Part shown: piece after piece, positions 1 through 54,462 of the stretch | How positions within the stretch are numbered: position 1 is the stretch's first letter | Layout of the letters: each line of letters starts with the position of its first letter | Assembly: GCA_003525905.1 (NCBI GenBank) | Contig: DQIA01000057.1 | Span: forward strand, 5,026 to 59,487 | DNA from: Clostridiales bacterium | GTDB lineage: Bacteria; Bacillota; Clostridia; Oscillospirales; Oscillospiraceae | Direction: 5' to 3' | DNA length: 54,462 nucleotides | Position numbers and translations under genes: made by a program | The notes under the pieces: generated by a model | Database searches by the model: none | The model's input: only the letters and a program-made list of their open reading frames with translations | Told to the model about the DNA's origin: nothing

Positions 1-157
1 CGCGCTCAGGGCGCCACGTCGGCCTGCGGCCTCCTCGCAATGACAAATCGGGGGCGTTTTCCATTTTAACGGCAGCTTGTACGAACTGCAAGTGCGCAGC
101 CGGGAGGGGCATGCCCCTCCCCTACAACATAGCGGGCAGCGGGGCAGTCTCTGCCGG
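1..157. repeat. Dispersed intergenic repeat segment
   Basis: No gene is seen here. Positions 34-55 are the exact reverse complement of positions 13751-13772, and the match continues in part into the copy at 13990-14006. The segment also has a short palindrome-rich stretch around 108-125. This looks like a member of a dispersed intergenic repeat family of the host chromosome. Its function is unknown. Confidence 0.5.
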
Positions 158-805
158 TCATCCCACCGCGGACAGGCAGAACTCATACAGCGGCAGGAGG
201 GCGTGCAGCGTATCGCGGACGGTCTCTGCCAGCCGGGGCGTATACAGCTCATCCCCCAGCGGGCGCTCGCGCACCATTGATACATTGCGCAGGCTGTAAT
301 ATGGCGAAAGACGCTCGTCCGGCGTCTGCTTCGGGCGGACATAGGCCCGGCCGCCGAGCTGCAGGCCTGTTTCCCGCTCTGCGCGGGCAACCATCTGCAG
401 GAATTCCTCCGTCCGGTCGCCGAGCTGGGTGCGCCAGCGCTCCATGGCGGCCGCGCGCGGGTTCCACAGCAGCAGGCCGTAGCTGTAGCCCTCGCTCGTC
501 AGCTCGAAAAACAGGCACGGGTGCTCCAGCCAGCTTGTGCCGTCGTGGCGCAGGCACATCCACGACGTTTCCTTATACGGCACGGGCGGGTGCATGCGCA
601 TGTCGCGGTAAATGCGTGAAACGCGCATCCGCAGGCCCTCGATGCCCGTGAATGCGGCCTCGACGTCCGCCGCCAGCGCCTTCATCGGCTCCCAGAGGAA
701 GCGCTGATAGTCGGCCTTGTGCGCCTCGAACCATTCGCGGTTGTTGTTCAGGCGAATTCCCCACAGAAAATCGATCGTCTCGGGATAAAATCCGGTAAAG
801 CTCAT
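158..805 (-). CDS. DUF2461 family protein
   Basis: A 215-residue protein of the DUF2461 (TIGR02453) family, whose biochemical role is not established. The family signature is visible at the N-terminus (GFYPETIDFLWGIRLNNNREWF), followed by the conserved core with RDMRMHPPVPYKETSW and the aromatic LFFELTSEGYSYG stretch. The ATG at 805 is preferred because an AAAAGAG ribosome site sits 7 nt upstream; the ATG at 811 is in frame but too close to it, and the open frame to 916 runs into the leader hairpin. The gene is monocistronic, with its own promoter and a hairpin-rich leader. Family assignment is good; function is open. Confidence 0.8.
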   Translation of the reverse strand: MSFTGFYPETIDFLWGIRLNNNREWFEAHKADYQRFLWEPMKALAADVEAAFTGIEGLRMRVSRIYRDMRMHPPVPYKETSWMCLRHDGTSWLEHPCLFFELTSEGYSYGLLLWNPRAAAMERWRTQLGDRTEEFLQMVARAERETGLQLGGRAYVRPKQTPDERLSPYYSLRNVSMVRERPLGDELYTPRLAETVRDTLHALLPLYEFCLSAVG

Positions 806-834
806 TGTCATACTCTTTTCTGATTCAAAATTAG

Positions 835-878
835 ACGGCGGCAGGAAGCGCTTCCTGCCGCCGTTTTCCTGCCGCCGT
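835..878 (-). promoter_or_regulatory. Leader hairpin with competing third arm (possible attenuator)
   Basis: A perfect 30-nt palindrome (835-864) has arms ACGGCGGCAGGAAGC and its complement. A second direct copy of the 13-nt arm lies at 866-878 on the promoter side. On the minus strand the leader therefore carries two direct copies of ACGGCGGCAGGAA and one inverted copy, so two mutually exclusive hairpins can form. The downstream stretch TCTAATTTTG is only partly U-rich. Position between promoter and ribosome site suggests attenuation, but this is inference. Confidence 0.5.
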
Positions 879-880
879 TT

Positions 881-909
881 ATTATACCCGCTGCAGCGCC
901 CGGCTGCAA
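881..909 (-). promoter_or_regulatory. Sigma-A type promoter of the DUF2461 gene
   Basis: Minus strand: -35 TTGCAG (904-909), 17-nt spacer, -10 TATAAT (881-886). Transcription would start near 874, just before the leader hairpin. Confidence 0.65.
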
Positions 910-919
910 GCCTCATACT

Positions 920-1060
920 AGAATCTGATAAAAAGCTTTAAAAGCTTTTTATAGCGCCGAGGGCGCGTCAGATTCTGCATGAGACGGCGCAGCGTGCGTC
1001 AGCACGATGCGAGTGTGCGTAGCACACGGGATTCCTGATGAAATGTTTTAATCAGGAATC
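920..1060. repeat. Nested inverted-repeat array
   Basis: A 141-bp stretch made almost wholly of inverted repeats. AGAATCTGA (920-928) pairs with 968-976 and encloses two further hairpins, at 930-950 (AAAAAGCTTT type) and 954-966 (GCGCC/GGCGC). They are followed by stem-loops at 994-1005, 1013-1027 and 1030-1060, the last with a perfect 10-bp GATTCCTGAT stem. The array lies downstream of the GNAT gene and upstream of the DUF2461 promoter. It may act as a transcription terminator, a dispersed REP-like repeat or a structured RNA; the sequence alone cannot decide. Confidence 0.6.
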
Positions 1061-1064
1061 AGTA

Positions 1065-1709
1065 TCAAATGGAAAACCACACGCGCTCCTCCGCGCCGCG
1101 GGAAAAGCCGAGCCGGTCATACAGCCGCATGGCGCGCTCATTTTCCGCCGCGCACGTCAGGCGCACTTCCGGCCCTGCGCACCGGGCCGCCAGCGCCCGC
1201 ACGCAGCGTTCGCCCGCGCCGGGCAGCAGAGCCGCCACTGCCAGCAGCTCACTGCCGCGCACGCGGCCAAGGCCGATGCGCTCTGCACCGTCCCAGATCC
1301 ACAGGGCCTCGCCGCCCGCGGCCAGCGCGCGCTCCTCCGCCGGGCTGCAGCTCTCCGCTGCGGGCACGGCCCGGAAGCGCGCATTGTATTCCCGCGCCCA
1401 GTCCGCTGCCGTTTCCTCCGTGACGGGAACAAGGCGCACCGCCTCCGGTGCGGGCAGCAGCGACTCCCGCGACGCGCTGCGCCCGAGAATGCGGATGGCG
1501 GCCGGATAGCCGGAAAAATCCGCTTCGCCCGCGGCGAACAGCCGCTCCGCACCCGCCGCGCGGCAGAAGCCTGCGCATTCGGCAAGCAGACCCTCCAGGG
1601 TGCCGAACACGCCGCGTACCAGTATATAGCCCTCGCCGCGGAACGGGACCTCACGCAGGATCAGCGTGGCGATGCCGTCCGGGCAGGAAAAGACCGGGAT
1701 ATCCTTCAT
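1065..1709 (-). CDS. GNAT family N-acetyltransferase
   Basis: A 214-residue protein. The last third has the Gcn5-related acetyltransferase hallmarks: an acetyl-CoA binding strand-loop region (IGLGRVRGSELLAVAALLPGAG) and the terminal AAENERAMRLYDRLGF motif typical of the fold. The N-terminal 120 residues show no clear signature. The substrate cannot be predicted. The ATG at 1709 has GGAG 9 nt upstream. It lies 45 bp after the AbrB-type gene in the same orientation and is probably co-transcribed with it. Homologues of this arrangement are not known to me. Confidence 0.75.
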   Translation of the reverse strand: MKDIPVFSCPDGIATLILREVPFRGEGYILVRGVFGTLEGLLAECAGFCRAAGAERLFAAGEADFSGYPAAIRILGRSASRESLLPAPEAVRLVPVTEETAADWAREYNARFRAVPAAESCSPAEERALAAGGEALWIWDGAERIGLGRVRGSELLAVAALLPGAGERCVRALAARCAGPEVRLTCAAENERAMRLYDRLGFSRGAEERVWFSI

Positions 1710-1754
1710 TGCTTTTTCTCCGTTTCGGCGCGGCGAGAGGGGAGACGGAGCGGT

Positions 1755-2036
1755 TCAGTCCTCCGTGCGCCGCCGCGCGACCTTTGTTCCGCCGCCCATG
1801 GCGCTCAGCTCGCGCATGCACGACGCACATACGCGCCGGTTGTGATATTCGACCAGCGCTTCACTGCGGCTGCAGAACACGCAGCGGGGCGTGTGCTTCT
1901 GCAGCACGATCCGGTCGCCGTCCACGGCGATCTCCACCGTGTCGCGGTCCGCCAGGTCCAGCATGCGCCGCATTTCCACCGGGATCACAACGCGGCCCAG
2001 TTCGTCCAGTCTTCGGATGATACCCATTGCTCTCAT
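1755..2036 (-). CDS. AbrB/SpoVT-type transcriptional regulator with zinc-ribbon-like tail
   Basis: A 93-residue protein. Residues 4-50 form a swapped-hairpin AbrB DNA-binding domain (GIIRRLDELGRVVIPVEMRR, then VEIAVDGDRIVLQK), as in transition-state regulators of Firmicutes. The C-terminal part has two CxxC pairs (CVFC and CASC), which could bind a metal; this tail differs from Bacillus AbrB. The start at 2036 has a GGGGGGA ribosome site about 7 nt upstream. The gene is divergent from spmA and has a strong sigma-A promoter. It may regulate growth-phase or sporulation genes, perhaps including spmAB; that role is inferred. Confidence 0.85.
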   Translation of the reverse strand: MRAMGIIRRLDELGRVVIPVEMRRMLDLADRDTVEIAVDGDRIVLQKHTPRCVFCSRSEALVEYHNRRVCASCMRELSAMGGGTKVARRRTED

Positions 2037-2090
2037 TGCGCAGTCCCCCCATTTCTGTTTTTGAGCAGAATCCGGTCAGATTACATCTTC

Positions 2091-2118
2091 ATTATAGCAT
2101 TTTGTCTAACTCTGTCAA
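2091..2118 (-). promoter_or_regulatory. Sigma-A promoter of the AbrB-type gene
   Basis: Minus strand: consensus -35 TTGACA (2113-2118), 16-nt spacer, consensus -10 TATAAT (2091-2096). No equally good promoter is seen for the divergent spmA; a sporulation sigma factor would be expected there, but I could not assign its boxes. Confidence 0.85.
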
Positions 2119-2186
2119 GCTCTTTATGCAAAATTCGGAAAAGCTTTCCATATAGTGCTACAGAAGATGTCCGGGAGGGGTACACG

Positions 2187-2768
2187 ATGGTCATGGGATG
2201 GATCTGGACGGGAATGGTGCTGCTTGCGCTCGGCGCGGCGGTGCTCACGGGGCAGACCGGCGCGCTGACGGCCGCCGCACTGGAGGGAGCGGCCTCTGCG
2301 ATCCGGCTGGCGCTCGGCCTTGCCGGGGCGCTGTGCCTGTGGAGCGGGGCGGCAAAGGCGCTTGAGCGCGCGGGGGGCATGCGGGCGCTGGCCCGGCTTG
2401 CCCGGCCGGTCTTCCGCCGCCTGTTCCCGCAGACGGCGCAGGACGAGACGGCCATGGGCTACCTGACGGCCAATGTCGCAGCCAACCTGCTGGGGCTGGG
2501 CAACGCAGCCACGCCCATGGGCATCGCCGCCGTGCGCCGGATGCAGCAGCGCTCCGGCAGCGCCTGCGCCACGGACGAGATGTGCCGCCTCATCGTGCTG
2601 AACACGGCGTCCATCCAGCTGCTGCCAACGACCGTCGCGGCCGTGCGGGCGGCAAACGGGGCCGCCGCGCCGTTCGACATCCTGCCCGCCGTCTGGCTCA
2701 CGTCTGTGTGCTCCGTGACGGCCGGGCTGCTTGCGGCGTTCCTCTTCGGGAGGGCGAGCCGTGCTTGA
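2187..2768 (+). CDS. spmA: Spore maturation protein A
   Basis: A 193-residue membrane protein matching SpmA in length (196 in B. subtilis) and sequence, including the conserved ANVAANLLGLGNAATPMGI segment and the CRLIVLNTASIQLLPTT segment. In Bacillus, SpmA and SpmB are needed for full dehydration of the spore core, acting in the mother cell. The open frame extends far upstream, but ATG 2187 has GGGAGGGG 6 nt before it and starts at the first transmembrane segment. The stop overlaps the spmB start by 8 nt, indicating coupling. Its presence suggests a sporulating or formerly sporulating host. Confidence 0.92.
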   Translation: MVMGWIWTGMVLLALGAAVLTGQTGALTAAALEGAASAIRLALGLAGALCLWSGAAKALERAGGMRALARLARPVFRRLFPQTAQDETAMGYLTANVAANLLGLGNAATPMGIAAVRRMQQRSGSACATDEMCRLIVLNTASIQLLPTTVAAVRAANGAAAPFDILPAVWLTSVCSVTAGLLAAFLFGRASRA

Positions 2769-3267
2769 CCTGCTCATTCCGATGCTGCTGGCCGCCGTGG
2801 CCGTTGCGGCGCTCGCACGGCGGCAGGACCTCTATGCCGCCCTGCTTGAGGGCGGGCTGGACGGTCTGCGCCTGCTCGTGTCCATCGTTCCGGCCCTTGT
2901 CATGCTGCTGACGGCCGTGCATCTGCTGCGCGCCTCCGGGGCCGTGGACCTGCTTACCCGCTGGCTCACGCCCGCGGCGCGCGTGCTCGGCCTGCCGCCG
3001 CAGGTCCTGCCGCTCCTGCTGCTGCGGCCGGTCTCCGGCAGCGCGGCGCTGGCCGTCGGCGCGGACCTCATGGCGCAGTATGGCGCGGATTCGCTCATCG
3101 GCCGGACGGCCGCCGTTGTGCTCGGCAGTACGGAGACGACGTTTTACACCATTTCCGTCTATTTCGGCGCGGCCGGGATCCGCCGCACGCGCTACGCCGT
3201 GCCCGCGGCGCTCATCGCCGACCTGACGGGGTTTCTGGTCGCTGCGCTGACGGCGCGCTTTTTATAG
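2761..3267 (+). CDS. spmB: Spore maturation protein B
   Basis: A 168-residue integral membrane protein, partner of SpmA (178 residues in B. subtilis). Conserved features include LLLLRPVSGSAALAVG, the GADSLIGRTAAVVLGSTETTFYT motif and a hydrophobic C-terminus. The GTG at 2761 is chosen: GGGAGGG precedes it by about 7 nt and it gives the usual N-terminus; the in-frame ATG at 2731 lies inside spmA. It is translationally coupled to spmA. Its end overlaps the convergent aroQ stop by 6 bp (3262-3267), with no room for a separate terminator. Confidence 0.92.
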   Translation: MLDLLIPMLLAAVAVAALARRQDLYAALLEGGLDGLRLLVSIVPALVMLLTAVHLLRASGAVDLLTRWLTPAARVLGLPPQVLPLLLLRPVSGSAALAVGADLMAQYGADSLIGRTAAVVLGSTETTFYTISVYFGAAGIRRTRYAVPAALIADLTGFLVAALTARFL

Positions 3268-3687
3268 ACCGCAGAGCCAGCGGATGGCGCGGCGGTAGCC
3301 CTCGAAGCCGAGGCCCTTGAAGTGCGCGCCGCAGGCCATGCCGACGTAGGAAATGCGGCGGAACGGCTCCCGCGCGTCGATGTCCGTCAGATGGACCTCG
3401 GCCGCAGGCAGACGGACGGCCTTGAGCGCGTCGAGCAGGGCGACGGACGTGTGCGTATAGGCGGCGGCATTGATGACGAGGCCGTCAAACACGCCGTGGG
3501 CCTGCTGCACCCACGTCACAAGCTCGCCCTCAAAATTGCTCTGCCGGATCGTGACCGCGGCCCCGGCCTCCTGCGCCGCCGCGCGGATGAAGCGCTCGAG
3601 GGCGGCATAGTCCTCGCGGCCGTAAAGCTCCGGCTCACGCAGGCCCAGCAGGTTGAGGTTCGGGCCGTTCAGCACCAGAATGTTCAT
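3262..3687 (-). CDS. aroQ: Type II 3-dehydroquinate dehydratase
   Basis: A 141-residue protein that dehydrates 3-dehydroquinate to 3-dehydroshikimate (step 3 of the shikimate pathway). Type II signatures are complete: NILVLNGPNLNLLGLREPELYG at the N-terminus with the catalytic Tyr, RQSNFEGELV, INAAAYTHTS and the EVHLTDIDAREPFR segment. ATG 3687 has GGAGG 7 nt upstream, whereas the ATG at 3693 is only 1 nt away from it. It overlaps the upstream fusion gene by 4 nt (ATGA) and is the last gene of the operon. The convergent overlap with spmB leaves no obvious intergenic terminator. Confidence 0.95.
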   Translation of the reverse strand: MNILVLNGPNLNLLGLREPELYGREDYAALERFIRAAAQEAGAAVTIRQSNFEGELVTWVQQAHGVFDGLVINAAAYTHTSVALLDALKAVRLPAAEVHLTDIDAREPFRRISYVGMACGAHFKGLGFEGYRRAIRWLCGL

Positions 3688-5177
3688 GTCCATGCCTCCA
3701 GAATTTGCCGGACGGTCTCGTCCGGCGTGCCGTTGTTGTCGGCCGTGCCGTCGGAAAAGCGGGCATAGGCCGCGGCGCGCTGCGCGTAAAGCGCCTCCGG
3801 CGTCGTGCGTCGGCTCACGGGCCGCCCGGCGACGGGCAGCCGGTCAAGAGCGCGCTGCAGCCAGATGACGGCGGCGTTCTGACGCAGCAGCGGCTCGTTT
3901 TCCGGCCGGGTGACGCAGCCGCCGCCCGTGGCGATAACGCAGCCGGAGCGTTTGCCCAGCTCGGCCAGCAGGGCCGTCTCCTCTGCGCGGAAGGCGGCCT
4001 CGCCCTCGCGCGCGAAAAATGTCGGGATATCGCAGCCGAAGCGCCGCTCCAGCTCCTCGTCCGCGTCGAAAAAGTCGCGGCCCAGCCGCTGCGCCAGCAG
4101 GCGGCCGACGGTCGTCTTGCCCGCGCCGGGCATGCCGATGAGGATGAGACTGCGCATGCGCTTTTGAAGCGTGTCCGTGATGACCGCCGTGTGCGCCGGG
4201 TCGACGGGCCGCTGCAAAAACAGCCCCGCCGCGCAGCGGGCCTGCTCCGCCAGCATGGAAAGGCCGTTTTCGGCCCGCAGGCCGAGCCGGTCCGCCTGCT
4301 GCAGCAGGGCCGTGCGCGCGGGGTTATACACAAGGTCCAGCACGCACCGGCACTGCGGCACCCGCCGCAGGTCGAGCGGCGAGATGCCGTTTTCGGGATA
4401 CATGCCGACGGGCGTCGCGTTGACGACGAGCCGCGCGTCCGCATGCTGTTCCGCCATGTCGTAGGTCACCGGCCCGCGCCGGGAGATCACGACGACCTCG
4501 GCCCCCTCTGCCCGCAGCACGGCCTGCGCCGTCTGCGAGGCCCCGCCCGAGCCGAGCACAAGGGCCTTTTCGCCGGGTGCGATGCCGCCGCCCCGCTCCA
4601 GAAGCAGGCGGAAGCCGTCGGCGTCCGTGTTCGCGCCGTACAGCGTGCCGTCCGCCCGGCGGACGAGCGTATTCACGCTGCCGGTCTGCTCTGCCATGGG
4701 CGAGAGCGCCGCGCAGAACGGCACGACGGCGCGTTTATAGGGAATGGTCACGTTCAGTCCGTCCCACGCCGCGCCGTGCAGGAAGTCCGCCAGCCCCTCC
4801 GGCGGGATCTCGAACAGGTCATAGGAATACGCGCCGAGCATGGCGTGAATTTCCGGGGAATAGCTGTGGCGCAGGTGCTCGCCCAGCAGGCCGCAGCGCA
4901 GGCTCGCGCCGGGGGCGGGGAGACCCTCCTGCCAGTCGCGGCTCGCGGCGCGCAGGGCCCCGAACCAGGCCTGCATACCGGGCTGCAGGGCCGGGGCGGC
5001 CAGCTCCGCAAGCCGGGCACGGATTTCCTGCTCCCGCTCGGGCTGCAGGACCGGCAGGCCCTGCTCCCGCTTCACGGCTGCAATGCGCGCGGCCACATCC
5101 ATCCGGCGGCGGTACAGGGCCGCGAGCTGCGCGTCCAGCGCGTCGATATCCTGCCGCAGGTCGTTCAAAGCTTCCAT
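3684..5177 (-). CDS. Trifunctional chorismate mutase / shikimate dehydrogenase / shikimate kinase
   Basis: A 497-residue fusion of three shikimate-related enzymes. Residues 1-85 are an all-helical AroQ-class chorismate mutase domain (LRQDIDALDAQLAALYRRRM). Residues about 93-335 are shikimate dehydrogenase AroE: SYSPEIH at 105-111, the catalytic Lys in IPYK (about 148), NTDADG at 183-188 and the NADP loop GSGGAS at 209-214. Residues about 342-497 are shikimate kinase AroK, with P-loop GMPGAGKT (348-355), FDADEE and GGG (418-420). ATG 5177 has GGAGG 7 nt upstream. It overlaps aroC by 13 nt and aroQ by 4 nt. The fusion would supply steps 4 and 5 plus the first step from chorismate to prephenate. 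No prephenate dehydratase or dehydrogenase is present here. Confidence 0.93.
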   Translation of the reverse strand: MEALNDLRQDIDALDAQLAALYRRRMDVAARIAAVKREQGLPVLQPEREQEIRARLAELAAPALQPGMQAWFGALRAASRDWQEGLPAPGASLRCGLLGEHLRHSYSPEIHAMLGAYSYDLFEIPPEGLADFLHGAAWDGLNVTIPYKRAVVPFCAALSPMAEQTGSVNTLVRRADGTLYGANTDADGFRLLLERGGGIAPGEKALVLGSGGASQTAQAVLRAEGAEVVVISRRGPVTYDMAEQHADARLVVNATPVGMYPENGISPLDLRRVPQCRCVLDLVYNPARTALLQQADRLGLRAENGLSMLAEQARCAAGLFLQRPVDPAHTAVITDTLQKRMRSLILIGMPGAGKTTVGRLLAQRLGRDFFDADEELERRFGCDIPTFFAREGEAAFRAEETALLAELGKRSGCVIATGGGCVTRPENEPLLRQNAAVIWLQRALDRLPVAGRPVSRRTTPEALYAQRAAAYARFSDGTADNNGTPDETVRQILEAWT

Positions 5178-6241
5178 ATCCGTGCCTCCAGTGCGGCGTC
5201 CAGCACCGCAAGCGCAGCCGCAGCCTCCACGCAGGGCACGGCGCGCGGGACGATGCAGGGGTCGTGCCGCCCGCGCAGCTCCAGCGTGACGGGCGCGCCG
5301 TCCGACAGACGCACCGTCTGCTGCGGCAGGGCGATGGACGGCGTGGGCTTGAAGGCCGCGCGGAATACAATCGGCATGCCGGTGGAAAGCCCGCCGAGGA
5401 TGCCGCCCGCGTGGTTCGTGCGCGTGCGCACCGCGCCGTTTTCCATGCAATATGGGTCGTTGTTTTCACTGCCGCGCAGGGCTGCGCCCGCAAAGCCGCT
5501 GCCGAACTCCACGCCCTTCACGGCGGGGATGGCGAACAGCGCCTGCGCCAGCCGGTTTTCCAGCCCACCGAACATCGGCGCGCCGACTCCGGCGGGCAGG
5601 CCCGTCACGGCACACTCCACCACGCCGCCGACGGAGTCCCCTGCCGCTGCCACCGCCGCGATCTCCGCGCGCATGGCCGTGCCTGCCGCGGTATCCAGCA
5701 CCGGAAAGCCGCTGCCCGGCCGCTCCGGCGCAAGGGGGTCGAACGCGCGGTCCGGGATGCTCCCGATCTGCGCGATATGGGCGAAAATCTCCACGCCCTG
5801 CGCCGCCAGCAGCTGCAGGCACAGGCCGCCCGCCACGCACAGGGGCGCGGTCAGCCGCCCGGAGAAATGCCCGCCGCCCGAGGCGGCCTGTGCGCCGTGA
5901 AATTTTACGGTGGCGGGGTAGTCCGCGTGCGACGGCCGGGGCGTATCCTCCAGCCCGGCATAGTCCGCCGGGTGGGCGTCGCCGTTGGGCAGCACGGCCG
6001 TCAGCGGCGCGCCGCAGGTCAGGCCGTCCGCAAGGCCACTCAGGAATTCCGGGCGGTCCGCCTCGCGGCGGGCGCTCGTCAGGGCGCTGCGCCCCGGCGC
6101 GCGCCGGTCCAGAAAGGCCTGCAGGGCCGTAAGATCGGGCCGGAAGCCCGCCGGGAAGCCGTCGAGGCACATGCCCACGGCCGGGCCGTGCGATTCACCA
6201 AAAAGCTGTAATTTCAGCACCGTTCCGAAGCTGCTGCTCAC
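5165..6241 (-). CDS. aroC: Chorismate synthase
   Basis: A 358-residue enzyme converting EPSP to chorismate with reduced FMN. Motifs: FGESHGPAVG near the N-terminus (His of the active site), ASGGGHFSGRLTAP and RTNHAGGILGGLSTGMP near the middle and end. GTG 6241 is chosen because GGAGGA lies 7 nt upstream and the resulting N-terminus (SSSFGTVLKLQLFGESHG) is that of the family. The start overlaps the aroA stop by 4 nt. It is the fourth aro gene of the operon, so translation is probably coupled along the transcript. Confidence 0.95.
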   Translation of the reverse strand: MSSSFGTVLKLQLFGESHGPAVGMCLDGFPAGFRPDLTALQAFLDRRAPGRSALTSARREADRPEFLSGLADGLTCGAPLTAVLPNGDAHPADYAGLEDTPRPSHADYPATVKFHGAQAASGGGHFSGRLTAPLCVAGGLCLQLLAAQGVEIFAHIAQIGSIPDRAFDPLAPERPGSGFPVLDTAAGTAMRAEIAAVAAAGDSVGGVVECAVTGLPAGVGAPMFGGLENRLAQALFAIPAVKGVEFGSGFAGAALRGSENNDPYCMENGAVRTRTNHAGGILGGLSTGMPIVFRAAFKPTPSIALPQQTVRLSDGAPVTLELRGRHDPCIVPRAVPCVEAAAALAVLDAALEARIWKL

Positions 6242-7488
6242 CTGCGCTCCTCCGTTCCGCTCCGCAGTCCGGCAAGCGTCTGCCAGAAGTGCGGGTCCGA
6301 TTTTTCCACACATTCCGCCCCGCGCAGCCGCACATCGCAGCGTGCCGAGGCGATCGCGGCCAGCATGGCGATGCGATGGTCGCCGCAGGCGTCCACCGTG
6401 CCGCCTGTCAGCCTGCCGCCTGCGATCTCCAGCCCGTCCGGCAGGTCCCGCACGTCTGCACCGAGAGCACGCAGTGCGGCGGCGATGCTCGCGAGCCGGT
6501 CGCTTTCCTTATAGCGCAGCCTTGCCGCGCCCGTGATCCGCGTCGTCCCGGCGGCACAGGCCGCCAGCAGGGCCAGCGGCGGAGCCAGATCGGGCGTGCC
6601 GCGCACGTCGAGGCTGCAGCCGCGCAGCGGCGCGGGACGGACCGTCACGGCGTCTGCGTTCTGCTCAACTTCTGCGCCAAAGCGGCGCAGATACTCCAGA
6701 ATCACGCGGTCGCCCTGCGCAGAATCTGCCTGCAGGCCCGTGACAGTCACCGGCCGCGAGAGCGCGCCCGCCGCAAGCCAGAAGGCCGCGTTCGACCAGT
6801 CGCCCTCCGCCCGGACCGCGCCGGGGGAGCGGTAGCGCTGCCCGCCGGGAACGGCCCAGCCGTCCGGGAGCGGCTCCGTGACGATGCCGAAGCGCCGGAG
6901 TGCCGCAAGCGTCATGGCGATATAGCCCGCCGATTCCGGCGGCGTGGCCGCATGCAGCTCCGAGGGGCCATCCGGCAGCGGCAGGGCGAACAGCAGACCG
7001 GAGAAAAATTGGGACGAGACGTCTCCCGGCAGCGCAAAGCGGCCGCTTTCCAGCCTGCCCGCGCAGAGAAGCTCGCCCGGCGCGGGGCGACTCAGCCGGA
7101 CGCCGTGTGCCTCCAGCGCGTCCCACAGCGGGCCGAGCGGCCGCTGCGGCAGACGGCCGTGCAGATGAAACGCTGTATGCTTCCCGAGCGCCGCCGCCAC
7201 GGGCAGCAAAAAGCGCAGCGTCGCGCCGCTTTCGCCGCAATCCGCCGCGCCGCGCGCCTGCTCCGTGACCGGCTGCACCCGCAGCGCCCTGCCGTCCGAG
7301 GTGATTTGCGCGCCGAGCGCCCGCAGGCAGCGGCACATCGCCTGCACGTCCGCTGCGTCCGAGACGCCGTGCACGACCGTCTCGCGGTCTGCCAGCGCGG
7401 CGCACAGCAGCAGCCGCTGCAGCTGCGATTTTGACGCAATGGCGTCCACTCGCCCGCCGAGCGGGCCGTGCGGCAGGAACAGCTCCAT
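6238..7488 (-). CDS. aroA: 3-phosphoshikimate 1-carboxyvinyltransferase (EPSP synthase)
   Basis: A 416-residue enzyme that joins shikimate 3-phosphate and phosphoenolpyruvate. Motifs: SKSQLQRLLLCAAL (phosphate-binding Lys/Ser), CGESGATLRFLLP, YKESDRLA and CGDHRIAM near the C-terminus. The ATG at 7488 has AGAGGA 7 nt upstream; a TTG at 7506 is in frame but is not needed. Only 1 nt separates the start from the aroB stop. It lies in the middle of the shikimate operon. The sequence shows the usual active-site set; whether it is class I or II with respect to glyphosate was not judged. Confidence 0.95.
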   Translation of the reverse strand: MELFLPHGPLGGRVDAIASKSQLQRLLLCAALADRETVVHGVSDAADVQAMCRCLRALGAQITSDGRALRVQPVTEQARGAADCGESGATLRFLLPVAAALGKHTAFHLHGRLPQRPLGPLWDALEAHGVRLSRPAPGELLCAGRLESGRFALPGDVSSQFFSGLLFALPLPDGPSELHAATPPESAGYIAMTLAALRRFGIVTEPLPDGWAVPGGQRYRSPGAVRAEGDWSNAAFWLAAGALSRPVTVTGLQADSAQGDRVILEYLRRFGAEVEQNADAVTVRPAPLRGCSLDVRGTPDLAPPLALLAACAAGTTRITGAARLRYKESDRLASIAAALRALGADVRDLPDGLEIAGGRLTGGTVDACGDHRIAMLAAIASARCDVRLRGAECVEKSDPHFWQTLAGLRSGTEERR

Positions 7489-7489
7489 G

Positions 7490-8509
7490 TCACATTCCTC
7501 TTTCAAAAATATCCGCCAGCGTGTCCACCGGGACCTCCCGGAGCACGCAGTCGCCGATGGCGCGGGGAATGACGAGCGTGATGCGCTCTCCCGCGCGCTT
7601 TTTATCCGCCAGTGCGGCCTGTGCCAGCTGCTCCGGCGAAAACTCCGTTCGGGTGGGCAGGCCGAGCTTTATGAGCGCAGCCTCGATCTCTGCGGCATCG
7701 CGGCAGAAGGCCCGCGCCATTATGGCAAGGCCGATGGCCACGGCATGGCCGTGGGAAATACGGTAGCCGCTGAGTGTCTCGATGGCGTGCCCGGCCGTGT
7801 GGCCGAGGTTCAGCAGCTGCCGCGCACCGCGGTCGAATTCGTCGGCGCACACGGCGTCCCGCTTGCAGGCGATGCAGCGGGGCAGGACCGTCATGCGGTC
7901 GAAGTCCGTGCCGCGCGCGGCCAGATGGGAAAACAGGTCCGGGTCGAACAGCACGGCCGTCTTCAGCGCCTCGGCGCAGCCGTCGCGCAGGATGGCGGGC
8001 GGCAGCGTGTCCAGCAGCTGCGGGTCGCACACGACGGCGGCGGGCTGATGGAACGCGCCGACGAGGTTTTTGCCCTCCGGCAGGTCGATGGCCGTCTTGC
8101 CGCCGACGGACGAATCCACCATGGCAAGCAGCGTCGTCGGCACCTGCACCAGGCGGATGCCGCGCAGCCACGTTGCGGCCGCAAAGCCCGCCAGATCGCC
8201 GATGACGCCGCCGCCGAGCGCAACGACCGTGTCGGCGCGGGTCAGGCCCGCCTCGGCCAGCTTATGGAGCAGGGCGGCATACTGCGCCAGCGACTTCGTC
8301 TCCTCCCCGGCGGGAAGGATGGCCGGAACGGCGCGCACGCCGGCAGCACGCAGTGCGCGGCAGGCGCGCTCCAGCAGGAGCGGAGCCACATGCTCCTCGG
8401 TTACGACAAGGGCCGCCGTTCCCGAGGAAACATAGCGGCCGAGGTCGTCCAGCAGCCCCGGCGCGATGTCCACGCGGTAGGGCTGCGAAACGGGAATGTC
8501 GATCTTCAT
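7490..8509 (-). CDS. aroB: 3-dehydroquinate synthase
   Basis: A 339-residue NAD- and metal-dependent enzyme that cyclises DAHP to 3-dehydroquinate (step 2). Motifs: LGGGVIGDLAGFAAATWLRGI (nucleotide binding), QVPTTLLAMVDSSVGGKTAID, KNLVGAFHQP, and metal ligands in LNLGHTAGHAIE and SHGHAVAIG. The ATG at 8509 overlaps the aroF stop by 4 nt (ATGA). The longer open frame up to 8590 lies inside aroF and lacks a better ribosome site. Length is typical of the family. Confidence 0.95.
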   Translation of the reverse strand: MKIDIPVSQPYRVDIAPGLLDDLGRYVSSGTAALVVTEEHVAPLLLERACRALRAAGVRAVPAILPAGEETKSLAQYAALLHKLAEAGLTRADTVVALGGGVIGDLAGFAAATWLRGIRLVQVPTTLLAMVDSSVGGKTAIDLPEGKNLVGAFHQPAAVVCDPQLLDTLPPAILRDGCAEALKTAVLFDPDLFSHLAARGTDFDRMTVLPRCIACKRDAVCADEFDRGARQLLNLGHTAGHAIETLSGYRISHGHAVAIGLAIMARAFCRDAAEIEAALIKLGLPTRTEFSPEQLAQAALADKKRAGERITLVIPRAIGDCVLREVPVDTLADIFERGM

Positions 8510-9507
8510 CTGCAGGCCTCCCGCACGGCGTGCAGCCGCTGTGACAGCGCTGCCAGCTCCTCCGGCAGCAGAGCCTGCGCCCCGTCGCACCGGGCGTGCA
8601 GCGGGTCAGGGTGCATCTCCGCCATCACGCCGTCGGCTCCGCAGGCCGCGGCAGCCAGCGCCAACGGCGTCACAAGGGCCGCGCGACCGGCCGCATGGCT
8701 CGGGTCGACGAGGACGGGGAGATGGGTCATTTCATGCAGGGCGGGCACGGCCGCAAGGTCGAGCGTACCGCGCGTAAACGTGTCGAACGTGCGGATACCG
8801 CGCTCGCAGAGCATCACGCGCGGGTTGCCCGCCGCCAGAAGATACTCCGCGCTCAGCAGAAGCTCCTGCAGCGTTGCGCCGACGCCGCGCTTGAGCAGCA
8901 CCGGCTTTTCGCTGCGGCCGAGCGTCCGCAGCAGGTCATAGTTCTGCATATTGCGCGCGCCGATCTGGATGACGTCCACATCGGCGAACGCGTCGAGCTG
9001 GGCGGCGCTCATCAGCTCGGACACGACGGGAAGCCCCGTCTCGTGCCCGGCGGCGATGAGCAGGCGCAGCCCCTCTGCGCCCAGCCCGGAAAAATCATAG
9101 GGAGAGGTGCGCGGCTTGAATGCCCCGCCGCGCAGCAGGCAGACGCCTGCGGCCCTTGCCTGCCGGGCTGCCGTAAAGATCTGCTCCTCCGATTCCACGG
9201 CGCACGGCCCTGCGATCAGGCCGAAGTTCCCGCCGCCGAAGCGCGCGCCGCCCACGGAGACGACCGTCGGCTCGGGGTGCAGGCGGCGGCTGCACAGGGG
9301 GTACGGCTCTGTCAGCCGGAGGACGTCCTCCACGGCCGGGAAACGCGCCGCAAGGCTCGGGTCGATGCGGGAGACGTCGCCCGTCAGGCAGAAAAACGGC
9401 CGCTCCGGCGTGCCGGTGACGCGGACCTCCGCGCCAAGCTCCCGCAGCCAGGCAAGCAGGCGCTCCTGCTCCGCCTGCGGGGCATGCTGTTTCAGCAGAA
9501 TGACCAT
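8506..9507 (-). CDS. aroF: 3-deoxy-7-phosphoheptulonate (DAHP) synthase
   Basis: A 333-residue type I-beta DAHP synthase, condensing PEP and erythrose 4-phosphate (step 1 of the pathway). Residues 1-75 form an N-terminal ferredoxin-like extension (ILLKQHAPQAEQERLLAWLRELG), the feature that carries feedback control in Thermotoga-type enzymes. The barrel has IAGPCAVESEEQ, LRGGAFKPRTSPYDFSG, IQIGARNMQNYDLL, LLKRG and DPSHAAG. ATG 9507 has GGAGGA 8 nt upstream. It starts 21 bp after the MATE gene and opens the aro gene run. The gene symbol follows common usage for this family. Confidence 0.93.
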   Translation of the reverse strand: MVILLKQHAPQAEQERLLAWLRELGAEVRVTGTPERPFFCLTGDVSRIDPSLAARFPAVEDVLRLTEPYPLCSRRLHPEPTVVSVGGARFGGGNFGLIAGPCAVESEEQIFTAARQARAAGVCLLRGGAFKPRTSPYDFSGLGAEGLRLLIAAGHETGLPVVSELMSAAQLDAFADVDVIQIGARNMQNYDLLRTLGRSEKPVLLKRGVGATLQELLLSAEYLLAAGNPRVMLCERGIRTFDTFTRGTLDLAAVPALHEMTHLPVLVDPSHAAGRAALVTPLALAAAACGADGVMAEMHPDPLHARCDGAQALLPEELAALSQRLHAVREACR

Positions 9508-9528
9508 CGGGCCGTTCCTCCTTCTCGC

Positions 9529-10932
9529 TTATTCTGCCGCCGGCATCCGGCTGAGCGGGCGGATCTTCTTCCGATACAGGCGGAGGAACAGGATGACCGT
9601 CATCGCCAGCGAGGCGACCTCCGCGATCGGGAAGGCGAACCAGACGGCGTCGATGTTCCCGGAAAGCGACAGCAGGTAGGCCACCGGAAGCAGCACGACC
9701 AGCTGGCGCGCGATGGAGACGATCATGCTGTAGACGCTGTTGCCGAGAGCCTGGAACACGCCGCCGACGATGATGCACGCGCCTGCGAACACGAAGGCGA
9801 GGCTCATGGTGCGCAGCGCCGGGTCGCCGACGGCCAGCATGTCCGCATTGGCGTTGAACAGGCCGAGCAGGGCCTGCGGGATGAGCTGGAAGGCCGCCAC
9901 GCCGATCACCATCAGCGCCGTTGCGCCGAGGATGCCGCACTTCAGCACGCCGAGGATGCGCTTCGGCTTCCGCGCGCCGTAGTTATAGGCCGCAATAGCC
10001 AGCGCGGCGTTGTTGATGCCGAACACCGGCATGAAGATGAAGCTCTGCAGCTTGTAGTATGCGCCGAAGACGGCCGTGCCGACCTCACCGAGTCCCACGC
10101 GGACGTGCTCAAAGCGCATGAGCACGAGATTCATGCCGTAGTACATCACCGAGCCGATGGCGACCATGATCATGGACGGCACGCCGATGGCCAGAATGCG
10201 GCCGATGAGCTTCCAGTCCGGGCGGAAGCCGCGCAGATGCAGGCGGACGTCCGGATTTTTGCGGTGGTTGAGGATCATGGCCAGAATAAACGCCACGATC
10301 TGGCCGAGCACCGTGGCCACGGCTGCACCGGCGACCTCCATGCGCGGCAGGCCGAACAGGCCGAAGATGAGGATGGGGTCAAAAATGATGTTCAGGACCG
10401 CGCCGGTGCCCTGCGTGAAGAGGGTGTAGATCGTGCGGCCCGTGGACTGCAGCAGGCGCTCAAAGATGATCTCGCCGAAGATGCCGAACGAGGCGATCGT
10501 GATGATGCGGATATAGCCCGTGCCGTAGGCAATGACGGCTTCGTTCGACGTCTGGGAGCGCATGAAGAGCTCCGCGCAGAAAATGCCGAACAGGGCGCTG
10601 AGCAGCATGCCCAGCCCGGCAAGAAAGACGCCGTTCAGGGCAGAGCGGTTCACCATGTCCGCATCGCGTTCGCCGAGCGCGCGCGACAGCAGGGCATTGA
10701 CGCCGACGGCCGTGCCCGTTGCGATGCCGATCATGATGTTCTGCACCGGGAAGGCCAGCGAAACGGCGTTGAGTGCGTCCTGATTAACGTCCGAAATTTT
10801 CGCGACAAAGGCGCTGTCGACCACGTTGTAAAGCGCCTGCACCAGCATGGACAGGGCCATCGGCAGCGCCATGGTCAGCAGCAGCCGCCCAATGGGCATC
10901 GTGCCCATTTTGTTTTCCTTCAAACTACTCAT
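9529..10932 (-). CDS. MATE family efflux transporter
   Basis: A 467-residue polytopic membrane protein with twelve predicted helices, of the MATE (multidrug and toxin extrusion) family. N-terminal helix LLLTMALPMALSMLVQALYNVVDSAFVA and the repeated half around IGRILAIGVPSMIMVAIGSVMYYGMN are characteristic. ATG 10932 has AGGAG 9 nt upstream; the frame extends to 11061 but only across the promoter. It is the first gene of the operon and is followed after 21 bp by aroF, so it may be co-expressed with the shikimate genes. The substrate is unknown; a role linked to aromatic compounds is speculation from position only. Confidence 0.88.
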   Translation of the reverse strand: MSSLKENKMGTMPIGRLLLTMALPMALSMLVQALYNVVDSAFVAKISDVNQDALNAVSLAFPVQNIMIGIATGTAVGVNALLSRALGERDADMVNRSALNGVFLAGLGMLLSALFGIFCAELFMRSQTSNEAVIAYGTGYIRIITIASFGIFGEIIFERLLQSTGRTIYTLFTQGTGAVLNIIFDPILIFGLFGLPRMEVAGAAVATVLGQIVAFILAMILNHRKNPDVRLHLRGFRPDWKLIGRILAIGVPSMIMVAIGSVMYYGMNLVLMRFEHVRVGLGEVGTAVFGAYYKLQSFIFMPVFGINNAALAIAAYNYGARKPKRILGVLKCGILGATALMVIGVAAFQLIPQALLGLFNANADMLAVGDPALRTMSLAFVFAGACIIVGGVFQALGNSVYSMIVSIARQLVVLLPVAYLLSLSGNIDAVWFAFPIAEVASLAMTVILFLRLYRKKIRPLSRMPAAE

Positions 10933-10968
10933 TGCTTTCTTTCTCCTAACCACAGTCATGCAGTTTAT

Positions 10969-10997
10969 ATTATAGAGGAGACAGGTAAGGAATGCAA
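10969..10997 (-). promoter_or_regulatory. Sigma-A promoter of the MATE-aro operon
   Basis: Minus strand: -35 TTGCAT (10992-10997), 17-nt spacer, consensus -10 TATAAT (10969-10974). No terminator or second promoter is apparent between the MATE gene and aroQ. Confidence 0.75.
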
Positions 10998-11127
10998 GCA
11001 GACTGTCAAAAAATCTGCCCAGCCGAAAGTTTCGGAGGGACTTTTTCACCAAGCTGTGCAAGGCCCTGCCGCGGCATGCGGCGGGCTGTCGAAAGAACCG
11101 GCAATTTGCACAAAAATCAGAAATCCG

Positions 11128-11157
11128 TCAACATTTTCCCGCGCGTTGTGCTATACT
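11128..11157 (+). promoter_or_regulatory. Candidate promoter of the kinase-glpK operon
   Basis: -10 TATACT (11152-11157) with a weak -35 TCAACA (11128-11133) at 18 nt. A start near 11164 would place a perfect 7-bp hairpin (GTCCCGG, 11170-11176, with 11182-11188) at the extreme 5' end of the mRNA, 19 nt before the start codon. Confidence 0.5.
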
Positions 11158-11206
11158 GGAAGGAAACACGTCCCGGCTTTTCCGGGACCCAGAGGAGGAA
11201 CGCCCT

Positions 11207-12118
11207 ATGACGACCGATCAGCTCAGCGCCCTGCTTGCGCAGGACCCCGCCGCGGTGCTGGAGCATGACCGCAGACTTTATGAACAGCAGATCGTCCGCG
11301 CGGCCGATCTCATCGCCGCCCATGCGCAGGAGCGCCCGGCCGTGCTGCTGGCGGGGCCGTCCGGCTCCGGCAAGACGACGACCGCCCTGCTCATCGAGCG
11401 GGAGCTGGACCGCCGCGGCATGGAGACGCACACGCTCTCCATGGACGACTATTTCTGCCCGCTCACGGAGCGGGAGCTGGAGCTTTTCAGCCGCAACGAG
11501 CTGGACCTCGAGCGCCCGTCGCGCGTCGACGTGCCGTTTTTCCAGGAGCAGCTCGGCAAGCTGCTGGCGGGCGAGGAGGTGGAGCTGCCGCACTATGACT
11601 TCAAAAACAGCGTCCGTGTCTTCGATGGCCGCACGCTGCGCAGGCGGCCCGGCGAGCTGGTCATTCTGGAGGGCATCCACGCCCTGAACCCGGAGGTCAC
11701 GGGCTATGACGGCCGCACGACGCGCATCTATGTCAGCGTCCGCACGCGCATCACCCCGCGCAGCGGCCATCCGCTCCATCCGTCGAAGATCCGTCTCGTC
11801 CGCCGTATGCTGCGCGACAGCACGGGCCGCGGCCGCGCCCTGTCCGAGACCATCGCCATGCGCGAGCGCGTCGACCGCGGCGAGCAGCGCTATATCATGC
11901 CCTTCAAGCCGCGCGCCCACGGCAGCATCGACTCGTTCTATTCCGCCGAGCTCGGCGTCTACCGCCCGCTGCTGCGGGACGAACTGGAGCGCCTTGCCCT
12001 GCCGGAGCTGTCCGACGTGCTCGAGGTCATGCGGGAGCTGCCGGACGTCCCGGCGGATCTCGTGCCGCAGGATTCCCTCCTGCGCGAATTCATCGGCGGC
12101 AGCACGCTGCCTTACTGA
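11207..12118 (+). CDS. Uridine kinase/phosphoribulokinase-like P-loop kinase
   Basis: A 303-residue protein with a P-loop GPSGSGKT at 50-57, the MDDYF segment of the uridine kinase family (about 78-82) and the LERPSRVDVPFFQEQL and VILEGIHAL motifs. It belongs to the phosphoribulokinase/uridine kinase superfamily and should phosphorylate a nucleoside or small alcohol with ATP. It is longer than bacterial Udk (about 210 residues) because of N-terminal and C-terminal extensions, so the substrate is uncertain. ATG 11207 has GAGGAGGA 8 nt upstream. It lies 9 bp before glpK and is probably co-transcribed with it. Confidence 0.82.
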   Translation: MTTDQLSALLAQDPAAVLEHDRRLYEQQIVRAADLIAAHAQERPAVLLAGPSGSGKTTTALLIERELDRRGMETHTLSMDDYFCPLTERELELFSRNELDLERPSRVDVPFFQEQLGKLLAGEEVELPHYDFKNSVRVFDGRTLRRRPGELVILEGIHALNPEVTGYDGRTTRIYVSVRTRITPRSGHPLHPSKIRLVRRMLRDSTGRGRALSETIAMRERVDRGEQRYIMPFKPRAHGSIDSFYSAELGVYRPLLRDELERLALPELSDVLEVMRELPDVPADLVPQDSLLREFIGGSTLPY

Positions 12119-12127
12119 GGAGGAACC

Positions 12128-13618
12128 ATGAAAAAATACCTTGTCGCCCTCGATCAGGGCACGACGAGCAGCCGCGCCATCGTCTTTGACCGCTCCCAGC
12201 AGATCGTCGCCTCCGCGCAGAAGGAATTCCCCCAGCTCTACCCGCAGGCGGGCTGGGTGGAGCACGATCCGCTCGAATTATACTCCAGCCAGTACGGCGT
12301 CATGATGGAGGCCATCACGCGCGGCGGCATCGACCCCGCGGAGATCGCCGCCATCGGCATCACGAACCAGCGCGAGACGACCATCGTCTGGGAAAAGGCC
12401 ACGGGCCGCCCCATTTACCCTGCCATCGTCTGGCAGTGCCGCCGCACGGCCGCCCTGTGCGACCGGCTGCGTGCCGACGGGCTGACGGAGCACATTCGAG
12501 CCGTCACGGGCCTTGTGCCGGACGCCTATTTCTCGGCTACAAAAATTCGGTGGATCCTCGACCATGTGCCCGGTGCGCAGGAGCGCGCCGAGCGCGGCGA
12601 GCTGCTGTTCGGCACGGTGGATTCGTGGCTCATCTGGAAGCTGACGCGCGGCCGCGTTCACGCAACGGACGTGACGAACGCCTCACGCACCATGCTCTTT
12701 GACATCCGCCGCCTCGACTGGGACGAGACGCTCCTGCAGGCTCTGCGCATCCCGCGCTGCATGCTGCCGGACGTCCGCCCGAGCAGCGGCGACTTCGCCA
12801 CCTGCAACATCCAGGGCGTGGAAATTCCCATCGCGGGCGCGGCGGGCGACCAGCAGGCCGCGCTGTTCGGCCAGTGCTGCTTCGCCCCCGGCGAGGCCAA
12901 GAATACCTACGGCACGGGCTGCTTTCTGCTCATGAACACGGGCGAGACGCCCTGCGTCAGCCGCCACGGCCTTGTCACGACCATCGCGGCCGGGCTCGGC
13001 GGCCATGTGACCTATGCCCTCGAGGGCAGCGTCTTTGTCGGCGGGGCCGTCATCCAGTGGCTGCGCGACGAAATGCGCTTCCTCAGCGAGGCAAGCGACG
13101 CGGAGTATTATGCGCAGAAGGTCGACTCCACCGGCGGCGTGTATTTTGTCCCGGCCTTCACGGGCCTCGGCGCGCCGTATTGGGATATGTACGCCCGCGG
13201 GGCCATTGTCGGCATCACGCGCGGCACGAAGCGCGAGCACATCATCCGCGCTGCGCAGGAATCCATCGCCTACCAGAGCATGGACCTCGTCGCCGCCATG
13301 GAGAAGGACACCGGCGTGCCGCTGCGCGAGCTGCGCGTCGACGGCGGTGCGAGCCGCGATGCCTTCCTCATGCAGTTCCAGGCGGACATGCTGGCCACGC
13401 CGGTGCGCCGCCCTGTCATCCGCGAGACAACGGCCCTCGGCGCGGCGTATCTGGCCGGGCTCGCCGTCGGCATCTGGCACGATCCGGACGAGCTGCGCCG
13501 CCAGTGGCGGTGCGATGTCAGCTTTTTGCCGTGCATGACGGCCGAGCAGCGCGAAAAAAATCGCCGCGGCTGGGCAAAGGCCGTCGGCAGGAGCCTCGAT
13601 TGGGCAAGGGAAGAGTAA
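12128..13618 (+). CDS. glpK: Glycerol kinase
   Basis: A 496-residue FGGY-family kinase that makes glycerol 3-phosphate from glycerol and ATP. Signatures: [20 protein letters not shown] N-terminus ([14 protein letters not shown]), [44 protein letters not shown], the [11 protein letters not shown] loop and [17 protein letters not shown] near the C-terminus. Length equals that of typical GlpK. ATG 12128 has GAGGAGGAA upstream. No glycerol facilitator or glycerol-3-phosphate dehydrogenase is adjacent. It probably shares the transcript of the upstream kinase. Confidence 0.96.
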
Positions 13619-14049
13619 ACTGATAATTGAAAATTGATAATGGAAAGTGGAGAATTTCACAAAGCTGCCAGTCATGCGTTGTAGGGGAGCGGACAGCCGG
13701 GCCCGGCGCAATGCTGCCGATCCGAACAGGCTATCGCTAAAACGGTGATGGCCCCCGATTTGTCATTGCGAGGGCGCTTTGCGCCCGTGGCAATCTCGGG
13801 AAGGCACTGCCGACTCGTACCGGCCGCCGTTAAAACGGAACCGGTCCCGACGGGGCTTGTAGCGGCGCTCACTGCGCAGCCGTTGGCGGCTTTGCCGCCT
13901 TACGGATGCGGCGTGCCCCTTGCGGGTAGTGAACGCCCTGTACGGGGCTATTCAACCGCGTAAGGACGCTGGTCTGCACTGCCCTGATGTGTCATTGCGA
14001 GGAGGCGCGGCCGGGCAGGGCACGCCCCTGCCCCTGCAACGACCTTCTC
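13619..14049. repeat. Intergenic region with dispersed repeat copies
   Basis: No credible gene is seen between glpK and secG. The sequence is a patchwork of repeat-like blocks: an AT-rich run of GATAATTGAAAATT type after glpK; 13751-13772, the exact reverse complement of 34-55; and 13990-14006, which shares a TGTCATTGCGAGGAGGC block with the left end of the window. A GGCGGC/GCCGCC hairpin lies near 13890. These look like host dispersed repeats that accumulate between convergent genes. Confidence 0.55.
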
Positions 14050-14061
14050 CAAAATACAAAA

Positions 14062-14087
14062 AATCCCCCTGCGCACGCAGGGGGATT
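14062..14087 (-). terminator. Rho-independent terminator of secG
   Basis: A perfect 12-bp stem (AATCCCCCTGCG and its complement) with a CA loop, followed on the minus strand by a T-rich run (TTTTTTGTATTTT). It is 12 nt past the secG stop. Confidence 0.85.
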
Positions 14088-14099
14088 AGCTGCCTTATC

Positions 14100-14342
14100 T
14101 TACAGAGAGCCGAGCAGAGCGACGAACAGCGTCAGCAGGACGAATACAGCGGCGATCCACTTCGTCAGGCGGGAGAGCTTCGCGTCCAGCGTGCCGGCCT
14201 TGCCCTTGCCAAGATAGGTGTCGGAACCGCCGGCGATCGCGCCGAGGCCATCCTCTGCGCCATTCTGGAGAATGATCACGACCGTCAGTACAACGCAGGA
14301 GATCATCTGGAAGATCAGGAGAATCAGCTTCAGGGTATCCAT
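14100..14342 (-). CDS. secG: Preprotein translocase subunit SecG
   Basis: An 80-residue protein with two transmembrane helices: residues 5-27 (LKLILLIFQMISCVVLTVVIILQ) and 61-79 (WIAAVFVLLTLFVALLGSL). Between them is the conserved SecG loop (QNGAEDGLGAIAGGSDTYLG). SecG is the third membrane subunit of the SecYEG channel and aids SecA-driven export. ATG 14342 has GGAGG 9 nt upstream. It is monocistronic, with its own promoter and terminator. Confidence 0.93.
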   Translation of the reverse strand: MDTLKLILLIFQMISCVVLTVVIILQNGAEDGLGAIAGGSDTYLGKGKAGTLDAKLSRLTKWIAAVFVLLTLFVALLGSL

Positions 14343-14428
14343 AGTAAAAAACCTCCAAAAACGGCCGCGGTTACGGCAGCGGCCTGCCGGAATCAGCCCA
14401 AAGGGCGAATATACATACAGTGCCTACA

Positions 14429-14457
14429 ATAATATCATAATGTGCCGGAATTATCAA
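14429..14457 (-). promoter_or_regulatory. Sigma-A promoter of secG
   Basis: Minus strand: -35 TTGATA (14452-14457), 17-nt spacer, -10 TATTAT (14429-14434). Confidence 0.65.
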
Positions 14458-14469
14458 GCACTTTTTTTG

Positions 14470-15591
14470 TTATTTCGTGGCCCACGTTCCCGTTGCGGCG
14501 CAGGTGAGGTAGGCGTTGATGAAGCCGTCGAGGTCGCCGTCCATCACGGCGTTGACGTTCGTGCTCTCAAAGCCCGTGCGGGTATCCTTCACAAGGGTAT
14601 AGGGCATGAAGACGTAGGAGCGGATCTGGCTGCCCCACTCGATCTTCTGCTGCACGCCCTTGATGTCGGAAATTTTCTCGAGGTGCTCGCGCTCCTTGAT
14701 CTCGATGAGCTTCGAGCGCAGCATGCGCATACACGTTTCCTTGTTCTGGAACTGGTCGCGCTGCGTCTGGCAGGAGACGACGATGCCGGTCGGCTTATGG
14801 ATGAGGCGGACGGCGGAGGACGTCTTGTTGATGTGCTGGCCGCCTGCGCCGGACGAGCGGTAGACCTGCATTTCGATGTCCTCGGGGCGAATTTCGACCT
14901 CGACGTCGTCCGGGATCTCCGGGATGACCTCCACGGCGGAGAACGACGTGTGGCGGCGGCCCGCCGCGTCGAACGGCGAGACGCGCACGAGGCGGTGCAC
15001 GCCGGCCTCGCCCTTCAGGAAGCCGTAGGCGTTGTCGCCCTCGATCATGATGTCCGCCGACTTCAGGCCGGCTTCGTCGCCGTCGAGATAGTCGAGAATT
15101 TTATAGGTAAAGCCGTGTGCCTCGGCCCAGCGGGTATACATGCGGTAGAGCATGGCGCACCAATCCTGCGCCTCCGTGCCGCCCGCGCCCGCGTGGAAGG
15201 ACAGCAGCGCGTTGTTCGCGTCATATTCGCCCGTCAGCAGGGTCTCCAGACGGGCCTCCTCCATGTCGGCCTCGAGCTTGGCATAGCCCGCCGTCAGCTC
15301 CTCGAGCATGGAGTCGTCGTTTTCCTCCAGCGCCATTTCGCAGATGGTCATCAGGTCGTCCCATTCGCTGCACATGGACTGGAACTTGTCGCGCTTGCGC
15401 TCGAGCGTCTTCGTGCGCATGACGGCCTTCTGCGAGCGCGCGGGGTCGTCCCAGAAGCCGGGGGCCTCCGCCATGGCGTGCAGGCGCTCCAGCTCATCAA
15501 GCAGGCTCTGCGGCACAAAGGCGGCGCGCAGCTCCTCAAGCTTCGGCTTCAGGTCGTTCAGTTTGCTCTTATATTCTTCAAATTCGATCAT
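14470..15591 (-). CDS. prfB: Peptide chain release factor 2
   Basis: A 373-residue RF2 that terminates translation at UGA and UAA. The SPF recognition tripeptide (VRVSPFDAAG) and the catalytic GGQ loop (SSGAGGQHINKTSSAVR) are intact. Most bacterial prfB genes need a +1 programmed frameshift near codon 25 at CTTTGA; here the frame is continuous from ATG 15591 and the corresponding position reads CTTTGTG, so the autoregulatory in-frame stop is absent. GGAG lies about 10 nt upstream. It has its own promoter and ends 12 nt before the secG promoter. Confidence 0.95.
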   Translation of the reverse strand: MIEFEEYKSKLNDLKPKLEELRAAFVPQSLLDELERLHAMAEAPGFWDDPARSQKAVMRTKTLERKRDKFQSMCSEWDDLMTICEMALEENDDSMLEELTAGYAKLEADMEEARLETLLTGEYDANNALLSFHAGAGGTEAQDWCAMLYRMYTRWAEAHGFTYKILDYLDGDEAGLKSADIMIEGDNAYGFLKGEAGVHRLVRVSPFDAAGRRHTSFSAVEVIPEIPDDVEVEIRPEDIEMQVYRSSGAGGQHINKTSSAVRLIHKPTGIVVSCQTQRDQFQNKETCMRMLRSKLIEIKEREHLEKISDIKGVQQKIEWGSQIRSYVFMPYTLVKDTRTGFESTNVNAVMDGDLDGFINAYLTCAATGTWATK

Positions 15592-15624
15592 GACAGTATT
15601 CTCCAGTTTCGGAATATCATATAT

Positions 15625-15653
15625 AGTATAGCCGAAAGAAGCCCTCCTGTAAA
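15625..15653 (-). promoter_or_regulatory. Sigma-A promoter of prfB
   Basis: Minus strand: -35 TTTACA (15648-15653), 17-nt spacer, -10 TATACT (15625-15630). Confidence 0.7.
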
Positions 15654-15671
15654 GGGAAATTTTCTGCCCGT

Positions 15672-15752
15672 TCAGCGCGTGCTGATCTCATATTCCACGT
15701 CTGCGAAGATCAGATCGTCCACGTCTCCGCACACCTGCTCCCACCATGGCAT
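15672..15752 (-). CDS. Possible small protein (26 residues)
   Basis: A short acidic frame, MPWWEQVCGDVDDLIFADVE followed by six more residues, preceded by an unusually good ribosome site (GGGAGGGAGGG) 2-8 nt before the ATG at 15752. It lies upstream of prfB in the same orientation. I do not recognise a family. It has two tryptophans, one cysteine and a strongly acidic centre. The good ribosome site and the lack of any other gene here are the only support; it could be fortuitous. Confidence 0.35.
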   Translation of the reverse strand: MPWWEQVCGDVDDLIFADVEYEISTR

Positions 15753-15841
15753 GGCCCTCCCTCCCTTCCGCCTTTTGACGCTCAGGCCTCCCATTGTATG
15801 CGTCCGGAAGGGAAAAATCGCGCGACTTTTGGCGCTGCCTC

Positions 15842-15870
15842 TTGACATTTTTTCAAAAAACCGCTAAGAT
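15842..15870 (+). promoter_or_regulatory. Promoter of the interrupted tRNA-Arg gene
   Basis: Consensus -35 TTGACA (15842-15847), 17-nt spacer, -10 TAAGAT (15865-15870). Transcription would start near 15877, about 12 nt before the tRNA. After integration of the element the next terminator downstream is at 16066-16100, so this host promoter should read through the tRNA 5' half into the complete tRNA carried by the element. Confidence 0.75.
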
Positions 15871-15888
15871 GATTCGGTAAATACACAT

Positions 15889-15928
15889 GTCCCAGTAGCT
15901 CAGCTGGATAGAGCACACGCCTCCTAAG
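15889..15928 (+). pseudogene. 5' half of host tRNA-Arg(CCU), split by the element
   Basis: Forty nucleotides read as tRNA positions 1-39: acceptor GTCCCAG, D-arm GCTC...GAGC, 5' anticodon stem CACGC, anticodon loop CTCCTAA (anticodon CCT at 15923-15925) and one G. The sequence then diverges into the element. The matching 3' half, with perfectly complementary acceptor (CTGGGAC) and anticodon stem (GCGTG), is at 53883-53927. Joined through the shared CTCCTAAG they give a normal 77-nt tRNA with encoded CCA. As it stands this half cannot make a functional tRNA. Confidence 0.92.
15921..15928 (+). other. attL core (CTCCTAAG)
   Basis: Left copy of the 8-bp attachment core, formed by the anticodon loop and first 3' stem base of the host tRNA. 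The flanks of the two copies differ (GC before and AGAACC after here; GAA before and CGTGG after at attR), so the identity is limited to these 8 bp. Confidence 0.85.
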
Positions 15929-15980
15929 AGAACCAAGAGCGTTCCCCGCCAGAGGGGCGGTCGCCCTTAAAATTAAATAT

Positions 15981-16057
15981 GCGCCAGTAGCTCAGTTGGA
16001 TAGAGCGTCCGCCTCCTAAGCGGAAGGTCGGGGATTCGAGTTCCTTCTGGCGCGCCA
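15981..16057 (+). tRNA. tRNA-Arg(CCU) carried by the element
   Basis: A complete 77-nt tRNA with encoded CCA. Acceptor GCGCCAG/CTGGCGC, D-arm GCTC/GAGC, anticodon stem TCCGC/GCGGA with loop CTCCTAA (anticodon CCT at 16015-16017), T-stem GGGGA/TCCTT with loop TTCGAGT, discriminator G and CCA. By hand alignment it differs from the reconstructed host tRNA at 16 of 77 positions. All changes in stems are paired compensatory changes, the mark of a functional but diverged gene. It decodes AGG. It has no obvious promoter of its own but lies downstream of the host tRNA promoter, with a terminator following. Confidence 0.95.
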
Positions 16058-16065
16058 CAAACAAC

Positions 16066-16104
16066 GCCGAAAGCCTTTGTTTTCAAGGGTTTTCGGCTTT
16101 CCTT
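16066..16104 (+). terminator. Terminator after the element tRNA
   Basis: Stem GCCGAAA...CCTT (16066-16077) pairs with AAGG...TTTCGGC (16085-16097), followed by a TTTCCTTATTT run. Confidence 0.75.
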
Positions 16105-16126
16105 ATTTGCTGCTGTGTTTGGCTGC

Positions 16127-16318
16127 TTGCTAATTGCTAATCGCAGGATTTGCATTTCGTGTTCAAGACCAATCACCTTTTTCTTATTTCCACAGCTGGC
16201 ATTTTGCTAATACGCACCGCATTATCGACGGCATTTTCATTCGGTTTTCAGCCCGTTTGCTAATACGGTGCGTTTTGCTAATTTGCTCTCTGCTAATAAA
16301 ATCAGGTGTTATTAGCAA
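16127..16318 (+). repeat. Left cluster of TTGCTAATA repeats (putative integrase arm sites)
   Basis: Between the tRNA and the integrase stop, the nonamer TTGCTAATA or a one-base variant recurs at 16127, 16134, 16204, 16257, 16275 and 16290. An inverted copy (TTATTAGCAA) lies at 16309-16318, inside the last codons of the integrase gene. Two related copies in inverted orientation lie near the right end (53723-53760). Clustered short repeats next to both attachment cores fit arm-type binding sites of a tyrosine integrase. Confidence 0.65.
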
Positions 16319-17684
16319 GCTGGACAGGCTCCAAAGCCTTTTTGAGTAGTTCAGGATTGCTGGCAAGCAGGCTCGCAAGAGCTTCTGCATCAAGTGCGGG
16401 TGCGGCAGTAACGGGTGCTTCTTCTGTCTTGCCTTTGTAAAAGGATTGCTCCATCTCATCAGCAAGGCGACGGCGATCCTCGTCAAGAATGTGCGCATAG
16501 CGCTTGGTCACCATATCGGGAGAGTTCCATCCGCCATCACCCTGTACCGCTTTTAGATCGCCCTTGGAGAGCCGAAGTTTTACGCCCGTACTCGTATGCC
16601 GTAAACTGTGAAACACGACATTATCGACATTGATTGTCGGGTCGTTCAGACCAATAAGGACTTCCTTGAATCGTTTATTCAGATGCTCGGTCATAATCGG
16701 TCGGCCGTTGGCTTGGCAGATAATCAGGCCATAATCCATATAGCCGTCGTCGCCAAGCTCCAGTTTCAGCTTCATTTGCATCTCTCTGAGCTTTTCGAGC
16801 TTCTTTGCAACGGTTTCGGGAATGTAGACAGTACGAATACTGCCCTCCGTTTTCGGCTGCTTTAAGACAATCACCGTCCGTGTGCCCGGATAGAGGTTTG
16901 GAAAGCGGAAAAGGATGTCCATTTTGGGTAGCTTTTCAATCAGTTTCTTATCAACACGGTCAATCACACGGTCGATGTATAGCACCTGATCACTCCGGCT
17001 AAAGCGCTCCCACTGCGTTCCACCGACCTCACCGCCGCGCATACAACAAGCAAACGCCAGTTGTATCGCACAGTGCATCACATATAAGTCGTAGATGTCG
17101 GTGCGGTCGGTAAAGTCCAATACTCTTTGCAGTTGTTCGGGAGTCAAGGCATCCCGTTTAGCCTCCTTGTGCTCCGGCAGTGTCGCATCCAAAAACGGAT
17201 TTTTCGCAATGTACTCCCACTTTTTCGCCTGATTGAAAGCACATCGCAGAACCTTGTGGATGTCATGAATGGTTGAGGGGCTGATATGCTCCCGCTTTGG
17301 TTTGCCCATATTGGTTGCCGGCTCTGCTTCGTTCAACAGAAAATGATAAAAGTCATCGACGGTCTTGGTGCGGATGCTGCGAAGTTTTTTGTCGCCCCAA
17401 TAGGGATGGACATAATTTTCAAGCAAGCCTACATTTCCGTCATAGGTTGATGCCACCCATTTTTTCTCACCGTATTTTTCGATGAACTCATACAAGAACT
17501 CGCTTACGGTAATATCATTGTGATCCACATGGGTGTTCTGTTCTTTCTCATATTCAATCGTTGCTTTGCGGGATTTGGCTGCCGAATAGCTCAGCCCCGA
17601 TTCCCATACCTGATGACGATTTGAACCCTCGCCCTCATAATAAACGACAGAATATGTTTTGCCTCTCTTTACGATTGAAGCCAT
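16302..17684 (-). CDS. int: Tyrosine-type site-specific integrase
   Basis: A 460-residue tyrosine recombinase. The N-terminal 60 residues form an AP2-like arm-binding domain (IVKRGKTYSVVYYEGEG), then a SAM-like core-binding domain (about 65-180). The catalytic domain has Arg in CCMRGGEVGG, HSLRHTS, GGWNSPD (Trp in place of the second His) and the nucleophile in TKRYAHI. It should catalyse integration at the anticodon loop core and, with Xis, excision. ATG 17684 has GGAGG 8 nt upstream and gives the MASIVKRG start; the frame extends to 17726 within xis. Its start adjoins the xis stop. The last codons overlap a TTGCTAATA repeat. Confidence 0.93.
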   Translation of the reverse strand: MASIVKRGKTYSVVYYEGEGSNRHQVWESGLSYSAAKSRKATIEYEKEQNTHVDHNDITVSEFLYEFIEKYGEKKWVASTYDGNVGLLENYVHPYWGDKKLRSIRTKTVDDFYHFLLNEAEPATNMGKPKREHISPSTIHDIHKVLRCAFNQAKKWEYIAKNPFLDATLPEHKEAKRDALTPEQLQRVLDFTDRTDIYDLYVMHCAIQLAFACCMRGGEVGGTQWERFSRSDQVLYIDRVIDRVDKKLIEKLPKMDILFRFPNLYPGTRTVIVLKQPKTEGSIRTVYIPETVAKKLEKLREMQMKLKLELGDDGYMDYGLIICQANGRPIMTEHLNKRFKEVLIGLNDPTINVDNVVFHSLRHTSTGVKLRLSKGDLKAVQGDGGWNSPDMVTKRYAHILDEDRRRLADEMEQSFYKGKTEEAPVTAAPALDAEALASLLASNPELLKKALEPVQLANNT

Positions 17685-17685
17685 A

Positions 17686-17901
17686 TCAAATACCTCCGTT
17701 ATCTGTGATATTATCAAGCCACTCATCGAAAGAGAGTTTTGAAATTCTTATGGTTCTGCCGATACGGACGATTTTGAACTCTCCCGAATTGCACAGTTCA
17801 TATGCTTTTCTACGCCCGATATTCAGTATGGAGCGTATCTCATCGACAGAGTATGTCCGTTTTCCGACAGAGTATTTCGGTACAATCTGTTCCAACCACA
17901 T
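17686..17901 (-). CDS. xis: Excisionase-type helix-turn-helix protein
   Basis: A 71-residue MerR-like excisionase domain: YSVDEIRSILNIGRRKAYELCNSGEFKIVRIGRTIRISKLSFDEWL matches the DNA-binding fold of Tn916-type Xis proteins. It probably bends DNA at the element ends and directs excision. ATG 17901 is preferred; AAAGGAGTT ends directly before it, which is a short spacing. The longer frame to 17985 runs into the promoter. It lies 1 bp before int, in the same transcript. Confidence 0.85.
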   Translation of the reverse strand: MWLEQIVPKYSVGKRTYSVDEIRSILNIGRRKAYELCNSGEFKIVRIGRTIRISKLSFDEWLDNITDNGGI

Positions 17902-17935
17902 AACTCCTTTCTCACAAGCGACTTGATTGTACCTG

Positions 17936-17985
17936 CTTGTCCTGTAAGACAAGAAGATTATATCACCCGAAAGACGGAGCGTCAC
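17936..17985 (-). promoter_or_regulatory. Promoter and inverted repeat upstream of xis-int
   Basis: Minus strand: -35 GTGACG (17980-17985), 17-nt spacer, extended -10 TGATATAAT with TATAAT at 17957-17962. Just downstream, CTTGTC (17948-17953 on the minus strand) pairs with GACAAG (17936-17941) around a 6-nt loop, which may be an operator or mRNA hairpin. Regulation of excision at this point is inferred. Confidence 0.65.
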
Positions 17986-18020
17986 TTGTGCAAATTCAGC
18001 TTTTTCCGATAAAACATCTG

Positions 18021-18539
18021 CTATTTGCGGACAATCTCATAATCCAGCCCTTTTCTGCTGTTGCAGTAGGTGCAAGTGTCTTTTGCCATTTGGTTCGGGT
18101 CGATCCTGCGTAAATAATAAGCACCCGTGCCGTAGAAATTATCGGCGCAGGTACTGCAAAGGCAGAGGATCAGTTTTTGGGGGACGCTCTCGATCAGACC
18201 GATGCTGACCGCCAGCGCATGGTTGATACCGCAAATGTGCTTTTCGGACAGATGCCCAATGAAGTTGCCCAAGCGTCGCTTATCGACGGTGCGCAGCTGT
18301 TCCAGCAGGACGATGGAGGGCAGCTCCAAGCCGTCCTCGGCGTCGATGTAGTAGTGGGTGGGAAGTTTGGCTTTCACGCCGGTTTTGCTCGTAATGGAAG
18401 CGATAATGACCGTGGGGCTGTGTTTGTTCCCGACATTGTTCTGAATGATCACGACGGGGCGATAGCCCTCCTGCTCGGAGCCGATACCCCGGCCTAGATC
18501 GGCGTAATACATATCGCCGCGCAAATATGTGTGGTTCAT
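18021..18539 (-). CDS. MazF/PemK-type endoribonuclease with C-terminal zinc-ribbon-like domain
   Basis: A 172-residue protein. Residues 1-115 form a MazF/PemK toxin domain: RGDMYYADLGRGIGSEQEGYRPVVIIQNN, SPTVIIASITSK, and LEQLRTVDKRRL. The extra C-terminal 55 residues carry two Cys pairs (CSTC and CTYC), suggesting a metal-binding tail absent from standard MazF of about 115 residues. A MazF domain cuts mRNA at short motifs; on a mobile element it could stabilise maintenance. No standard MazE-like antitoxin gene is adjacent; only a 34-codon frame without a normal start is upstream (18564-18668). ATG 18539 has GGAGG 9 nt upstream. Confidence 0.85.
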   Translation of the reverse strand: MNHTYLRGDMYYADLGRGIGSEQEGYRPVVIIQNNVGNKHSPTVIIASITSKTGVKAKLPTHYYIDAEDGLELPSIVLLEQLRTVDKRRLGNFIGHLSEKHICGINHALAVSIGLIESVPQKLILCLCSTCADNFYGTGAYYLRRIDPNQMAKDTCTYCNSRKGLDYEIVRK

Positions 18540-18563
18540 TCTGTGATGACCTCCTTTGTGTAT

Positions 18564-18668
18564 TTAGGCGTTTCCGCCTATGTAGAGGTCAAGCGGCAGA
18601 ACAGAATTGAGGTCGGTGAGAGATAAAACATTCTCCGTTTCGTCTGACCCGTCCCGCCGCTTGACCGT
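18564..18668 (-). pseudogene. Short protein-like frame without a normal start codon, upstream of the MazF gene
   Basis: Thirty-four codons ending in TAA 25 nt before the MazF start. The translation contains VKRRDGSDETENVLSLTDLN and then VLPLDLYIGGNA, which reads as real protein. No ATG, GTG or TTG is in frame before the preceding stop; the natural-looking first codon is ACG at 18668, one base from ATG, and no ribosome site precedes it. The frame also spans an inverted repeat (GGTCAAGCGGC with its complement). It may be a decayed antitoxin or leader gene, or may use a non-standard start. Confidence 0.4.
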
Positions 18669-19120
18669 AGTATTTTGAAGAAAATCTATTTGTCCTCGAC
18701 ACCCCGATTTTCTATTGGGAAGTCATCAAGCGGCCGATGGCTGTCGGCTCCACGGGAATTTCACCCTCACGAGGTTCTCTCGCAACCGCCCCCATTGCCT
18801 GCGACGGCTTCACGGTCGAAATGCCGCTTATCACGCTCGGACTGTGGCTGGACGGGAGTATCGTTAGCCCTATTGCCGGTCGTCGCCGGGGCGGGAGCCA
18901 CCCGCCCGTGATAGCCGACTGTTTCTCGCTCCCCGCAATGCGGATTATGGCGCAGCCGCTAATGTGGCTCATGCTTTCGCAATGGCAATAGGAATGTGCT
19001 TGATGAATGGTTATTCGGTTGTCAAAGATCATCCCTGCTTGCCGAAAAGGAAAACAGGCAGAGAGTTTTCGTACCTCTCCACCTGTTTCCTCACTTAAAG
19101 GCTATTTGTGTAGTCTGAAC
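18669..19120. other. Region without a convincing gene
   Basis: About 450 bp between the short frame upstream of the toxin gene and the sigma factor. Open frames on the plus strand (18675-18911, 18737-18991) have no ribosome site and proline/serine-rich translations with no recognisable family. No tRNA, promoter or long repeat is evident. A small RNA or untranslated leader is possible but unsupported. Confidence 0.45.
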
Positions 19121-19600
19121 TCAAAAATTTTTGAAAAACTTTTTGAGCTTTTCCACGGCGATGTCTACACTGAATTTCACTGCCCGTTTGGTGCATCCCT
19201 CCATTTCTGCGATCTGCTCATAGGTCAGACCTTGAAAGTAGTAGAGGATCAGCCTCCGCTTTTGTATTTCGGGCAGTTCAGAGATCGCCCTATGTAACTG
19301 CGCATATTCCATGCTCTGCAAAGCGCTTTCTTCGACCGTCGCCGGGCGATGCACGGCTCGGTCATACAACGATGCCTCCGTGAGCTCCGACTGCTCATAG
19401 TGGCGATCTACCTCGTTCAGATAGGAGAGATCGTCCAACTCAAAGGAATCGAACAGTGTAAATACGGCAGCACTGATCTCAAAATGATGTCGATTGCCTT
19501 GCCCGTCCGAAAAGGTCAGCCAATGGCGGCCGTCCTCGGTCGTGCTGATGGTATAGGGATCATATTTGTCCTTTCTTCGTTTCGGATGGTTTCCATCCAT
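19121..19600 (-). CDS. Short sigma-70 region 4 type factor
   Basis: A 159-residue protein. The C-terminal part is a sigma-70 region 4 helix-turn-helix (ISELPEIQKRRLILYYFQGLTYEQIAEMEGCTKRAVKFSV). The N-terminal part (PYTISTTEDGRHWLTFSDGQGNRHHFEIS) is the type seen in small sigma-like regulators of Tn916/Tn1549-like elements, which lack a full region 2. It probably controls element transcription, such as excision or transfer genes. ATG 19600 has GGAG 10 nt upstream; the open frame to 19867 covers the leader and promoter. It has a sigma-A promoter and a hairpin leader of about 145 nt. Confidence 0.82.
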   Translation of the reverse strand: MDGNHPKRRKDKYDPYTISTTEDGRHWLTFSDGQGNRHHFEISAAVFTLFDSFELDDLSYLNEVDRHYEQSELTEASLYDRAVHRPATVEESALQSMEYAQLHRAISELPEIQKRRLILYYFQGLTYEQIAEMEGCTKRAVKFSVDIAVEKLKKFFKNF

Positions 19601-19698
19601 AGCGTTATTCTCCGTTTCGATTTGAATTTTTGAATGATCCAAATCGGACGGAGGGCTGCGGCAGCCTACGCTGCCACGCAAAAGGCACAGATATAGCA

Positions 19699-19742
19699 AA
19701 ACGCACCTGCAAAGCGGCAGAAGCCGCAAAGCAAGTGCGTTT
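19699..19742 (-). promoter_or_regulatory. Leader hairpin of the sigma-factor gene (possible attenuator)
   Basis: On the minus strand AAACGCAC...TTTGCGGC pairs with GCCGC...GTGCGTTT around a short loop, starting within a few nt of the predicted transcription start. A second hairpin (GGCAGC/GCTGCC) follows at about 19655-19675. Two strong hairpins between promoter and ribosome site suggest transcription attenuation; this is inference. Confidence 0.5.
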
Positions 19743-19750
19743 AATTCATT

Positions 19751-19779
19751 ATTATAATGACCGTGCAGTTCAGCATCAA
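19751..19779 (-). promoter_or_regulatory. Sigma-A promoter of the sigma-factor gene
   Basis: Minus strand: -35 TTGATG (19774-19779), 17-nt spacer, consensus -10 TATAAT (19751-19756). Confidence 0.7.
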
Positions 19780-19863
19780 GGAATGAGTAGAAATCAAGTT
19801 GAATAATTGATGCAAGCGATGGATCAAGCGCCCGATGCTTTTGCCATGCTTTCAGGATAATCC

Positions 19864-20047
19864 TCATTGTCCGGTCACAGCAGCGAAAGCATCTTTCAAA
19901 TCGGCATCATGTTTTTGATATACACCGCAAGGTGACAATCATTTTACGGATTTCCGCAGCCATATCCTTGAAGACATAAGACTTCAAGTCACCAAAATGG
20001 GCTCTAATCTGCAAGCAAATCTTTTGGTATATGGCACTGCCAGTCAT
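19864..20047 (-). pseudogene. Frameshifted protein remnant
   Basis: From ATG 20047 the minus strand reads MTGSAIYQKICLQIRAHF, later KDMAAEIRKMIVT, then leaves frame and stops at 19907. In the adjacent frame the reading continues as CGVYQKHDADLKDAFAAVTG to a stop at 19864. Both parts look like protein, joined by a single frameshift near 19930. There is no good ribosome site. I do not recognise the family; it is probably a decayed gene between the core and cargo regions of the element. Confidence 0.35.
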
Positions 20048-20077
20048 TTTACTTGTGCAAATAGGTGATGCAGCGAA

Positions 20078-20743
20078 TCAGTGAATCAACTTACCGTCCT
20101 TCATCTTTAGTACCACATCGGCTACCTCTGCTACGGCGGGATCGTGGGTGACGATGATAACACAGCGATTTTCCTCATGGGCCAGCCCTTGCAGAATACC
20201 AACAATGTTTCGGCTGTTTTCACTGTCCAAATTGCCGGTAGGTTCGTCTGCCAGAATAAGCTCACTGCCTGAGGTTAGCGCGCGGGCGATAGCCACTCGC
20301 TGCTGCTCTCCTCCGGAGAGCATATTGGGAAACCGCTTGAACTGATCCTCCTTCAACCCAACTTGCAGAAGTTTTTCTGCTGCGAGCTCATCCGCTTTTT
20401 TCTTTGGCATTTTGCGGACATACAGGGGATAGGCGGCGTTCTCCAACACGGTCAGGTGTTGAAACAAGTTGAAATTCTGGTAGATCACGGACACATGGTT
20501 CAGTCGGTAAGAATCACGGTTCATTTTCGCCGTGGATTCTCCGTCTAACTCGATCGTGCCGGAGGTCGGCACATCCAGCCCTGCAAGCAACGATAGAAAT
20601 GTAGTTTTCCCGCTGCCGGAAGATCCCACAATGGCATAAACTTGTCCCTGTTGAAAAGCACAGCTGACACCATTCACAGCCCTGACTGTCTGGACTGCAT
20701 TTCTATATTCGTATGTAACTTGTTTGGAAATCAGGGTATTCAT
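20078..20743 (-). CDS. ABC transporter ATP-binding protein (MacB/LolD/BceA type)
   Basis: A 221-residue ATPase with Walker A (VGSSGSGKTTF), Q-loop (YQNFNLF), signature (LSGGEQQRVAIARAL), Walker B (LILADEPTGNLD) and the H-loop (VTHDP). This class pairs with FtsX-like permeases and often acts in antimicrobial peptide sensing, resistance or signal relay. ATG 20743 has GGAGG 7 nt upstream. It is the third gene of a leftward operon, after two FtsX-like permeases, and sits opposite a two-component system. The module is lower in GC than the conjugation genes, consistent with separately acquired cargo. Confidence 0.9.
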   Translation of the reverse strand: MNTLISKQVTYEYRNAVQTVRAVNGVSCAFQQGQVYAIVGSSGSGKTTFLSLLAGLDVPTSGTIELDGESTAKMNRDSYRLNHVSVIYQNFNLFQHLTVLENAAYPLYVRKMPKKKADELAAEKLLQVGLKEDQFKRFPNMLSGGEQQRVAIARALTSGSELILADEPTGNLDSENSRNIVGILQGLAHEENRCVIIVTHDPAVAEVADVVLKMKDGKLIH

Positions 20744-20745
20744 AT

Positions 20746-21912
20746 TCAATCCTCCACCTTCATGAGATTCATAACATTTATGCTTGTGATCCGAAGTGCA
20801 GCAGCCGCGGAACCGAGTAAAAATATACCTGTCATCAGCGCAGCATGAAGCAATGCACTTGTCTGTATTTCGCCTTCCAGAAGAATGCCACCAGCTATAC
20901 CGAAGAATGCACCTGTAAAAGCGAGAATAGAAAGTTCTCCCATGACCAATCCAAAAATTTTACATTGTTTCATGCCGAGGCAGCGCATGACAGCAAACTC
21001 TTTTGTCCTGCCGCGAGTTGCCAGAAAACTTGCGAAAAAGCCGATGCCGCCGCATACAATGATCAAAACCGGCAGCAACAGATGCAGCATGGAAAGGTTC
21101 GCCTGAATCTCCTCTATATTTTTCTGATAGGTCTCATCGTGGATTAAAACACCAAAAGTAAGACCATCCATTTGATTGCTGAGATCCGGGCGAACAAACC
21201 ACTCGTAAATATACGATTTGCTTTCTTCCAGCTTTTGATTGTTTCGGATATCGAAAGAACAGCTGTCCGTCAGAAAAGCAACGGAAACGCCTTCACTCCA
21301 TGACATGAAATAGGGACAATATATTTCATTGCTCGGGCCGTTTGCGACAGTCCCTATGATTCGCAATCGTGCGGATTCGCCCATATCGGCGGCAACGGTA
21401 ATGTATTCGCCATCGGTGACCATGTCAGATGAAATCAGGCATACTTGTTCTTGCCCGCGCAGAACTCCTTCCTCCCAGTCTTCAAAAAATTGGACATAGA
21501 CCCCTTCTGCCTGAGAAAGAGCGGGATCGGAATCGATCGAGAGAATCCTGCTGAGTGTTGCACCTTCTGGTTTCTCCAATGACATTTTCGCTTTTGCCCG
21601 CACGTTTTTTACATAATCATCCAAATAGCATTCCCGCAACCGTCGTTTCCCCTCCAACATCTCTACAAAAGCGGAAAGCATCTGTAGGTTGCCGGAATCA
21701 GTGCCTTTTGCATTTGTTACGGTGCAGGAAATCGTGGTGTTCTCAATTGTGCTGCTTAAAGCGTTCTCCTGACGGATAGTTAAATTCTGCAAGATCATTG
21801 CAGAAAGAGCACTTGCGGCAGTAACTGCAATAAGGAGCAGACTTGATGTCCATCGGCGGAGCATGGCAGTCAGTGTTACACTTTCAAGAGCGTGACCGTT
21901 TTTTTGAAACAT
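20746..21912 (-). CDS. FtsX-like ABC permease (short subunit)
   Basis: A 388-residue membrane protein. One N-terminal helix (about 21-43) is followed by a large extracytoplasmic domain and three C-terminal helices, with the FtsX-family segment GGIGFFASFLATRGRTKEFAVMRCLGMKQ. It should pair with the adjacent ATPase, likely as a heterodimer with the larger permease upstream. ATG 21912 is used, with AAAGGAG 11 nt upstream; a TTG at 21918 with 5-nt spacing is an equally possible start. The stop is 2 nt before the ATPase start. The substrate is unknown. Confidence 0.83.
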   Translation of the reverse strand: MFQKNGHALESVTLTAMLRRWTSSLLLIAVTAASALSAMILQNLTIRQENALSSTIENTTISCTVTNAKGTDSGNLQMLSAFVEMLEGKRRLRECYLDDYVKNVRAKAKMSLEKPEGATLSRILSIDSDPALSQAEGVYVQFFEDWEEGVLRGQEQVCLISSDMVTDGEYITVAADMGESARLRIIGTVANGPSNEIYCPYFMSWSEGVSVAFLTDSCSFDIRNNQKLEESKSYIYEWFVRPDLSNQMDGLTFGVLIHDETYQKNIEEIQANLSMLHLLLPVLIIVCGGIGFFASFLATRGRTKEFAVMRCLGMKQCKIFGLVMGELSILAFTGAFFGIAGGILLEGEIQTSALLHAALMTGIFLLGSAAAALRITSINVMNLMKVED

Positions 21913-21941
21913 AGACAATTATGCTCCTTTCAAGGCAAGCC

Positions 21942-23780
21942 TTATTTTGCTTTCATCAGCTTGCGGTTCGCAAAGATCGCCGTGCTGATCATAGTAGAAA
22001 CCATGAGAAATACAAATGCAGTAACAGCAGAAGCCGCCATCGCCTCCGGTCGGAGCGCAAGAGCACTCGAAAGCAGATTCCGTGTAACAGCATCAAATAG
22101 CGCAATTGCAGCACATGTGCCAAACAAGACCGCAAGGGTTTCCAAAGGAATAAGTGCCATGATGATTTCCCGGAACACTGCCTTGGATGACCTGCCCAAG
22201 AGGCGAACACCACGGATCGTCAAGTTCATTCTGCGGAAATTCAGAAACAAAAACAGTGCGGAAGTAAGCAGGAATACTCCGATGCCGACTATCATCAGGC
22301 GCATGGCATTGGTTTCAAGTGCATCCAGTGATTCCTGCATAGAAGAAAAGTCCTGATCGAAATAGAGAAATTGTCCAGCGAGGTTCTGCTGCTCCATGTA
22401 CTTTTCAAATTCTTTTGCAGAGCCATTTTTCAGGACAAAAGTGTTCAGTAAGGAATTTGCCCGTGTTTCATAATTCTGCGCATTAGGAACAGATGCTTTG
22501 GGAACCAAAATCGTGTCCGCATTAAGCTGATATGCGCCAAATGCGAATCGAGCGCCAGTATAAATGCCAATAACGGTATAATTTTTGCATACACCGATCG
22601 CATCATCGAGAGACATATAGTATCGTTGACGATAAGGGCCCGGATCTTCCGCCGCAAGCATAGAATTCGCCGTCGCACCGTTGTTGTATTCCCCAAATCC
22701 AGAATCATAGTAGTCAAGCTGAATCATATCTCCCAGCCGGAGGCCGTTTTGTTCAGCATAGGCTGCACTGATGACACACACATCATCACCGTTTGTGTAC
22801 TCTTCGCCTGTAAAAAAGCGCCCGGATAACAAAGCCTCATCACCGGTATTAAAAGAATACATACTCTCCGCCCGATCGGTCAGTATCACGGCCGCAGACT
22901 CATAGTTAAGCTGACAAAGCGGTACAATATCTTCCCGCCAAGTCGAAGCTGCATCGCTGTTTAGATAATCTGTCACCGACCCTGTATATTCACAGACCCA
23001 AGGAAGTTGTCCTGCCGCAGGGAAATGGTAGTCCAGCCCATTATAACTACCAAGTTCAAGACTGCTGGGCTCACCATAGAAATTGCTGTTGATCTCAGGG
23101 AACGGAACAATGTAGCGATTCTCATTTTTTACCTGATCATACCCATCGGCAGACCGAACGACACGATGATCTTGGTATTGGCCGAACACAAGATAGGTTT
23201 TACCTTTTTCAAATGGTACTGCCCCATTTGATTCGCGTACATCGCTGTAGATATGTACCGAATCAGGTTTGGGGAAAGTATTATATGCGTCTGACAGGCA
23301 GATGATTTCCTCAACGCTGAATGTTGCATCATACAGAAACATACCTTCCGTTGGCTGCTCCCGGATGCCGCTGCAGCGCAGTGCAAATACGGCGAGAGAA
23401 TAGCATTCTCCATCGAATGCCGTATTATATTCAGATGGGTCGATGCTGCTGGAAGAGAGGGATCTACTGCCCGCTATATGAGCAGAAAGCAGGCAGCGGC
23501 GGTCAACCGTGGTGATTTGGGGAGCTTCCTGCGCTGCTTTGTCTGCAAATACACGATTCTGCAATGCGGTGGCAATCTCCTCCGGTGACAGGTTGCTTAG
23601 ATCAGGCTCTATCGGGATTGCAATCGTTGTGTAACCATTTGAAATCTCACTTTTCTGTGTTTTGGCGCTTTCCCATGCAGAATAGCCGGTGCAAAATAGC
23701 AGGACAGAGAAACTGAGCAGCAATACCAGCAATGTGGTAAAGAGAGGCCTTCTTGTTGCCTGCTTGAGGAAAATGTTCAT
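21942..23780 (-). CDS. FtsX-like ABC permease (large subunit)
   Basis: A 612-residue protein. A transmembrane helix at about residues 14-34 (LFTTLLVLLLSFSVLLF) is followed by an extracytoplasmic region of nearly 450 residues and three helices at the C-terminus. The C-terminal segment FLNFRRMNLTIRGVRLLGRSSKAVFREII is FtsX-like. The large outer domain resembles sensing domains of MacB/BceB-like transporters but I cannot name its ligand. ATG 23780 has GGAGG 11 nt upstream. It is the first gene of the three-gene transporter operon, with a promoter at 23845-23873, divergent from the two-component system. Confidence 0.8.
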   Translation of the reverse strand: MNIFLKQATRRPLFTTLLVLLLSFSVLLFCTGYSAWESAKTQKSEISNGYTTIAIPIEPDLSNLSPEEIATALQNRVFADKAAQEAPQITTVDRRCLLSAHIAGSRSLSSSSIDPSEYNTAFDGECYSLAVFALRCSGIREQPTEGMFLYDATFSVEEIICLSDAYNTFPKPDSVHIYSDVRESNGAVPFEKGKTYLVFGQYQDHRVVRSADGYDQVKNENRYIVPFPEINSNFYGEPSSLELGSYNGLDYHFPAAGQLPWVCEYTGSVTDYLNSDAASTWREDIVPLCQLNYESAAVILTDRAESMYSFNTGDEALLSGRFFTGEEYTNGDDVCVISAAYAEQNGLRLGDMIQLDYYDSGFGEYNNGATANSMLAAEDPGPYRQRYYMSLDDAIGVCKNYTVIGIYTGARFAFGAYQLNADTILVPKASVPNAQNYETRANSLLNTFVLKNGSAKEFEKYMEQQNLAGQFLYFDQDFSSMQESLDALETNAMRLMIVGIGVFLLTSALFLFLNFRRMNLTIRGVRLLGRSSKAVFREIIMALIPLETLAVLFGTCAAIALFDAVTRNLLSSALALRPEAMAASAVTAFVFLMVSTMISTAIFANRKLMKAK

Positions 23781-23844
23781 AATTCGTTTTGCCTCCTTGG
23801 GATATAGTCGTTCGGCACATATCGTATGATCGTCCGTTTCGTAT

Positions 23845-23873
23845 ATTTTACTCTTGAATGTATGACGATTCAA
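23845..23873 (-). promoter_or_regulatory. Promoter of the ABC transporter operon
   Basis: Minus strand: -35 TTGAAT (23868-23873), 17-nt spacer, -10 TAAAAT (23845-23850). It lies back to back with the two-component promoter, leaving about 70 bp for a shared operator. Confidence 0.6.
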
Positions 23874-23945
23874 TCGGTCACGCACGAAACGACAGTTTTG
23901 ATGCGGTTTTGGTCATGCTTCCTATGGCACATTCGGGGGTGGTGC

Positions 23946-23974
23946 TTGCAAAAAAGCACAAAATATGCTATAAT
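23946..23974 (+). promoter_or_regulatory. Promoter of the two-component system
   Basis: -35 TTGCAA (23946-23951), 17-nt spacer, consensus -10 TATAAT (23969-23974). Confidence 0.7.
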
Positions 23975-24007
23975 GATTTTACTTATATAAAGTGTAAGGG
24001 TACTATT

Positions 24008-24721
24008 ATGCGTGTGATTTTTTGCGATGACGATTCGATTATTCTTGAGCAACTGCATTTATATGTATCGGAGTATTTTGAGCAGCTGGGCGGAATGATA
24101 CCGGAATTTGCCTGCTATTCCAGCGGAGACGCTCTGTTAAATGCCAAAGTTCGCGCGGATATCGCATTTTTAGATGTTGAAATGCCCGGCGTTAGCGGGA
24201 TCCATGTTGGTGCAAAGCTGAAAGAATTGAATCCAAATATAAAAATATTCATCGTGACCTCTTATCCGGATTATTTGGACGAAGCCATGAGATTTCAGGT
24301 GTTTCGGTATTTGTCAAAACCGATTGATAAAAATCGGCTGTTTCGCAATCTGAAAGATGCAGTTTACCAGTACAATATGGAAAGCCGCGAGTTCCCCATT
24401 ATAACGAATGAGGGAGTATTCGTTCGTCGTGCGGAAGAGATCATTTGCGTTGAAGCGACACAGAGAAAAGTTTTAGTTCATACGATAGATGGAGCTCTGC
24501 AAAGTACACAGAATATGGAGTATTGGCGGCAAACTCTGGCCTTGCCATGCTTTTATATGACGCACCGGAGCTATATCGTCAATCTGCACTTTGTCAATTC
24601 CATTCGCAAAGATACGATTCTGCTGAAATATCGGGGCAGAGAGATGATTGCTTATTTAACAAAGAGAAGGTATGTTGCATTCAAGGACACATATTTGTGG
24701 TATATGGAAAGTGTGAAATGA
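24008..24721 (+). CDS. LytTR family response regulator
   Basis: A 237-residue regulator. Residues 1-120 form a receiver domain: acidic cluster CDDD (6-9), phospho-acceptor Asp56 in FLDVEMPG, and the conserved Lys in LSKPI. Residues about 135-235 form a LytTR DNA-binding domain (ICVEATQRKVLVHT, CFYMTHRSYIVNL, YLTKRRYVAFKDTY), as in AgrA/VirR. ATG 24008 has AAGGG 7 nt upstream. It overlaps the kinase start by 4 nt. It probably controls the divergent ABC operon, since LytTR regulators often act on adjacent transporters; that link is inferred. Confidence 0.9.
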   Translation: MRVIFCDDDSIILEQLHLYVSEYFEQLGGMIPEFACYSSGDALLNAKVRADIAFLDVEMPGVSGIHVGAKLKELNPNIKIFIVTSYPDYLDEAMRFQVFRYLSKPIDKNRLFRNLKDAVYQYNMESREFPIITNEGVFVRRAEEIICVEATQRKVLVHTIDGALQSTQNMEYWRQTLALPCFYMTHRSYIVNLHFVNSIRKDTILLKYRGREMIAYLTKRRYVAFKDTYLWYMESVK

Positions 24722-26046
24722 TGGCGGAGTATATTTGCTATGGCGTGTTATATATTGCAGAAGCGACCATTGCGTGGCTGTATTTTGATGCTCTGTTTTG
24801 TAGAAAATCGTCCGGCTTGAAAATCGGTATCACTTTTGCGGTTGCCTATCTTCTCTTGTTTGGCATTACATGGTTTAACAGCGTCGTTTTGAATGGCGCA
24901 GCATTTTTCCTCGCTAATTTACTGCTGCTATGGATGAATTACGAATGCAAACTGAGATCTGCCATATTGCATTCTGCTTTTCTGACCTCGATCATGGCTA
25001 TTACAGAAATTATCGCAGCATGGATCATCAGCTTGTTTGGGTTCCGTTTTGGCGCCTATGCAGATAGTTTGGCCATCATGATCGTCATGGCTGTGATCAG
25101 CAAAATGCTTTATTTTTCGATAACAGTCATTGCTGCAAAACTCTGGGCTCCGAACCGACAGGCTCAGGAAGAGCCTGCGTTTATGGGATTGCTTTGCATA
25201 TTACCGATCTTTTCTGTCATTGTCTCAGCAGTAGTGGTATATATCGGGGTACGCGCAGAGATGACAAAGCCGGTAGAACTTCTCATGATAATCATTGTGT
25301 TGACCTTGCTGATCGTCAATCTGATTTTTATGGTCATATACAACCATTTGCAGCGAATGCACGCTGAACAGCTGGCTATGAATTTGAGTATTCAAAAAGA
25401 AGAAGCAGATGCTGCATATTATCAGGATCTGCAAAAGCAGTCCGAAAACCAGCGCATTCTCATACACGATATCAAAAGACATCTAAATACTATTCACGGC
25501 TTGGCAAACGATTTCAACGCTCCGGGGATATCCGAGTATATTACAAAACTCGTGGATGATGTACTGCCTGATCAGCAGGTAAAACTATGTTCTGACCCCA
25601 TACTTAATTTCATGCTGCAGCAATTTCGGGATAAATGTAAAAGCCCCCAAATAACCTTTCAATGTGATATCCGGGATAATTGTCTTTCGTTTATGGATGC
25701 CCCAAGTATTACGACCTTTTACGGTAACCTGCTGACGAATGCGTTCGAGGCGGCGAGCTTCTCTGCAGAACGGACGATAGAGCTATCCGTAAAGAAAAAT
25801 GAGGACCAACAGGTTGTGATCGTTTCAGTTGTCAATTCCTGCGACACACCACCTGTGCCGGATCATGAGGGCTTGTTTCGAACGAAAAAGCGCAATCCCG
25901 GAATTCATGGTGTGGGGCTGAAGAGCATTGGACGTATAGTAGCCCGATATCACGGCGTTGCAACGATGCGTTTTGACCCCGAAAGTAAGAAATTCTATCA
26001 TATCGTTCAATTTCCCATGCAAGAAGAACGGAAAAATCGTAGCTGA
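24718..26046 (+). CDS. AgrC/VirS-type sensor histidine kinase
   Basis: A 442-residue kinase. The N-terminal 215 residues hold about six transmembrane helices. A coiled linker follows, then the HPK10-type H-box with the phospho-acceptor His near residue 250 (ILIHDIKRHLNTIHGL). The ATPase has an N-box (NLLTNAFEAA) and a G-box (GIHGVGLKSIGRIV). Kinases of this class sense peptides and pair with LytTR regulators. It starts within the regulator stop codon (ATGA), so the two are translated together. The strong bidirectional hairpin at 26089-26134 ends the transcript. Confidence 0.9.
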   Translation: MMAEYICYGVLYIAEATIAWLYFDALFCRKSSGLKIGITFAVAYLLLFGITWFNSVVLNGAAFFLANLLLLWMNYECKLRSAILHSAFLTSIMAITEIIAAWIISLFGFRFGAYADSLAIMIVMAVISKMLYFSITVIAAKLWAPNRQAQEEPAFMGLLCILPIFSVIVSAVVVYIGVRAEMTKPVELLMIIIVLTLLIVNLIFMVIYNHLQRMHAEQLAMNLSIQKEEADAAYYQDLQKQSENQRILIHDIKRHLNTIHGLANDFNAPGISEYITKLVDDVLPDQQVKLCSDPILNFMLQQFRDKCKSPQITFQCDIRDNCLSFMDAPSITTFYGNLLTNAFEAASFSAERTIELSVKKNEDQQVVIVSVVNSCDTPPVPDHEGLFRTKKRNPGIHGVGLKSIGRIVARYHGVATMRFDPESKKFYHIVQFPMQEERKNRS

Positions 26047-26088
26047 ACACATCTAATGATTTTTCCGCCCATTCGGTATGTAACATGC

Positions 26089-26134
26089 AAAAGGAGCAAA
26101 TGGCATCTTTGGTCTATGCCATTTGCTCCTTTTT
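26089..26134. terminator. Bidirectional terminator between cargo and conjugation module
   Basis: A perfect 17-bp stem (26090-26106 with 26116-26132) with a 9-nt loop, flanked by A-runs on one side and T-runs on the other, so it can stop transcripts from both strands. It separates the sensor kinase from the convergent CHAP gene. Confidence 0.9.
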
Positions 26135-26144
26135 ATAGGCCTAA

Positions 26145-27869
26145 TTAAAAGGCTGGTATTCCATACCCAAGGATCTCATAATACCCTACGGGATATTGGT
26201 TCTGTCGGCAGCTATCGCCGGAATTGCCCTCGATGGTGTAGACAATGCCGTTTTCGCATTTCTCCACGATGCCGACATGATCGGACTGCCCATCTTGCGG
26301 GCCGGAGCTGCCTTTGTTGTCCCAATCAAAGAAAATGATCTGACCGGCAGATGGTTCAAAGCTGCCGTCCTGCCATTGTCCATGGTCTTTGAACCACTGG
26401 ACACCGTTGACGCAGCCCGCAAACTTCGGGATAACGCCGCCGTCGATATAGCCGCACTCATTGGCACACCACGAAACAAAGCAGGCGCACCATTCTACAC
26501 GGCTTTCAAATCCATACCACGACCAATAGGGTTGACCGCCCACATTACCCACCTGCGACAAAGCAACGGTTACGATTTCGCCGTCGCCAACGGAAATGCC
26601 GTAAAGCACCGCAGACCAGAGCGAATTGTTTTCCTCGGCAAGTAATTCAGATAGCTGCTGTCGCTGTTCTTCATTAAATCCGTATAGGTCTGCCATTTCA
26701 TCGGCGGTCTTGTGACTGACCGTGATATAAAGATAGGTGCGTGTGACCGTCGTTGTAGTTTCCACGATGTTCCCGTGGCCGTCGTCGGTTTCGGTAATGA
26801 CTTCTTCGGTCTTGCTCTCGGTGCGGGAAGATAGCTCGTTCATCCGCCAGAAAATATCTTTGAGGATGGCTTTCTTGGCATTGTCCACCGTGGCGACCTC
26901 CTGCGGATCATCGGGGTCAGTGGTGGTTTTCACGGCATACACCGCCAGCACCTCCGGCCAGACGGCACGGGAGCCGGACATTTCCAGCTCGTCATAGGTG
27001 ATGTTTGCCCTTGTGGTGTCGATCTGTGATTGATAGTCGGCATTGATCTCCTGCACGGCCTGTCGCATGGTCTGTCCCGTGCCGCTGTCCTCGCCGGAGA
27101 AAAAGATGCCGAAGCAAGAGCCGATGATTAGCCCGATCAGACAGATGACGATAATCACGACAACGGCGATCCAACCGCCCGCAGCGATGGCGGCAATCAG
27201 CGCTTTTGTTCCGGCAATGATGGCTTTGACGGCAGCAGCGGTAGCCTTGACCGCCGCCTTGATGCCTGCCGCAGTCGCTTTTGCTGCTGCACGGGCGGTT
27301 TGCGCCGCAGTTTTAGCGGCTTTTGCCGTGGCCCGTGCGGTTTTCTGTGCCGTCTTTGCCGCAGCCTGCGTCGTTTTTATGGTCGTCCGGGCGGTCTGCT
27401 CGGCGGTCTTGATGGTTTTCTGCGTGGTCTTGGCTGCTGCCTTGCCTGTGGATTTTGCCGTCTGCTTGATGGTCTTGCCGCTGCGGTCTACCGTTTTGAT
27501 CGTTTTTTGCGTGGTATCGGCAGAGCGGCGCACCCGCCGCATGGTGTCCTGTGCCTGTTTTTTCGGCAAGTCTGCCTTTCTCCGCTGAAAATAGTCCTTT
27601 GCCTTGGAGATATTCTCTTTGGTGGTTTTTATACCCTTGCGGCCGACCTTATCCAGCCCGTGGGCAACTTCGTGAACTGCCGTTTCCGTCCCGGTCAAAG
27701 TGCGGTCGGCGGCGTATTCTTCGGGAGAGGATTCCGCCGCAAAAACGCTGTGCTCCGCCTTGTCCTTGGTGCGGACATAGGCATCCTTCATCCGCTCGGC
27801 AGCTACCGCCGATTTGTCGATCACCTTTACCGTTCCCTTGACCACATCTCTCGTCTTGATGTCGGGCAT
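26145..27869 (-). CDS. Conjugation-associated CHAP-domain cell wall hydrolase
   Basis: A 574-residue protein. Residues about 100-235 are a low-complexity Ala/Lys/Thr-rich region with repeated TAKAA/TQKTIKT units. One transmembrane helix follows at about 238-262 ([21 protein letters not shown]). The C-terminus is a CHAP peptidoglycan hydrolase with catalytic Cys in [10 protein letters not shown] and His in SDHVGIVEK. It likely opens the cell wall for the transfer channel, the role of VirB1/Orf14-like proteins. ATG 27869 has GGAGG 8 nt upstream. It overlaps the preceding gene by 43 bp and is the last gene of the leftward conjugation block. Confidence 0.87.
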
Positions 27870-28651
27870 GGTTTCACCTCCGTTCTGCGCCGCTGGATCT
27901 CTTCCCGCATCGCCGCATAAAACGCACGGCTGCGGATATTTCCACCGGCTTTTTGCCACTGTTCTTCAAAGTCGAAACGGGCAGCAAGATCACGGGCGGA
28001 ATACCCCTTAATAAAGGTGCGCCAAGTGGCATCGTCCCAAGTTTCGAGCTGCCGCCAGAGGTCTGGGAAATACCGGTGCAGCTTTCGCAGCTCGTCCAGA
28101 CTTTGCAGAGGGCAGCACCAGCAGGAAACCCGGTGAAAGATCTCATACAGACCGCCCCAATCAAAGCCCTGTTCATAGCAGTAGGCCAGACAGTCCTTTT
28201 CGGTCATACCCCATTCTGCGAGAGGATAGGTTTTGTCCTTGATCCGCTTCGGCTCGCCGGCTGCAATACCGACATATTCAATAACCGTGTAATCTTTCCG
28301 CAGCTCTTTCAGGTAGGCATCCACCACACGGGTTTTGAGGATGCCCGTACACCAGCGGTTGCGTGGGCCTGCCCAGCTCATGCCGCTGTACTGCTCCAAG
28401 GCGGGATTTTTCCGTTTCGGCGTGTAGTGCAGAAAGTAGTATTCAAAATCGTGCTCCGCTTTCAGCCGGATAATGGGTCTGCCGATATACGCCTCCAAAT
28501 GGGCAAGATGCTCGTACATCTGCGGAAATTCTAACCCCGTATCGCAAAAGAGGATCAGATCAACAGGCCGTTTTTCTTCCAGTAGGCGCAGGAGCATCGC
28601 CGTAGAATCTTTGCCGCCCGAAAGCGACACCACATATTTTTCAGGCTTCAT
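27827..28651 (-). CDS. PAPS reductase family (adenine nucleotide alpha-hydrolase fold) protein
   Basis: A 274-residue protein with the PP-loop SGGKDS at 11-16 and the family pattern LILFCDTGLEFPQMYEHL, followed by Cys-rich segments (RWCTGILKTRV and SCWCCPLQ) that could bind a metal or iron-sulfur cluster. It belongs to the phosphoadenosine phosphosulfate reductase family, which includes enzymes of sulfur assimilation and DndC-like proteins of DNA phosphorothioation. No other sulfur or Dnd genes are here, so its task in the conjugation operon is unknown. ATG 28651 has GGAGG 8 nt upstream. It overlaps the sortase gene by 11 bp. Confidence 0.82.
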   Translation of the reverse strand: MKPEKYVVSLSGGKDSTAMLLRLLEEKRPVDLILFCDTGLEFPQMYEHLAHLEAYIGRPIIRLKAEHDFEYYFLHYTPKRKNPALEQYSGMSWAGPRNRWCTGILKTRVVDAYLKELRKDYTVIEYVGIAAGEPKRIKDKTYPLAEWGMTEKDCLAYCYEQGFDWGGLYEIFHRVSCWCCPLQSLDELRKLHRYFPDLWRQLETWDDATWRTFIKGYSARDLAARFDFEEQWQKAGGNIRSRAFYAAMREEIQRRRTEVKPCPTSRREMWSRER

Positions 28652-29438
28652 CGCTGCCCACCTCCGCAGAGGGTACGGCGATCCGCTTGGCGACAACGAC
28701 CATGCGCCCGTTTTTGTGGCTGTATTCGCAGGTGGAGAGCGTGATCAGCTTATCGCCGTATTCCGCCGTTACGCCGGTGTCGTAAAGAGAAAGCGCCTTG
28801 CATTGAGCGATATAGGCTCCAAAGTCCTCCGCCGAGTCCGCACGGGTGAAGTGGTAATACTTGAAGCCCTGCTCGGAATAGGCAACGGTCTTGAACACCG
28901 CCACGACCTCATATTCACCAAAGCCGGACAGCGTATCAAAGCGGACGGTCTTGTGCTCCTGATAGAAGTCCTCGCTTTCGTATTTGCAGAGATCGGCAAA
29001 CATTGTCCCGTTGTTCATGTGATGGCCGTAGATCACACAGTTGTCAGACAGTGCAAGGTCGCAGTTTTCCTGCACATAGGGCACGCCGTAATCGCTGTGC
29101 TGTTTGTCAAAGCCCCGTTTCAGATAGAAATTTGGATTGTCCACGGTCTGCATCACGGGATAGTCAATGTTCGTGCCGGGGACGGAGAGCCAGCCAACAA
29201 AATCGCTGTTCTGCTCCTGCACCGCCCGGTACTTTTCAAACGCCGTCAACTCCGGCAGCAGCTCGGTTTCCTGCGGCGTGTCGGTGGGAGCAGGTTCGGT
29301 TTCCACCAGCGCGGCGACCTGTTCAAAGGCTTCGGCGCTCTGCTTTTCATCCGCATACTGCCGCCAGAGCATGATGCCGGAGAAAAGGAAAAGGGCGGCA
29401 CATACGGCCGCCCCGATCATCAGATATTTGCTTTTCAT
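28641..29438 (-). CDS. srtB: Class B sortase
   Basis: A 265-residue membrane-anchored transpeptidase. An N-terminal helix at about 5-24 is followed by an acidic linker and the sortase fold. Catalytic residues are visible: His in VIYGHHM, Cys in LITLSTCEYS and Arg in GRMVVVAKR. It should attach surface proteins to peptidoglycan; the giant protein at 46738-50964 ends in a TPKTG sorting motif and is the obvious substrate. ATG 29438 has GGAGG 6 nt upstream. It lies 12 bp after the VirB4 gene. Confidence 0.9.
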   Translation of the reverse strand: MKSKYLMIGAAVCAALFLFSGIMLWRQYADEKQSAEAFEQVAALVETEPAPTDTPQETELLPELTAFEKYRAVQEQNSDFVGWLSVPGTNIDYPVMQTVDNPNFYLKRGFDKQHSDYGVPYVQENCDLALSDNCVIYGHHMNNGTMFADLCKYESEDFYQEHKTVRFDTLSGFGEYEVVAVFKTVAYSEQGFKYYHFTRADSAEDFGAYIAQCKALSLYDTGVTAEYGDKLITLSTCEYSHKNGRMVVVAKRIAVPSAEVGSDEA

Positions 29439-29450
29439 ATATGGCCTCCT

Positions 29451-31796
29451 TTAAGATGCGTTTCCGCTGCCGAACACACCCTCGCCGGGGCGCGTCGTCA
29501 TCAAACGGTAAAGCTCGGTATCTTTGGGAAAACGGTTGATAAACGGCACCAGCGCCGAGCCGTACTTGATCAGCCCACAGCCCGCATCGGCGTTGGTGAC
29601 ATAGCTCATCTGTTCGTCAGAGATGTTCAGGAGTTTTGAGAGCTTGGCACGGTCGGAAAACGCCTGATTGAGCATGACCACAAACTCGGAGTTGGAGAGC
29701 ATCGTGCTTGCCTGCACGGAATCCAGCAGGTATTCCACATTCTGCGTGATGGCGGTGGGATAGCCGTTGCGCTTACGGAACTGCCGCCATGCGGAATTGA
29801 AGAAAATGCCGCTCTGCTCATTTTCAAAAACGACATGAAATTCGTCGATGAAGATGTGGGTGCGCTTGCCCTTCTTCCAGTTGAGAGTGACACGGTTGAG
29901 GATGGTGTCGGTGATCACCAGCAGTCCCGTCGGCTTCAACTGCTCGCCAAGGCCGTGAATATCGAATACGACGATGCGCTTGTCGAGATCGACGGTGCTT
30001 TCGTGGCCGAAAATATCCAGTGAGCCGGTGGTGAACAGCTCCAGCGACAAGGCGATTTCTTTTGCCTTTTCTTCGGGCTGTTCCAACAGCTTGTTTCGCA
30101 GGTCACAGAGCGTAGCGGGCTTACCCGTCCGCTCGGCGTCCTGATACACCAGCGCCGTGCAGCGGTCGATGATGGATTTTTGCTGCGGGCCGACACCAGC
30201 CTTATCGATCTGCTCCACAAGGGACATGATGAACTGCGATTTCTCCACGATGGGGTTGTTCTCGCCGTAGCCGTCCACCATATACATGGCGTTCAAACGG
30301 TCTTTGCCGCCAGCCGCCATATGAATGACGGTCGCCGTTTCCTTACCCAGCGCCGCCGCCAGCGCACCAAATTCGTTTTCCGGATCGCAGATCAACACAT
30401 CATCGGCGGTATTGAGAATGAGAAAAGCGATCAGCTCCTTGGCGCTGAACGATTTGCCCGAACCGGGCACGCCCAGCAGAAACGCCGACTGGTTCAGAAG
30501 ATTTGCTTTGTTGCACATGATGAGGTTGTGGGAGATGGCGTTCTCTCCGAAGTAAATGCCGCCCTTGTCCTGCACCTCCTGCACCTTAAAGGGCATGAAC
30601 ACCGCAAGGCTTTCGGTGGTAAGGGTGCGGAACGCATTGATCTTCCGTGTGCCGATGGGAAGGACAGTGTTCAGCCCATCGAACTGTTGGAATTTCAGCA
30701 CGGCAAGCTGGCACATATGCTTTCGTGCCACGGCAAGCAGCGTTTCAGTATCGCTGTCGAGCTGATTTTTGTCGTCGGCAGTAATGACCATTGTAATGAC
30801 CGCCAGCATCATCCGCTGATCTCTCGTGGTCAGATCGTCCAGAAACTCCTTGCTCTCCTTGCGCTGGAGCTCCATATCGTAGGGCACGACGGCAGAGAAA
30901 TTGTTGTTGGCGTTCTGCCTGCGCTGCCAGTTGGTGATGTTGGTTTCGATGCCGAGCAGACGGTTCTCCACCTCCCGCACGGCCTCGTCGGTGGGGATCG
31001 GCACAACATCGATCGACAGCATCATATTTCGGTTGAAATCGGTCAGCTCCGTGACCATACTGTCTTTGATATACGAAGCGTAGTCTTTCAGAAACAAGAC
31101 CCTGCAGTATTTTTCGCCCAGCTTCAGACAGTCGCTGCTTTTCTCCAAAGAGTCGGGGCAGATATAGTCCTTGAAATCATGCCCCTTGCGCATCATGTCC
31201 TGCGGGTCAAAGTGAAACGCCGCTTCCTCGCCCTGACGGTAAAAGTCGTGGAGCACCCGCGGCTTTTCGGCGGCGTCCAGCTCGGTACACTTGGAGCCGA
31301 GGGCGGCGAAATGGGCGATCAGGTCGGCGCCGATCCGGGCAAAGTAGGTGCGGGCTTCTTCGATGTCCTTCTTGCAGACCGACACCGTGATATATTTCTC
31401 CTGAACGATGCCGTTGGCGCCGGTGGCCTTGTCCAACAGCATTTGATTGTATTCTCTGCGGTACACATCGCAGGCGTCGCCCCGCATGGGCATCAAGATC
31501 GACTGCTCGAAATTTGCCCGGTTCAGCCTGCGGTTGTTAATGGTGATCTTCGTCGTTGCCCCGGAATCCAGACTGTTCAGCAGCTCCGAGTAGGCAAGAA
31601 ACATCTGCTCCTTGTCCTCACGGCTTGCCACAAGGTAGTTGATGTCGGTGAACTGATAGGTTTTGGAAAAGCGGCCGCCCACCTGAAAAATACCGTCCTT
31701 CCAGATGCGGCGGACGGGGATCACATCCTGTACCTTGCGGGGCACGGTGTACCGCTCCTTGTCCTGTTTCAGCAGGTTTTTCAGCGTTTTGATCAT
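29451..31796 (-). CDS. VirB4-type conjugation ATPase
   Basis: A 781-residue AAA+ ATPase that powers the type IV secretion channel. The N-terminal 400 residues match TraE/VirB4 (DVIPVRRIWKDGIFQVGGRFSKTYQF). Walker A is GVPGSGKS at about residue 440 and Walker B is IFIDEFH at about 645. The length is typical of Tn1549-like VirB4. The start overlaps the PrgI gene by 4 nt, and the gene is followed by sortase. Confidence 0.93.
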   Translation of the reverse strand: MIKTLKNLLKQDKERYTVPRKVQDVIPVRRIWKDGIFQVGGRFSKTYQFTDINYLVASREDKEQMFLAYSELLNSLDSGATTKITINNRRLNRANFEQSILMPMRGDACDVYRREYNQMLLDKATGANGIVQEKYITVSVCKKDIEEARTYFARIGADLIAHFAALGSKCTELDAAEKPRVLHDFYRQGEEAAFHFDPQDMMRKGHDFKDYICPDSLEKSSDCLKLGEKYCRVLFLKDYASYIKDSMVTELTDFNRNMMLSIDVVPIPTDEAVREVENRLLGIETNITNWQRRQNANNNFSAVVPYDMELQRKESKEFLDDLTTRDQRMMLAVITMVITADDKNQLDSDTETLLAVARKHMCQLAVLKFQQFDGLNTVLPIGTRKINAFRTLTTESLAVFMPFKVQEVQDKGGIYFGENAISHNLIMCNKANLLNQSAFLLGVPGSGKSFSAKELIAFLILNTADDVLICDPENEFGALAAALGKETATVIHMAAGGKDRLNAMYMVDGYGENNPIVEKSQFIMSLVEQIDKAGVGPQQKSIIDRCTALVYQDAERTGKPATLCDLRNKLLEQPEEKAKEIALSLELFTTGSLDIFGHESTVDLDKRIVVFDIHGLGEQLKPTGLLVITDTILNRVTLNWKKGKRTHIFIDEFHVVFENEQSGIFFNSAWRQFRKRNGYPTAITQNVEYLLDSVQASTMLSNSEFVVMLNQAFSDRAKLSKLLNISDEQMSYVTNADAGCGLIKYGSALVPFINRFPKDTELYRLMTTRPGEGVFGSGNAS

Positions 31797-32137
31797 GATT
31801 TTCCTCCCTCCAATTTGTCTTTGAGTGCTTCATAGTAGAGGTTCGATGCCTCAAAGCGAAGCTCTTTCGGCTCTAACAGTTCTGAGCGCAGCCACGCCCA
31901 GAGAAATTGCTCGGCAGTCATGCCGTGGTAAGTGATAAAGCCCAGCGCCGCAAAGGGTGCGGCACCGAGAATACACATCCAACTGACGGTTTCCGTCCCG
32001 AAGTAGGGTTTCAGCAGAAAGTACAGCCCCACGGCGACGAGAATCGCCAAGACAGAAAAAACGAACTGCCGCATGGACAACCCGAAAAACATGGATTCCG
32101 TATAGTTGCGGATCTCCCGATTGATTTTTACTTCCAA
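31793..32137 (-). CDS. PrgI family conjugation membrane protein
   Basis: A 114-residue protein with two adjacent transmembrane helices (about 24-42 and 51-70) and the PrgI N-terminus (VKINREIRNYTESMFFGLSMRQ). PrgI proteins are VirB3-like channel components that accompany VirB4 in Gram-positive conjugation systems. It overlaps VirB4 by 4 nt and follows the VirB6-like gene by 13 bp. Confidence 0.88.
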   Translation of the reverse strand: MEVKINREIRNYTESMFFGLSMRQFVFSVLAILVAVGLYFLLKPYFGTETVSWMCILGAAPFAALGFITYHGMTAEQFLWAWLRSELLEPKELRFEASNLYYEALKDKLEGGKS

Positions 32138-32150
32138 ATTTCTTCCTCCT

Positions 32151-32987
32151 TTACAGTCCCATCATTTCTCTGACAACACGGTCGGCCATCTTGACAGCGC
32201 CGACGAGCACCAGCATATTAAAAACCAACTCGCCCACATACGACCACACCTGCGTTACTGCCGCAGCGTCGGGATCGACGACGGGCGGGCTGGATGCGAA
32301 TAGCGAGAAAATGATGCAGGCCAGAACGATGATCGCCCCCTCTAAACAAACGGCGGCATAACTTTTGATGAAGCTCTTGCCGATGTTCTGTGACGGCTCG
32401 CCTGCAAAGGCCGAGAGCGGGACCGGTGCAATGGCCGTGTAGAGATAGAGTTTGAAAAATCTGCCGTACACGGTCATGATCATGATAAACGACAAAACCG
32501 TGATAAACAGCCCGCCGATCAAGGTCACTGCCCACAATGGGATGCTTTCAAAAAAGCCGCAGTCCTCTACGGCGGTCACGATCTCGGCAGGCAGCACAGT
32601 TTCCTGCGCCACCCCAAAGCCTGCGGCGTTCATGATAGTAGAGATCAGCCCCTGCACGATGTTGAATAGGGCGATCATCAGCTCCAAGCCGTATGTGACG
32701 GCGGCCTTGGCAAGGGCGAAACGGATAAACACTTTGAGAGCGTGCTCCGGCCGTTTCAGTTCCGCAAAGCTGCCGCAGGTTTTCATCACGCCCACCACAA
32801 AGAACAAAACGAGCAGCGCAAGCCCGATGGCCTGCACCGCACCGTGGATGCCGACGATCACATTCCAGATCGTGCCGCCCTTGAACTGCTCCGGCGACTG
32901 CGTAATGAGCTGCCAGATCTCCGCCAGCTTTTCATTCCAAGTTTCCAGCGCATTCTCCAAATTCTGTACGATCCAGTTATCCGACAT
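32151..32987 (-). CDS. VirB6/TrbL-like conjugation membrane protein
   Basis: A 278-residue polytopic membrane protein with about six helices and the VirB6-like segment FFKLYLYTAIAPVPLSAFAG and SFIKSYAAVCLEGAIIVLACIIFSL. It should form part of the inner membrane channel. ATG 32987 has GGAGG 8 nt upstream; a GTG at 32996 is in frame but too close to it. It overlaps the methyltransferase gene by 11 bp, inside the conjugation operon. Confidence 0.85.
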   Translation of the reverse strand: MSDNWIVQNLENALETWNEKLAEIWQLITQSPEQFKGGTIWNVIVGIHGAVQAIGLALLVLFFVVGVMKTCGSFAELKRPEHALKVFIRFALAKAAVTYGLELMIALFNIVQGLISTIMNAAGFGVAQETVLPAEIVTAVEDCGFFESIPLWAVTLIGGLFITVLSFIMIMTVYGRFFKLYLYTAIAPVPLSAFAGEPSQNIGKSFIKSYAAVCLEGAIIVLACIIFSLFASSPPVVDPDAAAVTQVWSYVGELVFNMLVLVGAVKMADRVVREMMGL

Positions 32988-33543
32988 TCGGCTCACCTCC
33001 CGTCAGCGCAATATCGCAGGCGACCTCGTTGCCCCAAACATCCCAGCCGTCCGTTTTTTGACGGGCGAACAGCTCAATGCGGGGCAGATCACCCATCAGC
33101 TCGACAATGCGCCGCCTTGCTTCGTCCGGCTTTTTGCTGTGTTCCTCGATGTGGGAGAGGATGACTTGATGCACCCCGGCCGAGCGGCGTTTCGGGCGGC
33201 CTTTGGTGGCAAGCATACAGAACTCTGCATTGGCTCTCGTCCAGTGTCCCATGCCCCAAAACAGGCTGTCGGACTTGCGGTTCTGCTTGATCCATACGAA
33301 AGCCACCGTCTTATACGAAAAGCCCCATGCACGCATGACCGAAAAGCAGTCGTGCAGCAGTGGGATCGTTGTCCATAGAAACAATACGCAGTCATCAGCG
33401 GCAAGCGTGCCGACCGGCAGCGCCCGTATATCTTCCAGTTCCATTGTCGGGTAGTGGGATTCGGCGGAGCGCCCAAGCCCCTTTTTAGAATAGACTTTGT
33501 ACCGCCAAGGCGGGCCTGCGTAAATAATGCTGTATTTCTTCAC
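32977..33543 (-). CDS. MT-A70 family adenine methyltransferase with altered catalytic motif
   Basis: A 188-residue MT-A70-like protein: YSIIYAGPPWRYK at the N-terminus, ESHYPTMELEDI, VLFLWTTIPLLHD and the WTRANAEFCMLATKGRP segment. The family's catalytic DPPW reads GPPW here (Gly10; codon GGC where GAC would give Asp), so activity on N6-adenine may be lost or changed. GTG 33543 has AAAGGAGGA upstream. It sits inside the transfer operon between a small unknown protein and VirB6. It could protect the element from restriction if active. Confidence 0.85.
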   Translation of the reverse strand: MKKYSIIYAGPPWRYKVYSKKGLGRSAESHYPTMELEDIRALPVGTLAADDCVLFLWTTIPLLHDCFSVMRAWGFSYKTVAFVWIKQNRKSDSLFWGMGHWTRANAEFCMLATKGRPKRRSAGVHQVILSHIEEHSKKPDEARRRIVELMGDLPRIELFARQKTDGWDVWGNEVACDIALTGGEPNVG

Positions 33544-33605
33544 AGCTTCCTCCTTTCCGGCAAATAGGGGCAGGCCAAAGTGACCTGCCCCGTGCGCCGT
33601 ATCAT

Positions 33606-33821
33606 TTATCTGCTGTCCCGGTCGGGCGAGCTGCGGATCACGCCGTACACATCATCCACAAAGTAGCGCCCGGCAAAGGGATTGAATATGGCGTGGCACT
33701 TCACGCCGTTGTATTCGGCAAGGTAGTCGTTGTCCCCGATGCGTTTGAGGATCGTCGCCTCACCGAGCACATGGGTTTCTCCCTGTTTCAGAGAGTGGAT
33801 ATAGCACTCGCACTTTTCCAT
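33606..33821 (-). CDS. Conserved small protein of unknown function
   Basis: A 71-residue protein (MEKCECYIHSLKQGETHVLG, then a core of DNDYLAEYNGVKCHAIFNPF and VDDVYGVIR). No family is recognised with certainty. No membrane segment is seen; the compact beta-rich pattern suggests a small globular domain. ATG 33821 has GGAGG 8 nt upstream. It lies in the transfer operon between the Maff2 protein and the MT-A70 gene, where Tn1549-like elements often have a gene of this size. Confidence 0.7.
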   Translation of the reverse strand: MEKCECYIHSLKQGETHVLGEATILKRIGDNDYLAEYNGVKCHAIFNPFAGRYFVDDVYGVIRSSPDRDSR

Positions 33822-33834
33822 CTGCGGCCTCCTT

Positions 33835-34179
33835 TCAGCCCGTGATCAGGTTCAGGATCTCTTTGGCAAAGGTGATGACGATGCCGCCCGCAAGGGTGAG
33901 AAAGCCGTTGCTGCGCTGGCTGGGATCGTGGGACTGGAACGAAAGTCCCACCTGCACGATACCCCAGCCGAGCAGGATCAGTCCGACCGCACGGATCAGG
34001 CCGAAAATGAAATCGCTCAGGTTGTTCACGACGGCAATCGGGTCATTGGCGGCAAAGGCCGTGACGGAGCAGCCGAGCACAAGGGCAACCGACAGCACAG
34101 CGACGCAGTAGAAGCGAAAGCCCTTTCTGACCTTGCCGGGCATGGGCAGCTTGTTTGCAGTCTTTTGGGTGTTCTTCAT
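33835..34179 (-). CDS. Maff2 family membrane protein (VirB2-like)
   Basis: A 114-residue protein with a signal-like helix (about 24-43) and two further hydrophobic segments, matching the Maff2 family found in Tn1549-like transfer modules. Its size and topology resemble VirB2/TrbC pilin-like subunits, so it may form a transfer channel or surface structure; that role is by analogy. ATG 34179 has GGAGG 8 nt upstream. It follows VirD4 by 23 bp. Confidence 0.82.
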   Translation of the reverse strand: MKNTQKTANKLPMPGKVRKGFRFYCVAVLSVALVLGCSVTAFAANDPIAVVNNLSDFIFGLIRAVGLILLGWGIVQVGLSFQSHDPSQRSNGFLTLAGGIVITFAKEILNLITG

Positions 34180-34202
34180 GGGTTTATCCTCCTTGAATTG
34201 AA

Positions 34203-35984
34203 TTAAAAAAGAGCTTCTATATCCTCGTCGGAAAGAAGCTCATAATCGGGTATGGGTTCATTGGGTGCGGGTACGGTTTCGGCGGCAGCGCCTGCAAATG
34301 AGAGCGTCGCAATGGCATTTTCCGTCCCGCCGTGTTCATAAGGTGCTGCGCCGCCGTCCTCGGTCAGTGCAATGTTCGGGTGTTTCAGAATGTCGTATTT
34401 CTCGTCCATCACTGGACGCTCACCACGGATAAACAAAAGGGCGTAACGGTTGTCCAGCATACGCACTTCGTCCGGCGTCAGAAGCTCTCTGCCGCTGATC
34501 TGATAGTTCGTGCTGTAATTGCCGTTTCGCCCGGATGATTTGCCGTAGGTGTTGGTGTCGATGGTGGATTTGCCGAGGTAGGATTCCGAGATCAGCTTGT
34601 GGGTCGATGTTTCGTTGCCGCCGAGATAAAGGAACTCGTCGCAGTTGCCGAGGATCGACTCCCATTCCTTTTCAAACAGCGCTTTGAGCGCCGCCACATT
34701 TTGCAGAATGATGGACACATACACATTGCGGGAGCGCATGACCGCAAGGATCTTGGAGAAATCCTCCGGCAGGCTGACATTGCTGAACTCGTCCATTAGG
34801 AAGTGAACGGGAACGGGCAGACTGCCGCCGTATTTGTGGTCGGCCAGATAGAATAGCTGCTGAAAAAGCTGCGTGTACAAAATGCTGACCAAAAAGTTAA
34901 AGCTGGTATCATTGTCGGGGATCAGGGCAAAGAGCGCCACTTTCTTTTCGCCGAGGGACGGCAGATCCAGCTCATCCGTAGCGGTCAGCGCCGCCAACGA
35001 GGACAGATTGAATTTCTCTAACCTTGCCGCCAAAGTGATCTGAATGGATTTCAGTGTTTTGGCGCTGCCGGAGTGGTAGTCCTTGTAATACTTCACGGCA
35101 ATATGGTCGGGCTCCCGCATTTCCAGCCGTTCAAACAGCTCGTCCAGCGGCGAGGTGTATTCGTCGCAGTCCTCCCGCACATCCGCCGCACGCAACATTT
35201 CCATGACCATTGGAAAGTTCTGCTCGTCGGGTGGCGCTTCGTATTTCAGATAGAAGATCAGCGCCAGCAGGAGCATAGACGCGGCGGTGTCCCAAAAGGG
35301 ATCGTTGGACTGGCTGCCTTTCGGCGTGGTGCTTTTGAACAGATTGGTCACAAGCCGCTGCACATCGTTGTCGTCCCGCAGGTAAACAAACGGGTTGTAG
35401 CAGTGGCTTTTCTCCATGTTTAGAAGATCCAGCACCCGCACCTCATAGCCCTTTAGCCGCAGCAGATGCCCCGTGCTGCGCAGCAGCTCGCCCTTCGGGT
35501 CCAGCACGGTAAAGCTCGTGTTGGCTTGACACAAATTCGGTTTGGCGTAAAACCTCGTTTTGCCTGCGCCGCTGCCGCCGACAACGACCGTGTTGAGGTT
35601 GCGGCGGTGTTTTCGTCCGTCCAGACCCATACGGACATTCTGCGTGAAGATCTTGTTGTCCTCTGGTGCGGCTGCCCGGTATTTTCGGTTGACGGTTCGG
35701 GCAGAGCCCCACTTGGCCGAACCGTGTTCCTCGCCCCGACGGTAATTGCGGCGGGAAGATAGAATCACACCCACCGTAAGCCCGTAGGCACAGAGCAAAA
35801 CAATGACAGTTTTCAGGCTGTCCCCGCAAAGCTCGATATGAAACGGGTCGTTCATTACCGCAGGAAACCGGGCGACAATCTCCGGCAGACCGCCGTGGGC
35901 GGCGGGGGCGATCAGCAGCCCCAGCCACACCACGGGGAGAATACCGAACAGGCAGAGGATAAGAGGGTTATTCTCTTTCTTCAT
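34203..35984 (-). CDS. VirD4/TraG-type coupling protein
   Basis: A 593-residue ATPase that brings the relaxase-DNA complex to the channel. Two transmembrane helices (about 9-27 and 58-76) are followed by Walker A GGSGAGKT at 136-143, TVLDPKGELLRSTG, and Walker B around HFLMDEFSNV. The TraG-type GRELLTPDEVRMLDN motif is near the C-terminus. Length is typical. It overlaps the small gene before it by 17 bp. Confidence 0.93.
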   Translation of the reverse strand: MKKENNPLILCLFGILPVVWLGLLIAPAAHGGLPEIVARFPAVMNDPFHIELCGDSLKTVIVLLCAYGLTVGVILSSRRNYRRGEEHGSAKWGSARTVNRKYRAAAPEDNKIFTQNVRMGLDGRKHRRNLNTVVVGGSGAGKTRFYAKPNLCQANTSFTVLDPKGELLRSTGHLLRLKGYEVRVLDLLNMEKSHCYNPFVYLRDDNDVQRLVTNLFKSTTPKGSQSNDPFWDTAASMLLLALIFYLKYEAPPDEQNFPMVMEMLRAADVREDCDEYTSPLDELFERLEMREPDHIAVKYYKDYHSGSAKTLKSIQITLAARLEKFNLSSLAALTATDELDLPSLGEKKVALFALIPDNDTSFNFLVSILYTQLFQQLFYLADHKYGGSLPVPVHFLMDEFSNVSLPEDFSKILAVMRSRNVYVSIILQNVAALKALFEKEWESILGNCDEFLYLGGNETSTHKLISESYLGKSTIDTNTYGKSSGRNGNYSTNYQISGRELLTPDEVRMLDNRYALLFIRGERPVMDEKYDILKHPNIALTEDGGAAPYEHGGTENAIATLSFAGAAAETVPAPNEPIPDYELLSDEDIEALF

Positions 35985-36180
35985 CGCTTCGGCACCTTAC
36001 CTTCTTTGCGGGGGCATCGATCACCTTCAAAAGAACCTCGTCAACAATGTCGGTGGGGCGTTCTTCCTCCAGCAGATCGTTCCGCATCTCATTGAGGGCA
36101 TTGACCACAACGCCGTGCTCATAGCGGTCAAGGTCAATACCCGTTTTTCCTGTTTTCCCATCATTATCGCTCCTGTTCAC
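35968..36180 (-). CDS. Small conserved protein of unknown function
   Basis: A 70-residue soluble protein; the core is GIDLDRYEHGVVVNALNEMR and DIVDEVLLKVID. No family is recognised with confidence. The frame opens with GTG 36180, which lacks a good ribosome site, so an internal start (for example Met32) or coupling to the preceding gene is possible. It overlaps the ArdC/LtrC-like gene by 17 bp and VirD4 by 17 bp, which supports its being a real, translationally coupled gene of the transfer operon. Confidence 0.65.
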   Translation of the reverse strand: MNRSDNDGKTGKTGIDLDRYEHGVVVNALNEMRNDLLEEERPTDIVDEVLLKVIDAPAKKVRCRSDEERE

Positions 36181-37051
36181 TCTGGCGGGGCGCTTTGCTT
36201 TGTTCCAGCGACCGCATCATCCTTGAGGAAATGTCATAGGCGGTGTCCCGGATGTCGGTCAGTTCAGTGCGGATCGTCTGCGGGTCATCGGTACGCAGGA
36301 AGTCGGCAGGCGCTTCAAAGGCATAGCCGGTCACATCTACGCCGAACTCTTTACCGAGGATATAGGAAACGCACTGCGCCTTGAACCCGGCATTTTCCTC
36401 GGTGTATTCCTCGCCGGTCCGGGCAAGCTCCGCCTGCGCCAGTGCTTTGGACAGACCGCAGAACAGATCGTTTGCCGACAGCCCACGGCGGACAAAAACG
36501 GCGTTCTGCTCACGGTCATACACGGCATCCATGCCGTTCGGCAGCTCGTCCACAGACTGCACCGGCGCAGGGCGCTTGTAGATCAGAGCATTCAGCAGCG
36601 CCCGTGCGTCATGAGAAACCGCCTGCGGTGCTCTCGTTCGGGCGGTAGTCTGTGAAATGTCATAGACCCGCTTGATGTTGTAGGACACGCCGATGCTGCC
36701 ATCATCACGGGTGTATTCGCCGTTGGACTCGACGATCTTGATGGGACGGCTAAACTCCTGCCGCTTGATATACACGCCCTGATCCCGCCAGAAGTCTTTA
36801 TCGCCCAGTCTGCGGGCATCCGGCTTCGTGGCAAGGATCAGCAGGGCGTTGGTGGCAGAGTAGTTGCGGAAAGCCGCCTGCACATCCAGATAGTCACGGA
36901 ACTTGCCGCCGTCTGCACAAACCGCCTCGGCGGTGGCATCGGCAAGAGCGTAAACCTCGTCACGCTCCGCCTTTTTCTTTGCCGCCCACGCCTCCTTGTC
37001 AAATTCGTCGGTCTGCGGGGCAGATTCAAAAATATCGTCAAAATTGCTCAT
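36164..37051 (-). CDS. ArdC/LtrC-like single-strand DNA associated protein
   Basis: A 295-residue protein with the ArdC-type N-terminal domain (YLDVQAAFRNYSATNALLILATKPDARRLGDKDFWRDQG), followed by the LtrC-like segment (ALIYKRPAPVQSVDELPNGMDAVYDREQN). ArdC proteins bind single-stranded DNA and protect incoming plasmid DNA from restriction; LtrC is a common Tn1549-type gene of unclear role. A full metallopeptidase HExxH motif is not seen. It lies 3 bp after the PcfB gene. Confidence 0.78.
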   Translation of the reverse strand: MSNFDDIFESAPQTDEFDKEAWAAKKKAERDEVYALADATAEAVCADGGKFRDYLDVQAAFRNYSATNALLILATKPDARRLGDKDFWRDQGVYIKRQEFSRPIKIVESNGEYTRDDGSIGVSYNIKRVYDISQTTARTRAPQAVSHDARALLNALIYKRPAPVQSVDELPNGMDAVYDREQNAVFVRRGLSANDLFCGLSKALAQAELARTGEEYTEENAGFKAQCVSYILGKEFGVDVTGYAFEAPADFLRTDDPQTIRTELTDIRDTAYDISSRMMRSLEQSKAPRQSEQER

Positions 37052-37054
37052 CGG

Positions 37055-37858
37055 TTATCGCTCCTTTGCTTTCTTCGGTTTCTTTCGGGAAGGCTGCTTG
37101 TGGGTGGTGGTCTGCTGCTTTTTCGGTTCTTTTGCCGGGGTGGGTTCGGAAATGCCCGGCTCTGCCGCCTCTTTCTGCCTGCTCTCCCGGATTTCCCGTA
37201 ATTCCTCACGGACAGAGGGGCGTTCTTCGGGAGATTTAGCAGTACCCTCGGCGGTTCTGCTTTGCTTCTCGGAGGTAGGCGCGGACGGACGGGATTTCTC
37301 CGTCTTTGCCGCCGCAGGGTTTGGGGATGCGTGTTCCTCCTTTTGAATGGGTGCGCCCAGCAGGTCATCCAGCAGGCGGTCATCCGCCGCCTTGTCGGGC
37401 TTCTCCTGCTCAGGGGCAGACGAGGCGGTTTTGTCCGCCTTGGACTGTTCAATGTCCCGCTTGATGGAAACGGTATCGACCGTCGCCAGCTTGAACCGCT
37501 CTACGATGCGGTTGATCTTGGACGCATCCTCGGCACGCACCATAATGTCTACCATACCGTCAGCAGAGCGCTCTTTGCCCCGCAGGGCACAGTAGACAAC
37601 GCCGTACCGCTTGGCCTCGGTCGCAAACTGCTTCAGATGCTCTTCGCTGACGGTGAACACTTTCAGCTCCTTGCCGCTTTTGAGCATGGCAGAGAGCCGC
37701 TGGTGGCCTTTGGTTTTGTTCTTATCTCGGTTTTTCCAGACAGCGTAGAGCATGGCGGCGATATTCTTTGCCGCCGAGCCGGTCAGCTTCAAGGCAACTT
37801 CCGTACCCTCCAAGCTGATCCGCACGACTTGCTCCGCTGCGTCACCGGAATTGTACAT
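37055..37858 (-). CDS. PcfB family relaxosome protein (DUF3801)
   Basis: A 267-residue protein. The N-terminal 135 residues are the PcfB domain (GDAAEQVVRISLEGTEVALKLTGSAAKNIAAML, LKVFTVSEEHLKQFATEAKRYGVVY). The rest is a hydrophilic, Lys/Glu/Pro-rich tail, probably disordered. In pCF10, PcfB helps link the relaxosome to the coupling protein. ATG 37858 has GGAG 9 nt upstream. It overlaps the relaxase gene by 17 bp. Confidence 0.87.
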   Translation of the reverse strand: MYNSGDAAEQVVRISLEGTEVALKLTGSAAKNIAAMLYAVWKNRDKNKTKGHQRLSAMLKSGKELKVFTVSEEHLKQFATEAKRYGVVYCALRGKERSADGMVDIMVRAEDASKINRIVERFKLATVDTVSIKRDIEQSKADKTASSAPEQEKPDKAADDRLLDDLLGAPIQKEEHASPNPAAAKTEKSRPSAPTSEKQSRTAEGTAKSPEERPSVREELREIRESRQKEAAEPGISEPTPAKEPKKQQTTTHKQPSRKKPKKAKER

Positions 37859-39263
37859 GGTCGGTTTTCTCCTTTCTTTCGGGTTGCTCGTCCTCACGGA
37901 CGGCTTTGATTTTCTCTTGGATTACGCCGGAACGCTCAGCAATGCTGTTACATAGAACCACCTCCTTCCGCAGTGCGGCAAGTTCTTTGGAAAGTGCGGT
38001 GATCTGCGCTTTGACCTCCGCCGTCTTTTCAGGGTCAGACTTCACCGCTGCCGTCCGCTGTGCTTTATAAAGCTGTTTGCGCTTCTCGGTCAGAGCGGTG
38101 ATTTTTTCGCTTACCTTATCCCGGTAGCAAAAAAGCTGCTCGGCGGTATCGATCCGATGTCCTATAAGCAGCCTTGTTTCGGCGGTGATGGCGTCCAGCT
38201 TCAACAGATCCTCCCGCAAGAGAAAGTGCTGCCGTTTTCTGCTTTGCTGCGGGCGGTTCTTCGGGAAGATGCCCAGCAGATAGCAGTAGTGAACATACAG
38301 CGCCCGAAAGCCGGTCAGTTTTCGGGCGGCTTTCAGATTGCCGATCAGTCTGACCCGCAGGATCTCCGGCTTTTGTTCGGGCTTTTTCCGTTCGGGGCGG
38401 CTCTGGGATAAAATGCGTCTGCGGATGCTGTCCAGTGAGTAGTCCTCACCGAAATTACGCATCAGGCGCACAAACCGCTCCTTGCCCGGCGGCCTGACCG
38501 AAATATCTTTGCCGACCTTCACCGCATAGCCCTTTTTCCGCAAAGCGTCAAAAAACTGCCGCTCGGTCATGGCTTGCCGTATCGCCTCGTCAATGTCTGC
38601 ACGGATCAGCCCACGCCAAGTGGGACGCTGTTCCTGCTCGGCACGCCATTCGCCGTATTGCTTGCCTTGACCTTGCTGTGGATGCTCGATCACCGACAGT
38701 CCGTATTCCCGGCAAAGCTCATCGGAAACCGTCTGCATTTCGTGATAGTCCTTTCGGGTACGGTGGTATTTGATGCCGTCCGCAAAGGATACGGTGTTGA
38801 CGACAAAGTGATTGTGCAGATGATTTTCTTTGTCAAGGTGGGTGGCGACGATCACCTGATAGCGGTCGCCCCATAGCCGGGTCGCCAGCTTTACGCCGAT
38901 CTCATGCGCCAGTTCGGGCGTGGCCTCGCCGGGGGCAAAGGACTGATAGCCGTGGTAGGCCACCGTGCCGTCCTCCTTGCCGAACCGCTTTTTCACGGCA
39001 AGCATTTCGTCACGGGCGGTGGCAGGAGAGCAGTTGATACCCGACGCAAAACGATGAACCACTGCGCAGTCCTCGTTATCCGCTTTCTGCGTTTTTCGGG
39101 AATTGACCGCATAGCGGATAACATCGGAAAGCTCCTGTCCGTCCTGTTCGGCCATATCTTTATCGGTAAAAAATTTCGGGTTCGTCGTTTTATCTGGATT
39201 TTCTACATATACAACCACCTTGCCGAGCCAGCCTTTCACACGCCAGATTGATGTCGTCGCCAT
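37842..39263 (-). CDS. Relaxase (MOBP-type mobilization nuclease)
   Basis: A 473-residue relaxase of the pfam03432 type. The metal-binding histidine triad is visible in THLDKENHLHNHFVVNTV at about residue 145-160, after HGYQSFAPGEATPELAHEIG. The C-terminal 200 residues are helical and charged. It should nick oriT and pilot the single strand into the recipient. Its start overlaps the MobC stop by 1 nt. No unambiguous oriT was found; candidate non-coding regions are 42850-43250 and 53560-53880. Confidence 0.92.
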   Translation of the reverse strand: MATTSIWRVKGWLGKVVVYVENPDKTTNPKFFTDKDMAEQDGQELSDVIRYAVNSRKTQKADNEDCAVVHRFASGINCSPATARDEMLAVKKRFGKEDGTVAYHGYQSFAPGEATPELAHEIGVKLATRLWGDRYQVIVATHLDKENHLHNHFVVNTVSFADGIKYHRTRKDYHEMQTVSDELCREYGLSVIEHPQQGQGKQYGEWRAEQEQRPTWRGLIRADIDEAIRQAMTERQFFDALRKKGYAVKVGKDISVRPPGKERFVRLMRNFGEDYSLDSIRRRILSQSRPERKKPEQKPEILRVRLIGNLKAARKLTGFRALYVHYCYLLGIFPKNRPQQSRKRQHFLLREDLLKLDAITAETRLLIGHRIDTAEQLFCYRDKVSEKITALTEKRKQLYKAQRTAAVKSDPEKTAEVKAQITALSKELAALRKEVVLCNSIAERSGVIQEKIKAVREDEQPERKEKTDHVQFR

Positions 39264-39592
39264 TACTTCATAGGGCGGGGCAAAATGGCCGCCTCGGTGA
39301 TTTTCTTGATAGCCATATCAATCTTGCGGCAGGCCTCGTCGTACCTCTGCACATCAAGAACATTCAGGGTGTGCGCTTTGACGGCAATCTGATTGAGGTT
39401 GTTGCCGATCCCATGCAGTTCCCGCATCATGGCGTAATAGTCGGGCGGCGGTGCGTCCTGCGGTTCAAGGCCGTTTACCAAGTGCCGGAGATACGCTTCA
39501 CGGGAAAGTCCGCTTTTCTTGACCTTCTTCTGAAACGCCTCAGCTTCCTTTTTATCCAGCCAGAATTGAATGTGAACATTGCGTTTTCTCAT
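39263..39592 (-). CDS. mobC: MobC family relaxosome accessory protein
   Basis: A 109-residue protein: N-terminal ribbon-helix-helix-like part (RNVHIQFWLDKKEAEAFQKKVKKSGLSREAYLRHLV) and the MobC signature (LHGIGNNLNQIAVKAHTL). It binds oriT and assists the relaxase. It overlaps the methyltransferase gene by 4 nt and the relaxase by 1 nt. Confidence 0.9.
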   Translation of the reverse strand: MRKRNVHIQFWLDKKEAEAFQKKVKKSGLSREAYLRHLVNGLEPQDAPPPDYYAMMRELHGIGNNLNQIAVKAHTLNVLDVQRYDEACRKIDMAIKKITEAAILPRPMK

Positions 39593-40971
39593 AGGCTCTC
39601 CTTATCTAATTCGTTTTGTATTTCGGCGATCCGCTTGCCGACCGCATACACGACGGGGATCGTCACGCCGTTGCCAGCCTGCTTGTAAAGCTGGGCATCG
39701 GAATTGACGGCGGCGGCCCGGTCAAACATATCGTCCGAAAATCCTTGCAGCCGCCAGCACTCACGGGGCGTCAGCTTGCGGATGCGCCCGCAGCCGAGCG
39801 GAAGTGCGGAGCCGTTTTCAGGTTTGCTCTGATTTGCCTCTTTTGCTCGCTTGACGGGCAGAGCAAACTCGCAGGAATCGCAGGCGCAGAGATAAACGCC
39901 GTGCTTGTCCTGCGTATTCAGGCAGAAAGCCGGTTCGCCGCACGCCTTGAAGCGCCGTCCGTTTTGCCGCTTGTTTTCCCGGTCAGGGGTGAGGACGGCA
40001 CGGCAGCCATAAAAAATGCCGGAGCTTTCGCCCCGGTTGCTGACCCCGATCTTGTCATAGCCTGCGATCAGGCATTTGGTGTGATCCTGCTCCAAAATTT
40101 TCGGATCGCCACGCTTTAGCTGAATGAGTGCCGTTTCTTCGGTGCGGTCCGGGCACTCGCCGCTCATGCAGAGAACGCCGCTTTTGTCGCCGCTGTGATT
40201 GGTAATGCCGCTGTCATACCTTGCTTTGATGCAGCGGGCGTGCTCGGTCAGCCTCGGTTCGCCTTTGCACAGGTCGATGAAGTACATCCCCGTGCGTCCG
40301 GCAAAGCCGCCGCCCTCGCTCATCAGCGTACAGCTCACGCCCGCAGGATCATAGACCCGCTTACCCTGCGTGCCGCCGATCAGTTGTATAAGAGCCTTGC
40401 CGTCGCCTGCGGTGACAGGAAATATTTTTCGTCCACCCTCGGCTCTAAAATGTCGATAAGCGACAAGGTAGATGCGTTCCCGGTTTTGCGGAACGCCGTG
40501 GAAGCGTGAATTAAGCAGTCCGTATTCGATATGATAGCCGATTTCGGCCAACGAATGGAGAACGGTCGCAAAGTCCCATCCTCGATTAACGGAGAGCAAA
40601 TTTTTAACATTTTCAAGGACAAGCCATTCGGGTCGATCCTCGGCAGGCGTGCCTTTGAGGAGTCTAACGATTTCAAAAAAGAGAGAGCTTCGCTTGCCTG
40701 CAAGCCCTCGCTGCCGGCCAGATACAGAAATGTCCTGACACGGGAATCCGCCTGCCCAGAGGTTGACTCTCGGCAGGTTGGCGGGCTCGGTTTTGGTGAT
40801 GTCCTCGCCATACCATTCATCCTCCTTTACATCGTGGATCGCGCGGTAGCTGCGGTCTGCGAATTTGTCGATCTCGCAGTGGCCTTTGCAGACCATACCG
40901 CAAAGCTCAAAGCCCTTGCGGAAACCGCCGACACCGCTGAAAAAGTCCAAAAAGGTCATGGGTTCGTTCAC
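39589..40971 (-). CDS. dcm: C5-cytosine DNA methyltransferase
   Basis: A 460-residue methyltransferase with all key motifs: I (FLDFFSGVGGFRKGFE), IV with catalytic Cys (GGFPCQDIS), VI (LENVKNL), VIII (QNRERIYLVAY) and X (QAGNGVTIPV). The variable region between VIII and IX is long (target recognition). GTG 40971 has GGAGG 9 nt upstream and precedes motif I. The frame stays open to an ATG at 41148 that overlaps the DUF3846 stop; this longer form, with 59 extra unrelated-looking residues, cannot be excluded. No restriction partner is present, so protection of the element is the likely role. Confidence 0.9.
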   Translation of the reverse strand: MNEPMTFLDFFSGVGGFRKGFELCGMVCKGHCEIDKFADRSYRAIHDVKEDEWYGEDITKTEPANLPRVNLWAGGFPCQDISVSGRQRGLAGKRSSLFFEIVRLLKGTPAEDRPEWLVLENVKNLLSVNRGWDFATVLHSLAEIGYHIEYGLLNSRFHGVPQNRERIYLVAYRHFRAEGGRKIFPVTAGDGKALIQLIGGTQGKRVYDPAGVSCTLMSEGGGFAGRTGMYFIDLCKGEPRLTEHARCIKARYDSGITNHSGDKSGVLCMSGECPDRTEETALIQLKRGDPKILEQDHTKCLIAGYDKIGVSNRGESSGIFYGCRAVLTPDRENKRQNGRRFKACGEPAFCLNTQDKHGVYLCACDSCEFALPVKRAKEANQSKPENGSALPLGCGRIRKLTPRECWRLQGFSDDMFDRAAAVNSDAQLYKQAGNGVTIPVVYAVGKRIAEIQNELDKESL

Positions 40972-41147
40972 CGGCTGTGACCTCCTTCCGGGTATAAAAA
41001 TATCGTCCTCCGCATGGGCGGGGACGAAAAGGGTTTCAGGGATTTCCCTGACAAGTGCCGTTGTGGTATCACAACGGCGATGCTTGCTGGTACAGTGCAT
41101 GGCGTTCGTCCCATAGGCCGAACATTTTGCCACCGACCGAAATAACA

Positions 41148-41549
41148 TCACCGCTCCTGCTCCGGCTGCGGACGGTATGGGATACCGAACAGCGTGCCGT
41201 TCACCCTCGCAAGGTGTTCGGGATAGCGGAACATCTTGCCGTAGCGGTCGATTTGCTCGTCGGAAAGACTGTCCAGATTTTCGCCTCGGCAGTCGCAGAT
41301 AAAGGCGGGACCGAAGATGAAATCCACCATCACGCCGTCGTCATTCTTCACGCTGCGGTTCGGGCGCATTCCGTTGATCTTGCTTTCCTCATTGCATACG
41401 ATGCAGACTTGCTCCTCAAAGGGATAAAACGGCTCGATCAGACCGTCCACCACTTTCTGCATCCCGGCAAGGGACGCATCGATCTCGGCTGTGCGGGCGA
41501 GCTTGCCCGGTTCCAGCAGTACCACCTTGATTTTCTTTTCATTTTCCAT
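41148..41549 (-). CDS. DUF3846 protein
   Basis: A 133-residue protein of the DUF3846 family (KVVLLEPGKLARTAEIDASLAGMQKVVDGLIEPFYPFEEQVCIVCNEESK). Members are frequent in phages and conjugative elements; their function is unknown. The start lies 11 bp inside the XRE gene end and its stop overlaps a possible longer start of the cytosine methyltransferase. The C-terminal PEQER tail resembles tails of neighbouring gene products in this element. Confidence 0.82.
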   Translation of the reverse strand: MENEKKIKVVLLEPGKLARTAEIDASLAGMQKVVDGLIEPFYPFEEQVCIVCNEESKINGMRPNRSVKNDDGVMVDFIFGPAFICDCRGENLDSLSDEQIDRYGKMFRYPEHLARVNGTLFGIPYRPQPEQER

Positions 41550-41874
41550 TGCAAATTTTCCTTTCGTTGTTTTTCGTAATCATAATCGTGACCGTCAGCC
41601 CGTATTCATCCTCCAGCGCAAACAGCAGTTGGTTCAGCACCTCATGGCTTTTGATGCGGGGAATGTCCAGCGCCGAGGGAGAAACGCCCAATGCCTTGGC
41701 CAGCGTACAGAGCAGAGCGTGTTTCGGCGTTCTTACGCCGGACTCATACTGTGCGATGCGGAGGTCGGCGGTTTCGGGCGGAAAGCCTGCGGCGATGCCT
41801 AGCGCCTTTTGCGTCATGCCCCGCAGCATACGATAGTGCCGGATGCGCCGTCCCGGACTCATAAAGTCGCTCAC
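41539..41874 (-). CDS. XRE family helix-turn-helix regulator
   Basis: A 111-residue protein with a Cro/C1-type helix-turn-helix at about residues 8-65 (IRHYRMLRGMTQKALGIAAGF...TADLRIAQYESGVRTP, then LLCTLAKALGVSPSALDI). GTG 41874 is chosen: GGAG lies 9 nt upstream and the codon overlaps the primase stop (GTGA). It probably regulates genes of the element. No dimerisation or effector domain beyond the C-terminal 45 residues is recognised. Confidence 0.82.
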   Translation of the reverse strand: MSDFMSPGRRIRHYRMLRGMTQKALGIAAGFPPETADLRIAQYESGVRTPKHALLCTLAKALGVSPSALDIPRIKSHEVLNQLLFALEDEYGLTVTIMITKNNERKICNGK

Positions 41875-42839
41875 CGTTCTTTGCTCCTTTCTCCGCGCTT
41901 GGTGATAGGCAGACCCAGCCGCATACAAAGGCAGTCGTTGTAGTCCTTGCCCTGCGGGGGCGGCTGGATGTCCACCGTGACCGCATACTTCCTCGGCAGC
42001 AGCGCCTTGATGGTTTCTGCGGCGATCCGTCCCGTAGTGTCATTGTCAAGCCGCAGCACCACATGACGGATAGGGGGATGCTCGGCAAGATACCGCACCA
42101 ATGCGGCGGGCAGGCTGCTTTCCTCGATTTTTGCCCTTGGTTTGTAGACCCCGGCGAGGGAGAGCAGGTTTTCACTGCGCCAGCCCTTGCCGTCCAGCTT
42201 TTGCAGCGTCCCGTAGGACAGCAGATCCACCGCTGACTCAAAAAGGTGGAGCGTATCGCTTGCGGCCGCCGCAGGAATCCCAAAGGAATAGTGCTTGTCG
42301 CTGCCGTTGGCGTCCCCGATGAAGTCCGAGCCGATCCCTCGCTGGTTGGCGTAACGGGGCTTGCCGTCTGCGTCCATTCCTACGAACACCACATTGTGAT
42401 AGGGGTAGCTCTCATAAAGGCGGCTGGTCTGGATGCAGAAATCGATCAGCTCATAATCGATTCCTCTGCGGTGCAGGTATTCGACGGCATGGGTGGCGCT
42501 GCGGTTGACCTGCGGCAAAAGGAGCACCTTTTCTTTCGGTGCTTTCGGAGCCGGGGCAAAGGCGGGCGGTGCCGCCGCAAGATTTCCCATGATGGTTTCA
42601 ACTGCCTGCGTAAAGGGCATCTCTTTGACCTTGATGAGATAGTCCAGCGCAGAATAGCCGCCGATCCCACGGGAAAACCAGCACCATTTGCCGTTGGAGA
42701 TTTTTAAGCTGTCGTGCTCACGGGTGCAGTAGGTGCTGCCCCCGAAATGCACCAACTCCTGCGGCTCATAAGTCCGCAGATAGGTCAGCAAGTCCATCTC
42801 ACGAGCTCTTGCCACCACCTCCGGCGGGATATATGGCAT
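41871..42839 (-). CDS. Toprim-type DNA primase (DUF3991)
   Basis: A 322-residue protein. The N-terminal part has a CHC2-like zinc finger remnant (STYCTREHDSLKISNGKWCWFSRGIGGYSALDYLI). The centre is DUF3991, and the C-terminus a Toprim fold with the acidic pattern LFESAVDLLSY and VVLRLDNDTTGRIAAE. It likely primes replication of the transferred strand. ATG 42839 has GGAGG 8 nt upstream. A terminator-like hairpin lies directly before the ribosome site, so expression may be attenuated. Confidence 0.85.
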   Translation of the reverse strand: MPYIPPEVVARAREMDLLTYLRTYEPQELVHFGGSTYCTREHDSLKISNGKWCWFSRGIGGYSALDYLIKVKEMPFTQAVETIMGNLAAAPPAFAPAPKAPKEKVLLLPQVNRSATHAVEYLHRRGIDYELIDFCIQTSRLYESYPYHNVVFVGMDADGKPRYANQRGIGSDFIGDANGSDKHYSFGIPAAAASDTLHLFESAVDLLSYGTLQKLDGKGWRSENLLSLAGVYKPRAKIEESSLPAALVRYLAEHPPIRHVVLRLDNDTTGRIAAETIKALLPRKYAVTVDIQPPPQGKDYNDCLCMRLGLPITKRGERSKER

Positions 42840-42866
42840 ATGTTTCACCTCCGTTCTGACATAAAA

Positions 42867-42946
42867 ATAGCCGAGGGGTTTTCAGACTGAAAACCTCTCG
42901 GCTATGTAGTTATCTGCATATACTTTGACCTTTTATATGCAGATAA
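42867..42946 (-). promoter_or_regulatory. Paired hairpin module upstream of the primase
   Basis: Read on the minus strand: a perfect 13-bp hairpin TTATCTGCATATA (42910-42922 and 42934-42946), 4 nt, then a hairpin of about 18 bp ATAGCCGAG...CTCGGCTAT (42867-42884 with 42888-42905) followed by TTTTTATG. The second stem looks like a terminator placed 18 nt before the primase ribosome site. The same two-hairpin design recurs at 43165-43248. Confidence 0.7.
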
Positions 42947-43046
42947 CAGAACTGTATATGCAGAAAACGGCACAGGTTTCCGTGCCGTCTGCGTTAGATC
43001 GCTTTGATTTTTTGAGGTAGGCCACGACAATATGCTGCCGTTTCAT
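42933..43046 (-). pseudogene. Relic of a gene related to 44617-44940
   Basis: A 37-codon frame preceded by GGAGG. Its first 13 codons (MKRQHIVVAYLKK) match the end of the protein encoded at 44617-44940 (MERQHI, then VAYLKKIKTI). The DNA aligns with one deletion of about 21 nt and a loss of one A in the oligo-A run, after which the reading frame is lost. It is best read as a decayed second copy of that gene's 3' end, separated from the intact copy by the AAA ATPase cassette. A short translated product is possible but unproven. Confidence 0.55.
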
Positions 43047-43164
43047 AGCAACCTCCGACCTTTCAGAAGATGAACACACATTTTTCCGGCCTTTTCTATT
43101 GCAAATTCGCACATTTTTCCGAACGGTGAGGACAGCGGCCTGCTATAACACCCCATTATAAAAA

Positions 43165-43248
43165 ATACGCCGGATGGCTCTCACATGGATGAAAGCCGTC
43201 CGGCTATGCGATTATCTGCATATATCTCGACCGTTTTATATGCAGAAA
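43165..43248 (-). terminator. Paired hairpin module / terminator after the AAA ATPase gene
   Basis: Minus strand: hairpin TTTCTGCATATA with TATATGCAGATAA (43237-43248 and 43212-43224), 4 nt, then ATAGCCGGACGGCT with its near-complement (43194-43207 and 43165-43179) followed by ATTTTTTAT. It repeats the design at 42867-42946 and ends the ATPase transcript. Confidence 0.75.
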
Positions 43249-43252
43249 GCGT

Positions 43253-44452
43253 TTAATAGTCCTTGCTCAGCAGAAAATCCGCCAGATGCACGATCTTGAC
43301 ACCGTTGATGTTGCCTGCGGCCAGTTCGTCCAGCGTTACTACATATTTCGGGTAATGGTCTTTGATCTCCAGCAAGTTGGCAACCTCCCGGTCGGATTCC
43401 TCCGGCAGATTGCGGCATACCTGCACATAGATCCGCTCGTCCCGCCGCACGGCCACGAAGTCGATCTCCTTGGTGGCGTTTTTGCCGATGTAAACATCAT
43501 AGCCCTTCCGCCGAAGCTCAAAGTACACGATGTTTTCCAGCATAGCGGCAACGGATTTCGGATTAAAGCCCATCATGCAGTATTTGAGGGAAGCATCCGC
43601 AAGGTAGAACTTCTCCTGCGTTTTCAGGACGGTCTTGCCCTGCATATCGTACCGCTGGCATCGGTAAATCACGAAAGCCTTTTCCAGCCATTCCAGATAA
43701 TTATAGACTGCTTCCACCGAGAGGGAGCGTCCTTCGCCTTTCATGAATTTCACGATAGCATTGGCGGAAAAAGTCTTGCCGACATTCTCTACGACATACT
43801 TCACCACACGGTTGAACAGGTCAAAGTTCGTGATATTATGCCGCTTGGTGATGTCACTGGTGATAACGGAATTGTAGATACCCTCGACGATCTGATAGGA
43901 CGAACGCTCGTCAAAGTTTCCGAGCGCAACGATGGGAAAGCCGCCCATGCGGATATATTCGTTCAAAAGCTCTTTCGGCGTGCGGCCGCTGTCCTTCTTA
44001 AACTCCAAATATTCAGCAAAGGACAGCGTAAAAACGGGAATGGAGATATACCGCCCTGTCAGATAGGTGGAGATCTCGCTGGACATCAGTTTGGAGTTGG
44101 AGCCGGTCACATAGATGTCGGTATTGGAATCCTCCAGCAGGCTGTTGACAGCCTTTTCCCAGCCGTCCACCTCCTGCACCTCGTCCAGCAGAAGATAGTA
44201 GCGTTCGCCGTCGGTCATTTTCTCTTTGATGTCACGGTACATCTGCTTGGCGGTCATGCCATCGTCCAGCTCTTCCGAGGTATAACGCAGATGAATCACA
44301 TGGTCTGCCGCAATGCCGCTGCCGAGCAGGTCGTCTTTCAGCATATCCAAAATGGTCGATTTCCCGCAGCGGCGAATCCCGGCAAGGATCTTCACCAGCG
44401 GAACATCCCGATAGGTTTTCAATATATCCAAATAGTAGGGTCTAACGATCAT
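43253..44452 (-). CDS. AAA_14 / DUF4143 ATPase
   Basis: A 399-residue protein. Residues 1-140 are the ATPase part with Walker A GIRRCGKS at 25-32 and Walker B YYLLLDEVQEVDGWE. The C-terminal part is a DUF4143 domain with a nuclease-like fold (KEIDFVAVRRDERIYVQVC). Such proteins are common and widespread in gut bacteria and on mobile elements; a role in DNA transactions or defence is suspected but unproven. ATG 44452 has GGAGG 7 nt upstream. It has its own promoter and terminator, unlike the tightly overlapping genes around it, and appears to be an inserted cassette. Confidence 0.88.
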   Translation of the reverse strand: MIVRPYYLDILKTYRDVPLVKILAGIRRCGKSTILDMLKDDLLGSGIAADHVIHLRYTSEELDDGMTAKQMYRDIKEKMTDGERYYLLLDEVQEVDGWEKAVNSLLEDSNTDIYVTGSNSKLMSSEISTYLTGRYISIPVFTLSFAEYLEFKKDSGRTPKELLNEYIRMGGFPIVALGNFDERSSYQIVEGIYNSVITSDITKRHNITNFDLFNRVVKYVVENVGKTFSANAIVKFMKGEGRSLSVEAVYNYLEWLEKAFVIYRCQRYDMQGKTVLKTQEKFYLADASLKYCMMGFNPKSVAAMLENIVYFELRRKGYDVYIGKNATKEIDFVAVRRDERIYVQVCRNLPEESDREVANLLEIKDHYPKYVVTLDELAAGNINGVKIVHLADFLLSKDY

Positions 44453-44472
44453 GGTATCGCCTCCTTGCTATT

Positions 44473-44501
44473 AGTATAGCCAAAAACGCCGTTTTGGTCA
44501 A
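44473..44501 (-). promoter_or_regulatory. Promoter of the AAA ATPase cassette
   Basis: Minus strand: -35 TTGACC (44496-44501), 17-nt spacer, -10 TATACT (44473-44478), starting about 14 nt before the ribosome site. Confidence 0.75.
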
Positions 44502-44575
44502 TAGTTTTTACTTAAAATTCAGAAAAACTTTTTATACAGAGCATCTTTTTCGACTCGCTTTGCATTTCTGCCAAC

Positions 44576-44607
44576 AAAAAAGCGGCGCAGATCTCTCTGC
44601 ACCGCTT
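44576..44607 (-). terminator. Terminator after the gene at 44617
   Basis: A 12-bp stem (44580-44591 with 44596-44607, one G-U pair) followed on the minus strand by CTTTTTTG. Confidence 0.8.
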
Positions 44608-44616
44608 TCGTCGTAC

Positions 44617-44940
44617 TTATATCGTTTTGATTTTTTTGAGATAGGCCACGGCATCGGTATGTCCACGGAAGTAGATGTGCTGCCGCTCCATATCCTCCAT
44701 TTGGCGGGCAAGGTTCATATAGTCCACATACGCTCGATGCTCCTCTGCGGTCATGCGAATCTCGCCGCTGTCCTCGTTCATTTTGTCGATGACGGGGTAC
44801 TGCGTTTTCAGCTTGTCCATACGGTCGGAAAGCGCGGCGTAGTCCTCGTCGGTATTCAGCAGATCCATCACAATATCACTGTCGATCTCCGCAAAGGCGT
44901 CCTCAATGCGGGATGGCAGATCAAAATAGCTGTCGCTCAT
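44617..44940 (-). CDS. Conserved hypothetical protein of conjugative elements
   Basis: A 107-residue acidic, helical protein (DLPSRIEDAFAEIDSDIVMD, then MTAEEHRAYVDYMNLARQMEDMERQHIYF). The function is unknown; I cannot assign a domain securely. The pattern suggests a coiled or helical-bundle protein. ATG 44940 has AAGGAAG 8 nt upstream; a GTG at 44949 is less well placed. It is followed by a good terminator. A relic of a related gene lies at 42933-43046. Confidence 0.7.
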   Translation of the reverse strand: MSDSYFDLPSRIEDAFAEIDSDIVMDLLNTDEDYAALSDRMDKLKTQYPVIDKMNEDSGEIRMTAEEHRAYVDYMNLARQMEDMERQHIYFRGHTDAVAYLKKIKTI

Positions 44941-45009
44941 GGTGCTCACTTCCTTATCGTTTTTATTATACTATACCCAAACCGCAAGACAATATCAAAG
45001 GTGCAAATT

Positions 45010-45693
45010 TTATCGTTCCGGCTGTTCTGTCTGCCGTGGGGCTGCGGAGCGGATGGGTACGGCGAGCGAACTGATCCGATATTCTTCGGGGATGTTCTCG
45101 AAGTCGCCGTCGTAGATGTCCACAAAGCGGACGCCGTTTGACCGCACATAGCCGTTATCCCCGAACACGCCGCCTTCTTCATACCGAATGTCCCGTCCGA
45201 AACCCTCATAGTCGATATAGTTTGCCAGTGCGCCGAGGTTGCTTGTGTCATAGCAGCCGCTTTCCTCGATCCAGTAATAGCCGAGGTCGTAGTCGTTCCG
45301 CACGCCGGACAGGTAATCAAAGCAGTCCAAATTCTCGGTCAGGTTGATCAGCTCCTGCACACTGCCGGTGTTCTCGCCCAAGTCCAAAACCGCCTGCCAG
45401 AAATCGTCGCTCTCCCGCAGCTCCATGATCTGCCCGGCAAGATAGTTCAGCTCGCTCAGGCTTTCGTATTCTCCGAGCACCTTGCCGATGGTGGCATCCG
45501 GGCAGTCATAGTCGGTAATGAACCATTCCTCATAGCGCCGCCCAATGCCGATGCGCCGGAAAACCGTCTGCATTTCTTCATTGGTCACGGGAAACTTCAC
45601 CCATTCGCCTACCAAAAAGCCCTCGTTGTATTTGCCGAGGTTGGTAATAAAGGCTTCAAAGGCGCAGTCCCTTGTATCAGATATATTCATCAT
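45010..45693 (-). CDS. ardA: Antirestriction protein ArdA
   Basis: A 227-residue, strongly acidic protein. ArdA is a DNA mimic that blocks type I restriction enzymes when an element enters a new cell. Family features: AFITNLGKYNEGFLVGEWVKFP, the YEEWFITDYDCP segment, and LSELNYLAGQIMEL. It is longer than the Tn916 ArdA (166 residues), mainly by a C-terminal extension of about 60 residues. ATG 45693 has GGAGG 5 nt upstream. It follows an unknown protein gene by 11 bp. Confidence 0.9.
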   Translation of the reverse strand: MMNISDTRDCAFEAFITNLGKYNEGFLVGEWVKFPVTNEEMQTVFRRIGIGRRYEEWFITDYDCPDATIGKVLGEYESLSELNYLAGQIMELRESDDFWQAVLDLGENTGSVQELINLTENLDCFDYLSGVRNDYDLGYYWIEESGCYDTSNLGALANYIDYEGFGRDIRYEEGGVFGDNGYVRSNGVRFVDIYDGDFENIPEEYRISSLAVPIRSAAPRQTEQPER

Positions 45694-45704
45694 AGTTGCC
45701 TCCG

Positions 45705-46250
45705 TTATCTCTCCTGCACCGGTGCCTGTCTGCGGGGGATGAGAAAGCCGTAAACACGGGCGATCTCGTCGCCGAGTCTGCGGGTGATCCTTGTAATATC
45801 CGCACGGGTGGCGGTGCCGCGGTAGAGTTTTTCTTTCAGGTTCTCGATCTGTGTGTCGCTCACGCCGTCCTTATAGGCACGGTAGAGATAATGGTTCGTG
45901 CCATCGTGATGGATGGCATCGCAGCGGAAGTCACCGTTTTTATCCACATACCATGTGCTGTAATCAATGTCCCGTTCGCTGTAAAGGCAGTCCCGGATGT
46001 TGCCGCTCGGAATTTCCTTATATCCCATGCGGCGGCCGTGCCAAAGTCCCAGATCACTGACGACGAGAATGGGGCGTGAGAGCTGGATGTCCAGATTGGA
46101 ACGCTCGTCGTCCAGATAGTCACCGTTCAGCTCATACATCAGCTCCATACGCTCGGCTTCGGTGAGGTCGGGGTACTGCTCCTCCAAGTCCTCCCGCCAG
46201 TCGTCGTAGTCAATGTCGTTGCTCCAAATGATGTGTCTGCCGTCCTTCAT
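45705..46250 (-). CDS. Conserved hypothetical protein
   Basis: A 181-residue acidic protein (IIWSNDIDYDDWREDLEEQY, LSRPILVVSDLGLWHGRRMG, IRDCLYSERDIDYSTWYVDKN). The domain LVVSDLGLWHGRR...Y...I is common in proteins of conjugative elements of Clostridia but has no known function to me. Its acidity and position next to ArdA could suggest a protective role; this is speculation. ATG 46250 overlaps the preceding stop by 4 nt. Confidence 0.72.
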   Translation of the reverse strand: MKDGRHIIWSNDIDYDDWREDLEEQYPDLTEAERMELMYELNGDYLDDERSNLDIQLSRPILVVSDLGLWHGRRMGYKEIPSGNIRDCLYSERDIDYSTWYVDKNGDFRCDAIHHDGTNHYLYRAYKDGVSDTQIENLKEKLYRGTATRADITRITRRLGDEIARVYGFLIPRRQAPVQER

Positions 46251-46582
46251 TGCGTCCGTCCCTCACTTTCTGCCATCAGGAATTGTCCAAACTCGGTAAA
46301 GGCATACCAGTTCGTGCGGTCAAAACGGCTCTCGTTGAACTGCCCCTTGGTGAGCACCCGCCCCTTGACCAACCGTTTCAGAGCATAGCGGATCTCATCG
46401 TAGGACAGAAACAGGAAAAAGCCGGTCATCATCTGCACCGAACAGCGTACCCAAACCTTGCCCTCATGGAGCTGCGGCGATTCGGTGCTTTTCTGCTCAA
46501 TACAATCCCAAAGGAAGCAGGCCAGCACCGCCGCATTGACTCCGTTTTTTTTCGCTATGTCCGCATCAAAGAAATGAACCAT
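46247..46582 (-). CDS. Winged-helix protein resembling replication protein N-termini
   Basis: A 111-residue protein. The pattern NAAVLACFLWDCIE...KVWVRCSVQMMTGFFLFLSYDEIRYALKRLVKGRVLTKGQFNESRFDRTNWYAF resembles the N-terminal winged helix of phage and plasmid replication proteins, but the usual C-terminal part is missing. It may take part in element replication or regulation. ATG 46582 has GGAGG 8 nt upstream; the frame to 46645 crosses the terminator. It follows the surface-protein transcript terminator. Confidence 0.68.
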   Translation of the reverse strand: MVHFFDADIAKKNGVNAAVLACFLWDCIEQKSTESPQLHEGKVWVRCSVQMMTGFFLFLSYDEIRYALKRLVKGRVLTKGQFNESRFDRTNWYAFTEFGQFLMAESEGRTQ

Positions 46583-46620
46583 AATTTTTGCCTCCTTTTC
46601 TGTTTTCGGGATATGTAAAA

Positions 46621-46643
46621 GGGGCAGCGGTTTTCGCTGCCCC
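46621..46643 (-). terminator. Terminator of the surface-protein transcript
   Basis: Stem GGGGCAGCG with CGCTGCCCC around a 5-nt loop, followed on the minus strand by TTTTAC. It is 5 nt past the small membrane protein. Confidence 0.75.
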
Positions 46644-46648
46644 AAGGC

Positions 46649-46738
46649 TTACTTCTTCTTGGCTCTGATCTTCAGGAAGATCAAAGCGCCGACGATAAAT
46701 ACGACCAGTCCGATCGCCAGAATGGTTTTCAGCTCCAT
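46649..46738 (-). CDS. Small membrane protein (29 residues)
   Basis: MELKTILAIGLVVFIVGALI followed by a short Lys-rich tail: one transmembrane helix with a basic cytoplasmic end. The ATG at 46738 overlaps the stop of the giant surface protein (TAATG), so it is translationally coupled to it. No separate ribosome site is needed. The role is unknown; it could help secretion or anchoring of the surface protein. Confidence 0.6.
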   Translation of the reverse strand: MELKTILAIGLVVFIVGALIFLKIRAKKK

Positions 46739-49700
46739 TACTCCGCGTCCTCCTTTCTGCGTTTTCTGAATCCGACCACGCCCAGCGTGGCAGCGCCCGC
46801 AGCGGAAACGCCAAGCAGGGCAAGCCAGCGGGCGGGGTTGCTGTCATCCCCGGTTTTCGGCGTGTCACGAAGCTCGTTGTGCATCTCCACTTTCGTCACC
46901 GCACCTTCAAACACGGATGCCGTCTTGTCGGCGGGCAGCACATAGGCGGAAGATGCGCCGTCCGACACCTCGGACACCACATACTCACCAATGCGGAGAT
47001 TTTCGATGATGATCTCGCCGTTTTTGTCGGTAGTGAATACGCCGACATATCCGTTCGGTCCGGTGACACGGAACGAGAAGCCCTCAATTTTGCCGTTCGA
47101 GGAAGTCTTGATGATTTTCAGAGAGCCGACCTGCGGCGCATTGACAAAGCCCTTTCCGGCCTCGTTCTCCACGGTCACAGCCTTTCCGTCCTCGGTGATC
47201 TCGAAATAGTAGGCGTTATCGTCCAAATAGAAGCCCTCCGGCGCTTTCGTTTCTTTGACATAATAGCCGCCGTAGAGCAAATCGGACATTTCATAAACGC
47301 CGATGCCGGTTTCGGTGAGCGTACCGAGCAGTTCATCGTCGGCATCCAGCGCCTTGTTTCCGTTGCTGTCACGGTAAACGGCAAATTCCGCACCGGACAG
47401 CTTGTTGTCGGGATAGTCCTTATCGACTTTCGTGAGTTGCACCGTACCGCGGATGCGGGTGTTTTCGATTTCAACCTCAATGACTGCGCCGTCCTTATCC
47501 ACCGTCACGGCAAAGGTTTCATCCGACAGCACAAAGCCGGTCGGGGCTTCGATCTCCCGCACGATCCAGTTACCATAAGGCACACGGGCAAAAGAAAAGC
47601 TGCCGTCCTCGGCAGAGGTGGCAGTCAGAATGGCGGTTTCGCTCGTAAATTCGGTGCAGTCCGCACGGAACAGCCCGATCAGCGCACCGGCAAGACCGCT
47701 GCCGTCCTCGTCCTTTTTCAGTCCGTGGATCTCGCCGTAGAGCAGCTTGTTTTCGATGAGTGCGCCACCGTTTGCCTTGATGTCCACCAGCGCCGTGTCC
47801 TGCCCGGCGTAGTCAAAGACGATGGGGTACTTCTCATCGGAGAGGATATAGTGTCCATCGGTGGAAAGCTCTTTGAGATAGTAGCTGCCAAACGGCAAAT
47901 CGGTTTTGCAGACGGCGTGACCGTTCTCGTCCACCGAGAGGATTTCAAGCAGACCGTCCGCAGGAATGATGCTGCCGTCCGCGGCGGTCAGATCCTCGGC
48001 AGCGAACAGACCAAAGGTCACGGCGGTGATCTCGCCGTTCATGCCAATGCCGAATTGCTCATTCTGCTCCAAGACCTTATCCAGCGAAACGGCGGCTTTT
48101 TGCCGTTCGTTGCAGAAGTCGGCGGCGGTTTCGGTGATCTCGACCTCCTGCCCGGCATAGACAAGCTCTGCCGTGTGGACTTCGGTATTCAGTACATAGC
48201 CGGTGGGGGCTGTGATCTCCCTGACCTCGTATTTGCCGAGATACAGCGGCTTGCTTTCGGCAAGTCCCGTTTCATCGGTGGTCACGGTATCAACGACCTC
48301 TCCGGCCGCATAGCGGAGCGTGCCGTCCGGCGTGATGATGTCCTCGGCAGCGGTGATCTCATAGACTGCGCCCGCAAGCCCCTTGACCGCAAACACCGGC
48401 TGGTAGATGCTGTCCGCCTCGGTGACGGAAGAAAAGGCCTCGCCGCTCTTGCTGATCCGGATCACGCCCTTTTGCGCCGTGTTCGGTTTCATGACCTCGA
48501 CCACCGTAACGGCGTTTTCCTCCGTGGCATTGTCGGCGGTCACATCAAAATATACAGGTTCGCCGCTGAGCGTGTAGCCGTAGGGCGCAGAAACCTCGAC
48601 CAGCGAATAGCCCTTGCCGTACTCCAGCTTTTCGGGCGTAATGAGATAGCCCTCGCTGTTCGTGTAGAATGTGTCGATGGTGGTCACTTCGGGATAGGTG
48701 AAGGTCTGCGTGATGAGCGACCCGTCCGGGCGGTAAAGCCGGAAGCCTGCGTCTGCCAGCGGAATGACCTTGCTTGTTTCAGCGTCCACCTTGACGATCT
48801 TGATATAGCTTTCAAAATTGCGGTTGTTTGCAAGGTAGCGATAGGTCTGCCCGTCCTTGGCGATATACACATCGAAATCGGCAAGCAGCTCACGGCCGTC
48901 CCAACCCTTGGCCTGATGCACCGTGTAGATGCCGTAGGGCAGGTCTTTTGTGGCCGCATAGCCGTTTTCATCACAGGTCAGATAGTCACGCTCGGATGCC
49001 TTGGCGTTGTCATAAGAGCCTGCGGCTTTCAGGAAAACCGCAAACTCCGCTCCGGCCTCCGGTGTTTCAAGCTGCGTTTCGCCGTCGTCGGTGTGCTTGA
49101 TGATGGCGATTCTGCCCTTGATGATCTGCTCGGTCACATCGTTTGCCGTGGTGTTGTATTCCACGGCATAGTTCTTCGCCTCTGCGCCAATGGGATAAAC
49201 GCTGCTGTCCAGCAGATAGCCCTCCGAGGGCGTGATCTCACGGATGGTCCAGTCGTCCCCGCAGACATAGTATTTTGTAGTGAACTGCCCGTTGGCGTCG
49301 GTGGTGTAGGTGTCTACAAGCTGGTCGCCCTTATAGATGCCGTAGACGGCACCGGCAAGAGTGGCGTCACCCTGCGGCAGACCCATTTCGGCATCGCTCT
49401 TGGTGACAGTGACATTCCACTTTTTCAGAATGTTCGTGAAGCTCTTGTTCGTGACGGTGTTCCATTCCACCGCCGCCGTCTGATTTGCGGGGACGACATA
49501 GCGGATCGCCGTATCAACTTCCTCCAGCGTGTAGCCTGTGCCGATCAGCACATCAGAAAATACGGCTTTGCCTGCGCTGTCGGTCACGGCGTATTCATCC
49601 ACCGCAAGCCCTGAAAGCGAAGTGCCGTAGAGGTGGAATTTCACGCCCTCGTTCAAGCCGTCCTCGGAGGTCTTGGTCACGATGAGCGTGCCGCGCTTCA

Positions 49701-50964
49701 AGGTATTATTGAAATTGACCGTTGTCACCTGACCGCTGACGACGGTGACACGGCGCACCTCCTGTGGTTCATATTTGTCGTAGTTCTGCTCGGTGACGGT
49801 GTAAACGCCGGGGGCAAGGTTGTCGATCTGAATGATACCGCCTGCGCCCGTCGTAACGGTCTTGTTCACACCGTTGCCGGTGATCGTAAAGGAAATGCCC
49901 TCTACCTTGCCGTCCTCGCTGGTCTTGACGATTTTGGCACTGCCGTAGCTGACCTTGATGTTCAGATAGCCCTTTACGGGATCGTTCACCGTCTGCGCAT
50001 AGGTGACGGTATCTTGCAGCTTTCCGTTCGGGCCGTAAACGCCGTCCGTCCAAGTGATCACGCCGCGCCGCTGAGAATTTCTCTTTTCGGCTGTGATCGT
50101 TACTGTGTCAGCGGGAGCTGTATCTGCTGTAATGGTCAGCTTGTTTCCGTTTACGGAAAAACGAATCCCCGGAACACTTGCGGAAAACAGGTAATCGGAA
50201 AGGACATTGTTTGTATCGGTAAGTGTGGCAGTGTACTTTTCGCCGTCCCATGCAAGCTCGATATTCTGCGCTTTTCCTGCGGATTTGGAAAAGAAGCTCG
50301 GCACTTTGGAATGCTTCTGTACGCTTGCCGCAATGGAATCGCAGTAGCTCATGATTTGGCTGTACAGCGGGTGGCTTGTGCAGATCTGCTCCGTGATGGC
50401 GTTTTTGCCTCCCGTACTTACCTTGCCAAAGTCAGCGTCACGCTCACCGACGACGGTTTCCCAGATCAGAAGCTGCGTGGCGACCGCATGAGCCAGCTTG
50501 TCGCCGCCCTCGTTCTGCGAACGCCAAGAGGTCGAGATCGTCCCCGTATAGCCGTACTGAAAGATACGGCCGATGAACAGCTTAATATCATCGGGCGAAA
50601 TCGTGCTGTTGTAAAACGACGGATAGTAGTCCCAGAAATCCTCGCCCTTTTTCGTAAAGGTGTTGCCCGTCTGCTGCGGCACGCCGGGTTCGATGCAGTA
50701 GCAGATATTGCCCTCATACGACCCCATTGCTCGGATCGTCGTAAAACGGGATGTTGCCGTAGACCAGCCGTTCATAAAGCTCAGGCTGTTGTGTCCCCAT
50801 TCGCCGCCGTAGTTAGCGTCGCCGTCACGGGGATAGGAGATAAGATATACTTCGTCGGTTTCTTCTGCGGCAAATGCGGTCGTTCCCATGCCAAACAGCG
50901 TGGTAACGCACATCAGCATCGCAAGAAACAGCGACAGCGTTCGTTTGAATTTCTGCGTTTTCAT
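46738..50964 (-). CDS. Giant surface adhesin: thioester domain, SpaA/CnaB repeats, TPKTG anchor
   Basis: A 1408-residue wall-anchored protein. A signal peptide (1-32, cleavage after AFA) is followed by a thioester domain with Cys90 in YCIEPG and Gln164 in TQLLIW, the pair that forms the internal thioester. From about residue 340, roughly a dozen SpaA/CnaB-like beta domains follow, recognisable by repeated G(T/K)YTVTE, GYxL and LPYGxYxVxE motifs and Lys-containing starts such as KIVKTSEDG. The C-terminus has the sorting motif TPKTG (1368-1372), a hydrophobic helix and an RKRRK tail. It likely forms a stiff fibre that binds covalently to a target surface. The class B sortase of the element is the likely anchoring enzyme. 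Confidence 0.93.
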   Translation of the reverse strand: MKTQKFKRTLSLFLAMLMCVTTLFGMGTTAFAAEETDEVYLISYPRDGDANYGGEWGHNSLSFMNGWSTATSRFTTIRAMGSYEGNICYCIEPGVPQQTGNTFTKKGEDFWDYYPSFYNSTISPDDIKLFIGRIFQYGYTGTISTSWRSQNEGGDKLAHAVATQLLIWETVVGERDADFGKVSTGGKNAITEQICTSHPLYSQIMSYCDSIAASVQKHSKVPSFFSKSAGKAQNIELAWDGEKYTATLTDTNNVLSDYLFSASVPGIRFSVNGNKLTITADTAPADTVTITAEKRNSQRRGVITWTDGVYGPNGKLQDTVTYAQTVNDPVKGYLNIKVSYGSAKIVKTSEDGKVEGISFTITGNGVNKTVTTGAGGIIQIDNLAPGVYTVTEQNYDKYEPQEVRRVTVVSGQVTTVNFNNTLKRGTLIVTKTSEDGLNEGVKFHLYGTSLSGLAVDEYAVTDSAGKAVFSDVLIGTGYTLEEVDTAIRYVVPANQTAAVEWNTVTNKSFTNILKKWNVTVTKSDAEMGLPQGDATLAGAVYGIYKGDQLVDTYTTDANGQFTTKYYVCGDDWTIREITPSEGYLLDSSVYPIGAEAKNYAVEYNTTANDVTEQIIKGRIAIIKHTDDGETQLETPEAGAEFAVFLKAAGSYDNAKASERDYLTCDENGYAATKDLPYGIYTVHQAKGWDGRELLADFDVYIAKDGQTYRYLANNRNFESYIKIVKVDAETSKVIPLADAGFRLYRPDGSLITQTFTYPEVTTIDTFYTNSEGYLITPEKLEYGKGYSLVEVSAPYGYTLSGEPVYFDVTADNATEENAVTVVEVMKPNTAQKGVIRISKSGEAFSSVTEADSIYQPVFAVKGLAGAVYEITAAEDIITPDGTLRYAAGEVVDTVTTDETGLAESKPLYLGKYEVREITAPTGYVLNTEVHTAELVYAGQEVEITETAADFCNERQKAAVSLDKVLEQNEQFGIGMNGEITAVTFGLFAAEDLTAADGSIIPADGLLEILSVDENGHAVCKTDLPFGSYYLKELSTDGHYILSDEKYPIVFDYAGQDTALVDIKANGGALIENKLLYGEIHGLKKDEDGSGLAGALIGLFRADCTEFTSETAILTATSAEDGSFSFARVPYGNWIVREIEAPTGFVLSDETFAVTVDKDGAVIEVEIENTRIRGTVQLTKVDKDYPDNKLSGAEFAVYRDSNGNKALDADDELLGTLTETGIGVYEMSDLLYGGYYVKETKAPEGFYLDDNAYYFEITEDGKAVTVENEAGKGFVNAPQVGSLKIIKTSSNGKIEGFSFRVTGPNGYVGVFTTDKNGEIIIENLRIGEYVVSEVSDGASSAYVLPADKTASVFEGAVTKVEMHNELRDTPKTGDDSNPARWLALLGVSAAGAATLGVVGFRKRRKEDAE

Positions 50965-51021
50965 TGAGTGACCTCCTTGAAATGAAAAAACGCACCGTGT
51001 TTCTCGGTAAATATTTGGTTT

Positions 51022-51657
51022 TCAGGCATAACCGATATACAGGTCGTATTTCCCGTCGGAGCGTGCCTCCGCCCATATCCACACATCGGTTATATCCTCG
51101 TCACGGGCGTATCGGTTCAGCCTGCTTTGAATGTCCCGTTCCAGATAGGAACAGTGCGTACCTACCGAAATAGGGTTGTCCCAACAATCCACCGCCGAGC
51201 TTTCCATCCGCAGCCCTATGCTTTCGGCATAAGCCTTGGCATAGTCGATCCAAGTCTGAATGTCAAATGCCGGCTCTGTGGGTTCTTCTTCGGCGGGCGA
51301 TTCAGGCTCCTGTGGCTGTGTTGCCATTGGTTCTGTCGGTGGTTCGGGTTCGGATGCTTTCGGCGGGGTAGTTTCTGTAGGGCTGCTGACGGTCGGCGGC
51401 GTTTCCTCTTTGGCGGGGGTTGAAACCTCCGGCTTTGTTTCTACGGGTTCGGGTTCTGCTGTGATTTCTGCGGGAACCTCTGTACTTCCCGAAACAGAAA
51501 CCGTTGCTTGCTCCTGCGGTACGGTGCTTTGTGCAGGCTCGGCCATAACCGTTTCCTGCGAAGATGGCGCAGACACCTCGGAGCGATCCACATTTGCACA
51601 GCCCGAAAGAGAAAGTGCCAGCAGCACTAAAACGGCGATGATCCTTGCGTTTTTCAT
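51022..51657 (-). CDS. Lipoprotein with Pro/Glu/Thr-rich stalk
   Basis: A 211-residue protein. A type II signal peptide with lipobox LSGC (Cys20) is followed by about 110 residues rich in Pro, Glu, Ser and Thr, a flexible stalk. A C-terminal globular domain of about 75 residues follows (DIQTWIDYAKAYAESIGL, VDCWDNPISV, and a YLERDIQSRLNRYARDEDIT helix). ATG 51657 has GGAGG 8 nt upstream; the longer frame to 51942 is not supported. It precedes the surface adhesin in the same direction. The function is unknown; entry exclusion or surface binding are possible roles. Confidence 0.75.
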   Translation of the reverse strand: MKNARIIAVLVLLALSLSGCANVDRSEVSAPSSQETVMAEPAQSTVPQEQATVSVSGSTEVPAEITAEPEPVETKPEVSTPAKEETPPTVSSPTETTPPKASEPEPPTEPMATQPQEPESPAEEEPTEPAFDIQTWIDYAKAYAESIGLRMESSAVDCWDNPISVGTHCSYLERDIQSRLNRYARDEDITDVWIWAEARSDGKYDLYIGYA

Positions 51658-51844
51658 ATGCGCAAACCTCCTTTGCCTTTTCATTGTACGGATCGCTGCC
51701 GAAAACTGCAAAGCTGCCGCCGCTGTACTATCTCTTTTTTCGGGAAGTACAGGTAGTTTCGAGGGGGTGAGGTGTGGAGAGGGGGAACACGCCGACACAG
51801 CCGTACATCCATTGAAAATGGGTATGGCTGCCCCTTGGTAGTAA

Positions 51845-52774
51845 CTATCGTTCCATATCCCGCTGGCGCTCCCGCCTGCGGTACAATTCCAATGCCTTGA
51901 TGATGGTATCTTCAATTTTCTGTGCGGGCGTCCCCGGAGCAAAATACTTGCTGATACGCTCTTTCGGCATTTTGAACTGCTCTCGCTGGTTCGGTTTTTC
52001 CTCCTGCATAATAGAGAGGATGACTTCCTCCGTCAGTTTCCCATCCCGGCTGAACTCTTTCATTTTGATGGCCTGTGCCAGCGACGGCGTGCAGTCCTCA
52101 CACTCCATCGTGTCGTATAGGCTCTGTTGCTGTTCTTTGGAAAGGTAGGAAAGCTCCACGGCGGGACGGAAAGCGATCTTGCCGCTGTCCACCATGTCAA
52201 GCACCGATGGGATCAGCTCGGTCAGGCGGATAAAGCGTCTGACTTGTTCTCGGCTATCACCGTTCTTCTGACCCAATTCCTCGTTGCTGCGGGACTTCGA
52301 CACCAGTGGTGACGAAGTTAAATCCGACCGCTGACCTTGCCGTTTCATGGCTTCCAGCTTCATCTTGTAGGCGAATGCCTTTTCGGACGGCAAGATCGTT
52401 TCTCGCTGCAAATTGCTGTCCACCATGATGATCGTCGCTTCATCATCGGTGAGGTTGCGGACGATGCAGGGCATTTCGGTGATCCCCGCCAGCGTCGCCG
52501 CGCATTTTCGCCTATGACCGGCTACCATTTCATAGCCGCCGTCAGCCTTGGGGCGGACAAGGGCGGGTGCCAACACGCCATACAGCTTTACGCTGTCTAC
52601 CATCTCCGCCATAGCCTCGTCCTGCTTGACCTTGAACGGATGGTTGGGAAAGTCGGAGATGTCGGCGGGGTTCAGCGTAACGACCTTTTCAAGCTGCGCT
52701 TCCGCACGGCTCTCGTCGGTGGAGAACAGGTCATCGAGCGGTGTCATCCCTAAATCTCTCGGTTTTGCGCTCAA
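51845..52774 (-). CDS. parB: ParB/RepB/Spo0J family partition protein
   Basis: A 309-residue ParB. The N-terminal CTPase/nuclease-like fold has ISDFPNHPFKVKQDEAMAEMVDSVKLYGVLAPALVRP and the box II motif AGHRRKCAA. The central HTH domain includes SREQVRRFIRLTELIP. It should bind a parS-like site and work with ParA to maintain the excised form. TTG 52774 is used because GGAGG lies 9 nt upstream within parA; ATG 52747 is the fallback. The start overlaps parA by 44 bp. Confidence 0.88.
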   Translation of the reverse strand: MSAKPRDLGMTPLDDLFSTDESRAEAQLEKVVTLNPADISDFPNHPFKVKQDEAMAEMVDSVKLYGVLAPALVRPKADGGYEMVAGHRRKCAATLAGITEMPCIVRNLTDDEATIIMVDSNLQRETILPSEKAFAYKMKLEAMKRQGQRSDLTSSPLVSKSRSNEELGQKNGDSREQVRRFIRLTELIPSVLDMVDSGKIAFRPAVELSYLSKEQQQSLYDTMECEDCTPSLAQAIKMKEFSRDGKLTEEVILSIMQEEKPNQREQFKMPKERISKYFAPGTPAQKIEDTIIKALELYRRRERQRDMER

Positions 52775-53555
52775 GCTCCAACACCTCCTTCGTCAGCGAG
52801 CGGTATGCGGCGGCGACCTTGCCGTTCTTGTCGTGGGCAAAAATGCTCTTGCCCCGGCCGCTGGTTTCTGCGGCTCGGACGGAAAAGGGGATCTCCGTCC
52901 CGAATACCCGGATCTTTTCGCCGTAGTGGGCACACAGAGATGCGATGATCTCCTTGGCCTCGTTGGTACGGCTGTCCACCATCGTGAACAGGATGCCGTC
53001 GATTTTCAGTTTCGGGTTGATCTGCCTCTTGACCTTTGCGATGGACTGCATCAGCAGGTCAAGCCCTTTGGCCGAGAGATACGACGGCTGGGACGGGATG
53101 ATCACGCTGTCCGCTGCGGCCAGTGAATTGATCGGCATCATACCAAGCGACGGCATACAGTCAACGAGGATATAGTCGTAATGGGGCTTGACCGCATTGA
53201 TATATGTCCGCAGTACGCTTTCCCGGCTCATGGCGTTGATCAGCCGGATCTCCATGCCGGACAGCTCAATGTTTGCAGGGAGCAGGTCAACGCCCTCACC
53301 GTGATGCAAAATACCGCAGCCGTCCGGGATGGGGGTATCGTCGATCACATTCTGCATGATGTCCGCCAGCGTAACGGGCAGCTCATCCGGCTTCGGATAG
53401 CCGAGGGAGAGAGTCAAAGAGCCTTGCGCATCTGCATCAATAAGCAGCACCCGCTTGTTCTGATGGGCAAGCCCGATGCCGAGGTTAGCGGTGGTCGTAG
53501 TTTTGCCCACGCCGCCCTTTTGGTTCGTCACTGCGATCACTTTGCAATTTGCCAT
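52731..53555 (-). CDS. parA: ParA family partition ATPase
   Basis: A 274-residue ParA/Soj ATPase with the deviant Walker A motif KGGVGKTTT near the N-terminus, VLLIDADAQGSLT and the Walker B region YILVDCMPSLGMM. It forms a partition pair with the following ParB. ATG 53555 has AGGAGG 9 nt upstream. It is the first gene of the long leftward block and is preceded by a leader with two hairpins. Confidence 0.93.
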   Translation of the reverse strand: MANCKVIAVTNQKGGVGKTTTTANLGIGLAHQNKRVLLIDADAQGSLTLSLGYPKPDELPVTLADIMQNVIDDTPIPDGCGILHHGEGVDLLPANIELSGMEIRLINAMSRESVLRTYINAVKPHYDYILVDCMPSLGMMPINSLAAADSVIIPSQPSYLSAKGLDLLMQSIAKVKRQINPKLKIDGILFTMVDSRTNEAKEIIASLCAHYGEKIRVFGTEIPFSVRAAETSGRGKSIFAHDKNGKVAAAYRSLTKEVLELERKTERFRDDTAR

Positions 53556-53580
53556 ATGGGTTTCCTCCTTTGCATAAATT

Positions 53581-53655
53581 TAGCCGCCTGCGGCGACGCA
53601 GACGGCTATGTAGAGAAGCAAAACGACCGCTTGCTTTTACACAGACGGTCGTTTT
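53581..53655 (-). promoter_or_regulatory. Two-hairpin leader of parA
   Basis: Minus strand: AAAACGACCG (53646-53655) pairs with CGGTCGTTTT (53620-53629); then TAGCCGTCTGCG (53597-53608) pairs with CGCAGGCGGCTA (53581-53592). The second stem shares the TAGCCG...CGGCTA design of the modules near 42.9 and 43.2 kb. No convincing -35/-10 pair was found upstream. Attenuation of the whole leftward block is possible but inferred. Confidence 0.55.
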
Positions 53656-53722
53656 ACGGTAGGACACAAGAGGACACACGGTTCACATTTTCAGTTGAAC
53701 GCTTTTCCATCCCCAAATTATT

Positions 53723-53760
53723 CTGCTAATACTTTTGCAATATGGCGCGAAAATTAGCAG
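53723..53760. repeat. Right-end inverted TGCTAATA repeats (putative integrase arm sites)
   Basis: CTGCTAATA at 53723-53731 and its inverted partner ATTAGCAG at 53753-53760, about 125 bp inside attR. They match the TTGCTAATA cluster at the left end. Confidence 0.6.
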
Positions 53761-53882
53761 GATATTGAGGGAAACGCACTGATTTTCAAAGGAACTCAAA
53801 TCATCCAGAATCCTTGATATTCCAAGGCTTTTCGGACATTACAGAACACACAGGTACACGGTTAAAAACGAGATTTTTTGAA
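53761..53882. other. Right end of the element, non-coding
   Basis: About 120 bp between the arm-site-like repeats and attR, AT-rich, with no gene. It forms the left flank of the core in the excised circle. Confidence 0.5.
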
Positions 53883-53927
53883 CTCCTAAGCGTGGGGTCG
53901 GGAGTTCGAATCTCTTCTGGGACGCCA
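53883..53927 (+). pseudogene. 3' half of host tRNA-Arg(CCU), with attR core
   Basis: The core CTCCTAAG (53883-53890) is followed by the rest of the anticodon stem (GCGTG), variable loop, T-arm (GGGAG, TTCGAAT, CTCTT), acceptor strand CTGGGAC, discriminator G and encoded CCA. It pairs exactly with the 5' half at 15889-15928, 38 kb away. Without its 5' half and promoter it cannot be a functional tRNA. Confidence 0.92.
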
Positions 53928-53932
53928 AATCG

Positions 53933-53987
53933 GGGCGGCTTGTGAGAAGGTCCGAAGGGGCTTTTCACAAGCCGCCCGCTTTTTTTA
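53933..53987 (+). terminator. Original terminator of the host tRNA-Arg gene
   Basis: A 13-bp stem GGGCGGCTTGTGA (53933-53945) with its complement (53965-53977), followed by GC and seven T. Confidence 0.88.
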
Positions 53988-54393
53988 CCCTGCGCAGGAT
54001 GATGCAGGCGGGGCCACTGCGTTCGGTCATCAGAGCATCGCGCATGGATGCGCTCCAGATGCGATGAAATGAGCGATGAAAAGGCACGGTTCAGACAAGC
54101 GTCTCATCCCCAAAAATCAATGCCTCTATTGAATAGTGCTCCGTGTGAATAGTGCTCCGTGGAAAGAAGGAAACAGCAGAATCAAAAAAACCGGAAACCG
54201 TTGGCTTAACAGTGATAAGGAAGTAATTCTAATTTTTGCTGTTGGCTGACAGATTCGGGTGTGCAGGGCAACCGTACGGTTGCAAAAGCTGTCTGTTCCC
54301 AACAGAAACAGACAGCTTTTGATTTGCGTTGAAAGCATCTTGCTGTTTTTTCTCGAGCGGGGCGGTCTTCCCACGGACCGCCCCGCGAAGCCG
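53988..54393. other. Chromosomal intergenic region without a recognised gene
   Basis: No credible gene is seen. It contains a perfect 16-bp tandem duplication (54130-54145 and 54146-54161). A 14-bp hairpin with A- and T-flanks (54284-54297 with 54307-54320) looks like a bidirectional terminator. A GC-rich hairpin lies at 54359-54385, just past the stop of the leftward gene. Confidence 0.5.
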
Positions 54394-54462
54394 TTACGGC
54401 TCGATGATGTTGAAGGGGTTGGCTCCGGTGATCGGGAACTGGTTCATATTCTCCATCATCAG
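54394..54462 (-). CDS. C-terminal end of a leftward gene (partial)
   Basis: The last 22 codons of a gene entering from beyond the window, ending LMMENMNQFPITGANPFNII plus two residues and TAA at 54394-54396. The fragment is too short to identify. A GC-rich hairpin follows the stop at 54359-54385. Confidence 0.5.
   Translation of the reverse strand: MMMENMNQFPITGANPFNIIEP

What the first reader, a model, noticed from the sequence alone, without database searches (positions are those of the whole stretch)
15889..16057. A conjugative element that breaks tRNA-Arg(CCU) and brings a complete, diverged replacement tRNA
The host tRNA is cut in the anticodon loop: 5' half at 15889-15928, 3' half at 53883-53927, with perfect acceptor (GTCCCAG/CTGGGAC) and anticodon-stem complementarity across 38 kb. 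Only 52 nt inside the element is an intact tRNA-Arg with the same CCU anticodon. It differs at about 16 of 77 positions, and all stem differences are compensatory pairs, so it is an independent functional gene. Elements integrating in tRNA genes normally restore the gene by carrying an identical 3' or 5' segment; here a whole foreign isoacceptor appears to complement the loss. This is a distinct solution to tRNA disruption.
Basis: partly seen in the sequence, partly recalled or inferred. Interest (0 to 1): 0.93.

Follow-up and report, generated by a model that had tools for sequence, protein, structure and literature searches.

The report
Mobile elements that swap a tRNA
A predicted conjugative DNA element sits inside a bacterial tRNA gene, cutting it in two, and carries a whole, different tRNA of the same kind that likely takes over; in related bacteria up to four such cut genes line up in front of one whole copy.

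Summary
Observation confirmed. The host tRNA-Arg(CCU) is cut in the anticodon loop (15889-15928 and 53883-53927, 8-nt core CTCCTAAG). An intact tRNA-Arg(CCU), different at 16 of 77 positions, lies 52 nt inside the element. It is not a one-off. Of 14 integrase relatives found in genome contigs, 13 have such a tRNA beside the integrase (the 14th is cut by its contig end), 11 of them behind a broken 5' half. Spacer and tRNA travel together between hosts with different broken tRNAs, even between bacterial orders. The newcomer's tRNA is itself a target: of 41 loci with two or more tRNA 5' parts in a row (up to five), 37 have only the last intact; the other 4 are cut by contig ends. A promoter-like site precedes the ladder in 32 of 40 such loci, while short spacers have none (0 of 31), so the substitute is likely transcribed from the host tRNA's promoter. 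The principle, an integrating element that breaks a tRNA and supplies its own, is published: 'tRNA-dependent lysogeny' of actinobacteriophages (PMC10865867). New here: conjugative elements, Clostridia, promoter capture by position, serial replacement ladders. Expression and necessity of the tRNA are untested.

The parts
14470..15591 (-). host gene prfA (peptide chain release factor), chromosomal flank
   Evidence: Pfam PCRF and RF-1; the same neighbour of tRNA-Arg(CCU) in G002 (L007) and in kin loci L193, L194, L195, L197, L199, L200, L206
15842..15870 (+). host tRNA promoter-like site TTGACA-17-TAAGAT, predicted to read through the broken half into the element tRNA
   Evidence: only promoter-like site in 15700-16300
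15889..15928 (+). 5' half of the host tRNA-Arg(CCU), left junction (attL)
15921..15928 (+). core CTCCTAAG at the left junction
15929..15980 (+). 52-nt spacer (class A), element-derived, best promoter-like match 8 of 12
15981..16057 (+). complete element-borne tRNA-Arg(CCU); contains the same core at 16013-16020, hence a predicted new target
16066..16097 (+). terminator-like hairpin after the element tRNA
16302..17726 (-). tyrosine integrase
   Evidence: Pfam PF00589, 51 bits; HxLRH motif (motif recalled); 1023 related proteins at E<=1e-60 among the 7997 candidates scored
18021..18539 (-). MazF/PemK-like toxin gene of the element
   Evidence: pemK RNA at 18750-18867 minus strand
29451..31796 (-). 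VirB4-like conjugal transfer ATPase, CD1110 family
   Evidence: NCBIfam NF045971, 991.5 bits, cut-off 325
34203..35984 (-). VirD4-like coupling protein, CD1115 family
   Evidence: NCBIfam NF045973, 515.5 bits, cut-off 250
37842..39263 (-). MobA/VirD2-like relaxase
   Evidence: Pfam PF03432
51845..53555 (-). ParB and ParA genes near the right end
53883..53927 (+). 3' half of the host tRNA-Arg(CCU), right junction (attR); core at 53883-53890

Best explanation
A predicted conjugative element (15929-53890) lies inside the host's tRNA-Arg(CCU) gene, splitting it in the anticodon loop, and holds 52 nt inside its left end a complete, diverged tRNA-Arg(CCU) that likely replaces the lost tRNA and is predicted to be transcribed from the host tRNA's own promoter. 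Shown by sequence: the two halves, the 8-nt core, the intact tRNA, the integrase beside it, the same spacer-plus-tRNA cassette in other hosts with other broken tRNAs, and ladders of broken halves ending in one intact tRNA. Inferred: a tyrosine recombinase exchanges at CTCCTAAG; read-through from the host promoter passes the broken half and spacer; RNase P and the downstream terminator give the mature tRNA; because the new tRNA carries the same core, the next element inserts into it and substitutes its own. Needing only the core to match, not the whole 3' half, would let the element use hosts whose tRNA-Arg differs.
For: (1) Of 14 integrase relatives in genome contigs (some are partial matches), 13 have an intact tRNA-Arg(cct) beside the integrase (the 14th, L018, is cut by its contig end); 11 of 13 have one or two broken 5' halves in front, one (L019) a decayed half, one (L014) none. 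(2) Junction halves pair 12/12 in 13 of 13 elements; mismatched pairings 4 of 156. (3) Among 29 rung pairs with spacers differing by at most 4 nt, the tRNA behind the spacer has an identical 5' part in 22, while the broken half in front differs in 28 (the pairs share loci and are not independent). (4) Element DNA 93.5% identical over 3164 nt in Caproicibacter fermentans (Acutalibacteraceae, Eubacteriales) and Eisenbergiella porci (Lachnospiraceae, Lachnospirales), with different broken tRNAs. (5) 41 loci with two or more rungs: last rung intact in 37, the other 4 end 14-123 nt after the last core; 0 of 56 inner rungs intact. (6) 34 element tRNAs of the 77-nt kind (26 distinct): 99.6% of stem cells paired, 14 of 21 pairs with changes on both sides. 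(7) Promoter-like site (9 of 12 or better) within 160 nt upstream of the first rung in 32 of 40 ladder loci (mononucleotide shuffles 0.25) and 37 of 45 single-rung loci (0.14), and in 11 of 12 class A loci; 0 of 31 class A, C, D, E spacers. (8) The same prfA-side locus has one intact tRNA behind a promoter-like site and no integrase in five kin loci (L193, L194, L197, L199, L206).
Against: No expression or fitness data. A UCU-anticodon tRNA was seen in 10 of 13 carrier genomes and may read AGG, so loss of CCU might be tolerated. Two carriers hold a second intact tRNA-Arg(cct) on another contig: G003 (L083) and G339 (L087), of 20 genomes with an intact element tRNA; the search for further copies was by pattern and incomplete. 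Chance alone would give only about 2 promoter-like sites in the 31 short spacers, so their absence is weak evidence, and the upstream stretches scanned were longer than the spacers. Seven of 17 class B spacers hold a promoter-like site of their own, so host-promoter capture is not universal. In three rung pairs (L013, L148, L157) of 56 the broken half and the next rung have identical 5' parts. No whole genome is held for the window, so a second CCU gene there could not be looked for.
Confidence: 0.8

Rival explanations
1. The intact tRNA is a codon-supply cargo of the element, or a passenger; losing the host CCU tRNA is harmless because tRNA-Arg(UCU) reads AGG.
For: AGG is rare: 3 of 116 Arg codons in three chromosomal ORFs, 29 of 435 in 17 element ORFs; a UCU-anticodon tRNA was seen in 10 of 13 genomes; two carriers have a second intact CCU gene.
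Against: Every untruncated ladder (37 of 37) closes with one intact tRNA of the broken isotype, none of 56 inner rungs is intact, and the 4 single rungs that are not intact are cut by contig ends; stem pairing is kept by double changes. A dispensable tRNA should sometimes be missing.
Confidence: 0.14
2. The host had two tandem tRNA-Arg(CCU) genes and the element entered the upstream one, so the intact tRNA is host DNA.
For: Broken half and intact gene are only 52 nt apart, like a tandem pair.
Against: The 3' half of the broken gene lies 38 kb away, beyond the element; the intact tRNA with its spacer recurs beside related integrases in hosts with other tRNAs; kin loci beside prfA have a single gene.
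Confidence: 0.03
3. The element tRNA is expressed from a promoter of the element rather than from the host tRNA promoter.
For: In class B, 7 of 17 spacers have a promoter-like site, two at 11 of 12.
Against: The window's class A spacer has none at 9 of 12; its right end, which precedes the tRNA in the circular form, scores 8 of 12.
Confidence: 0.2
4. The two host halves are transcribed apart and joined in trans, a split tRNA.
For: Both halves keep perfect complementarity across 38 kb.
Against: That is expected of a fresh insertion; in G013 the half has decayed while the element tRNA stays (by eye). No splicing motif was looked for.
Confidence: 0.01

Closest known systems
tRNA-dependent lysogeny of actinobacteriophages such as Fionnbharth, LeBron and Gaia (PMC10865867; abstract, introduction, results up to the secondary attB sites, sections 10 and 11 read; the section on Cluster L phages and the methods not read)
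   Same: Tyrosine integrase, attB over a host tRNA, core of 8-17 bp, no tRNA rebuilt, element tRNA of the same isotype but (Fionnbharth) not closely related to the host's.
   Different: Those are temperate phages, tested by deletion, and the Fionnbharth tRNA was shown to have its own promoter. Here: conjugative genes, Clostridia, tRNA placed 40-85 nt behind the broken half (one case 239 nt), mostly without a promoter-like site of its own, and serial ladders, which the parts I read do not mention.
S. meliloti prophage-related sequences that bring a foreign isoacceptor tRNA (PMC11476347; passages seen)
   Same: Host tRNA gene said to be substituted by one resembling those of unrelated species.
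   Different: Phage-related sequences of an alphaproteobacterium; I saw only passages.
Classical tRNA-targeting AICEs and phages (PMC3218068, passages seen; introduction of PMC10865867)
   Same: Tyrosine integrase, tRNA target, shared core.
   Different: Most AICEs with tyrosine integrases enter the 3' end of the tRNA, and typical phage cores of 30-45 bp rebuild it; here only 8 bp are shared and the tRNA stays broken.
Conjugative elements with CD1110/CD1115-family transfer proteins (NCBIfam NF045971, NF045973)
   Same: The window's VirB4-like and VirD4-like proteins pass these models' cut-offs.
   Different: The models say nothing about tRNA cargo.

Membership tests
tRNA-dependent lysogeny | Tyrosine integrase next to an att site in a host tRNA gene | tested here: met
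tRNA-dependent lysogeny | Short common core (about 10 bp), no functional tRNA rebuilt at either junction | tested here: met
   8-nt core; ARAGORN finds no tRNA at either junction
[quoted passage not shown]
   37 of 41 ladders end in an intact cct tRNA, the other 4 cut by contig ends
tRNA-dependent lysogeny | Element tRNA is required for viable integrants | not testable with these tools
   needs deletion or mini-element experiments
tRNA-dependent lysogeny | Carrier is a temperate phage | tested here: not met
   Relaxase, VirD4-like and VirB4-like genes. Of 10 element ORFs scanned with PHROGs none matched capsid, tail or portal; one terminase match is the VirB4-like ATPase and the endolysin matches are the CHAP protein. 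The other element ORFs were not scanned with PHROGs.
Integrative and conjugative element | Integrase, relaxase, coupling protein and VirB4-type ATPase between direct repeats | tested here: met
Integrative and conjugative element | Excision and conjugative transfer | not testable with these tools
   presence of a related element in two orders is indirect support
Classical tRNA-targeting element | Element segment rebuilds the interrupted tRNA | tested here: not met
   5' half continues into a spacer, not a 3' half

The most novel reading that the evidence does not exclude
In many Clostridia the tRNA-Arg(CCU) gene has become the property of a succession of mobile elements: each newcomer breaks the current tRNA, inherits the host promoter, installs its own tRNA, and thereby leaves the landing site for the next, so that the chromosome keeps a readable ladder of up to four successive insertions and may keep an element's tRNA for good after the element is gone.
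Probability: 0.6. Interest if true: 0.78.

Novelty: new variant of a known kind. Interest (0 to 1): 0.66.

Why it matters
It extends tRNA-dependent integration from actinobacteriophages, where it was discovered, to conjugative elements of Clostridia, and points to a house-keeping RNA gene being swapped over and over by horizontal transfer. It suggests why such elements can cross order boundaries: only eight bases in the anticodon loop would need to match. The ladders give ordered records of past insertions at one site, and the question left open in PMC10865867, how these systems relate to classical tRNA-rebuilding ones, becomes addressable by comparing spacers. It also warns annotators: the only intact tRNA of its kind in a genome may lie on a mobile element.

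Tried and rejected
Tandem host genes: rejected. Codon supply: AGG is slightly commoner in element ORFs than in three chromosomal ORFs (3.58 against 2.49 per 1000 codons); sample too small, no conclusion. Decayed 3' halves in spacers (an ancestral tRNA-rebuilding att site): of the distinct spacer starts listed, two reach z above 3.5 (L143, L025) and four lie at z 2.5-2.7; with so many tests it is a lead only, and the window's spacer shows nothing (z 0.0). IMG/VR scan for the integrase: 17 pattern stretches, none a relative. Subdoligranulum variabile record OY725843 (circular, labelled plasmid) has a left junction but no right one: unresolved. A tRNA beside prfA was not found in 11 more distant prfA loci (L060-L070, class of G001), nor a CCU rung in 11 of 20 prfA loci of the genus of G002. 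RNA fold of 15889-16100: the lowest-energy fold of the long transcript does not show the tRNA cloverleaf; not informative for a processed tRNA.

Absence from print rests on nine library searches of open-licence papers only; subscription papers are mostly missing.

Full report
OBSERVATION. The window holds one intact tRNA, tRNA-Arg(cct) at 15981-16057 (RF00005, 66.1 bits). At 15889-15928 stands the 5' half of another tRNA-Arg(CCU), at 53883-53927 its 3' half; all three share CTCCTAAG. Rejoining the flanks in a script gives a normal tRNA-Arg(cct). Host and element tRNA differ at 16 of 77 positions, with full pairing of the acceptor, anticodon and T stems in each.

THE ELEMENT. Beside the intact tRNA lies a tyrosine integrase (16302-17726, minus). 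The body encodes a relaxase, a VirB4-like ATPase and a VirD4-like coupling protein of the CD1110 and CD1115 families, a SpaA-type surface protein, a MazF-like toxin, and ParA/ParB at the right end. It is a predicted conjugative element of 37,962 bp.

RELATIVES. The integrase finds 14 loci in genome contigs; 13 have an intact tRNA-Arg(cct) right behind the integrase, 11 of these with one or two broken 5' halves in front. L019 shows a decayed half, and a TTGACA-17-TAAAAT can be read by eye further upstream (sequence; the 160-nt scan before the tRNA did not reach it and scored 6 of 12); L014 shows no half. Among 391 genomes of the class of G004, 10 had an integrase at E<=1e-60, eight of them 38-44% identical. 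Four of those eight (L022-L025) also show broken half plus intact tRNA. Two more (G165, G040) carry the integrase at the far junction and the tRNA at the other. For a further one (G131) the tRNA junction and the integrase-side junction lie on different contigs (L084, L090). The eighth (G178) shows no broken half beside its integrase and has an intact tRNA-Arg(cct) elsewhere (L080, L079). The integrases compared fall into groups 34-51% identical to one another.

JUNCTIONS. For 13 elements (window and 11 genomes, one of which has two) both junctions were found; the outer halves pair 12 of 12 in acceptor plus anticodon stem in all 13, against 4 of 156 mismatched pairings. For seven genomes the right half lies on another contig and was taken as the remaining unpaired 3' part of the same genome, so contiguity is assumed there; window, G001, G165, G040 and G307 have both junctions on one contig, as does G403 (about 69.6 kb apart; read by eye). 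G307 has a second copy of the same 3' half on another contig (L075).

MOBILITY OF THE CASSETTE. Identical or nearly identical spacers (at most 4 mismatches) form 29 rung pairs; the 5' part of the tRNA behind them is identical in 22 and differs at 1, 2 or 7 positions in seven, while the broken half in front differs in 28. Caproicibacter fermentans and Eisenbergiella porci, of different orders, share element DNA at 93.5% over 3164 nt.

LADDERS. In G131's family (87 genomes searched, 77 with a pattern match that may be only the UCU tRNA) I fetched 55 loci, one per genome, from the listed part of the hits: 20 have two or more rungs, 32 a single intact tRNA, 3 are cut by contig ends. Over all 97 loci given to the final parser, 86 had a rung (the 11 without were prfA loci of kin): 45 with one rung (41 intact, 4 cut), 30 with two, eight with three, two with four, one with five. 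In the 41 ladders the last rung is intact in 37; the other four end 14-123 nt after the last core. None of 56 inner rungs is intact. Rungs repeat mostly every 91-96 nt (30 of 56) or 123-125 nt (12 of 56). The simplest reading is nested insertion, each newcomer entering the tRNA of the last. In Eisenbergiella porci both 3' halves of a two-deep nest were found, on two other contigs (L073, L074).

EMPTY SITES. In the genus of G002 the tRNA can lie beside prfA as in the window. Of 20 fetched prfA loci, 11 show no CCU rung. Five show one intact tRNA behind a promoter-like site and no integrase within the stretch (L193, L194, L197, L199, L206); a sixth (L191) has an intact tRNA of the 75-nt kind (not tested for integrase). 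One (L195) has a class B spacer between broken half and intact tRNA, and one (L205) is cut. L200 has an intact tRNA that by eye differs at one position from the element tRNA of L015, with a similar terminator and no integrase; it may be a tRNA kept after element loss or the donor of the captured one.

EXPRESSION. A site of 9 of 12 or better lies within 160 nt upstream of the first rung in 69 of 85 loci: 32 of 40 ladders (mononucleotide shuffles 0.25) and 37 of 45 single-rung loci (0.14), and 11 of 12 class A ladders (one ladder, L008, had too little upstream sequence); the window has TTGACA-17-TAAGAT. Spacers of classes A, C, D and E have none (0 of 31; about 2 expected by chance), class B has one in 7 of 17, other spacers 0 of 7, and one 239-nt spacer has one. 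The right ends, which would precede the tRNA in the circle, score at most 9 of 12 in the 11 tested (three reach 9; shuffles reach 9 at rates of 0.08-0.36). So class A tRNAs are predicted to depend on the host promoter.

FUNCTION OF THE tRNA. 34 element tRNAs, 26 distinct, keep 99.6% of stem cells paired, with changes on both sides at 14 of 21 pairs; relatedness is only partly controlled. In the 13 genomes of the close relatives every CCU-anticodon match of the 5' pattern belonged to the integrase locus, but the pattern misses the 75-nt kind, and G003 has an intact tRNA of that kind elsewhere (L083); G339, among the more distant carriers, has a second intact 77-nt one (L087). That makes 2 of 20 carriers with a second copy found, in genomes that may be incomplete.

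KNOWN PRECEDENT. tRNA-dependent lysogeny (PMC10865867) describes the same logic in phages, with experiments. I read its abstract, introduction, results up to the secondary attB sites, and sections 10 and 11. It calls the relation to classical systems unclear and names Lj965 of Lactobacillus johnsonii as a possible case. PMC11476347 (passages) reports similar substitution in S. meliloti. Nothing on conjugative elements or ladders of this kind turned up in the listings of nine searches of the open library.

VERDICT. A real, recurrent system; new variant of a known kind. On checking, the confidence was lowered from 0.82 to 0.80 because a second carrier with another intact CCU gene (G339) was counted.

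Noticed in passing
L080 (G178:C39), about position 905: An integrase 34-41% identical to the others sits beside a tRNA-like stretch with CTCCTAAG in a loop closed (by eye) by a 7-bp stem, while G178 has an intact tRNA-Arg(cct) elsewhere (L079). Perhaps a decayed tRNA or an att decoy.
   Followed up: no
L208 (G403), L217 (G448): These class B elements have RepA_N, ParA (and in G403 ParB) genes at the tRNA end; in G165 the integrase lies at the far end, so the backbone seems turned round relative to class A. G430 (L216) has ORFs of like sizes there, not scanned.
   Followed up: partly
L013 (G008): Broken host half and element tRNA have identical 5' parts: possibly a recent capture of the host's own tRNA.
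   Followed up: no
OY725843.1 (L004, L221, L222), 37297-37443: A circular 75.8-kb record labelled plasmid carries a left junction with broken half and intact tRNA, but no right junction.
   Followed up: partly
window 18750-18867 minus strand: pemK cis-regulatory RNA (RF02913, 52.4 bits) next to the MazF/PemK-like toxin gene.
   Followed up: no
window 46738-50964: 1408-aa surface protein with ten SpaA stretches and a thioester domain as element cargo.
   Followed up: no
L005 (Clostridioides difficile record NZ_CP033217.1): 42 tRNA genes packed into about 4 kb of a linear record labelled plasmid.
   Followed up: no
L001, L003: Contigs labelled phage from human faecal samples carry complete tRNA-Arg(cct) genes of this kind, so some viral-contig sets may hold these elements.
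   Followed up: partly
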